Shown one piece after another: positions 1-64,000 of a DNA stretch of 64,000 nt. Made by a program: the position numbers and the translations under genes. Numbering within the stretch: position 1 is the stretch's first letter; each line of letters starts with the position of its first letter. The notes under the pieces are model-generated. The model saw only the letters and a program-made list of their open reading frames with translations, was not told where the DNA came from and ran no database searches. Origin of the DNA: Straminergon stramineum (Eukaryota; Streptophyta; Bryopsida; Hypnales; Calliergonaceae); assembly GCA_963920665.1 (NCBI GenBank), contig OY987268.1, positions 6,264,501-6,328,500 on the forward strand. The letters run 5' to 3'.

Positions 1-82
1 ACGAATTTTTGGAGGTGAGATGGAGATTGCGTTTGCAGTTGGATCAGAGTGTTAGGGTTTTGAAGTTCACGAGCGGGAGACG

Positions 83-1045
83 ATGAACAAGCCAAGCAAT
101 GCAGGTGCTCAGGGCGGAGGTGTGGGCAATTTCGGCCCGGGAGGCGTGGCTGGTCCGACCGCCGCAGCTGCAGCGCAAGCCGCGCAGCGGCAACGCTCGC
201 TTTTGCAAAGAGCCGATGCGGATATCGGCAGCTTGCTTGACAACTTTTCTCATCTTTTGAAGGCTGCGAGGGTGAATGGATCTTTCTTTTCCCTTTTATT
301 GCACGCTTTAAATCTGGAACCAACCGTCTAGGGGATCTGTCGGCCCCTTCTGTGCTCTTGGAGAGATTTTAAGGCTTTGGAGGAGTCATTTTCAAGAAAC
401 TCCATATTCATTGCTATTGATTATGTTCTAAGTATTTTTTAGCAGATGCTTATGGTCTAAGCTTGTTGCGGTGAGCACTTCAAGTTGTTGATCGGTGTTT
501 ATTGGGTTTTCAGATTAATGATCCAGTGAGGAATGCGCAAGAAGCGTTTCAGATGGAGGTTCACGCAGCTCGCGTGGTCAGTTTGTTGCTGTTTTTTTTT
601 AATCTCACTCAAGGACTTCATCAGATTGTTCTTGAATGTCATGTTAATAGATCTGCAGTTGATGTGATGGCGTGCAGCTTTACAAGTGAGGACTTAATCG
701 TTGTTGTTTCAGATCCGAGTAACATTTTTTGTTCAACTAGGATGTTGCACTGCTGAAATGTACTCCTCTTCGCAGGTGCAAGCTGCAGATTCACTACTCA
801 AGCTGGTTTCAGAACTGAAACAGTCAGCGGTATTTTCCGACTTTTTGTCATTGAACCGGAGCATCAATCAACGCATCATCAAGCTCGGAGAGTTAGGCCA
901 AGACACAGATAAGCTGTTGGTCAACATTGGCGAGGAAGTTACTGCTTCCTTGCAAGAATTGGAGTCTCATTACTACGCCTCCCCGTATCGGACATTAGAA
1001 ATTGACCCCGAAATGTTGCAACCACCTAATAGCGATGGTGGTTAG
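83..1045 (+). CDS. MED22: Mediator complex subunit 22 (MED22), three exons
   Basis: MED22 is a small head-module subunit of the Mediator complex, which links transcription factors to RNA polymerase II in the nucleus. Exons read from splice sites: 83-271, 514-576 and 776-1045, all in phase 0, giving 173 aa, close to the usual plant length. Exon 1 encodes a Gly/Ala-rich N-terminus followed by a helix containing LLQRADADIGSLLDNF. Exon 2 has the NDPVRNAQEAFQMEVHAAR block. Exon 3 has the family core VQAADSLLKLVSELKQ and ends with LQELESHYY. These motifs match plant MED22 in order and spacing. A TTAGGGTTT telo-box lies just upstream, near 51-60. The start is the only in-frame Met before the conserved block. 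The promoter is largely outside the window. Confidence 0.93.
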
Positions 1046-2940
1046 GCTCATACCTTGTATATGGCAGCTAGTTGTTATAATCCTGATGGTCGCCAGAGGA
1101 TTTTCCCTTCTTGAAACATCCTCCGGTTTGTACCCCATTTTGATTAATTTCAATTCGTTGTGCTTTATTTTTGAAGCGTACCTTCAGAGACTCTTACTGT
1201 TATGGATGCCTTATCCTTTTTCCTAGTGATAGCAGACTACAATATCTATTTTACGTACCGTTCTGTTTGGTGCCTAACGCCCGTGGAAGATTTTTTTTAT
1301 ATTCCTGTAGACGCTTTACTCTTTCATTGTTCCAAACACAAGTATTTATAGATGGTTAGTGAGATTTCGTCAGAAGGAGTGATGAGTAGCCGATATGGCC
1401 TCAACTAAGACATGCTGTTTAGTGTGGTTTGCGCTTGGCCTTATCTACAGTTATATTGTGACAGGAGTTGCAATTCAGAGATAACACTCTTTGGGAACGA
1501 TCTCTCTACATGGAAGCCTTGGAGTACATTTGTTTTCAGGATTATTCCATGCATGAGTGACATTTTTTGATCCTGTTTGTTCTGTACGTAGACCTTAGTC
1601 GTGTTTTTTTCGTTTCATGCATTGGTTCTTAGAACTGTTGGATGATGATACTGAAGACGGCAAAGGGTATCATCTTTTGGCCCTTGAATTATAATTCCTG
1701 ACAACCAACGTACTTTTTGCCACAGCTCTTGGAATCTCTACATCCTTGTCCACCCATGAGCGACGTCAGTGACAATGAACTCAGGTAATGCTGCAGAGAC
1801 GATTAAGCTTAATTTTTGGCGTGATTGCTTTGATTGATACATTCCAGCAATGTTCGCTTTGACGGTTCTTGACTTTGAGGGAACGATTTCAATCCAAGGA
1901 AAATGTGTGCGATGCCGTTGTTTGAGGTGTAACCATCGGTGCGTAATTCCCTGTTGGTTGGTGATCTTACCTTCACTTTCTGGGCCTCCTTCTATGAAAA
2001 CCTAATCTGGACATTTTTGAATTGTATTCTCTCTATGAGCATTATATGAGCTTTCGATCCTCATTATTTTCCTGACTTAGACGAATACTCTCGGGCAAAA
2101 ATATGCTAAGACAGGACAAGTTTTTAAGGGTGAATTGGATCTTCAATCTCTGGCGGAGGTTCGAAGCAATCGCTTTGAGATTGAAAGGAATACTGTTCCT
2201 GAGATTTGACAGGAGCTACATTTTGAGCACGTTTCCTCACCAGCAAATTATCTTACCCGCCATTGAACAATTAACGATGCAGGAAAGGCACCGAGACATC
2301 CAATACAAGTCATCCTGGGAGTCAAGCGACGTGGCAGAGGTCTGTTTCAATCAACTGCGAACAGGATGCAGCAATTGGTGGCGTCTCAAGATATTGATTG
2401 GAATAAGTGGTCCAGATGTGTTTGGACTGGATCCTGTCAACCTCAGAGACTTGACTTTCTTCAAGTGACGCTCTGCGGCAGTTCGGAAAACCTTTTCAAG
2501 CCATTCACTCGACTATCATATTGTGAGTGCAAATCAAACCTTCACTTCCTCTTGTCCCTGTTAGCTGAGGACTATCCTGAAAAATACATGGTACCTTAAC
2601 AGAAGCCATTTACATTTTGACTGGTAACTGAGTTGTTCGGTGTATAGTTGCCTTTACGGGTTACGAAATTTCATGTGCCTAGGACAAGGACGACCAGATT
2701 GGATCACGGGGTTTTGACACGCTTCGAATCGTCTTGTAGGTTATTGGTCAAGATTGAACGTGGATAGGGTTGTTGTAGGGGGTTGCTAGCGACGCTTTCT
2801 TTTGCAGCCAATTTCACGGACTTCTGTCAAGGTAAAAGGGCTGAAAGCAGCGTGCTTGGACAATCCTCAGGTTTGAAATTACGAAATGCTCGATCACCAG
2901 CTTGGCTATATGCTCGTGCAAACAAGCAGTAGCTGCGTGA
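1046..2940 (+). other. MED22 3' region and possible exons of an unresolved gene
   Basis: The first few hundred bases are probably the MED22 3' UTR. Beyond that are short open stretches that look like exons but could not be joined in phase. Around 1727-1776 a CAG acceptor and an AG|GTAATG donor bracket a segment including PPMSDVSDNELR. Around 2127-2190 a frame contains LDLQSLAEVRSNRFEIER. Around 2270-2430 there are segments with MQERHRDIQYK and NRMQQLVASQDIDWNKW. They may belong to one plus-strand gene ending in the ORF at 2941-3720, but this is inference. Confidence 0.3.
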
Positions 2941-3720
2941 ATGCAGTGTCACGCAACCAGGAGGTCACGTGAACAGGCATGCCCACGGGAAGAGTTTTGG
3001 GACGTCATTTCCACACTGACGCAGGACTTGACGAAAGCGCGGAACCAGCTGGCCCGCCTCATGAAGCTGGCAAAACCCGGCGGAGCACGTCTTTTCGGTG
3101 GCGATTGCGGCAGGCCCGCACTCCAACCCATTCGCAACTACATGCCTTACGCTGGCTCCCAGGTACCGAATTGCCATCGTTCTCCTCCCCCGGGACATTT
3201 TGGGTGTGGCAAGGAATACCCCCATTACAAGGACCCTTCCCCTGAACGTCGAAGGCCCCCCAGTCGGCCAGCGACCGCTTGTGGAGCGAACACATTTAGA
3301 CACTCTCAACGGAGAGCTCCTTCGTTTGGCTGTGGAAGGTCACCACAAAGACCGTCGTGGTCCTTTGAACAACCTCAGGACAGAGTGCAGTACTTCTCTG
3401 ATGATCATTTTCGGGCGTCAGAGGCACCTTATTCTTGTGAGAGGCAAGAGAAATCTGGCAGGAGAACACCGAAGGCTTCTAACTGTGTCCAGATCTGCAT
3501 CAATCCGGATCGTCCTGCTGCTTTTCGTCGACGTTCCGATCGCACACCCAACCCCTGTAGAGGTGGTTCCAGTCCAGCTCGCTTACAAGGAGGAGGGAGG
3601 GGTCGTGACTGCATTGCGACCCAATTTGCCTCACTGCTTCAGGACGTAACTTGCCAACTGCGAGAGCGCCGCCTTGCAGCAGCAGCTGCTGCTGAGGGCA
3701 GGTTCCAAGGAGGCGCCTAA
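2941..3720 (+). CDS. Unrecognised basic protein, 259 aa (possibly a last exon)
   Basis: I do not recognise this protein. It is an open frame with a TGA directly before the ATG. The N-terminal third holds a predicted helix, EEFWDVISTLTQDLTKARNQ, followed by a Leu/Lys-rich run. The rest is rich in Pro, Arg, Gly, Ser and Cys and looks disordered and basic, ending in a short poly-Ala stretch near residue 245. The region is clearly more GC-rich than its surroundings, which could indicate real coding DNA but also makes chance open frames likely. A second open frame of 183 codons overlaps it at 3098-3649, so the true frame is not certain. The helix-forming start and the possible upstream exons favour this one. 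Confidence 0.35.
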   Translation: MQCHATRRSREQACPREEFWDVISTLTQDLTKARNQLARLMKLAKPGGARLFGGDCGRPALQPIRNYMPYAGSQVPNCHRSPPPGHFGCGKEYPHYKDPSPERRRPPSRPATACGANTFRHSQRRAPSFGCGRSPQRPSWSFEQPQDRVQYFSDDHFRASEAPYSCERQEKSGRRTPKASNCVQICINPDRPAAFRRRSDRTPNPCRGGSSPARLQGGGRGRDCIATQFASLLQDVTCQLRERRLAAAAAAEGRFQGGA

Positions 3721-4878
3721 CCCAGGCTTCATAGATTTCGACCTATGCGAAGGTCACTTAGTCCATTTGTGAAAATCCAGAGTCTCGAATAAATGTAGCT
3801 GCTAGCGATTTGATCGTACATGGATGCGTGTTTTCCACATGTCATCCGGTTTGGGCTCGTCTACATTCGTTTATACTGTTTGTCTTTCAAACGACATCCT
3901 GTGTGTACTCTGGATTCTCGATGACTGTAAGATAGTGTGCTGCCTGCGAGAACAGTTACTTAATTGGGTTCCGTATGCACAACTGACGCCATCAAATCAG
4001 CGGTAATACTATCGCTAAACATGTGCTGAGATGAATCGTGTAATATGCAGTAAGTTGGAGCCAAGAAGGTGATATTTTCGTCGCTTTGATTAGCGGAGCT
4101 GTAGTTCTTTTGAATTAGAAGATTGCATTATCTAAAATTTTAAAAATCTTTCCTTCTAGTAGATTGTTTCTTGCTGTACTTGGCAGGCTCGCAAACTTAA
4201 GAGTTGAATTATTTTGAACGATTGTAGCTAGGGCCAGCGTCCCATGCCTAACCTATACGTACGAGCGAAAATCTGCATCAGTAAAGGGTTTCTCGCCGGT
4301 GCAAACAAAAGGATAGTGCCGAATCTCATGCAGATTTTCAATCAAATACCAGACGACCGAAAGAAACCAACAAGATCATGTTTGGAGCAATGTAAGCCAA
4401 CTAGGGAGTCGAGAAAGACATCATAAATTCCCAGAAATCATGTAGTTCCACAACGCAAGCACAGTCACCAGACTGCGCCACAATTCCTCGAGAGATTCAA
4501 CCTTCTACTTCCAGATGCTAGTCTATCGTACCCCAACACACAACTACGACATCATTCCGAGATCCTGAGCAAGCTAGCTTGAGAGTGGACCAATGCCGGA
4601 TGCAGCTTAAAACCTTCTTCGATTGGCGCTTAGCTTCCTGGCACGCGGATTCCTGCAGGGTGAACAATGCAAAACAACCGAGCAGCACCTTAGCATTAAG
4701 TTATTTATGGAATGGGCATGCGTCAACAACTGAGGGTTCTGCTTCCAAATTCGAATTCCTGCCTATCCAGTGTGCAAGCCAATGCATGATGAGACAACAC
4801 TGAACTTGATCAAATGTTCGAACAGCTCGTGACAAAGTCGAAATTGGGCAGGAAGTGGAAAGGTGAGCCGTCAGTTAA
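3721..4878. other. Intergenic region between the 2941 ORF and the LTP gene
   Basis: No convincing gene was found. There are only short chance ORFs of 60-75 codons, with no recognisable domain. The part nearest 4878 is probably the 3' UTR of the minus-strand LTP gene. Confidence 0.5.
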
Positions 4879-5223
4879 TTAGGTACCTTGGCAGACAAAG
4901 CCCTTGGGAACAGCAATGCGACACTTCTGGGGGATGCCGAGGGCAATGCGAGGGACCACGCCCTGGGACTTGGCCAGAGAGTTACTGAGCAGCGAGCACA
5001 AACAGTTCGCTCCCGCGGCGCCTTGGCCCATCTTGGCCACGTTGGCGCAACACTGCTTGGACGGCATGACTTTGGCGTTCTTGCTGGCGGCCATGCACGG
5101 CAGCAACTGGAAGATGTCGCAGCCTGCCGCCGCTGCCGGCATCACGGCGGATGCCAGCAGCAGCACTACGCACAACACTGTTGCTTCCTGGAGCTTCATA
5201 ACGCGGGTGTCGCCGTTAGCCAT
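4879..5223 (-). CDS. Non-specific lipid transfer protein (eight-cysteine motif), intronless
   Basis: This is a secreted plant lipid transfer protein of 114 aa. Such proteins bind lipids in the apoplast and function in cuticle formation, signalling or defence. A hydrophobic signal peptide (VLCVVLLLASAVMPAAAA) precedes the mature start at GCDIF. The eight cysteines are in the family order C, C, CC, CxC, C, C with spacings of about 7, 14, 0, 14, 1, 24 and 9 residues. I do not assign a subtype from this spacing. There are no introns. Met1 at 5223 is used here, but the internal Met at 5199 (MKLQEATV) would give a more standard signal peptide. A TATA box sits about 150 bp upstream. nsLTPs are confined to land plants, which helps place the organism. 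Confidence 0.88.
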   Translation of the reverse strand: MANGDTRVMKLQEATVLCVVLLLASAVMPAAAAGCDIFQLLPCMAASKNAKVMPSKQCCANVAKMGQGAAGANCLCSLLSNSLAKSQGVVPRIALGIPQKCRIAVPKGFVCQGT

Positions 5224-5367
5224 GTCGAACTGTGAATTAAGCGAACTAAACCACCTCCCTCGATTGAGATGTGCAAGAGGCCTGATGCTGAAATTCTAAG
5301 TGAGAGAGAAATACTTGGACAGCTTGTTGCTTGTGGTGACGATTGGTGACTGAAGAAGTGAGGATAA

Positions 5368-5374
5368 TTATATA
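5368..5374 (-). promoter_or_regulatory. TATA box of the LTP gene
   Basis: The minus-strand sequence TATATAA lies about 145 bp upstream of the LTP start codon. This would put transcription start near 5340 and leave a 5' leader of roughly 115 nt. No other TATA match is nearby. Confidence 0.6.
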
Positions 5375-5399
5375 GCATGCAGGCATGTGGGCTTTCAAT

Positions 5400-7383
5400 T
5401 TGTAGGCAGAGTATTCAAGATATCGGCGGTGGATCAATCTCCGTTGATTTCACGCAGCCGTTTGCTTCATCAAAGTAGTCGGTGGGCAGTAGCTGGTTTG
5501 CTCGCTCATCTGCCGCCATTTGAGAGTGCAGTTCAGGTATTTGTTACTACTTGTTCACGTGGTTGACTTTAGTTGTGCTTAGAGTGTTCTTCTTCAATTG
5601 GGATATCTGATTCTTACCACTGCCAACCGCCAAACCTAATGTACAGTATGTGCATTTGATTCTCACCCACTTAATATAATCTGATGGATTCAATATGGGA
5701 AGGCATCAATTCATTCCATGGAATGTGCACCCAAAACTGATTAGATTTTGGATGAAGGAATGTAACTTAATATCGTAACCTCAATAATTTTGTCTTTTGT
5801 CACATAATTATTGATTCTTTAACCCGAAGTCACACATTAATCACGAAGTGACAAAACTTGAATACAATATATCAAGAGTGATGCATTTCAAATTGTTGAA
5901 CAAGATTGCATGACTTATATACTTCCTATATCTCACATGCCTACTCATTTAATGATTTACATTGATCGTGAGTCAAAAACACTTGAATCCAAGTCCCCAA
6001 GAATCAAATTGTCAAATTGTTGATAAGCTCAATACCACATTAGACGTGGATAGAAGTGGCATACAAAAAAGTCACATTGATTCTATTCTATTTTATGATA
6101 TATATTTAATACCGCATTAGATGCAACTTCATATGCTTTGAAATTTTGGTAATTTCTGAAAAGTTTTAACTTGTAGAAAAGTTGCAATTTAACAAAGCTT
6201 TTAAAATTAAGAAAGTCCAATGCATTGAATGGTTTACAAGTTTTGTAAAATTCCATTTACCAATCAATTCCATCTATTTCTACAATTTTCTACTTCATCA
6301 ACCCTTGCAATGCTTTTGAACCTCTAATTTGATTCAACAAATGCAATGCAACAATTCTACTTAATTGTTGAAAGTTCATGTGACTTCAAGACTCTCAAGA
6401 AATTTTGAACTCTCTAGAGGGATGTGATAGTTTAACAAGCCAATCTATTTTAAGAGCCCTAGTGAGCTACTAAAAGGGTCGAATCTTTGACAAGAAAAAG
6501 ATTCACCTTGTGTGAATATCAAGACTTTTAAACAATACAATGTCATTTCCTATTCAGGTGTTGTCAGACAAGGGTACATGCTCGATGCCTTAGTTTAATT
6601 GTGTGAGAGAGAAATCAAAGTAGGGGGAAAATTTGTTGTCGGCGCCCTTGTCGCTTTCATCGTTCATCCAAAAGTGGTGGCTTGAAAAAAAATTTAATTT
6701 CACTTCTAAAAATTGAACAAGTAAGCTTCTAATGACGAGAAAAGTGTAGTAGGTTGGGTACTATAACATGCATCATTGGAGGAAACTGGAACTTTAGCTA
6801 AGCTCAGACTCAGCTCAGAGCTTGGTCTGGTAAGAAATGTAACCTAGGCCAATTTGACACACAACTCTTGACCACACCTTCACTCCTAAGCCAATTTGAC
6901 ACACCCTAGCATTCTCTATTTAACAACTAATATTTCTAAATCAATGCTTTGGCAAATGCGAGTGAACCAACAATGAGCAACAATAGGAGAAAGGTTCATG
7001 TGCTATCAAAATAAATGTAATCCAGAGTCCCCTTCAGCTCTTTTTAGCAGCCCTCTAGAGAGTCCAAAATTTCTCTAATGGTTCATTGAAGTTGAATCTC
7101 CTCCAAATTGTTTTAGACTCTTTTGAAATTGCGGATGCTGGATCCTCTTAAGACATTACCTTAATTGCTCCAACATCCCCTTACATCCTCTACACTATTA
7201 CTAGATCCTCTTGTTGCTCAAAGAATTCTTGATTCATTATTCATTAGCTTGTTGCTTAGACTATCAAGCTCTACAATAAAAAATTAATAACATGATTAGA
7301 CATGAGTTAAAAAAAATTTGCAATATTGAATCTTTTTAATAATTTATGCACTAAACTTCAACCAAAATTCATTGCAAAATAAT
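5400..7383. other. AT-rich intergenic DNA with dispersed repeats
   Basis: The segment is AT-rich and holds no credible gene. The part from about 6425 onward is related to the right edge of the window (see the repeat entry). The part next to 7384 may include further eroded C-terminal sequence of the SRP54 pseudogene, but I could not read any. Confidence 0.5.
6425..7005 (+). repeat. Diverged dispersed repeat, second copy at 63735-64000
   Basis: The stretch near 6435-6530 (tttaacaagccaatctattt, then tactaaaagggtcgaatctt, then attcaccttgtgtgaatatc) matches 63735-63830 closely in the same orientation. Weaker similarity returns near 6940-7000 and 63910-64000. The right-hand copy runs off the window. 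The family is not identified; it could be part of a degenerate retrotransposon. Confidence 0.65.
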
Positions 7384-8328
7384 TTAGACAAAGAAATTGG
7401 AAATCAATAAAGCACCTCCATTTGTCAGAGAATCTACTCTCGATAGATAATTTGATTTCATTTTTTGATGAGACATTTGTTGCATTTCTTTGAGTCTTAA
7501 GATTTCTTCAAAATTGAACTTGTCCATTAGCTCAAAGTACATGTGCAATGTGCAATTGTTGCCACTCATATTTTTGAGAAATTCAACTTGTTCCATTGGC
7601 ACGGTTTTCTCTTCAATTGTTTCCTTTAAACTTGACAAATTACACATACCTAGTTCAAAAGAACATTAAATAAATAAAAAATTCGTTTTCCCAAAAAGTC
7701 AATTGTCAATTTCTGCAAATGATTCTTCTATTCTAAAAAAAGCTATTTGAAAAATAATATTTAATAAAAAAAAAACCATTTATAAAAGGAGAGCTTTAGC
7801 ATTCATTTGGTAGTTAATGCTATAAAAAAATTATATGTGAAACAAAAAATTTATAATAAAAAATGGCATAAATTTCAATAAAAATAACCTATAAGTATTA
7901 TAAGAGAATCAAAATTATGAATTAAATTTAGATTAGATTTAAGAACCAAAACATTTTCTCTTGAAAATATGACATCACAAAGTTTAGAATGAAGATTCAT
8001 CTAAGAGATGAGTTACAAAGCACTTGGGGTCAAAAAGTTCAAAGTCTTCCAAATGTTTACCAGTGCCAAAAAATATGATTTAATTTTTATTAGCTGTAGC
8101 ACTACACATACATAATAAATATTTGTAAATTATAATTGAATAAAATCAAAATTCATTGAATCAAATTTCAAAAACTTCAATTTTCCTTAATTACTATCCT
8201 TTCAATGATAGGATTTTAAAAATGAATTTCAAAATCATACTGAGATTAAATACAAAACTTATACACTAGGAGCACCTCCTCCTTCAGCATGTCTGTCCAT
8301 CTTTTACTATGATAGCTCCAATATTAGT

Positions 8329-9098
8329 GGGGGATTGCAAGAAATACTTGTCCTATTTTTTGTCTTCTTGCCCTTGGACACGTGGAGTTTTTTGCTCATA
8401 ACTTTTGCATCATTTGTCCATTTGGCATGAAATTTGGAATGAAGGTACATGCGGTAGTTCCAAACATTGAGATCTTTTTTGAATTTTCAAAATTATTTTA
8501 CTATTAATAAATTGTCCCCAATTGGATGTCTATTTTTGCCATTTTAGAGGTTTATAGTCCTATTTTGACCCCAAAATGAAAATTTGAAGCCACAAATTAG
8601 ACATGTTGGAGGTCTACCAACATTACAAGGATTGACGATGAATTTTTATAAAAATAAAAACATGTTGATTGCAAACATGGGAGTCAAAGTGACCTTCCTT
8701 TGTGTGAAGGCTATGAAGAGGGAAGAAATTTCCTACATGAATTATTTGGTCCAATGCAAGCACAATCTTTTCTAGAAAAATAGTTCTTTTTTATGAATTT
8801 TTTATGAATTATTAAAAATGAAAAGGTCCACAAACCCCTATTTTGCTATTTTTTGCTTCCAATGGCTTTTGTAGTACCCTACAATAGTTTATAGTACCCT
8901 TCAATAGTTTGTAGTATGGCATAGTACTTCATAGTATTGAATTGACAGTAGAGATCTACAGGTGCCTTGAATTGATGGTTTAGATTTATCTACGTGCTAT
9001 TGACATATAGTATTGATAATTCTGCATAGTATTGTCAGTTCTATGGCCAGAAACTGTGTTTTTGATTCATAAACATAAACTGTTTCTTGCAATCATCC
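8329..9098. mobile_element. Non-autonomous DNA transposon, 770 bp, derivative of the 15.5-kb element
   Basis: The left end begins GGGGGATTGCAAGAAATACT and the right end, reverse-complemented, begins GGATGATTGCAAGAAACAG. A 4-bp duplication, TAGT, flanks the element at 8325-8328 and 9099-9102. On the minus strand, removing the element and one TAGT restores a continuous SRP54 reading frame, so the boundaries are confirmed independently. Its left terminal 150 bp resembles the left end of the large element at 9626 (shared blocks include acttgtcctatttt, cataact, and a stretch around tttcaaaattatttta). It therefore looks like an internally deleted relative mobilised by the same transposase. It has no substantial ORF. 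Confidence 0.85.
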
Positions 9099-9625
9099 TA
9101 GTACAATCTTTGAATGTTTTTGCTGGATCAAAAGTTGATTGTCCAATATTCTTATCCATTACAAATACCACTTGATTTGGCATCTATATTTATTATCAGA
9201 ATATAAATAATTATAAATAATCAAATAATAGGGATTATGTATTCAAAAATCATGGAATACATGTAAAGAACTAAAGATTTTGAAAGAAAAAACAAATTGT
9301 AAATGTTTAATACATGTAAATTTGATATTTTACATTTTGTATTTTTGTACGAAAATTATAGCATGAGTAAAAAACACTTACAATAACTTCAACAAATTGA
9401 TGCATTTCTTCAAATAGTGATAGTTCTTGCTTATGCCACCCGCTAGTATCTATAATGATCAAGTTATGCCATACTTCACTAAATTTGTTTATACCTTCTT
9501 GAATAATTTTCAATGGATCCATTTCTTTATGATTGTTATATGTAACAATCAAAAGAATATTTAGTCTATTTCCTTTCATCACTAGAACATGTCATTTACA
9601 CAATATATAATTTAATTTAATACAT

Positions 9626-9661
9626 GGGTGATTGCAAGAAACACTTGTCCTATTTTGCGTC
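9626..9661 (+). repeat. Left terminal inverted repeat of the 15.5-kb transposon
   Basis: It begins GGGTGATTGCAAGAAACACT and continues through a tattttgcgtc block. It pairs with 25095-25130 on the opposite strand. Confidence 0.8.
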
Positions 9662-10839
9662 ACACTTTCAATGCGGTGGTTGTTTTGTGCCATAACTATT
9701 GGAGAAATTATTGAATGAACATGAAATTCAAAATATATGTTCCTACAGCACTGATGAATGAACACAAATTAATCTGATTTTTTCAAAATTATTTTAGGGT
9801 GTGAAATTGAATTTCATTTACATGTCACATTTGCAGTTTTGATAGTTTTTAGTACTATCGAGTACCTTTTTTGAAGGATTACATTGTCAAAACTGGACAG
9901 TGAGCTGCTGTAGTGGAATTACAACTTCTGTGGAGAGGGATTTGCAAAATCATGTTTCAATTGCTTTCGGCATTGCTCCGATGTGTGCGACGTTTACACA
10001 ACATTTTCTAAGTAATCCAAAATTTTTTCCTATTTCTTCTTGCTCCATTCAGTAGTGCTCTCAGTTGGCAATAATGGCCACTTTTAAATTTATTTTTCCA
10101 AAATCATTAACTATTTTTCAAAAATGGAAAAGTTGCAGCTTCATTTTCTAGGGTAAATCGAAGACACTGTCAGAAAATAGTAGTCTAGGGTATAGTATAG
10201 GACTCCTTAGTACTTCGCGGGGCCCACTTCTCTTGCAAATTTGCCAACGTGGACTGCTTTCACGGCGACGTATTTATGGCTTAGTTTCTGGTGGCTACGC
10301 GTTTCGGCGGTTGAATGCTGCCGCCAGTTTCAGTTGCACATTGCTGTCTACCTTCGCTCCCCCAAGCTGTCATGGGAAGGTGGAATGATTTCTATGGGTT
10401 CTCTGCAATTTATCGTACGTGGGTTTAGGGTATGTTGCCATTCTCGATTAAGTGTGCACATACTAGGATTTGAAGTACTGGCATGGATGGTGTTCGCCGT
10501 GATGGCCGTCCAGGTCTGCGGACTCGACAACGGCTGGTGGTTGCTACGTTGGAACATTAACGAAGCCGTTGGAGGGATCGTCAACGCCGCAGTTGAGCGA
10601 ACCGTGCGACCGCGCAACGACGAGGTATAGAAGCAGAGGAGCTGGTAGCTGGAATTGACGGTAATGCACTGATATGGGGCTCCAGGAGGCACCGAACAAG
10701 TGTCTAGAGAAGTACTCACCAAATTGCGACTTCTCTCACGAGATTATTGGCATGAATTTGGAATCCTGATTTCAGAGCAGAAGTTCTCAACAAGGTTTTC
10801 AGTAGTCGCCATGTTTGTCCTTTACTTTCTAATTACTAC

Positions 10840-13800
10840 CCTATTCCTGAAGAAGCATGGGCCCAAAAGAAAATACTGCAGAACATTCATGCGGATTTGC
10901 GGGCCTTGAAGATCCCTCATTCTTCTGGAATGTTGGCTTGGAAGCACGCCATCCTTGAAGCAATCGTCGGTGAATTAGATTCAGACCTCACGAACTTCCA
11001 CAACATTCTTGGTACACGAAAGGAGAATTTGGTGGCAGCTATGGAGCGCCTTCAATCTGCTACAGAGACTATGTCAATCCGATACCAAGTCCCATCACGA
11101 AAGAAACGAGAATGTCACGCCCCTTAGTGACACTTACCACCTTAAGTTCTCTTCCAATGCTTCTCAAGCACTTGATACTTTTGTAGCACCGAGGGTTACG
11201 CTCTTCTAACACTGCACATGCCACGCACATCCAATGTTAGTCCCCAATTCCAACTCTTTGTGCTAAGTCCCAGTCACCGGGACTACTAGCACACACACAC
11301 ACCCATCATGATACCGGGGCATGTTACTTGGTAACATGGGGCGGGACTTCCATCTTATTGTGCAAGGACCCATGGTGGCACTACTCACCATGGTCCTAAC
11401 CGCCCTTGAGTGTAACCCCAACTCCATACTAGGCTCCTTGTATATTTGCTACTCTCCACTTCATCACTAATTGGGACTCACCATTCAGGACACCTCACAT
11501 AGCCTAGCAAGGAGTGGGACTCCACCCAACCGGTGCCACGGGACACACCCAAGTGTCCCATGGTGCCTTGGAGTGGTGGTGACCCCACACCACCAACCTT
11601 AAGTCACCGGGACTCACCAAGGCTCCAAGAGGGAGGGAGGAGGGAGACCAACCCCTCCTATAGTACTCTCTATGGGATTCGACAGACCCCCCCCTTGTAT
11701 GTCAAAGGGAACTCCCAAAACCACTTTGGTTTTGGAAGACCACCCCGTTTCTCCCGATTCGCGCTAGTTTGGGACTCCCGAACTTCCACCCGGCATAACT
11801 TTGCGGTCCGGGATCCAAATCGCACATGCGACCCCATTTTCGACATCTATGCGATGCGTAGATGCCGATGGACTACTCACTTTCTCCATTCGGACAAGTA
11901 CTCGCAAAATTATTGCCCTCCAAAGATTCGGGGCACTCCCGGCGCGGCCGGGACACCCCCAACTTTGAACGCCCATAACTTTTGACTCGCAAGTCCAAAT
12001 CACGCGTTCTTTGGACGGATAGAAGCGTCTTCTCAAGACCTTTCCAAGCATGTATCACACGCCGCCCAAATTTGTCCGCATCAGAGCGCTAACACGCTCT
12101 GATCGCTCGGGACTCCTAGTCCCCCTCACCTCATCTCTTGCAAGGCTTGGGGAGTCACCCCCAATGTCCCCCTTGCTCACCAAGGTGGCACGGGCACGCC
12201 TTGTGATGAGGGTCGTGACAGAGAAGGGGGGATTGACAACGTTGTCAAGGCTCTTGTGTTGCAATGGTGGACAGAAGAAACTCGAGTTAGTCCAAGATGT
12301 TGGGACGTTCGCAGGAAACGTCTTGGACGGAATTTGTATGATACACATACAACTCATCTTCTCTTGGAAAGCCAGGTTCCTCTTTCCCCATTCACTTTCA
12401 TGTTCCTCAAAGTTCAATGTAGTGTGTTTCGTAGTTACAGTTCAACTTGCATATGTGGAGGATTATGTTGTCTTCTGCAATGTAGACATTTCGAGCGCTT
12501 ATGATTCCGTACAGAAGAGTTTAACATACACCACATCGGCGATTGATCCAAGGTTATTACCAAGTAACTTATTCAAGAGTGCCCTGCGTCATCCCTTTGT
12601 ACACCTTGTTTCATGACGAAACTGTACTCAGTTGCCTTCCTATACCCAATATGTATTTACTCTTCAACGCATGAGGTACTTTCACGACACGTCCTCAGTA
12701 TTATATAGTTCCCCATCTTACCCATAGGACCTCCTCTGATTTTCGTAGTGTGCCCAGCCTTTCCAGATTAGAATGTCACACTCCTTTGTAGTGCATAATG
12801 TATTGCACACACGGCTAATAGTACTTTCGAAGTAAGCGAGAGTCCTTTCAGTTAGTGGCAACACACAAATGACTACACGCCTCTTCGTAAGTAGTACTTG
12901 CTTTCCGTCAGGTAGTAATTCATACATGTCACTGACGACATCACCTGATGAACATTACTAAGCACTACTTGCGGAGTACCCTGTACATGCCGAAGCGGCA
13001 CCTCCTAATGCTTTGCTACAGCCGATGTCCTCTTTGGACTGCGTATGCAGTCTGAACACGGCAAATAGAACCTGAGAGGATGACACTGTATTAGACGGAC
13101 CGCTTGCACTCCTTTTTCTGGCTTTCTGGTTCCTCAGGAGTACGTTGTAGTATTAAGTTCGCTTATGCCTTATTGTGTAATGTACTTCTAGTTACTTCTT
13201 ATGCACTTGGACGGCATGAGGTTGTCGTGCTTTGTAATGATTTAGTCCTTTCAAATCACTATTCCATGATCACTGACTCCTCTGGAGTGCACGGGTCATC
13301 CACTGCCTATGCTCTTTGAGTCCCCATTACTGTTGAACGTCATATGCTGTCTTTGAAAGGTACTACTGCAATCCTCCACTGTACAACATGACTGACCTGA
13401 ATATTACTTTCTTTTCATGAGAGTACTATATAGTACTATCAGTGAACTTGCAGTGCTTGTTTTAGTACTTAATGCAGTGACACTAGTATTTTAGAAGTAC
13501 TGTGACAGAACTACTCCTTGGGCTCACAGTTTGATGTGAGTTGAAGTTGACATCCCTAACTTCTATTTTGTGAATGTCTTCCAAATGCAGTTATACACAC
13601 GATTCATTGAGAAGCACCTAGAGTGTGCCATCCAACACTAGGCTTTCATCAACCTCCATCAATTTTTTTGTTATCAAGTGCAAAGAGCGAAATGTCTGCT
13701 GTTGTCGATACCACATTCAAGTGCTTTATCTTCTGGAGGCCTTGAATGCCTTCCGCGATTCTTCTAGAGGGGCACATGTCATCTTCCTCTGTGATTGCCA

Positions 13801-16155
13801 GTGCACTGTTTGTGACACCAACGACGAAGGAGTCTATAATGTTGGACAAAGTCGATTTCCTACTGTCACCACACTATGGGAAGCGCTCATGTGTCCGAAG
13901 ACAGAGGATGAGGAATTCCATCACCCTAAATGCTTGCTAGGAGCTTGCAGTAGATGTGGTCTTCAATTCTTTGACGTTTGTCCATGAGAAAGGGTGATTG
14001 ACGCTACTCGCACCATTCAATGGAAGTAGTTTCAATATGAGGTAGTCGGCACATGAGCGGACGGTCAGCCAAAGAAGCGCATTAAAGAGGTGTTGAGGAT
14101 GACTTCATTTTCAGAGTTCCTCGATTTCTTTTGTCCTTCACTTTAGCAATTCATTCGCCATAATTTCATAGCCAAGTGGCAAACACAGCAAGCCAAGCTC
14201 CTCCAAGTGTGCTTGCAAGGAGGCGTTGTCTTGACACACATTGATTTCTCTGAGAATTACACATTCGAACCTCAGAATGAGATTTAGTCCATGTACTACC
14301 ATTCTGACCAAATCACTATTCTTGTACAAGTGACTTACTCACTGGATGTTGGGGAAGATGTGGGGCAAGGGGGGGTGCACATGATGAGAGAGACACACTA
14401 CTACATCTCGGATGACAAAACACATGATACCGACTTTGCGCAACATTGCCTCATGCTCCACTAGAGGTGGATGCAATTAAAAAGATTGACCCCATCCATT
14501 CACTACGTCTTCAATGATGGATGCGTAGGTCAGTTCAAGAGTGCCAAGGCCATGTACTTCATAGCGAGGTGATGTTTCCCTCTATAATGCTTCGTGTTAA
14601 AAAAAAAGTCGGAAATAACTCGTTCGTCATGTCTTGTTGCTCTGTGCAGTCCTAAGTAGTACTCACAATACAGTTTGAGTCCTATATGTATAGCTAATTT
14701 CCAAGGCGTTGTCTAGCATGTATAATGGTTCATGCTACATTCATGTACGAATCCATTCCCAAAAATCACTGACGGGGTCAAGTACCCTACACTTCACTCA
14801 CACTGTGTTTCTTCTAAGTGGATGTAGATATCCAACCCTTATGGGCGTCTGCAAGATGCTTTGGAACTATTATCGGACGGGCCATGGAAAAGGTGAATGG
14901 GACGGTGCTAGGGCAGTCATCAAAAGGTCTCTTCACAATGAGCAACTTGTCAATCCTCACATACGCCTCCAAAATGCAGAAGACTGTGTTCAGTTCCTTA
15001 ATGCCACTATGGCAGGACCAGTTCCTAATCGACACAGAGGCATGAGGTTCCTCATTCCATGCTTTGCTTCCCTCCATTGTTTTACATGGCTATTTATAAG
15101 CTATTGCTGTCTCACATTATATATGCACTAGCAGCTTCCTCTGTTTCCAGAAAAGGCCTCTTCATTGAAGCTATGCATACCTCATAGTACTCTCTACCAC
15201 AATAGTTTTCTTACTCTCAACTCTATGTACCGCATAGTACTAAATGGCATAGTAGTCTTCGTAAAGTAAGCTATGGGTGCCACATAGTACTCATTGCCCT
15301 AGCAACCGATTTGTACATGTACTGTGAGATGCTCCATCTTCCTCCAAGGCTGTCGTTCAAGATTATGTAATTCGACGCATTCTGGTAGTTTCACAGTAAA
15401 GAATAGTGCATTCGTTACTAACTGATTCCTTCTCACGTGCATGCAGGTCATACCGATATTTCCATCATGTACGACTACATGAGGTTGACCGTGGGAATTC
15501 TCAATCTTGTGATCCAATCCCTGGATCCTCTAAACTACACTTCATCTTTGCTCCAGATAAGCATGATCCCACGAAACTGTTACTACGGCCGTTGTCATGC
15601 TTCTGCGGCCCTTGCGTGGAGGAAGATTTCAGTCATTGCGAAAAGAAGTCTTACATAAAGGTTTGGAAGGTGACTAAGATACAACGAAGAAATGTGGAAT
15701 TCACAGCTGCGCTCATGGTCCCAGAGGACGATGATGACAGTTGGGAGTACGAATACGACAATGAGAGCATGGGTGACTTAGTGCATGCAGGAGACAATTT
15801 TGCTATCCCGGTTGCTAAAAATAACGATGAAGGGGTGTCATTCTACATTTTACAATGTCAAAGGCCGAAACACATTGTCGAAGAAGATTTTGATTGCGTA
15901 TAGGGGGGGCATTTTCAAGCAGGAGACTCCGTCATTTCCGCAACGTACTATCAGAAATGGGGACGCAGAAATGCTAACAACTATGTGTTTTTACGTAATT
16001 CCAAGGAGGCCTTCATGGACGCCGACTCAGTCTTGGCCTGTAAGTTCCAAATGATTCCTAGAAACCACTAAGTGAAGGGGGGAGATGCAGTGTATACTCT
16101 CTCAGATGAGACTGTTGATGTCATCAACACAGCCCTAGAAGAAATGGATGCATAA
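10840..16155 (+). pseudogene. Transposase-like gene of the giant transposon, multi-exon, decayed
   Basis: The gene probably encodes the transposase. Readable blocks in order: about 10850-11112 (EEAWAQKKILQ to SRKKRE), interrupted by a solo LTR; 12221-12360 in the same frame (WWTEETRVSPRCWDVRRK); a Cys-rich block at about 13680-13985 (CPKTEDEEFHHPKCL, CSRCGLQFFDVCP); 13985-14568 with IDFSENY, QNE, HYYISDDKTHDT and NDGCVGQFKSAKAMYF; an exon from 14828 with YRTGHGKGEWDGARAVIKR; and 15440-16155 with a C-terminal Cys-containing and BAH-like region (FYILQCQRPKH, FQAGDSV). The spaced D (DFSENY), D (NDGC) and E (GHGKGEWDG) resemble a DDE catalytic triad, which is inference. Introns have GT-AG ends, for example 14569-14827. 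At least six in-frame stops lie in 13985-14464, so this copy cannot work. Confidence 0.75.
11113..12220 (+). mobile_element. Solo LTR, 1,108 bp, inside the transposase ORF
   Basis: The element begins TGTCACGCCCC and ends GGGTCGTGACA. The ends are imperfect inverted repeats with the TG...CA termini of retrovirus-like LTRs. A perfect 5-bp duplication, GAGAA, flanks it (11108-11112 and 12221-12225). Removing the LTR and one GAGAA rejoins the transposase frame exactly (RKKRE continuing to GGIDNVVKAL). No internal retrotransposon genes are present, so it is a solo LTR left by LTR-LTR recombination. The TGTCACG start is common in plant Ty3/gypsy LTRs. It is more GC-rich than the flanks. Confidence 0.87.
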
Positions 16156-16610
16156 ATGACGGAACTAGATGTCTCACGGAACAACTTCTTATACTCACAA
16201 CATACTGCTAGTACGGTATATGACTATGACAGTGTGCTGGCACACTTGCAAGTGCAATGCATTGCCGCATGCAGTTTGCTTCTTCCAAACAGTCATGAGC
16301 ACTGAATATAAGAAGACCCTGGTCTTATTAAATAGTGTGCAAGCATTACTTCAGCAGTCCACACTTGTATCTACAGTGATCATAGTTTTCATTGCTACAG
16401 ATGTAATTACATGCAATGATTTTATTGTTGCTCTCTGGAGCTTCCTTTGCTACACCACAATAATTCGCCTGTAGTGAACTTAGTCATTAACAGAAAATGA
16501 CTATTATGTTGTCTTATGAGTACTACGAATCGTCCTATTCAGTAAAATGAAATGATGACTATGTAATGTTTGAGGGTACTGTAGGCCCCTGGGATGTACA
16601 TAGGACAGTC

Positions 16611-18340
16611 CTAATCCGCAGGCGCTCTATACAGGTGACTGCCGCAAGTACATTTGAATGGGACATGTCTTCCATCTTTTCTCTGAAATTGGCATCCATA
16701 ATCCCATGTCAATTCCTCCCCCTCCACTACTTCCCGGACTGTAAAATAGGCCACTTGCATTAACAAGGAGGGTACAACTTATTACAAGATATAAACCTGC
16801 AGGGTGGACAACAGTTACATACACCCTCAACCCAACACTGTGTACAATCACATGTAGTACTTACATGGTATAGTGTGGGGATGCTGTGCTCCACCGAGAT
16901 TGGAATATCCATCAAGTTTGCATCGCCACATCTGCAATGGCAAAATCAAACAAGAAAGCTGAATTCCTTGAACAGAAGCCCCTGAAGCTCTTCAACGGTT
17001 GTATGGGGTAGTCCAAAGTACAATTAAAACAGAATGAACAATGCACCTGTGGTTCAGCCACCTAGCGACGTTTGTGATTGTGGATGCATCAATGGTCAGC
17101 AGTAAGTCATCTCCTTGGTTCATCTCTGACTGTCAATGTGCATCTAGAGCAACACAATACTTCTGACATATCTTACGAGCCAGAAGCTCCGCATTCGTCA
17201 CTATTTCTCCGTCGTATTCAAACACAAAAGAACTGCGGTTGAGGCATTGCAGTGTACGAATGCCCCAACCCTTTGTTGCTGAGACGGAAAAAACCTACTA
17301 CCATCCCACGGCAGTCATGAGTGCAAACATATTTACATTGTGCGTGCTGAGGTTATGATGCACTAATCTGGAAAGCAAGTTACCTGGAACCTCCGATATG
17401 TTCTGTCGCTGAAAATGAGAGATGTTTGCATGTCATTCGCCAAACAGAATTGCAAGTGTAGATTTCATGCCCATCCTTGACTAAGACAGGTACTTCAAAT
17501 CTCAGCAAATTCAAGTTACCTTCGAGTCCCTCTCCATTGCTAATCATTTATCAGCCACGTTTTCATTGGTTCCATCTTCAACATGCACAAGCAATCAAAG
17601 GAACCTTGCGTACCTCCAGTTTGTGTGTAAGTCCTCCTTGCACCACTCTATTCTTGTAGGGTAGGCCGCAACCACACACACGGAAGCATTCTTTAATGTA
17701 CAGTCGCTGCACATGCCCTGCGCAGCGACCTCCCCGCAATTCAGGGCAAGCATTTTGCCCATGACAACGAACTAGACCTCCGTTCGCCAAAGTGCACGTC
17801 ATCTGGAATTATCACTTACTACTAGTTAGGAAAATAGGATAGCGGGTTCAGTCTCCGGATGGATCTTCATTTCACTATACTCCATGCTAGAGCAAATGAG
17901 TACTATAGGACTATGCGGATTTCACTGTACTACATGGCACAACAAATGACTACTATACAACTCCGTAACCCTACTAAGTAATGACATGCGGGATAGGCAA
18001 GAACAAGCTCGCACTAACCTGCTTGATGTACCGTGGGTGAAGGGTACCGTCGTCCAAGTATGCTGACCTTGCATTCTCCTCCCACGGTGAAGTCACTCCG
18101 CCGGGAAGACCGGAGTTCCTTGCAGAAGTGCCTAAGGGATACATATGTACATAATATAATGTAGCTAGAGCTTCAACACTCACTGATTGATGCAATATGG
18201 GACTGCAAACATATGTATAGTCTGTGTCCAAGGGCAACACAGAAAGCAGTGTACAAGATCCCGCAAACAGTATGGGAACCCTTTCCATGCCACGTGACAA
18301 ATCACACAAAGTCGTTGAGCATGCCTCCTGTTGAGACCAA
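16611..18340 (-). pseudogene. SUVR-type SET-domain histone methyltransferase carried by the transposon
   Basis: The family methylates histone H3 lysine 9; SUVR4-class enzymes are known to act on transposon chromatin in Arabidopsis. In protein order on the minus strand: about 18200-18340 has CDLSRGMERVPI; an exon ending at 18019 has SAYLDDGTLHPRYIKQ; exon 17614-17802 is pre-SET (CPELRGGRCAGHVQR, KECFRVCGCG, KNRVVQGGLTHKLE). Exon 17047-17294 begins the SET domain (KGWGIRTLQCLNRS, FEYDGEIVTNAELLAR) and has NVARWLNHR. Exon 16865-16931 has CGDANLMDIPISVE. Exon about 16611-16761 has EELTWDYGCQF and the post-SET CTCGSHLYR, then TAG. Phases agree across these introns except at the last acceptor. The NHRC-DAN and ELTWDYG motifs fit the SUVR1/2/4 group. 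A TGA at 17133-17135 falls where that group has Trp, so this copy is probably dead. The intron-bearing structure suggests capture from a host gene. Confidence 0.8.
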
Positions 18341-18956
18341 CACATTATACAACAAGCACAAAGTTGTCCGAAACTATATATTGCATAAGTATGAAGTACA
18401 AGGATACCAAGAAAAGGGCGAAGAACTGCACCCACTACTACCCACAAGCCCACGGACCTTCCCTGGACTGCCCCCTTTTACTTTTGAGATGCAGCCCAAG
18501 AACTACATGGGAAGCGGACACTCATTGCTGCTTGAAAGTCCTGCGCTCCAAGCCAACGTCTCTCAAAAGTGGCGGAGGCAGTCCCCCCTCTAAACGCACA
18601 GTCCACCACAGTGCCTTGTGCTTGCAGCCGCGCAATAGTGTCACTTTTTACCCACCTCTCCAGGACTCGGAGTTTCTGCAAGACCTGTCGAAGGAGGACT
18701 AGACACCGAAAGTAGGGAACCCCCAGCTAGCCGAGGTCGCAACTGCCTGCGGAATGCATCAAACGATTTACCAGACTTCAACGCAGCACGACTTCCTCCT
18801 TTACCTACCACAGCATAGTCCACAGGAATGGAAGGTGTATGGCATCAGACGTAGCGTGCATAATGTGCATTGTGACCGGAAAGGCAATAAACAGTCGACA
18901 TTAGAACACATACAGCCATACAGAAAGTACTCATGTCAGTGCTCCCTAGTACTGAA

Positions 18957-20157
18957 TTAGTACATGCAAGTACGCCGTGTAAACTGCTTGCAAGTATTGA
19001 CAGTACTAGGAGTCCTTTTTAGTAAATGAAATGTTGGCCAATATGGTTGCTTTCGTAAATGACTCCACATGTATTGGGACAACTCATTCTTGGTGTGTGG
19101 CGTACCTGACGAGGTGTTTTTAATGACGCCTTTCACTAGGCTGCAAGCCTGGTCGGCCTCTATAGATGGTGACGGTTTCTCCTTTGGTTCTCTCGACGCC
19201 AGTGGTACAACATTGGCCACAATAGAGACAGTTGAACCCAGCAGTGCAACATCCTCTTTTACCGTCAAATCCCAAGGGTCATCTTCATCGGCATTATCAC
19301 TTCCTTGGCGCATCGCATCCTGCATTCACCGACGACGATCAAATTACATGTATTACTGTGGAAGTCGCTGAAATCCTACATTGACAACAGAAAGGGTTTC
19401 CTTGTCTTCGAATACAAAAAAGGATCACAAACTACATCCGGAATTCAGGACACTCGACTAGGTATTGAATGATTGGGTAGAGAAGAGCAGATTTCATTAT
19501 AAGGCTACATACCAGAGGAACGTGGAACTCCGTAGTGCACATAGGTACACTGGGATTGGCGTCGTCTGTGTCGCTAAATCCCAGTGACTGTGAATCCAGT
19601 TGTTGTAACTCCAAGTCCAGAGCACTGAGCGTCTTGTCTTTCTGGCTGAACTGCAGCTTCAAAACGTCCACCTCCCTTGCTGGTGAATCCGGAAGAGCTA
19701 TGGGTTCCCCTGGTGCTACCGTTGGAGAAGAGGTTTGAACGATCTTTGATGCAGCTGATGATGCTAAGGAGTCAGGCATAGGAAGACCTTTGTCTTCCTT
19801 TTTGTCCGCTAGGATAGTCTCCACTGCTGGACATTGTGGTGAGGCAATTGGTGCTGCTAAGGCGGGAGTAAGTGCAACAACGTCTTCTACATTCTCCGTG
19901 GTAATGTGAGTCCCTAAAGGAAACTCCTGTGCATCCGATGAAGACAGTGGAAGAGGTGTGTCACAACGACTATGTTTGATTCCTACAGAGGCAACGGAGC
20001 ATTTAGATTCAAAAGGATTAGACATGGCATCACCGTCTAGAGTGCCCGCTACACGACTGTCATCTCGTAGTCGTTTGCTTGAAAGAATGACATTTCTAGG
20101 CGAGGAGTACTTGTCCCCACTGAAACACTTCGTGAATGTGCTGTCAGAAGCGGACAT
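18957..20157 (-). pseudogene. Low-complexity minus-strand exons, possibly N-terminus of the SET gene
   Basis: Two open stretches are seen, 19432-20157 (up to 241 codons) and 18957-19325 (up to 122). Both are rich in Ser, Pro, Asp and Thr, with segments such as LASSAASKIVQTSSPTVAP and an acidic DNADEDDPWDL. There is a predicted coiled stretch with VDVLKLQFSQKDKTLSALD. They lie directly upstream of the SUVR-like domain on the same strand and could be its disordered N-terminal half. They could equally be a separate transposon gene. No catalytic motif or WIYLD domain was recognised here. Confidence 0.4.
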
Positions 20158-20639
20158 GCTAGGTGCCCCAGTTCCAATGGAGGAAAGGCCTACACATGCA
20201 GTCGACAGTGTTCGTGGTCAGGGTGAGTCACGGTTTGCTTCTCTATTCTCATAAATGCAGTGAGCACGGAAGAAGAGAGAGACATTCAAGAAGAGCACCA
20301 TCAATGTACCAATGACAAAATCAGGACATGTACTTTTACATACAGGAAACAGAGAAGGGAGTACTGCAATCCTACCAATGTACATCCTATTACATTTGCA
20401 CTGTTCGGCTAGTCCTGAAGCCAACGGAAAGAAGGCGTTAATGATTGGAAACTAATGTTATGTGGTGTTGCTATGGTGAACACTATGATTTGAAAGTACA
20501 AGACAGCCTTCTCTCCGTGCATGAAGAAGCAGTCACGTACCCATGACATGTCATGATCGGTGTTCCTAGGTAGATGGACACCGACCAAGAACAGTAGAGA
20601 CGCCTTCGACTATCGTAGGCTCCTCTGGTTTTCTCGCTT

Positions 20640-23203
20640 GGTCACCTGAAGTAGGGAAACCCCAGCTTTTCAACCACATTGGATGAACCGCGCCGCAATG
20701 ACTATGAGCGCATAGGGATGTGGCCTTGAACTAGTGTGCGGCGCACCATGGGTGATACACATGCCTACAAGCACAGACAAGCACATTTGCATAAGGGAAG
20801 CCCTCCGAGCATGCAGCACAGCACTGAAGCTCCAAACTTAAGGCAGTGGATACATCCTTAAACATCGCTTCAACGTGATTGGACTACAGATGGGGGTGGA
20901 GTATTGCTCCTTCTCCACCCTGCACTAGGTCTTCGAGGTGCTCTTCCAGTGTTGCAAGGCAAGATTGAGTACCCAATATTTTCCCTGTCACATCATCAAG
21001 AGCTCTGCGCATCTCACTTTCCACGGTTGTCAATTCCTCCATCTTCTTCGAGTGGCTGTCTAATAAGCGCTTGAGAAATTCGGAGCCGCCTTCCTCTGCC
21101 ATCTCCGTCATTGTGTCTTGCACTTACTGAAGTCCGAGTAGACTAGCTCGTTGTTGCTCTGTTGCAGAATCCGCCTTCGTTTGCAGTGCCTCAGCATCAC
21201 ACTCAAGTTTCCTCAAGTTCCTAGTGAGAAATTTCACCAGGTCCTCAACCTCGGCCTTCCTGCGGCCCACAGAATGTAAAGTAGGTGGTTAGTACTTAGA
21301 CAAGCGGACCTCCTCATAGTACAACAAAGTACTCATTGAAGTCCTAAGAGTACTTCATATCACTTCTCTTGTGCACACAAGTACAGTGATGTATGTTCCG
21401 AGGAACATGTAGTACTGTAGTATTCTAAGTATAATTGAAGACCTCACTAAAGTCCTGAAGGGACTACGAGCAACTACCTTAGTCCCAACGAAGTCCACAA
21501 TGCACGGGTTCGGATTGGTTTAAGTAGTGAATATGTGCATCATGCTTTTTTTTAGTCTTGTGAGCACCGCGGTGGTCACATTATCGTGACCTTGAGGACG
21601 TTGACAGTACATTATGGAAGTAGAAGGAATGATTAGTACAGAAGACTGTTTCTGTAGTACTACTTCTTACTAGTGAGTCCCTTCTTCTTCACAGATTACA
21701 ACCGAAAATCCGTGGAACTACATTGCGTAGGACAGGAAGGACACAAGTGTAGTGCGTCGAAGTTAGCATGTGGAAGCGAAGTGCATCACTAATGAAGGAC
21801 AAGAGTTAATGAGTGCTAGGAGTCCTATTGGACAGTACTGTAAGGATGGATTAGGCCTTAAGGAAGAAGCTGCTATGACTGTGCAGAGTTGCCTTACCTA
21901 GAAGGACAACCCCAAGTGCAGAAGTACAGGAGCGTTACTCCATGAAATTCTGCGCGCTAGTGCACTGAAGTAGTATGAGGACTCCGAGGGACATGTCTTG
22001 TAGACGAGAGGACAAGGTGCATCGACGATGAACTAATGCACTAAGTCATACTACCCTAGTAGTAGTCGTCCATTGCCCGACGCAGGGAGACACGTAAAAG
22101 TTCATGGGAATGCACTGAAGTACTGCATGGCCAAAGACCATGCCAGTTCGTAAGGGTGAAGTAGCAAACTTTGAGAAGAGAGCATGAACATACCTTTCAG
22201 CCCGGCAAGTGTCTGTCATAGTCGGAAGATGCTGATGCAGTTGGTCAGGTTTCACATTCCAGAGAAGAATGTTTTGTCCATCTCTGAATACCTGTAAGAC
22301 TGGCTTATTATTGTCCTTGACATCCAAGTACTTCGAAATTGCCTCACTTTGGACGACCTCAACGAATGGTCTATTTTGCGCTTCGGCAATCCTTGTCAAC
22401 CACGTCTTTACACGTTGGGCATATTGTTTCCGCTATCCCAAATTGGTTTCAGCAGTGAAGCCTACCCAATTTATGTCATAGCCTTTTGTGTGCAAAGTCC
22501 ACCCCATGGCCAACTCCTTCCCTAAATGAGTGCTGGAGTGCATCTTCTAATAAATCCGGCAATACAGTGACTCCACATCTTTCCACAAAGCGGGAGTCAA
22601 CCTTTCTGTGATAAGGAAACCATTCCGCCCCTTCTCTTCGCCAAACAAGGCTTGCACATCAGCTAGGGGCACGTCTTTGTCTATGCGAAGCCTATGCGGA
22701 TTCTTTCCATCTCGGGGGAGCTTGTAGGAAGTGTGGAAAATGTCTTCGGACATGGCTGTAGGAGGGCGCTTCGATGGGTGGCTGAGGAGATTGAGCTGGT
22801 GGCGGCATTCGTCCTCCGTGTACTCTCTGTTAGTGGGGGCGAGTTTCTTGCGCTTGGCCGGTTTCCTCTTCGGCAGTTGCTCCAAGGCTTCGCTATCTAA
22901 AGCTTCCTCGCTACTTCCTGACGATGGGGATGGCAAAGCTATCCGCTTATGTTTTTTCTTTGGACTAGGTCCTGCCCTTCCACCCTTTTTGTTGCTGTTG
23001 CTTCCACCTTCTCCTACAGCAGAAGCCCCCCCGAGCCCCCCTTTGTCCAAGTCAGACTGAACTGGACGTGATGCTGGTCTTCTCTTCTCCTTCTTCTTGT
23101 ACGTAATGGCATTACCGTCGTCAGCACCACTGTTGTCCTTCGCACGTGCATGCTAAGTTGGTTGAGGTCGGCCTCTGGCCGTAGTACTCTTCATCTTTGC
23201 CAT
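20640..23203 (-). pseudogene. Transposon protein with basic N-terminus, coiled coil and RING-like zinc finger
   Basis: The start is ATG at 23203 (MAKMKSTTARGRPQ). A single frame runs to a donor at 22194 through three TAG stops (23153-23155, 22547-22549, 22433-22435). It begins with Lys/Arg-rich nuclear-signal-like runs (KKKHKRI, KRKPAKRKK), followed by a globular part (DVPLADVQALFGEEKG, NILLWNVKPDQLH). A second block at about 20884-21270 is a coiled coil (FLKRLLDSHSKKMEELTTVE). A third at about 20640-20880 is a Cys/His cluster: CCAACSEGFP, VCACRHVYHPWC, then CAHSHCGAVHPMW. This resembles RING- or PHD-type zinc coordination. It is probably an accessory protein of the transposon. The function is unknown; DNA, chromatin or ubiquitin interaction would be guesses. 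The in-frame stops imply that this copy is inactive. Confidence 0.55.
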
Positions 23204-23966
23204 TGCACACACTGGTTTCACCTGTGTACATGTAGAAAGCATGCAAGTGGCAGATTAATGTCACATTCAGTACTTTCTATGGTACTTATGTAATACTAGA
23301 TGTATGCCAAAGTACTAATGCAATACTACATGGAGTCTTTAAGACAGAGTGGAAGTTGTAGAGGACTACATAGTCCGCACAGAGGGACGATGACTATACA
23401 CAAAGGATCCGCAAGGAGAGAATCTGAAGCAGTGGGAGAAAAAATGCTAGGTCAAAATGAATGTGTCTGCCTACGAGAAAGTCATGCTTCATTAGACGAA
23501 AAGTGAAGAATGTTTTCTATGTCTCGTAGAGCAGGCAACCTACAATACCAAGCAAGAAACGAAGAAGGGTATGACGTGTAGAATGCAGTCCTACATGAAG
23601 TATTGGACGATGCATTTGAACGTGGACAAAGAACTAGAAACATGAGATGAAAAGGCTTCATCAATATGCCTCACTTGAATAGGCCCATGCATCATAGACA
23701 AGTGAAGAGAGGGACAGCAGGCAAGGGCAAAGGAAGAGCAAGAGAAATACAAAAGCCAGCAGCACTCACCCGTATTTATAAATAGGACATGGGAGGAAAT
23801 TTTCGACTAAAGAGAAAATGAGTTCATTACTGGGAATACTTGTGGACTACACGTTCCATTCCAAGAACACAGAGCATGGAATCCCACATAGTAAAAATGA
23901 TTGGGGCATTCACTTGTACTATTTCTAGTAGAAGGACTTGGTACTACTAAACATAAACCCTAATTT

Positions 23967-24340
23967 CTAGTCATTGCTTTCTTCGGTCAACATCCTTTCC
24001 AAATCTGCCAAGCTAAATTGCCGTCTGGACCTTGTTGCACAAGCATCATCTGGGGTGGCATGGAATGTGTCTGTTGCCACAGCAGGCCGTCTATGTTCTA
24101 CTGGCTAAGGTAAGGCATGCAATAATTTCGCACATTCTGCATTACTCTCGTGGACTAGTTCGTGGAAGCTAATGCGGCGTCTCTGTGAAGGCTGAGGTCT
24201 TGATGTGCAAGTGACCGCAGCACCATGGATGATGCTAAGAGGCTCCTCACGATTGAATTCCCCTTTCTTCACATGATTGAGGTCACTGGGTTCCTCCTCC
24301 TCATCACTCCATAGAATTTTCCGTTTTTGTCATCTATAAA
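23967..24340 (-). pseudogene. Small unknown transposon ORF
   Basis: A minus-strand frame ends at TAG 23967-23969. It has an acidic patch after a basic start (KRKILWSDEEEEPSDLNH), a basic middle (SRPQPSQRRRISFHELVHE) and an amphipathic end (RRQFSLADLERMLTEES). One internal TAG lies between LLHALP and PVEHRRP, again where CAG (Gln) would fit. I do not recognise it. It is upstream of the RING-like gene on the same strand and could be a separate short nuclear protein. Confidence 0.4.
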
Positions 24341-25094
24341 GAGGAGCTGCCCTCAATACTTTCGATTTTACCATGCTGCCACCGTGGTTTTATACTTTTC
24401 AGTACTTTGATGACGATGATCGACTATTCAACAACTTCTAACAACAGATGATGATCCGAAACCCTAAACTCTAATGGAATTGACAATAGAAGTATGAGAG
24501 TGTCACTAACCTACGCAGCCGTCCAAATGTTTGACTTACGATGCCCTCGGAACAGCAGCGATAGTTCTGGACGCACACCTTGACTGCCCTCCACTGATCA
24601 ACGAACTGCACATTGATCCACTCCATGTACTTTGGGGATTGTACGCACTATCTCTCAGTCATTTGAACCGCCCTTCGCACCACAACTACGGATATACAAT
24701 GTCGGAGAAGAACACCACCAAAAGCCTTACGGTCGACACTCTTGCAACGAAACGGTCATGCAAGGAGGCAGTTGGGAGCGCGATGATTACCGAGCACAAG
24801 CTACGTCCTGAACAGAAAATGTTGCATTTCACAGGAAACCCTAGGTGAACGTGTTGGGCGAATTAAAGGAAAACGGCAAATTGAAGGAGACGACGGAATT
24901 GCGGATGACAGCAACTGTCGCAAGAAATCATCCTTCCCTGACATTTGCTACTGTCATCCACTACCATGGGTCCACGTGTCTTCCCAATATTTCATCTCGA
25001 TTCCAATCAACGGTCCACGGTTCATCTCCCGTACCCTTCATAGTACTCGCAGGACTCGTAGTACTAATAGGACTGACGCAGCGAACACCGAAAA

Positions 25095-25130
25095 CGCAAC
25101 AAATAGAACAAGTGTTTCTTGCAACCACCC
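25095..25130 (-). repeat. Right terminal inverted repeat of the 15.5-kb transposon
   Basis: Read on the minus strand it begins GGGTGGTTGCAAGAAACACT. It is flanked by ACAT at 25131-25134, matching 9622-9625. Confidence 0.8.
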
Positions 25131-25545
25131 ACATGATATTCTTGACAATTGACTTTGGTACCTTTTTGAACATTTAAGGAAAAAAAATGAAATCCTTGTT
25201 AGATACAATCTTAACTTGTAGTAATCTATTGCAAGCCATGTTCTCAAAATTTTAAAATATTTCTACCTCTATATGCCAAATCTTCACATTCATTGATATA
25301 TTTCAACAATTCAATTCTACAATGATCTAAATGTTCTCTAGAGCAAAAAGAATAAATTAAAAAAAAAACATGTAGAATGTTATGTATTCCATTAAATAAT
25401 TAAAACTTTTCTCATTTTACTTTCCATAACAAGGTATGTTGGCCTTTGTAGCATCTTATATGAGTTGATCAAATGCACTAGCTCGAAATGTATCACCACT
25501 AATCAAAGTTGGTTTGAATCCATTTTTCGATAGTAGTGGGTTTAG

Positions 25546-26867
25546 GGTTGCCTTTATCCCCTAAATGTCCAAAGTATTATCTAGAATTGACAATTTGAAA
25601 AAAATCATCATAAAGTATTATTTGGAAGAATATTTTGGAATTCATGTACAAATTAAAAGTTATAGATTTTGAGTTGTAGATTTCATGTATATAATTAGAT
25701 TCACCTGTTATTATCAACAATATTATTTTTATAAATTTTGAAAGGAAAATTTCAAATTTCCTTCTAAATTTGATTATAAAAAAAATATTATCATTTTTTT
25801 AGTACAATTTTTTGGAATTGATTTGAAATGAGCTTCTCTTAATATGGTGATTTTTTGGAATTTTTGTGATCTTTAAATCTGTTGACTTCATTTTTGCAAA
25901 TTCACTTTTGAACTAGAGTCAATGCAATTTTACTTAGTCAACCACTTGACATAGTTGCACATGTGTAGTTCCACAAAAATATGTATTGTAATAATATCAA
26001 ATCCAACCATCAGATAGGACAACAACTTGATAAAGTATCTTTACAAGTTAAGATGACTTTCATCCAAATAGTTATGAAGATGAAACTTGAGTTTCAATCT
26101 GTTCGTCATCCAGAAGGTGGACATCAGAGCGCTTAGGCCATCTATAATACATACTCAACATACAAGCCCTATAACGGTAAATGGCGGGCCATTCCATGAG
26201 GCCCACACAATGCTGATTCTCTCTTTGGAAAAATTGACTTAATGCAAAGCCAACAATCCAAATGTCAAATGGAGTTTTCTATATTATATAAAGAAAGAAA
26301 GAAAAGAATCTACATTAAAAAAATACTTTCATAGAAACAAAGGAAGGTTGAATTGATTAGCACTTACACCAATGCTTGAAAATCGTTGACAATAATGACT
26401 ATTTCTACAAGGGCCAACTTGTGGGCCCTTCACATTTTGCAAATTAGCTGGCCCCAAGTGGTTGCATATGGAGGTTGTGGAATTAGAGGCCCCAATGACA
26501 GTTGCATTGGAATGAAATTTCAATTAGAAATTACTCTGCACTCCGCACATTGCTAATACTGAGGTGGGAGCATCGAAAACCATCAATATAAGCAATTCAA
26601 CATAGTTGGAGGCATCTTTTCTTTAAAAATTTATTTTTGTAGTATTAGCAAGTGAAAATCATGAATATTCAAAAACAAAAATGCATTTTTTGGATGTTGT
26701 ATGTAATTTCTATAATTTTTCAAAGTAATGGCTCCCTAGACCACTGAATGTGTCACGTAGGTGAACCCAAATTTGAACTCTGCGAAAATCAGTTGTCAGC
26801 GAATTATAGTTAAGTATGTGCCCTTCACATGTGTTAGCCAATCAAAATTAAACATATGGAGGACACA
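25546..26867. other. AT-rich intergenic DNA
   Basis: No gene was identified. The left part adjoins the SRP54 remnant and may hold its eroded N-terminal exons, but none could be read. Confidence 0.45.
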
Positions 26868-26871
26868 TTAA

Positions 26872-27093
26872 CCCTTAAACGCCGGCGCGGACATTTTGTG
26901 CCCGATGGATGACAAGGAATTTTCCTATGTAGGATAGAAGTGCAACTATTCATCCTTGGAATTAGGGGTGGAAAGGGAAGATCTTCTACACTAGTTTGAC
27001 CTCCAATGGATATTTTTGGTTTTAGTAAAGTAGATAATGTCACATGGTTCCAAAAGCCATGATTTCCACGGTCACCAGTCTGTCCTTTAAGGG
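26872..27093 (+). mobile_element. piggyBac-like MITE copy A, 222 bp
   Basis: It is flanked by TTAA on both sides (26868-26871 and 27094-27097). It begins CCCTTAAACG and ends CTTTAAGGG, an inverted repeat of about 9 bp. TTAA target duplication with CCC/GGG ends is the hallmark of piggyBac-type transposons. No ORF. It defines the reference orientation for the other copies. Confidence 0.85.
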
Positions 27094-27097
27094 TTAA

Positions 27098-28245
27098 TTA
27101 AAGTCTAGAGACACATTTAGTGATATATAGGATACAAGGATGGGATCAGGGACGCTATATTAATGGGTGTTTCTACCTTCAGTTATGCTTGTCGCAGGCA
27201 GCTGCCCTTAACTGCCCTTAAGAGTTTAATTTGACAACAAGGCGAAGCTACTCCTGGAAGGTAGCTTCTCCCTACTCACATGGAGGTGAACTTCAGTCTC
27301 AAACTCACGTACTCTGTTTCTTCTTCGGGGCCGCAGCATGGAAGTTCGATCTAAGACACACAATGTATCAACTCCCACCGCAAACGTGACGACTTCAGAA
27401 TTGGAGAATCGGACGAGTCTGTCGAACCCTATTCCTTGTTACTTCAAATTCTTGAGGACAAGTGCGTTGGGGAGATTTAGGGCTAGGGTTTAGGGTTTTA
27501 GGGTTCAGGGGTCGTCTATTGTGCTGATGGTGGACGCTGCTACTATCTAGGTTAGCAACGATTCAGTCAATCATGATCGATTTCGGTTCTTCTTTAAATT
27601 TCTAGTTTTTGCGTGTTTGCTGTATTTGAGACCGCATCTAGCATTACAGATGTTGCCACAGACTGTAACTGTATGTTGCAAGTAGTTCTATCTTTCGGGG
27701 TGTCACAGTGCACAATTTCAGCCACGAGACTCTGTCGTTTGTTTTCAAACCCGGCCTTGAGCGATTCTGAAACCCAGAGCTTCAGAATCTCGAGGAAATT
27801 CGAATCCTCTCGTTGAAATTGCGTTGCTGATATTTTCTCCATTCGTGGAGGACAAGTCGAAAAAACTGATACCCCTACTAGGGTTTGGGTGACAGATTTG
27901 CAGGTTGTTGTCAAATTGGGTACAACATGATGAGGGTTTAGAATTTAAAATCAAAGGTGACAGATTTGCAGGTTTGTTGCAGAATAGGGGTCAATGCGAT
28001 ACTTTTATCTTCATAGTTGTAATATCTAGTTTTGTATACAAGTCTCGATTGAGAATCGCCTCTTCATGCGTACCTCTTGTATTCCTCTCTGGACCCCTAT
28101 TTTTTTCAGGGAGTGTCGGTTCTTTCAGCTTTAGGTGAAGAAGAGGCGGTCAATTTCTGGCAGGCAACTCAAAAGACTGATGATTGTTCTTGTGTGCGAG
28201 ATGCTTGACAGGCGAGGCCTTCCTTCTAGAGTTAGGGGTTTGAGG
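27098..28245 (+). promoter_or_regulatory. Promoter and leader region of the Rpp14-like gene, with telo-boxes
   Basis: A run near 27481-27507 (gctagggtttagggttttag) carries telo-box motifs (complement AAACCCTAA), common upstream of plant genes for RNA-processing and translation factors. The rest to 28245 has no clear ORF and probably holds a 5' UTR with one or more introns. Confidence 0.45.
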
Positions 28246-28675
28246 ATGCCGGCACGCAAGTCGCGAGGACAGCGCAAGCTGGGTCACACTTACATTCGTC
28301 TCCATCTGTACGCCTTCAATCTTTGCTGAGTGATTCCATTTTAGTTGGTGATTACGCATCGTATGGTCGTGGTGATTCACATCGTCGAACCTCTGGAACG
28401 CTTGAGTGATTCTTGTTGTGTGTGTGTTTTTCGGACAGAAATTTCGATTCTTCCAAACTCAAGGCATCGGAGGATTTGTTCACCGAAGCTTTGGACTCGG
28501 CACTCACAACCCTGTATGGTTGTATCGGCGGTGCGCTGAACTGGGATCTTGTGAAGTTCCAAAACGAGATTGGCATTGCCACAATTCAATGTCAGAAAAG
28601 GTACCTGGCAATCGAATAGCTCCTCACCTGCATTCCAAAAAGGACTCTGTCAGAGTCACGATTTCAGCTATGTGA
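28246..28675 (+). CDS. Rpp14-like subunit of RNase P/MRP (small, three exons)
   Basis: Rpp14/Pop5-type proteins are subunits of ribonuclease P and MRP, which process tRNA and rRNA precursors. Exon 1, 28246-28307, encodes MPARKSRGQRKLGHTYIRLHL. Exon 2, 28439-28600, encodes NFDSSKLKASEDLFTEALDS, then ALTTLYGCIGGALNWDLVKF and IGIATIQCQKR. Splice phases match between these exons. The pattern of a beta strand, a helix, LYG-like G-x-x-GAL, and a second strand pair fits human Rpp14 better than Pop5. Exon 3 is uncertain: using CAG at 28651-28653 gives a stop at 28675 and 81 aa, shorter than usual, so the true 3' end may differ. Identification is from remembered family pattern only. Functional copy likely, as no internal stops are seen. 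Confidence 0.5.
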
Positions 28676-30422
28676 CTCTAGTGGTTTTCTAAAACCCCAA
28701 TCGCCTCCATTCTCAGAACTTTGACACCCCCTAATCATCGCAGTAAGTTGTGATCAATGATCGGTAGCGCTTTGGGTTCTCAGTGTTATATGCTAATGTA
28801 AAGCCCATTAAGTTTAAGACTGGGTTAGAGGACCTGCCATGTAGGCCCGGCGTTTTACATACAGTAGTATTGAAATCAATGATATCCTATCCAGAGGGAT
28901 TTAGTTTATTTATATAATCCATAGTTCAATGAGATCGATCGGCAGGGATTCTTCAAACTAGCGTAGGTCGGAGACCCTGACATGGTTGGCTGTGATATTT
29001 GACAGTGATGAAGAGAGAATATGGGCAGCAGCAAGCTTCCTGACCCAAGTGAGGGGCTCACCGTGTCGCCTTCAAGTTCTGGAATCGTCTCCCTCTCTCC
29101 TGCCTACTTCGGAGCTCCCTCGCCCACTTCATGTGGACTTGTGAAATGTGCTTCTATGACATGCGCTCAATGTGGACATTCACCACCAGACTTCAGCTTG
29201 ATTGCCAAATAGCTTCGAGGGAGGAAGATTGTTATTACTGCACTCATTTATACTGTTAGTGCGTGTTGCATTTTCAAAGTCACAGTATTTGTAAATATTA
29301 CAGGCTTAAAATATCAATCTATTGTAAGCTTACTATACTAATTTCCACGCAAGTAGAGGTTTGTAATGACATGTATTCTGCAGTGGCATTAATTCGATAA
29401 ATCTCTTTGGTGAGTTTCAAGGTTGAAGTAAGGTAGGAGGTCTTTCAAGGTTTCAACGTAGAGGACGCTTGGGCTTTAAAAGCGTCCTCTAATGTGGAGG
29501 ACCATTTTGCTTTCTCATAGCACCAGCAGTGTGCAAATAGTGCAAATAGTGTACATTTCAGGGGGGATGCTTTTAGTGACCACTACATTCCAACTTAAAA
29601 AATTCATAACTAATTTCAGAAAGCTCCACAATATATGAGACAACTTGGGTTAGATTCTAATTTCATTTGCCTTGGAACTTTATGAACTTGCTACCTTACT
29701 TTCAAATTGGAAAGAAGAAAGTTGTTGTGCTCACAATCTATTTCAGTAACTACCTCCCACCTGTAGAGTAGGTTTCATTGAGATTAGGGTGAGGAGCCGA
29801 TAATCAACACTAAGTTATACTCCGTAAACAGAGCTGTGACTGCATGCTATCTAATATCTAAAACAAGATGAGTTGTTGAAGACGGTGAAATAGTCATGTA
29901 AAGAACACAAGTTACACTCTACTTTCACAACCACACTAAACATCTTGTCAATGGTTACATCTTAATGACTGATGTGAAGGCACAAACATCCAAACTGAAG
30001 CTGACTCTAATTGGGCAATAATAATTTATTTACTCCGCACCAAAATGTTCAAGATGGTTTCAATTGTACAAGAGATCTATTTTGTAAGCATGCACAGGAA
30101 AAGATGAGGGCAACAGTGTCTTTCAGATGGATACTGCAACCATTTCCAAGCTCTCATAGTTTCGACCATTTCCAAGATCTCAGAAAGTTAACCTTGCATC
30201 TACCGGTAATCAATGTCACTCATTTGTACAATCAATTCGCTTTCCTGATTATGTAAAGCACGGGAAAGTTCACAAGCAAGAGCGAAAAGAGTAGCAAAAC
30301 AATTTTCAAAAACCTGTGCTTCAATTCTGCCACTCTTGGAGCAGGTGATCGTCAAAATTTGTTAATTGGGCATGCTTAAATCCTACAATGCAATTTTTTT
30401 GCGCCTGGAGCACATGCCCCAT
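28676..30422. other. Intergenic region between the Rpp14-like gene and MOC1
   Basis: The two genes converge here, so both 3' UTRs probably lie in this stretch. A frame at 29021-29212 is Ser/Pro-rich with no known domain. A 12-bp-stem hairpin (TAGAGGACGCTT, loop of about 8 nt, reverse complement) lies at about 29459-29491. No other gene seen. Confidence 0.45.
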
Positions 30423-33400
30423 TCAATCTTGCTGTATCAATTCAGTCTCCTCATCGAGTGTTATCGGTGGAGGAGACAAACCCTTTCCGAATGCTGCAAT
30501 GAGGATCGCATCTGCACGACCTACAAAATCAAGCGTTCAAATTACTCCCTCACCCTGATATGGTTTATATCTTAAGAATAGAGAAGCTGAGCTTGTACCC
30601 AAAAGTGACTAGCAGCAGGAAAAAAAAAAATAGAGAAACCGAAGCAGTGTTTACAAATTAACAATTCCAGATGTCACTAGAGTTAACATCCTTAAACTCG
30701 TTCAAAATGGGGGTGCTGACCGTGTTTCAGAGAAAAGTAAGGGTAAATCTAATGAATAATGCCACGCATAGGGGTTGGGGTTCCTAATTTGAAATAGTGC
30801 TTAATTTAAAGGATAACTCTAATATCTCAGTAAACAAACAAACAATTCAAGACAAAGATGTTCTTCTAGCTAAGTCTCAAAGGAGGAATTTCCGTACCAT
30901 GATCCTTTTTGCGCTTCAGCTGAGATCCCAAATCAGGGAAGAGAGTCATGGCCAGGATTCTACTATCATCCTGCATCCAAGAACATTCGACAAAAGCTTA
31001 TTGTTATATGACATTCCTATGTCTTGCCTCAGACAGCTTCATCGAACTCAAAAGACTTTCGTAGTCACTATCACCCTCTCTTATTAAACTGCCTCGAGGG
31101 GACAAATGGGCTTCTAAATGCACTCACACGTGTCATACTTGATTGCCCAACATTACTTCTAAATGCACTCACATGTTGCGTACATACTTGATTGTACACA
31201 ACATGACAGACATACACGGAATTTGCACATATAGAGTATCATTACAGAGGGTTGAGAGTAAAAGAAATTTGGCAAAGAACGCAGACCTTGGTATACTGTC
31301 TCCCAGATATTCCCATCGCGCTCTTCCATGCTTGAGCTCGCACAGGCACCACTTTGAAGCCTAAGGCCATAAGTATTCCAACCCACATACCATAGCCAAA
31401 ACCACAACCATACCAACCCTGCAACAAATGAAGCAATATCATCTTAGACAAGTGGAAGACAACAAGCTCAAATATTTCCACAAACGTCTACCCATACTTC
31501 GCCATTCTTCGCATATTCATGTATGCGCATAAGTAAAAGAAAACATAAGAGTTCAGCGAAACCAAGAATAAAGACCGAGAGGTCCTAATACGATTGGATG
31601 CAACATATGGTAGATTAGTGCATGCCATCAGCTACCTGCTTTCCATCCTTTGGAAAAGGCGCGGCTTGCTCCACATATGCTACACTACCTGCAAGTGACC
31701 TTGCCAGAAGGCCAAAATTAGAGCGGAATAAGATAGATCAACTAATAGGTAACAGCACCTCATTGTGACCATGGCCTGAAAGTGAACTGATTCAAATGTA
31801 CATGGTCTGAACATGAGAGCCCTAGGTTGCTTCAGAATTAGCACTTTGAAAATTAATAATTCAATCATAAAGAGTCCCAAGAAGCATGCTAAGATGCGTT
31901 GGAATTATCTCTCAAATTCCAATTGAAATGAAGGCAGTCAAATAAATGGAACCATGTTGAATGCATATTTGAATGCTCTTAGACGTACATACCTAACCCA
32001 CAGCCAACCAAAATCAAAACACAAACTTGCAGCGAAAAATGACTACGGATAAATGGACGGAGGCAGGACCACAAGATGCACACCTTCTGGTGCATTGATC
32101 CCGTTCACCAGATCAACAATCGAGCTTGCATCATGCCGTCGTCTCATGGTTTTCCCAATCTGCACTTTCACACATGGAACGTCCAGAACCTGCAGCACGC
32201 GGTGTCAAGCAGGAAGGACCACCGACAAAATATTCATCAGCTTTCCGATGCCTTGATGGATCTTGTCATGAACACCAAAAATTTAAGTTCATTTGATTTC
32301 TTCATATGTCAGAAGAAATGAGCGTTCGTGGGCAACAAGCATTGATGGAGATTACCTCTTGACTAGCAGCCCGCAAGACAGCAATTGCACCAGAGACATC
32401 AGGATCTATCCCAAGCACACAAGCATTGCTTGGTACATCACTAACCTGCACGAATACAGGAGCATTAAATACCTGTCCAAGACAAACTGGAAAACGGTCA
32501 GCAAGCTAATTCATTATGCAAACATTTCCACGTTCTCATACCTACATTGAGATCATCAAATCCAACACTCCAAGCCGCTGCCTCCAGATCCTCGCACAGC
32601 TCCTCTGGCACTGGACATAGGCAGACCACAGAAATAAATGAGACCTGCATCACATCTCCATAAGCAGCATATATTCAAGAAGGTTTCCCATTTCATTCTG
32701 GAAGATGCAAATGTACGAACATCTTAAGTTATGAACTACATGCTTACATTCTGTTAATTCTCCTTCCTCCAGATCTGATTCCTCTGGACTTTGTATCTGA
32801 CTATAGTCATTCTCCCTCGTAGTTTTCTTGACAATAGTTTCAGAAATTTCCGTAGCAATTTTCATTCCTCTGATTAGCGATGGCTGCCTGGACCTGCACA
32901 AGCCCAGCTACTAACCTTCAGTAAAGAAACAAGAAAGGATCACACCAACTTTGAGATCCTTCTACAGTTCATTATTGGGTTCATTATTGAGTTCTTCTTT
33001 CCAACTCCTGAAGAGAGTAACTTAAATACAACACCGATCACCTCAAAACATTGTCAAAGTACAATTATAGGCAGCTCGGAATGTGAAGGAAGAAGAGCTG
33101 AAATTACTTGTTCCTGACAAACGTTGAAGGTATGCGCAGTCTGGCCACCATTGGGACACTTAAGGATGACCAGTCGATAGTGGGCTCTACTTGGCAGAGG
33201 CGACATTTTGTAAGAATTCGACTTTTCCAGCATGCACACAAAGGTACCGTTTCCTTCTGCCATTACAGGGTAAACAAAACAAAACAATTCAAATTGCATC
33301 CACTTCGCGTTTCTCGTTATCGATTCAAATCTGAATGATTATCCTAAATACTATCCAGGATAACATCGCAGACATAGCCACCATAACATTCTAAAATATA

Positions 33401-33862
33401 TCACCTGCGCCCTATCCACTGTAGCACAAAAAGAATCTCGGGCACTAAGACATTAAACAGCTGGCCCACTTTTGAAGCAATTTATTCTATTGCTAGGCAT
33501 GCTATATCATTCCACACGCTGGATGAAAGGACGTAAATAACTCTAATGCGAGCCACAGTCGCCTTCGCAAACATGAAATGAGGCTTTGCACAAAAAAAAT
33601 CTGGATTCCTTTCTCAACTCATTGTTCACTAATTGCAAAGGGCGTTCAGGCAGCTCAAGAATATTACGAATAGTTTAAAAAAAAGCACAATTCAAACACA
33701 GAGAGTGTGAATATAAATGACGGGTGAACACCGTACCCGCTGCTTTTCAAAGAGACTGGGAAGCTTGCCCAATGAAACAGACGACACCATCGACGGCGTG
33801 AATCTTCCTGTCGCTATAGAAGCTCCCACAGTCGCCACACCTTTCCAAGGTCCTCCCTTCAT
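30423..33862 (-). CDS. MOC1: Holliday junction resolvase MOC1, chloroplastic
   Basis: MOC1 is the RuvC-fold resolvase that cleaves recombination junctions in plastid DNA and is needed for nucleoid segregation. Well-supported exons, in protein order: an exon at about 32740-32897 (SRQPSLIRGMKI to LEEGELTE); 32546-32644 (CPVPEELCEDLEAAAW); 32356-32445 (VLGIDPDVSGAIAVLRAA); 32084-32189 (VLDVPCVKVQIGKTMRRRHD); 31636-31688 (AYVEQAAPFPKDGKQ); 31287-31418 (GWYGCGFGYGMWVG to GRQYTK); 30898-30970 (DDSRILAMTLFPDLGSQLKR); 30423-30520 (GRADAILIAAFGKGL). The acidic catalytic residues are visible in GIDPD, YVEQ and near the KDH-RADA end. The N-terminus is less sure: exon 33737-33862 (ATG at 33862) encodes a Ser/Thr/Arg-rich, acid-poor start (MKGGPWKGVATVGASIATGR) suited to a plastid transit peptide, but joining it to 32897 was not resolved. 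Confidence 0.88.
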
Positions 33863-34483
33863 CGTTATCTTCACGAATACAGCAATTCACTACTCGTCCC
33901 CTTTCAAAGCCTCGTGATATAGGCTATTGTTCTCTCAGATCCCAGACTATTGAATAGCGGGAACACCCTATCCACAGACGCACCAATACACAGAAGAAAA
34001 AACCTAAATAAAACCTTCCAGTCACCCCCTGGCCAATGTGACGATGAAGCTCTGGAACCAAGCCATTTTCTTCGCATGCAAAGCCAGGTCATGAAAGCTC
34101 CAAGAGGTTCAACATTACAGTAGGAAAGCCAATGACTACTCACTTAACAATTTCTCACTGGATATCATGGCCATTTGAAACTTCAATGAATTGTTACATT
34201 ATTCTTCAGATTTCTAAATCGGGAAAGCGTTGTCCAAAATGTGCGAACATACCTGTTCACCATCCAAAACGAGAGTTCTTTGCATGGCAGTCTAGGTTAC
34301 AGGCCTCTCCTTCAACTTTGATCTCCGCATCCAGCCTGCAGGATCAACCAAACACCATTTGAAAATTAGAACCATTTGAAATTTTTTGGAAAGAAATTGG
34401 ATGAATCCTACGATTGTAAAACAGAAAGTCACAGTAGATACCGCGAAATTCGAACTCCCTCTATCCAACCGCATCGAAGTACT

Positions 34484-34888
34484 GAGGCGAGTGCAGAAGC
34501 AAATCTACAGTCAATCACAGCGCATAACGAACAGGTGCTCAATGCACTCAAAGGTGAGCGAAAACCCTAAATTTCGCTCCACCCCGAGTTTCGGGATAAA
34601 GCTTCTAATCCCTCGAAGTCATAATCAACGATAACTCTGAAGTCCTTTCAGCTAATTCACCAATCCGAAACGATTTCAAACTACTGCCAAATAAACATTC
34701 ACTTTTTTCAAAACTCTCGTTCCATTTCTTCTCGAAATTAAAACAAAGCGCCAAGCAGAAAAAACTTCAGAAAACTCCAGATACGCAAATCGAAGTACCT
34801 CGCGAGGAAGGTCGAGAAAGTAGAGGTGAAATCAAAGTAGAGAAACGCCCGGCTATGGCTAAAACCCTAAAACCTCACTTGCAAGAAC
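34484..34888 (-). repeat. Left arm of the MOC1/SR140 promoter-leader inverted repeat
   Basis: The reverse complement of this segment aligns along its length with 42781-43185, with few indels, at roughly 80% identity by eye. Shared blocks include CTTGCAAGTGAGGTTTTAGG, CAGTAG followed by ATCGTTTCGGATTGG, TGAATTAGCTGAAAGGACTT and ACTCGGGGTGGAGCGAAATT. Similarity stops sharply on the gene side. It lies upstream of the MOC1 coding exons and probably includes its promoter and 5' leader. Confidence 0.85.
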
Positions 34889-37319
34889 ATGTGGCTTAAC
34901 CCCTAAAGGTCCTCGCATCCCAAAATTGGATTCGCCTCGGCCAAATTTTATTGTAACTTTCAATATAACCATTTTTGGTATTTGATTAAAATTAAGAAAA
35001 TGAAGCTTGACAACATCTCTTTCTAGTTCATCTTAAAATTTTGAGAAAAAACAAAAATGGAATGAATTATTGCAATAGCAAGCTCCATCTGCTAAAATCC
35101 AAATAATACAATATGTTAAGATTTCATTCATATTTTCTCCTTCTTAAATGTATTTTCAATTTAAACTACAAAATTAAGTTTTTCATTCTAACCTTCATTT
35201 ATGGTAAAAATTCCAGATTATTCTAATATATTTATAATTTATATAATTTTCTTTTCACCTTCAACTTTACAAAATCATAATAACTTGACTTTTCTATCAA
35301 AATTTTGAAAAAAACATATAAATAGAAAGTAAATTATTCTACAAGCAAAAATATCAAATTTTTATAACTCAATTAGATAAAAGATAAATTTATTTTCATA
35401 GCTAAATTTGACTTCAAGATCTTTGAGGTTGTTTTGGGTGTAAAAAATAAAGTACCCTATTGAAAACTTTTCACACTAATCTCCATTGCTACTTGTACCT
35501 CTAGAGAAAATTTAAAGTAATTTGGATTGGATTTGTTATTTTTACTTATCTACTTTCAATTTTTGTAACTAATATAATAATAATTATAATTTTTCACAGA
35601 ACAAATCCAAATTTCTCACGGTGATATACAATTCATACTTACAAGTAATAAAAATATAGGATTGATATTTGAACACAATCTAATAGGCTACATTTTCAAC
35701 CAAGATATGATGTTTGACTAGTTGACAATGGATCTCGTCTTTAAAGGATTAAACAACAATTAGCCCTACATGGATGAGGATTCCTCTAAATGTAGCAAGC
35801 TCCCTATGAGTGGGGGAATCTTTTACTTTTCCTATAATTTTCACAATTTTCAACTAAGGAAGAATAGGTGTACTAGAATAATACTAGAATGTGTAAAACA
35901 AAGAAAAAAAACTATAGGGTTTAGATTGAGATGTTTCAATTCCATTTTAGTGTCTACTGGTACTAAAACTATTTTTTTTACTTTATAAGTTTTTTTCTAA
36001 TTAATAAATATTTCAAGAAAAAATTTATGTTGTTTTATTGTTTTAATTTCTTTTTAAGAATCTAAATTCAATTTTTTAAATATGAAAAATCAAAATTAAA
36101 CACCCATCGTATAAAAAATTTACATTCAAAAGATTTAAAGTATCATGATCTAATATGGTAGAATGCAAACCAAATTTTTTTCACTTTGAGTGATTGCAAC
36201 TTGCAAAATTCTTTTTCACTAAATTTTTTCAAGCTTTTTCATATTACTCTAGTGGAAGATTGTATAATTGGATATGCAAAAACAAGATTTTTTTTTTTTG
36301 TACACTAAAAACTGACAATTTGAAAATGATTTAGGATGAATTATAAACTTGAAACTTCAAGATTTAATGCACATCTTATTTGAACTTTCAAACTAGAGTA
36401 ATGTGCAAGATTGCTTAATTTTTCCAATAGGTACAAAGATTAAAATACTATAATTCATTCATTATATTCACATAGTTAAGTCTTTCATGCACTAATCAAT
36501 ATTTATTAATAAATTAAAAATTAAAAAATAATTTAAGATTGATGGTAGATTAAATATTAATTAATTTCACAAGATATGAATGCTATCACTTTTAAATGCT
36601 AAATGATAATTAAATTATTGTTTTATTTTAATATTATTTATATTGAAATTAGTTTTAGAAATTTCGTGCAATGGTAAAAATTTTCACTTGGAAATTTGGT
36701 ATCTGAAGTGAAAAGAAAAGTCTTTTTTCTAAAATCTAGAATATTTGAATAGAAAAGTTTAAAAGTTCTATATTGTTCTAGTATTAAACAATTATTGCAA
36801 TAATTTACAATGACCTTGTAGTTGCCATGCTTGTAGTTGGAAATCATGTTGTATTGGGCACTCTCATAAAAAAATCATATTATGTAAAGTGATAAAAAAT
36901 TAAAAATTAAAAAATGGACAAAGTTCATGTATCCAAAAATAAATACTATAGAGTATATAAATAAATAACATAAATTGAAAAAATCTATCATAGAAGGCAA
37001 TTATAGATTTTAAAAAAATATAGGATATAATGTGGTTTTCAAAATCTTATTAGAGCTACTATTGAATGTCAATTAAATCCAAATTATTTCCCTGAAATGT
37101 CAAATTTTTTTAGAAATTCTATAAGTTTTATAAATTTTATTTTATAATATAAACTTGTTAAAAAATTTCTTCAAGGCTAGCTAAATTTGTTTGAAATAAA
37201 TAATGAATGTACTTTGACATCTAAAAGTTAAAGTGTTGAAATTCTTTACTTGTGTATAAATAATTGTAAAAAAAATATCAAAGAAGTTTGTATTATCTCT
37301 ACAAATATTAAATATGTTC

Positions 37320-38700
37320 TTTCCGATAGAAAAAGTCTTTAATGATTGGAGTCAAGTTGCTTCAATAATTAAAGGACCATGATGTAGATAGCTTTGATTA
37401 GGTAGGTCTTCTAAAGCTTCATACAAGACCTATAAGGAAATTAATGAAGTACATGTAGACTGGAATTTACTATAGACTCAACTATTAAGAAATTCCTATA
37501 GTTTAGAGTTCATTCTCAGGGAGGTTTGGTGCCATGGCAATTTCCTAAAGAAGTGGATTTAGCTCCACTTTAGTTATACACAATTGAAAGAAATGTGGAA
37601 AATTATCAACTCTACATTCCCAATAGATATAAGTTTAATGTATTATAATTAAACAATGGTAAAACTTATATCATGGTATCTTCACTCCATAGCTTTAGCT
37701 TTCATCCAGCAACCATCCAAGTTTTCAATTGAATCTTTTTCAGCAACTGGCTTCAACAACAATAGATCTTCTCTCCATCGTTTCTCAAACAGCTCCAATC
37801 TCACCATACCATAGAACTCTCAGTCACCACTATTGATCTCACACCATAGTTTCACACCACCAGAAGTATAGATTCTCTCAAATCAAATTCCAACACCATA
37901 GGTTCTCATAGAATGTGTCCATATTCACTATGGAATTAAATTTCATATTTAGGTTTCCTCAACTATAGTTTTTGCTCTAAATGTAGCATCTATAATTTCA
38001 CTTCAACCAATCATTCACTCAAAATACTCTTCTTTGGCACAATTGAAGACACATAATCACCTCACTAGTTCAAACATCAAGGTACCATTGTACATGCACA
38101 AATTTCCACTCAATTGATTCCATGGTTCTCACATACTTACAAACAACAACCCATTCTATAGATAAACTACCATTCACAAAAGTTCTCCACAATCCATACA
38201 CATTCCATTCCACCCAATAGAAAATCACATGCACAATTCTTTCAATCCCAGCATTGAAGTTTCATTACACATAGACTCAAATTGCAATTAATTTCTATTT
38301 TGTATTTCCACATAAACAGTACAATAGAGATCCTCATAGTGTAAAGCCACTCCGCTAATAAAAACTATCGATATAACACCACTAACACAAACACTAGCAC
38401 TATAGCAATTTAACTCCTACACACTGAATTCACACTCTCACAACTATCGATTACACACACATTGCTGCCCACACCGCCGCAGGAGCTCTGGATCTCTTCT
38501 CCAGACTGAGTAGCCATTGTCCTCCCTCGTGAATTTCACCTGAAGCAATAGACAACCACCCCAACCACCAGACAATAGATTCCATCCACTGATCCCCTTG
38601 AATCTCATTCATCTATTGATAAATTCCCATGAAACCCAAAACAGATGGTAACTATTGCATATTGACCGGTAAAACCCACATTCCACAAGGAATTCAACAA
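37320..38700 (+). mobile_element. Possible Copia-type LTR retrotransposon remnant
   Basis: At about 37665-37677 the sequence tatcatggtatct resembles the junction of a Copia LTR end (TATCA) with the initiator-methionine tRNA primer site (TGGTATC...). Upstream sequence would be the LTR tail. The C/A-rich sequence after it, to about 38700, resembles a decayed untranslated leader or gag region. No gag or pol frame survives and no second LTR was found. Confidence 0.3.
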
Positions 38701-40139
38701 AATTAAACCAAAATTGGAGCTATCATTTAAAACAACTATAGATCTAATACTATAGTACATCCAAGTAAGTTGAGAAGAAATTTTTTTGTCTATTCTTTAG
38801 TAATGTGACTATCATGGTCAATTGTTGCTTCATTATGATTTTCATGCTAGGTCTTGAGTTAATTCATATAGAGATGGGAAAAAGAAAAATTGCAAAAATC
38901 AAGATCTCTTGTTTAGATTCTTCTTAAGCTATATATTTTTGCCTTTAGAGCTCCAAATCTATATCCTTCCCAATTAGGACCTCTTTGAGACAAAATTGAT
39001 TTGCCAAAAACTCCAAGTTAAAACATTCTATGCAAGCTATGTAGAACTTCATTTATTGTGTATTGAATGAGTGACCATGGAGTTTATTAAATTGTTTTTT
39101 TTATAAAATACTCATTTTTATATTATGTTTTTCCAAAGACAACAACAATGTTTGATTACAAAAATCTTGAATTATTTTGGAGTCATTTTTTATTTAATGA
39201 TTTGCTTTGAATGCATAATGGATGCATCCAATCATTTGACTAAAATTGATGTTTAAAATTTTTTATTTATGTTAATATTTAACATAGATTCCATGTAAAC
39301 AAAAAGTACTCTATAAAACATAATTATTGTAGGTATAAAATGTCAAGTCACAAATATAGTTTATATTGTACAACCTTCATATTTTAAAAGATTTTTTTGG
39401 TAAAGACATAGATTTGCTAACAATAGGAAAAAACTTCATTACACATAATAATACCAATGGTGAGATTGTTCTAGAAAGCAAACTTGACCTTCTTAAATTC
39501 TTTTTTTTTAAATTATGAAAATTGCATTTAGAAATAAATTATGTAAGTCATTTTTTCAAGAAGATGCTCATATTGCCTAAAAAATAAGACTACTCATAAC
39601 TTTCACATCATGAATCAAAATGGAATAAATCAAAGATTCACATGTAGAAAAAAATAGAATCTATAAAAAAAAATTGAAAAATTTCATTTCAAATTTTTGT
39701 GGATTTATTTTTCTACCTATCGAGTTGAAATTGGGGCTTATTGTGGTATAGTTTTTGCTCTTGAGCACTAATTGAAAAAAAAAGTATTTTTTCTATAAAG
39801 ATAATAAGTTTTTCTATTCTATGAGAAAGTTTTAGAAAGTTTCACTAAAAATTGAGGTCATAAGAACTTGCCTAAAATCCATTTTGTCCCCTAAGGAGAC
39901 ACTGGCCATTTAGGAATTAAGGCTTGTCAATAGCTAATTTCTTTTGATACAATGTAAGTTAAACTAGCCTACTACAAACAAATCACCCAATGATGATAGG
40001 ATGTGAGCCTAAATATATGAGCCTTGAGCCTAGGTGTAAGTGAGGTACCTCACAACCATTGAAAGGTGCTTAGGCATATGCATTCAAGATTCTAGGCTCA
40101 CATGCTAGCAATCTTCACAAACCAACCATAACAAACACT

Positions 40140-40610
40140 TAGGAAATGGCTTATTATAATCTTGCATAGAATTATGACTAACTTTTTCCAATAAATGAGA
40201 TTTGGGCTATATTAGGTTGAGTTAGTGACCACAATTAATGTCTTTGGTGATGGAGTGACTGCAATAGGAACTTCCCCCTTTTTAGTGTAAATTCATCACA
40301 AAAGTGACATTTTTAGGCCTTTGTATCATAGCCAATTGATTGAGATATTGAGTGACTACTTCAGGTGAGTAAAATAACTATTATGATTATATTGTTTGCT
40401 AGTTTGGGATAGTCTAGAGTTGCTTTTGGACCAATTGGATTACAAGCTTAAAAAATTCATAAGAAATTCATATGTTATCAAAAAAATAAAACCTCAATTG
40501 TTCTCTCTATTTCTCATATTTGTCTTCATATGATTTTTTTAAAAATTTCAATAATGCCAATAGGATAAACCAATGGTTTTTCTTGTCATAGGTTAGTTTA
40601 TCCTATACTT
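40140..40610 (+). repeat. Dispersed repeat, partner at 52322-52800
   Basis: Collinear blocks match 52322-52800 in direct orientation: aggaaatg, tacattaggttg-type, ggtgatgg, tagtgtaaattcatca, tttgggatagtcta, and aaaattcataagaaattcat. Identity is perhaps 65-75% by eye with indels. Both copies lie 1.5 kb or less to a few kb upstream of TTAA MITEs, so they may be parts of larger related elements. Confidence 0.65.
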
Positions 40611-40979
40611 CGAAACTTGGTTGTTGAAATATTAGCCATTGAGGATTAATATTTTGTCTTGTTTCCATTGATTTTATACACAATCTACTCCACTGAAGAA
40701 TGCTATGCTTTGGGAACATTGAAGACTTCCCAAGAATTTTTGTATTCATTTTGAGGTTCATTCCCATTTCATAATCTCTTAAAAATTAGGTTTTTTCAAG
40801 AGATGTGAGAAAAATTTTGGACATAGATTGACAGGAGATTCCAATTGCCTTTATAAATTGACAAGAGATTTTTTTAAAAATTATTTGTTTTATTTAAAGT
40901 TTTCTTAGATGAATTTTTGTGGGTCATCTTTAAGCCAAGTGAAGAATTGACTCTTTAGAAATTATACTAGAAAGCCCTT

Positions 40980-41445
40980 GACATTGAACATTCTATGCAT
41001 TTATAGTCAATCTTTACTTTATCACTTCCAAGAATTTTGCCAAAAAGACTGTGACATTCATTTGGACATTCTATGCCTTTATAATAAGCCTTCACCTTAA
41101 CACTTTAGGAATGTTGCCATCTTCTTCACCCTAATATTGAATAGTCTATGCCTTCATAGTTAGATTTCACTTTAATAGCTAGAGAGAATTGCCCCCCTCA
41201 TTGTCTTGATGTTAGGGATTCTGTGTAATCATATTCATTGACCTCTACATTGCCTTGGCCCTACACTTGTGACCTCAAACATTTAATACCTTCATAGTCA
41301 ATCTTTAGAAATAATTGACCCTTTCATTACCCTTGTCCCTACACTTCTCACCTCAAACATTCTATATCTTCATAGTCAATCTTTACCTTGACAGTTAGGA
41401 AGAATTGGCCCCCTCATTGCCCCATGCTTGACATTTCACAAATGA
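40980..41445 (+). repeat. Degenerate tandem repeat array, unit about 75-80 bp
   Basis: Units begin near 40986, 41064, 41143, 41278 and 41358, each with a version of cattctatgccttcatagtc, followed by tttacctt and then aattggccccctcattgcc. Spacing is about 78-80 bp with one larger step of 135. The array is heavily diverged. Function unknown. Confidence 0.6.
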
Positions 41446-42106
41446 AGCTTTGAGTTTATATTGTAGTCTTGTCTTCTATTTATAAAATTTGAATTTTCAT
41501 TTGGATTAACCCTTGGATTAACCACCTTCCATGTAGATTTGCAAACTCCTTTCTGACACAACCTCGAGGTGTTTTTACTCACTAATGCCTATACAATAGA
41601 TGGTCAACTACAAGAATAAACAATTCAAAACTCATTATACTTCTACACCTACAAAAAAATCCTCACACTACACATGTAAAGCAAAACTATGTCCAAACAT
41701 TCTTTATGTACAAAACACACCAAACCAAAATACACCCCAACCTAAGTCTATCCCATCAAACACCATAAAATTCAATACATCCACTATTCACTTACTATAA
41801 TGATTGCTTCTCCCTTGACTGTATAACTCTAATTGAAAATAAATACCAACTATTGCTACTATAAAATCTGACAAATCTAGGATGGACAACAGAACCACTA
41901 ATTGTTGTTATTCTTGGCACCAAAGGAATGCCACATATTCCATCCATCACAAGATTGCATGAAGAGTTCAAACTCCCATCATCAACCATCAAAAATGCTC
42001 TAATCAACATCAATAATATTACCTTAAAGTACACAACTTACATTCTCTTTTGCAAAAGAAAACTTGAAAACAACCAAACCCTTCCCCCAAATTTTCCCCA
42101 CTTTAA

Positions 42107-42325
42107 CCCTTAAACATTGAAGTGGACGTTTTGTGTCCGATGAATGACAAAGAATCTCTCTGTGTAGGACATAACTGCAACTATTCATCCTTCGAATTTT
42201 GTAGGAAAAGGGGAGATCTTCTATAGTACTTTGACCTCCAATGAGTATTTTTGAATTTTTTAATGTAGATGATGTCACATGGTTCCAAAAGGGTTGATAT
42301 CCATGGTCATTAGTTCGTCCTTTAA
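42107..42325 (+). mobile_element. piggyBac-like MITE copy B, right tip deleted
   Basis: The left end is TTAA (42103-42106) followed by CCCTTAAAC. The body is similar to copy A. The right end stops at CCTTTAA and runs straight into the CCC of copy C. The expected GGGTTAA is absent, consistent with a 7-bp deletion between two TTAA repeats at a joint between abutting elements. Confidence 0.8.
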
Positions 42326-42550
42326 CCCTTAAACATCAACATGGACATTTTGTCTTTGATGGATGACAAGGAATTCTCAGGCGTAGGATAGAAGTGCAAC
42401 TATTCATCCTTAGAATTAGGGGTGGAAAGGGGAGACCTTCTCTAGTAGTTTGACCTCCAATGGATATTTTTATTTTATTTTTTAAAGTAGATGATGTCAC
42501 ATGGTTCCAAAAGTGATGATTTCCACGGTCACCAGTCCGTCCTTTAAGGG
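42326..42550 (+). mobile_element. piggyBac-like MITE copy C, 225 bp
   Basis: It begins CCCTTAAAC and ends CCTTTAAGGG, followed by TTAA at 42551-42554. It has the same orientation as copies A and B and directly abuts B. Confidence 0.83.
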
Positions 42551-42780
42551 TTAAATGATTCCTGATATCAACATTTCCATCCACGATCTCCTTCAAACAG
42601 GTCCTTCATTTGGAAATAACTTAATTAGTGTTTCTTAGTCCTTAGTCAGTGTTGCACAGAGTCTGCCCCTCGTAACGAGGGTAAGCTTATGTAGTCGTAG
42701 AGCCTCTCAATGACTTCTAGAGAGAAGTCGAGAAGTGTTGTGGGGAAGCCCAATAGCGGTTGGAGTTACTTCTCTCTCGC

Positions 42781-43185
42781 TTCTTGCAAGTGAGGTTTTA
42801 GGGTTTTAGCCATGGCCAGGCGATTGTCCACTTTCATTTCACCTCTATTTGCTCGACCTCCGTCGCGAGGACTACTTCGATCCGCGTTTCTTTAGGTTTT
42901 TGAAGTTTTGTACTTGGCGCACTGCTTCAATTTCGAAAAGGAATCGAACGGGAGTTTTTGAAAAAAGTGAATATTTCATTTGGCAGTAGGTTGAGATCGT
43001 TTCGGATTGGTGAATTAGCTGAAAGGACTTTCGAGTTATCGTTGTTAATGACTTCGAGGGATTAACTTCGTAGGTTTTTTCTGAAACTCGGGGTGGAGCG
43101 AAATTTAGGGTTTTCGCTCACCTTGGAGTGCATTGAGCACCTGTTCGATATGCGATGTGATTGACGGCAGATTTGATTCTGCGCT
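42781..43185 (+). repeat. Right arm of the MOC1/SR140 promoter-leader inverted repeat
   Basis: This is the inverted partner of 34484-34888. It ends 80 bp before the SR140 start codon and so probably contains its promoter and 5' leader. Two telo-box-like runs (gttttagggttttag near 42793 and atttagggtttt near 43104) are conserved in both arms. Confidence 0.85.
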
Positions 43186-43264
43186 CGCTTCATCCATTAC
43201 AAGTTTATCTTTCTGCAACCGTGGGTGCTTTGTATGTATTCTTCGGGGTAGGACTCCAGACAAG

Positions 43265-51081
<7,817 letters not shown>

Positions 51082-53059
51082 GAATATTTATGTGCATTAG
51101 AAACTGTGGGAAGAACAGAGTATCTCATGCACAGCGTATAATCTTGACAATGTAGTTTAGGATTGTAGAAGTCGTGGTCTCGGGAAAGGTTGCTATGTTA
51201 CGCAAAAGCATATTTCCAGCTCCAGCAGTGTCTTATTTTGACACTTATTTTGTGCTACAGTGGTTGCCTTGAACATACTATTGGCGACCAAGTTTCAGTC
51301 GGAGTGGCAGCAAACGGGGTTTGAGTGGGTGACGTGGTGATTTCTTCACTTCGTTTGCTTGAAGTTTTAGTTGAAATGTCACTAACGCTTGGTTGCTTGA
51401 TGCAGATCCATGAGGGATGTAGGAAAGGTAGGAACTGTAATTACTCCTTGCAATTTCAGTCCAAAAATTATTGAATTTCTTTTACACGACATTTACTTTT
51501 TCTTTGATTTTTGCAAGCGATTTTTTGAATTTCTCTTCAGTTCGGGGTGTCGGAGCTAGCTCACATTTCAGAATCCTGTTTCAGAACTTTAGGAAGGGTG
51601 AGTACATTGAGGAAAGAAGAATAATGTATCTCCACTTGCTACAAACTTTGCAAATTGCAGAGTTATGAGGTCTAAAATCCCAATATGGCCTTGTTTACCA
51701 ATTCAAAGCAGTTTGAAGCAGTTGATCCCAAGTGGTGGTTATGTCGATTGGTTTGGAACTTCCATTTTTCATAGGTCGCATCTCACGCATTATATATCAT
51801 TCCATTTTGAGCATCCTCGTTTCCAGAATAGAGAAAACACCAATAGAATATTGTAAAATCAATAGTTTCTTATGCGTACCTCTTGATACTAAAATTGTAC
51901 ATTGTGGTATTATCTTACAATGATTTTTTTCAAAAATAAGTTGTTCCTCTAAAATCATTTGTCTTTTTTAGTGAAGGGATCCTTTGGAATCCTTCAATTG
52001 TAACATAGGGAAAAATCAAAACAAACACCAAATAGCATTTTTGAATAGTAGGATTAGTATGATTTTAATTATCTTAGCTAGATCCTTGTGAATTCATATC
52101 CTTAGAACACCAAATTTTACTTTAGAATAGTTTATATATTTGAGAACACATTTTTAATAATTCTCTCATTCTTAATCCAACACAATCACATATCCAACTT
52201 AAATTGGCATTTATATTGGTACCAATGTACAATTATAGAAGGAAAAGACTTTGAAGTGGGGCTTCATGAGTTGTAGCATTAAGGTAAACTTGCCTTTGAC
52301 AAGCAAACCACCCATGATAGGCACCTAGGAAATGACCCATTAGAGTATTACATCAACACATGACACATTTTCTCTAATAAATAAGATTAGGACTACATTA
52401 GGTTGGTTAGTGACAAAAATCAATGGCTTGGGTGATGGTGGAGTTATTAGTGCCTATTTTAGGAACTTTTAGCTTTTCAGTGTAAATTCATCAAAGTAAG
52501 TGATGTTTTTAATTCTTCATGTTCTAGCCATGTTAGGAAATATTCTGATTGCTTTAGGTGGTAGGATGGCCTTCATGTATACACTTTTTGTTGGTTTGGG
52601 ATAGTCTACAAATTCTTTTGGGCCAATTGGTAATCACACTTCAAAAATTCATAAGAAATTCATACTTTGTTAGAAAAATAAAATTTCAATTGCTCTCTTC
52701 TTTTCTCATAGTTGTCTTTGTATAGAAAAAACTCTAAGTTTTTTTGCTAATTGTAACAAGGCAAAATACTCATTCTACATGTCATAGGCAAGTTTACCTT
52801 AATTAACTTTCCTTAGCACAAAAACAAAAATTTGGATTCATGAAAGTAAAACAAGAAAAATAACTACACCAAGTCATAACCCATTTCTAAAACTAACCCT
52901 AACATATTCTTGCCTAAAGTGTACAACCTCTATTCATGAGATCTTAGGGTTGATATTCAACACTTTGAAAACATTCATAGTTTATTTTTTTGGTGTTCTA
53001 AAAATGTATTCAAAGATAATTTAGGATCCCCTATCAACTCTTAACAAAATCCAAAACCA
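51082..53059. other. SR140 3' region, then AT-rich repeat DNA
   Basis: The first 300-500 bp are probably 3' UTR. From about 51650 onward the sequence becomes AT-rich. It includes the repeat copy at 52322-52800. No gene found. Confidence 0.5.
52322..52800 (+). repeat. Dispersed repeat, partner at 40140-40610
   Basis: See the partner entry. The strongest block is tttgggatagtctacaaatt followed within about 30 bp by caaaaattcataagaaattc. Confidence 0.65.
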
Positions 53060-53262
53060 ATTTGAAATCATGCCTTTTGGAATCATGTGACATCATCTAC
53101 TTTAAAAAAATAAAAAATACACATTGGAGGTCAAAGTACTATAGATCTTCCCTTTCCGCACAAAATTCCAAGGATGAATAATTGCAATTCTGTCCTAGAT
53201 AAAGAGATTCCTTGTCATCCATGGGACACTAAACACTAAACGTCCGTGTCGACGTTTATGGG
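53060..53262 (-). mobile_element. piggyBac-like MITE copy D, left end degraded
   Basis: It is inverted relative to copy A. The right end is CGTTTATGGG followed by TTAA (53263-53266). The body shares the catgtgacatcatctacttt, ttggaggtca and tccttgtcatccat blocks. The left terminus is eroded; a possible TTAA at 53041-53044 lacks the CCC. Confidence 0.75.
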
Positions 53263-53266
53263 TTAA

Positions 53267-53823
53267 TCGAAAGCAATTGAGCTGAGAATTTGCATCAAGT
53301 GGAATTCCACCAGTGCCCGAACGTCACTCTTCCAATGAGATATTTCTATTTAATCAAACTAGGTAAATACTAGTACAACCTGTTGCCAAACTTGCAACAC
53401 CAGTGGCAAAATTTAAGCTTGAATGAAGGTTGGCAGAAATGATGTCTGATCTCCAGGCTTTCTTCATTGCAAAATGCTTTGCTTGGGTGTGAGCTTACCT
53501 GGGTACTAAGCCCATCCTTCTGGTTTGTGTGACAATACAAGTACTATGTTGTTACAACTAGAAATAGGTCACCTACCTTATATGTTACATGTTTGCTGCA
53601 AATTCTATCGTTCACAAGTTATCAAGTAGGACATCACGAGCAAACCATGGTTTGCTCTGACAAGCTCCCTGCGCAAAAAGAACAGCCTGAGGCCCAACGG
53701 GAAAGAGGTCACTGGCAACTCCAATGCCAGAAGCCGTACCATTTAAAGGACAGATGCAACCACATGAATTTCTGTGGCTGGCTCCATGTGTCAATCGCGG
53801 AGTCAAAGGCCCAAGGTACACCA
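53267..53823. other. 3' flank of the unknown gene
   Basis: This is the downstream side of the minus-strand gene that ends at 53824 and probably includes its 3' UTR. Chance ORFs only. Confidence 0.45.
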
Positions 53824-56800
53824 TTAAAACACAACTGTTTGCTTTTGTTGTTGAATTTTACTCCAAGGAGGCCTTCCCGTCGTCACAGTGGCCTCTTCAG
53901 GAGCATCCTTTCCTTTGGCTTTGTCTAGGTTTGTGCTGCTCTTTAACTGCTCAGCAATTCGTTTCACCCCCCCTGAATCACGAGGGCTGTTGGTCCGAGT
54001 CGTCACTCCAATCTTGCGACCACCTGTCTTAATTTTGGGCAGCCCAAGCCTCTCTTTCTCCAAAGCATCAAAAATCTCCTCCCAGCGAGCTTGCAGTTGC
54101 TCTGCTTCCATTTGCTTCGGCGTCACTCTTGAAAGGATACAAGCCAAGCTTGAAACTTGATCCACAACACAATCTGGGTTTGCCAGGTTAGAGGAAGGAG
54201 CTACAGAATTATGTTGTTCGTTACCCTCTGCTGTCGCGTGATGGATTGCAGTTGGAAAAGAGGAGGAGGATCCCCAGTCACAACCCCCAAGATTTGACGG
54301 TTCTGCTTTAGTCTGGAGGAGAGGGTTACGTCCGATAACGGTCTCGGGCCTCGACCGGTTATCGAGTACTTTGGGACTACGTTCCAAATGTTCTTTGCCA
54401 CCTCCATCTCCTACCATGGAGTCTTCACACAAGTCGATTTTTGATATTCGCTGGGTTTCCATTAAAGCCATGGCGCATGAACTCTCTGCTGGCTGTTTTG
54501 TCTTCCCAATGATTTGCTCCTCAGCCACATGTGAGTCGTCCTGGCAGGCAACACCTGCAGCCACAGAGTCCAAGAATTGGTTAATCATCACACGTCAGAG
54601 GACTCCAGATCGATCCAAAATGGAGATATTCTTCAAAATGGCAGTTTCCCGATTTCCAAAGCTGCGGTGCACAAGCAGTTCTTCCTTAGAAAACTAGGAC
54701 AGAACTAGATTTGAGTACAATTGCACAAAGCTTTGACAAAGCCACTGAAAACTGCCAATTTAATGAATATACCCTTTAAATTAGAAAAAATCACAACTAG
54801 CAGGTATCACATAGATACCCAGGCAGAACTTTCTCCTTTTTGTCGACAGAGTTTGCCAGCTTGGGAGTAGGCAATTCAATTCAGTCCTCTGCCATTACAG
54901 CCTGCTTCCACCATTATCAATCCCAAGCATTCACCCCGAGTTCATCACCTGTGGTTCTAGTTGATTGGGATCATAGTAGATGGTTGTCAATTGGTTGATG
55001 ACGATGATGATGCTAAGAATGACCATTCGTCTTTGTAGTTGCATGCTTACCTTCAATGACATGAGTTCTATCTCTTTCCATCCCAACAGATGGCCGTTCC
55101 GAACAATCTACTATCCTTCTATGAGAGTTGCATTCCGAGTCCTTGCGTCCGTTTAACTTGGAGAGCACTTGGTTTTTTTTCTTAGTAGCAACCACCAACT
55201 CAATACACCTAATGAAAGTCTTCTTCGTTGCCTGGTGAAGGGATTGCTTGGTGAGACTCACTACAGGTACCTCTGAGAGCCTGGCTTTCTCCTGGCAGCT
55301 GGATGAACTTCTGCGTTTATTTTGTCCATCTTCTTGACTTGTCAGGGCCTCTCTGTTCACCACTGAAGTATATACTTCAGAGTCCAGATTATTATTACGC
55401 TGGCCAACATCTGAAGTGTTCTCCACAAAGGTCTCGTATTCGGCTTCATAATCTCCAACCATAGCGCATTCTGTGGCCTCGTCGGTTGGTTCCCCCTTCA
55501 ACTCACATTGTTGGCTTACATGTTCTTCCACTTTTACTGCAGGCGCAACTTCGGGAGCATTTGAATTGGGATCAAACAGCGTTTTTCGACGCAAACGCTT
55601 TCCCCCATCTTTTCTTGGACTTCGAGATCCAAATGTCTTTTTCTTCAGCTTCAAATTAGCACTCGGAACAGGTCTTATACCAGGCACTCTCCAAAATGAA
55701 GGTGCCCTTCTCAAACCTGCTTTTACTAAATGATGGGCGAGTCTAGAGTCCAAACCGCCCATTTCCTCCGGAGATTCAACTCTCTTGAAAACAGGTTTTC
55801 CAATGCTACTATCCGGCCTTCTTTTTGGTCTCATTTCGGAATCGTCTACTTCGATAGGACGGGCATCCTCACGCCCTTCAGGAGAATTGATCCCACCAGC
55901 TTGCACTGATTTACTCATTGAAGTTGGGACTACTTCATGCTCACTACTATCCCTCAACCAGGTCTCAGCATCTACATCTGTGAACTCTTCCCGGGGCGAG
56001 GATGGCTTACTGTCCATCTGTGAAGTGAAATCAGCGCACCCTTGATTCTCACGGACACTAACCCCTCCAAATCGGAGTGTCTTCACCCAATCAAATCGTT
56101 TGTTTCCATCAGGATATCCTTGCACACTGGCTCCCCCAGTCAAATGCTCCTTCATGTCATCTGAGTAAGAACACACATCCACAAGTTCCCTTCCTTTTTT
56201 AGTGAAGACCCTGGACTTGTTGCTTAGTTTTCCAGCTTGCACAGTTTCTCTAAGGGCTTTCCCCCACCTCTGTACTAGTGTCGCATCAGCTGCTCTTACA
56301 ATGCTGTTTCCTGGACCGAAGGAGCCTCTAGAATTTGGATGATTCCTGTTTAATGCAACTGTTGTCCCTGAGTCACTTCCTCTACTTGAAGTGATGGATG
56401 GCGCTCCTTTTGTATTTGGCCCAACGCATCTGCCTCCAAACTTTCTTTCTTCAACCTGCCACATTTCATTGTATAAAAGGCAAGAGTTTTAGCCAGAGAG
56501 TTTTTCTGGCTAATTTCCTTGAAGGGGCGTTTGGGGGCAAATTAGTCGAAAGTTTAGTAGGATGTGCTACAAAATTGTCGAAATAAGATCAACTATAGTA
56601 AGATGCTAGCAAATCATTGAAGAATGTAGAATATTCAACCAAATCGACTGAGGTTGTATAAATTACCCTAAATTTATAAAAAAAATAACAACCTCACTGA
56701 CCTGGCACCTTGAATCCGGTTGCCGATGGGTGGCAGATCTGGAGGAAGATGAAGTTGCAGGTCGTAGCTGACTGGGATCTTCATTCATGCTTAGAGCACT

Positions 56801-59800
56801 TGCATTGCTGCACTTGCCATCTCTCTGGGTTGTTGGATTGTCCAATAAAAGAGGGGTTTGAGGGCAGCTCAAAACAGCAGGTTTGGTGTTGTCATGGACA
56901 ACACGCCTGGCTCCATACCGTGCTTGCAAATTGGCCAGCTTCTGACTTAGCAGTAAAATTTCATGGGCGATTTGCTCCTCCAGTTGCCGTTGAGTGTCCA
57001 TATCCAAATCAGCTGAAAAGTTGGGAGTATGATGAGCTGGAGGGAACACGGGGTCTGGCATTTCGCGAAGAGAGCTTGCTTCGATTGGTTTTGGCTGGCA
57101 TTCACTCTCTGATGGTGGCCAGTTTACTTCATACTTTTGTTGGTCCACACACATGGCAGGGACACCGGGAAAGAGTCTTCCTTTGTGAACCCACGGAGCT
57201 GGACATACCAACACATGATTATCACCAGACATGCAATGAGCGGTTCCACATGTGTGTCCATGTGGAGGCTGAACCAAGTTTCTATTTCGGAGATCTACAT
57301 TCGTCTGCTTCATGGCTTGAGCTGCATACATAACTGGTCCTTCAAAGTTCATTCTCTGGCAACATGCCGGGGCTTCAGTTCTACGGGGGAAGCACTTGAT
57401 TTCATTCAGGGATGCAGGCTCTACGAAATAGCGAACAGCCCTGCCCCACATCCAAACTGGAACTTTGAAGGCAACTATAACAATGGGGTGATGCTATATG
57501 ATAGGCCATCACGAAAGTCCCTCTCCACCGATTATCAACTGTTTCAGTGCTCCTTTAATTGATTGATGGGGACACATTGAAAGGCTAATGTTTCAGTGTC
57601 ATTATACTCCGTAATATTTTTTTGGTGCATTTTTAATGTGCTAAATCGTTAAAATTTGAAAAACACTAAAAGACAAGGAAATGACACTAACACAGTGCCA
57701 TTTAAGTATTAACCCATTAACAACTTGAAGCAGCACTAAAATAGTTGATAATCAGTCGGGTGGGATTATTGTGAAGTATTTAAAAACAAACAATGAAATC
57801 GAATGTACTAGTGAAATTGATCACCTCGGGACACCTCGTTGAAAGGAACAGTCTGGGCTGGTGAATCTGGCGCCCCCTGCACATGCATTGCAACCACTCA
57901 CAGCGTGGCTGTTGGTTGGAAATGTTGCACCGGGGCAGCTTCTGCATACATTTGCATTTGGCATCCAGCTGGGATTGGCTGGATAAGGGAAACAATTTTG
58001 TGCTGGAAGATCGTGTCCTGGCAACGCACTCCTCGCCTGCTCATCCCTGGATTCCGGCACACATCGATTCTCGGAAACTGGAGCCAAGGTCCCTGCATCA
58101 TATGTGTTTTCAGTTTCTTATCAAATCAGAGGTATCATGTATTGCAAAAGACACTGGACTTCTCCATGACATTATATAACCTTAAAAAACTTTCTCCCTG
58201 TGAACAGTCTTACAATTTCAGCGCTACGTTCGAATCTATTTTTCAGGGATTCCAGCTTAGGAAATATATTGAAGTCATGACCCTCGGTGATCATTCCATG
58301 AAGGATAAGCAAGAAGAATAAACAAGTGTGTGGTCTCACTTACTTGTCGCAAAGGCATGACAGTAAGCATGACTTAGAGCTTGACCTGACATAGAATATC
58401 ATGCATGACCACAACAACAGCAATAAACTGAGTTTCTCACAGCACCAAGAATGATATGAAACATACCGGTAGTGACAAGTATAAGAATAATAAGACAAAA
58501 AGTTGTCGATTGCCAAAAAATGACCTGAGTTCTCTCCATTCCCAGGTGGACCGGGAATGTCCTCTTTCGGAGTTTCAGTGGGCTCCTCCTTTGGCTCTCT
58601 CTCCTCAGGAATTTGCAGGGCTTGGTGGAGAATTCTGACAGTCGGTTTAACATGCTGCGAAGACTGAAAATCTGGATGGCTGCAATTCATGGAATGATTA
58701 TTATTCTGTCTGCTTTCTGAACAATCTGTGGCATTGCTCCAGACAGCTCGGTGGAGTTCGGTTTCCGTTCCCATGTCCTTTACAGGCTCTGCCAATCATC
58801 ACTAACCAATATTATATAGCAAATTGGAGCGGGGATTTTCCAGAAAACTACAAATTTCGAAAATCATAATGAGCACTTGTCCACCAAATACTACCAGTAT
58901 GACCTATGTTGCTGCCGGGATTACAACGGTCCATTCTATGGTATATCCAATTTTGGGCCATATTTCCAATTTTAATTCATTTGGAATGACATATATACTT
59001 TGAAAATCAACATCATCCATTATGTAAGTCACAATCAATGAAATCTTCAATCTTCAATGTGCAAACCCCGTTACCAAGAACACTCAACCCGCCCCCAAGT
59101 TGCAAACGTCTACAATTACAAACAAAACACACCTCTGTCTTACACAGGAAACTCATATTGGGTTCCCGGTGTTAAAATTCCCGGTGAGTCTCACTTTTCC
59201 CGGTGTGCGATACACTGGGAACACCGGGAAAAGTGAGACTCACCGGGAATTTTAACACCGGGAACCCAATATGAGTTTCCTGTGTTAATATGTAACATAG
59301 ATATCCTTAATATAAACCGAGTTCATTTCAAGGAAGAAAGGAGATTCATACCACCTCCATGATTGACCGAAAATAACTCCCCTGAAGTGGCTGCGGACTG
59401 TCTTAGACCAGACAATCTGACCACAATCTGTTTCACTCCAGGTCTGGAAGAACCCACGCCCCCATCCTGAGCAAGATGACAGCAATTGCAGTCATCAAGA
59501 GTCTTGTCACAGTACTCAGTTAGAGGCAACATTTTCAAGAGAGGATGGCTCACTTTAAAACCAGCTGCTCTCGCCGAATACCACAGTTCATCAAATCCCC
59601 ACTAACAGACCATTCAGAGTAAGTCACAAAGGTTTGGGAATATCTGAATTGAAAGAAGCCTTGGAGATTCGATCAATCACATTTAAGGGAAATAACTAAT
59701 TAAGTCGCATTTCAGAAAGGAACCAATGCCTACAACAAAGTCAGATATCAAAACAAAGGTCTCTCGACCTTGAAGGATTAATAAGTACCGTGGAATGCTG

Positions 59801-60091
59801 GCAGGCAAAATCACCCTCGTTGTTCCCGCCCCCCTCAATTTGTAGCAGAGTCCCAGATGAAGTGGACTCCTGGACATGCTCTGCGTCACTGGCAGGTCTC
59901 TTTCGACCTGTGACGCTCATGTCCATGGTATTATTTCCAGGGGGGGTAGAAACCTGTTTTGAAGGAAATTCTCTTGGAGTGGGGATTTTGAAAGACTCAT
60001 AACTAGGGACAGAAGCTGATGCCCTAGTATTATTCCAGCCTCCTGACTGTCTAATGCTTATGATTCTTTTTCTTGGTCTGGAACGCCGCAT
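53824..60091 (-). CDS. Unknown plant nuclear-type protein, 1,323 aa, seven exons
   Basis: I do not recognise a named family. Seven exons with fully compatible phases: 59789-60091, 59352-59601, 58525-58788, 57835-58092, 56702-57462, 55051-56455, 53824-54554. The start MRRSRPRKRII is strongly basic. Exon 2 begins with WGFDELWYSARAAGFK and HPLLKMLPL, the most conserved-looking part. Exons 4 and 5 have scattered Cys residues. Near the end of exon 5 is a helix with LEEQIAHEILLLSQKLANLQ. Exon 6 is long, polar and basic, with KLKKKTFGSRSPRKDGGKRL. The last exon has a helix RWEEIFDALEKERLGLPKIK. Most of the rest looks disordered. A nuclear scaffold or microtubule role would be a guess. An open segment at 54600-54700 (EELLVHRSFGNRETAILKNI) could be an extra or alternative exon. 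No internal stops. Confidence 0.72.
59143..59284. mobile_element. Perfect hairpin (foldback) MITE, 142 bp, in an intron
   Basis: Two 65-bp arms, 59142-59206 and 59221-59285, are perfect reverse complements around a 14-nt loop. The element proper is taken as CACAGG...CCTGTG with TTA on each side (59140-59142 and 59285-59287), a 3-bp target duplication. Each arm contains three TTCCCGGTG repeats. Three-bp duplications with CAC ends suggest CACTA-type mobilisation, while TTA also fits PIF/Harbinger. It lies in intron 2 (58789-59351) of the unknown gene, so it is transcribed. Confidence 0.85.
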
Positions 60092-62110
60092 TTTGATTCA
60101 GCCAAACCACTGGGACACTGTCCCTTCCGAGGCGCCCTTTCTACATCTGCATCACTTGAAGCGGTTTTTTGTCCTCATTCTAACATTGAATCCTAAAAGA
60201 TGATTTTTCCACCACAAGCAATCTGTATCTGCGATAGTACAGCAGAATATTATTCCACCGATTTCCCCAACAGTCCAAATTTTCATCTTACTCTACACAT
60301 CAAAGCCAGTTTGAATGCCACATACTAAGGAAAGCTTAATATCAATTGCCGCAAACCTGTATTATTGGCCACCATATCGTCGAGGTGCAGCTTCCCGAAG
60401 ATGAAACAAACCGCATATTGAGCCTCAAGCAAGAAGAAGGGCAATTGCGTAGACAACCTTCACCTCATACAGAATAGGATAGCGTGAGCGGCAGTTGTCC
60501 ATCAGACCTACCAACCATGCATGACCATGCACATGCAAGAGTGTAACAATCTGGGCAGGTAAAAGATGAATGGTTCAATATCATATAGAACCGCAATCTT
60601 TGAAATTCGATCAATACCAAGCAACATATGGAACCCCGAAAAAAGCGAGCTGGAGAGGTCTCAAGTTGCAAAAATGTTAACCTGCTTAAAGAGAAAATTC
60701 TCACATTACAGGAGGGATCGATTCTCAATTCCTTGTGAAGCCGATCCTCTCAAATGCAACATCCAAAATGCAAGCCTCTTGAAACTCCTAGAAATTGGAT
60801 AAGGAAAGCATAGAAAAGATTCGCCAAACATCTGCCACCAGGGATATCGTGAAGCAGAACGTTACAATACAGAGTAAGAGGGAAGGGAAGAACAGGGGAG
60901 GAATGGCGGTTGCTTGAAGAAACCGTTCATATAGACTCAGGTTGCTGAAGCTCCTCCATACATGTACGTACTCTTGCAGCACCCTGGAGTACTTAACCAT
61001 ACCTCACAGAATCCGTGTAGCTTGATATGGAAGCCTTGTATACGTACACTATACCTCATGGCCAGAATCGAAAGATTTTCCTGGCAATGGGAAAACGCAA
61101 ACGGTGCAGAGCTCCAATGACGTACTCTTACAATACATTCACCCTTCTCATACCATCTAAGTTACTCATGCAGCCTTTCTCAATATCCAGGTATGAAGCA
61201 CATACCAGTGGCGTTATCACGTGATATTCTCAAAGGGAAAACTGATGGATGAGTTCAAGGCCTAATTGGAATCCCCCTGCCACGTGATTTAGCAGAATTA
61301 CGGAAAAGAGAGCCACGTCGTTAAAACCACGAATACGATACTAACATCACATTCCTGTAGTACATTCACAAGTAACACACTTACACGACTGACCATTGTC
61401 ATTCCCCAGGGCCTTAATAAGCCTCCTCTCTAACTCTATAGGCATGTCAAAAACGCGAGTTCGCAATAAGGCGCAAGACGAAGTACGTACAACTAAAACC
61501 ATACAGCAGTAGCGCAACACAGAGGCGAAACACCATCAACCCTAAACAAATGCAGAATGGTCGAATCGTGGTGATCCTGTCATGCATGAGAAGGTCCTGC
61601 TCCACTTTCTGTTCCTTGGATATGGATCAGTAGAGACTCTAATAAAATGCACCACCGCAAATGTTTCTGCATCTTTCACAAATCCTCAACCCAAATTCAT
61701 TGTGACGCGTTTCTTCGAAAAGACGGAAAAGACGAGAGCGATCTCACTGATTGTGAAACTCCAAAAGAAAAGGAAATTCTGGAAGACATAGTAATGTAAT
61801 GTGTAATCGCCATTCCTACCCTATTCATCATGAGAAATGGAAGCAACGAATTAGGGTTATGCATCTTTCTACCTGCAGGCACGCAGATCCAGCGACAATC
61901 TCCTGCAAACAAGAATCGATACTCACGAAAATCGACAGAAACCCATAGTCTATCAGTTCAAATGGCTGGAATTCGCGCCCTTCAAGTCGCCATACTGAAA
62001 ACCAAAGATCTATATCTGTCCTAGATTTTAGAGCTCTGGCTGCTTCAATAGTGATTGGCGGTTCTACGCAGGGTGCGATTTTGGGTGTACCCACAGAGCC
62101 CTTAGAGCCC
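60092..62110 (-). promoter_or_regulatory. Leader and promoter region of the unknown gene
   Basis: Upstream of the start at 60091 there is no long ORF. The region probably holds a 5' UTR with introns and the promoter; the base composition is less AT-rich than the flanks up to about 62110. A telo-box-like attagggtta near 61851 is on the plus strand. Chance ORFs at 60465-61224 and 61582-62094 show no domain. Confidence 0.35.
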
Positions 62111-62114
62111 TTAA

Positions 62115-62849
62115 CCCCTAAAGGACGGACCTACAACCACCGATTTAGAGCCTCGTTGCTTATCACTTAGTTTGTTGCCATTTTGGAATAGATATGGATG
62201 AAAAAATTTATGTTTATTTTTCAGAGATGATATTACATGTCTTCTCTACTTCACAGAAAAATTAGATTTTTTTGAGGAAAATTGATTTTTGTGAGAATTT
62301 TTGAAAAAGAATGAAGAAAAAATCATATTAAATAGAAAATTATTTCAAAAAATCTGAAAATTTCACCATGTGTGTAAATTCCAGTAACAAACATCATGGT
62401 GTAAACTCAATTTCCATTTCATTCTATAATTAGAATACAATGGATATTGAAAATACATCCACAGTTCAAACTACAATAAAATATTCAATATTACGAATTT
62501 TTCCAAAATTCGAATTGGAGTAGAAACTAGAGTAGATGAAATTCAATTCGTTAGTTGGTCTCAAACTCAAAAAATATCATATTTTTTGAGAAATTTCAGA
62601 TTTAGAGCAAGGAGCAACAACTCCTCAAAATACACTAAAATAGCAAATTTTGGCATCCGTCTTTTTAACTTACTTCTCAACTACATGAAAACAAACACTA
62701 GTTAAACAAAAAATTCAATTGGATACTCTTTGTAACTCAACATCAAAGGTCAACAACCAAAAAAGGATGAAAAAAATGCTTTTAATCTCTTTATAGGACC
62801 CTCGATTGTCATCCAAACGCCACAAAATGGCGCTGGCAACAATCTAGGG
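62115..62849 (-). mobile_element. Possible longer TTAA element, about 735 bp
   Basis: TTAA at 62111-62114 is followed by CCCCTAAAGGACGGACC, which matches one end of the 222-bp MITE family. The next GGG before TTAA in the same block is 62847-62849, with TTAA at 62850-62853 shared with copy E. The interior is AT-rich and unlike the short MITE. The right end (reverse complement CCCTAGATTG) matches the left end only weakly, so the boundary is tentative. Confidence 0.4.
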
Positions 62850-62853
62850 TTAA

Positions 62854-63075
62854 CCCTGGAAGGATGGGCTGGTGACCGTGGAAATCTTCTTTTTTGAAAC
62901 AGTGTGAATCATCTACTTTAAAAAAACCTGAAAGTAATCATTGGAGGTCATCTATTGAGCAAGACCTCCCCCTTTTTGCACAAAATTCCAAGGATGAACA
63001 ATGGCACTTTTGTTTCACATTCAAGAGTTCTCTGTCATCCATCGGACCACTCTAGTTTGCAGCATCCTTACTGGG
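62854..63075 (-). mobile_element. piggyBac-like MITE copy E, 222 bp
   Basis: TTAA lies on both sides (62850-62853 and 63076-63079). It begins CCCTGGAAGG and ends TTACTGGG. It is inverted relative to copy A and shares the tggtgaccgtggaaat, catctactttaaaaaa and ttccaaggatgaa blocks. The tips have diverged. Confidence 0.8.
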
Positions 63076-63107
63076 TTAAGGGAGGAAATCCATTTTCAAC
63101 CACTTAA

Positions 63108-63331
63108 CCCCCAAATGACTAGATGGACGTTTTTTGTTTGATGAATGACAAAGAATTCTCATGTGTAGGACAGAAGTGCAACTATTCATCCTTAGAATTA
63201 GGGGTGGAGAGGGAAGATCTCCTACAGTAGTTTGACTCTCAATGAGTATTTTTTTTATTTTTTTAAAGTAGATGATGTCGCCCGGTTCCAAAATGGTTGA
63301 TTTCTATGGTCACTAGCTTGGCGTTCAAGGG
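63108..63331 (+). mobile_element. piggyBac-like MITE copy F, 224 bp
   Basis: TTAA lies on both sides (63104-63107 and 63332-63335). It begins CCCCCAAATG and ends GTTCAAGGG. It has the same orientation as copy A and lies head to head with copy E across a 24-bp spacer plus TTAA sites. Confidence 0.82.
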
Positions 63332-63335
63332 TTAA

Positions 63336-64000
63336 GTGGTTATACCTATTTAGAAGGCAAGTTTCTTGGGGAGGAAATTTTTCCAATGTGCAAAAATAGA
63401 GTTAAGAAGGTTTCTATAATTTTTCAGATTTTCATTTTGCAAAACATAATTACTATGAATTTTTTAGCAAAAGATTCCATTCCTCCCACTCTGGTCATGT
63501 AGACCTTCATGTTTCCCACAAGGGTTGGTTGCAAAATCCACCCAAGAATTGAGAGTGTTGTAAAACAATCACAATGTGCCACAATTGCATGGGGAATTGT
63601 ATTGTAAGTAATCATTGTCATCTCCCCCTATGTAGAAAGAGAATAGTCTATATTGCCAAAAGGGGGCGGTGATCAAGAATGGGTTGCCTCCCTTAGAACC
63701 ATTAGAGAAACTTTGGACTCTTCGTAGGGCTGCTAAGGTTTGACAAGCCACTCTATTTCAAGACCCTTGCAACGCTACTAAAAGAACAAAATCTTTGACA
63801 AAAATAAGATTCACCTTGTGTGAATATCAAAAATGAAAGGGAGTATATCTTAATTTTCTATTCTCTTTTGAATATAAAATTGTAGTTGCCACAACCCTCC
63901 TCCATTAAACTACTTGTGTACCAATGCTTGAGTACCAATGGTTTGGCAAGTGGCAGGACAACGATTAGCAGAAATAGGGAAAAAATTCCCACATAGGCAA
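63336..64000. other. AT-rich flank containing a dispersed repeat to the window edge
   Basis: No gene found. From 63735 the sequence is the second copy of the 6425-7005 repeat and is cut by the window end. Confidence 0.5.

Follow-up and report, generated by a model that had tools for sequence, protein, structure and literature searches.

A moss family of DNA transposons with a gene for a SUVR-derived SET methyltransferase

Genes for SET histone methyltransferases have been described on DNA transposons of Phytophthora, in HarbingerS elements (Harbinger clade) and in MuDR families (Kojima & Jurka 2014, as cited in the sections of PMC12730594 consulted). Unlike these oomycete elements, the family described here resides in a plant, generates a 4-bp target duplication, has a transposase for which Pfam returned no match over cut-off, and carries a SET gene of the SUVR1/2/4 type that includes plant SUVR introns. 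VANC, the protein of Arabidopsis VANDAL elements, is to our knowledge not an enzyme of the SET methyltransferase kind. It offers a parallel as a plant DNA transposon protein that acts on the epigenetic state of its own element, but is described as a sequence-specific anti-silencing factor, working by a route other than that of the SET methyltransferase considered here (PMC5735166, PMC10398659, in part). Fungal DNA transposons (KDZ, Plavaka and others) carry TET/JBP genes and thus also combine a DNA transposon with a gene for a chromatin- or DNA-modifying enzyme; however, their enzyme is a 5mC dioxygenase, and Kyakuja, Dileera and Zisupton (KDZ) elements produce target duplications of 7–8 bp compared to 4 bp here, which argues against membership in KDZ (PMC12730594). 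Among the open-licence papers (PMC) listed in literature searches, none described a SET-bearing DNA transposon in plants, and the accessible main text of a 2026 review on plant gene capture has no occurrence of "histone" or "methyltransferase" (PMC13317346). The reading that we favor, with a probability of roughly 0.55, is that the moss element uses its SET protein as an active H3K9-type writer.

The window, the 64,000-nucleotide stretch of DNA that was analysed, corresponds to C6:6264501-6328500 of a 326-Mb moss genome in 59 contigs. The features of the element within it are collected in Table 1. Its termini form a 31-nt inverted repeat with 94% identity (pair I1). The same repeat is present at five of the eight left ends fetched from other copies, where similarity to the window starts at 9614–9626, and at four of the eight right ends, where similarity stops at 25130–25131 in three and the fourth carries the repeat at the margin of the fetched piece. 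Both ends were available for four copies. Two are flanked by identical 4-bp target duplications (ACAT/ACAT in the window, TAAT/TAAT at C3:45085218), the third shows one mismatch (ATTA/ATCA at C1:7217599), and the flanks of the fourth (C1:9782436) do not match. The SET gene is therefore flanked by inverted ends and a target duplication, and its spacing from the transposase is kept among copies. A host gene that adjoins the element and lies outside its real ends, which the first-pass annotation had named as a possible refutation, can be rejected with near certainty, and nothing was found in its favor.

Table 1. Features of the element, in positions of the window.
Feature	Position	Strand	Details
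Whole element	9626..25130	.	~15.5 kb (~14.4 kb minus nested insert); termini GGGTGATTGCAAGAAACACTTGT, inverted, with 1 mismatch at the right; target duplication ACAT
Left terminal inverted repeat	9626..9648	+	
Right terminal inverted repeat	25108..25130	-	
Nested solo-LTR-like insert	11113..12219	.	ends TGTCACG..CGTGACA; GAGAA either side
Transposase gene, main exons	13661..16152	+	about 13661-14572, 14823-15020, 15447-16152; convergent with SET gene
Transposase C-terminal domain	15741..16133	+	resembles BAH in the fold predicted for a relative; internal stops in window copy
SUVR-type SET methyltransferase gene	16611..18303	-	E1 18303..18019, E2 17802..17614, E3 17294..17047, E4 16931..16865, E5 16754..16614, stop codon 16613..16611
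Possible N-terminal exon(s) of SET gene	19432..20217	-	long open frame, candidate only
Third element gene	22046..23152	-	open frames 23152..22547 and 22432..22046

The nested insert is located upstream of the main transposase exons and is lacking in the copy at C6:23075895 (L080), in which the equivalent of position 11112 is joined to that of 12220. Related sequences interrupt the copies at C8:12894436 and C2:13261581, at other places. Just left of the element, a short non-autonomous relative (8333–9098, ~770 bp) has similar termini and TAGT on both flanks.

The SET protein found 115 matches in the genome, including 18 close copies (at least 77% identity in E3) that share the same exon layout, with E4 and E5 of one copy, L039, displaced by an insert. 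Fifteen of the other copies align unbroken over the region 16560–20300, at 87–94%, and the remaining two align in fragments. With L039 omitted for its displaced exons, 17 of the 18 close copies split into two subfamilies, A and B. These copies, together with several divergent groups that also have the gene, reject a one-off capture. Thirteen of the 18 close copies, on ten contigs in all, have their SET and transposase matches 2463–2486 bases apart, and the third gene of the element adjoins the SET gene in all 18.

As the close copies were found via the SET gene, an unbiased test of the association has to start from the transposase. A genome search with the transposase yielded at least 108 matches, which merge into at least 45 loci; both counts are lower bounds, since 95 of 148 candidates were scored. 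Pairing was then evaluated with 42 SET rows drawn from the 115 matches and 51 transposase rows drawn from the 108, leaving out extra exon rows of the same loci. A SET locus is found within 25 kb of 29 of the 45 transposase loci listed, always in convergent orientation, compared to 0.29 pairs expected by chance. The association follows transposase identity among the loci listed: 18/19 at 75% or above, 6/10 at 45–75%, and 5/16 below 45%. The other 16 of the 45 listed have no SET match within 25 kb, where the gene may have been lost, be too diverged, or never have been present. Conversely, 13 of the 42 SET loci, host SUVR and SUVH genes included, have no transposase within 25 kb among the matches listed. 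Of eight distant SET loci, three have no transposase in the 3.5 kb fetched beside them, but at two of these three it lies 11–12 kb away; no transposase was found among the matches listed for the distant SET locus at C11:15083077. Thus, the two genes are neighbors at most close loci and also in divergent families, which supports the first-pass proposal of a transposon that encodes a SUVR-type enzyme and extends it to a family. Contig C11 (17.4 Mb) holds 14 of the 45 transposase loci listed, 12 of them with less than 45% identity; at a guess, this contig might be a repeat-rich sex chromosome.

The identities of SET and transposase drop in parallel (Spearman 0.87, for six copies that represent subfamilies A and B and four diverged groups, or 15 non-independent pairs), which points to a single capture followed by joint inheritance of the two genes. 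This parallel divergence, and the presence of all three genes together in 18/18 close SET copies, would also be expected if the SET protein had a role outside chromatin and methylated the transposase or the third protein, thereby regulating transposition directly. Such a role appears improbable, as histone H3 is the substrate of its nearest matches with known activity and the sequences offer no pointer to another one.

The transposase of the window copy contains three TGA and four TAG codons within residues 1–304 of the search query. A likely N-terminal exon, which resembles Ceratodon P0026, was noticed by eye near 12235–12370. The protein has an RNase H core of the integrase type in which the acidic residues are conserved, as expected of a DDE transposase, and the fold predicted for a relative resembles retroviral integrases in this core. 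The C-terminal domain of the predicted fold is most like BAH histone readers, a similarity that is suggestive only. Pfam found nothing over cut-off in the window read-through or in six relatives (one relative has a weak hit with a MuDR name, E 0.13). Foldseek by itself returned weak rows, mostly Argonautes, and a name search with the label of the transposase's animal relatives gave nothing useful. The third gene likewise had no Pfam match over cut-off. It also occurs at C3:44510312 and C10:16413657 without a SET-protein or transposase match nearby, although at the latter site there is, 3–9 kb away, DNA that matches the SET gene region in its 5' part. The elements form an old DNA transposon family with at least three genes, which encode a DDE transposase, the third protein, and a SET methyltransferase of the SUVR1/2/4 type.

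Pre-SET, SET and post-SET motifs had been read on the minus strand inside the element in the first-pass annotation, in an interval (16611–18340) that fits the exons well. The SET domain is real. Pfam SET was matched with E = 4.2e-14 by the read-through protein of the window (stop typed as C) and with E = 1.2e-14 by a subfamily majority protein, and a phmmer search of the PDB with the same window read-through (stop typed as C) found EHMT2/G9a at 1e-26. The protein consists of a DLSRG.E.VPI motif, a partial pre-SET, a full SET domain, and a post-SET. The SET motifs NHxC, WDYG and GWG, the last of which is SAM-binding, were all found, and NHRC, WDYG, GWG and the post-SET cysteines are retained in the subfamily majorities. 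These majorities contain the post-SET CxCx4C pattern, whereas the window copy and L028 have a tyrosine in place of its third cysteine. E1 starts at 18303 or earlier, and the gene may extend further upstream.

The initial description needs correcting on two points, the pre-SET and the state of this copy. The nine-cysteine pre-SET is incomplete, as its first five cysteines are absent from both subfamily majorities, and Pfam Pre-SET (E 0.1) stays below its cut-off. Because of this absence, the element protein is classified by its sequence as an altered, SUVR-derived member rather than as a standard SUVR, and its fold or activity may differ from that of SUVR4. The window copy has an in-frame TGA in E3 at 17135–17133. 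This codon is not a stop in any of the other 17 copies; four have a stop one codon later. A 47-nt GT..AG stretch seen by eye in E3 was considered as an intron that bypasses the TGA; it was rejected since the skipped residues are SUVR-homologous and the 17 other copies have no stop there, making the stop private to this copy. The E5 acceptor of the window copy also lacks AG, which is present in 15 of the 17 aligned copies (all but the window and L035; L039 is not alignable there). Splice sites are canonical from the E1 donor through the E5 acceptor in most aligned copies. The window copy is unable to make the SET protein and, with stops in both the SET and transposase genes, a lost splice acceptor and a nested solo LTR, it is a dead copy of the element.

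The host has a SUVR4-like gene, L006 (C1:40243802-40245300), which is 81% identical to its Physcomitrium patens counterpart and 63% identical to that of Sphagnum; these values led us to regard the host as a moss different from Physcomitrium. L006 resembles the element gene in having the SUVR N-terminal motif, the SET and post-SET, and three introns at identical positions: after HRLQ (phase 0), inside NHR (phase 2), and after YH (phase 0). The motif, D[IL]SRG.E.VPI, and the SUVR intron positions were identified in the element gene by comparison with L006. The host gene differs from the element gene by an intact first pre-SET cysteine cluster and an extra intron within WDYG. The matching intron positions indicate that genomic DNA of a plant SUVR gene was captured, and a retrocopy was ruled out by the retained introns. 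The capture is not recent, judging from the identity of only 42–59% by exon piece between the element gene and L006; near identity to a host gene, which had been put forward as a refutation, is not observed.

The phylogenetic tree was built from hand-chosen rows, with SUVR3 and SUVR5 not included. In this tree, the element SET genes (those of the close family and of the divergent groups, plus two short proteins from metagenomes with 65–70% identity) form one clade with a bootstrap of 91 and an SH-aLRT of 86 (89/88 in a smaller set). The clade is placed beside SUVR1/2/4 of mosses and flowering plants, and a 100/100 branch separates the two SUVH rows, so that the element genes fall on the SUVR1/2/4 side, away from SUVH. 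One row, F_L013, falls outside the clade, with an unsure placement. In AU tests, all of which involve long branches, grouping the element genes with moss SUVRs was not rejected (p 0.167), grouping them with the host gene was borderline (p 0.0503), and grouping them with the host and Physcomitrium genes was rejected (p 0.0367).

The majority sequences of subfamilies A and B were compared as a measure of selection. They differ at 27 of 750 coding positions (4, 6 and 17 at the three codon positions) and at 60 of 762 intron positions (p 0.0004 for coding versus intron; p 0.008 for codon positions versus private changes). The resulting omega is 0.20 (bootstrap 0.08–0.43), or 0.26 with a longer E1 (0.13–0.55; the top of 1000 bootstrap values is 1.05); both values come from one comparison, A with B, in which changes are few. 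With expectations derived from the introns, there are 15 non-synonymous changes versus 56.3 expected (0.27) and 17 synonymous changes versus 17.0 (1.00). One transposase exon compared by the same route gave an omega of 0.13; private transposase counts were not used, being inflated by poorly aligned ends. The first-pass suggestion to look for purifying selection is thus borne out between subfamilies.

Private changes of single copies give a different picture. They are slightly more common in exons (489/12750) than in introns (406/12951, p 0.002) of the SET gene, and a context correction was applied for this reason. Relative to the intron-derived expectation, non-synonymous changes number 332/379.7 (0.87), synonymous changes 222/191.8 (1.16), and stops 26/24.7 (1.05). 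The uncorrected per-copy omega of private changes is 0.33–1.47, mostly 0.3–0.6; only the context-corrected figures are near neutral, and a slight lean to silent changes remains. At least one stop lies within the compared exons in 13 of the 17 copies. The SET gene was thus apparently maintained while the lineage was mobile and has been decaying after insertion. We consider the anatomy of the element and the selection on its SET gene to be almost certain.

Plant transposons are known to capture genes (PMC13317346, in part), and the decay of copies after insertion would suit a functionless captured fragment that hitch-hikes as passive cargo. The first-pass annotation had allowed for such passive capture, which we regard as very unlikely in view of the selection between subfamilies and the distance from the host gene. 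Non-synonymous changes between subfamilies would not be held to 0.27 of the neutral expectation in passive cargo, nor would one expect the canonical splice sites of most copies or the same convergent order of genes in divergent groups.

The pattern of mutation also contains a record of plant-type DNA methylation. Among SET gene copies L022–L037, private C-to-T or G-to-A changes affect 349 of 3162 CG sites (11.0%) and 524 of 4323 CHG sites (12.1%), compared to 234 of 13267 CHH sites (1.8%). Such an excess at CG and CHG is the expected trace of methylcytosine deamination, and the inserted copies were therefore probably silenced by CG and CHG methylation. Since inserted copies look methylated, the SET gene does not seem to protect them permanently from being silenced. 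The signature fits self-marking by the element and ordinary silencing by the host equally well.

The main rival explanation is interference, in which the SET protein would act as a decoy, or as an enzyme with altered properties, and would poison or redirect the host SUVR/H3K9 silencing so that the element stays expressed. The altered pre-SET of both subfamilies, in a gene under selection, agrees with this idea, as does the existence of anti-silencing proteins on plant transposons (PMC5735166, PMC10398659, in part). However, the subfamily majorities conserve catalytic and post-SET residues, which a decoy would not need, and the CG/CHG signature suggests that inserted copies were silenced anyway. 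We consider interference unlikely, but less so than the other alternatives.

The self-marking writer remains our preferred reading, and it can be summarized as follows. The SET gene was captured with its introns from a plant SUVR before the present transposase groups diverged to ~40% identity. It has been passed on alongside the transposase ever since, and wherever selection on it could be measured it was purifying. Its product would be an active histone methyltransferase, most likely acting on H3K9. The element would apply this enzyme to its own chromatin, marking copies or insertion sites and thereby limiting or steering its activity. An active methyltransferase is quite probable, based on the conserved catalytic motifs and on selection. 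SUVR4 deposits H3K9me2/me3, while SUVR1 and SUVR2 were inactive in vitro, with a table crediting SUVR2 with activity from a later study (PMC7218100, in part); because of these inactive relatives, kinship with the SUVR type is no proof of catalysis. That the target is H3K9 on the element's own chromatin is a tentative proposal, for which we see somewhat less than even odds.

Through its BAH-like end, the transposase may act as a reader of histone marks. A transposon that combines a writer and a reader could then be envisaged, in which the H3K9-type methyltransferase marks chromatin and the BAH-like domain binds the methylated tails, so that the element integrates or stays there. This extension is doubtful; if true, the element would have made its own safe harbour, selected since before the groups diverged to 40% identity. 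Transposons are usually viewed as targets of H3K9 methylation, and a plant transposon lineage that keeps its own SUVR-type methyltransferase under selection suggests that such elements can profit from silencing or manipulate it. Mosses, with their easy genetics, allow a test of whether mobile elements place repressive marks on themselves.

A second SET-bearing repeat was observed in the same genome. At nine places (L016, L018, L020 and others), its SET matches fall in a 197-aa frame with no or almost no interruption, and it had no match to the SUVR-type query. L018 and L020 are 92% identical over 3.0 kb, and L016 is 77–79% identical to both over ~2 kb. This repeat could represent a further mobile element of the moss with a SET gene.
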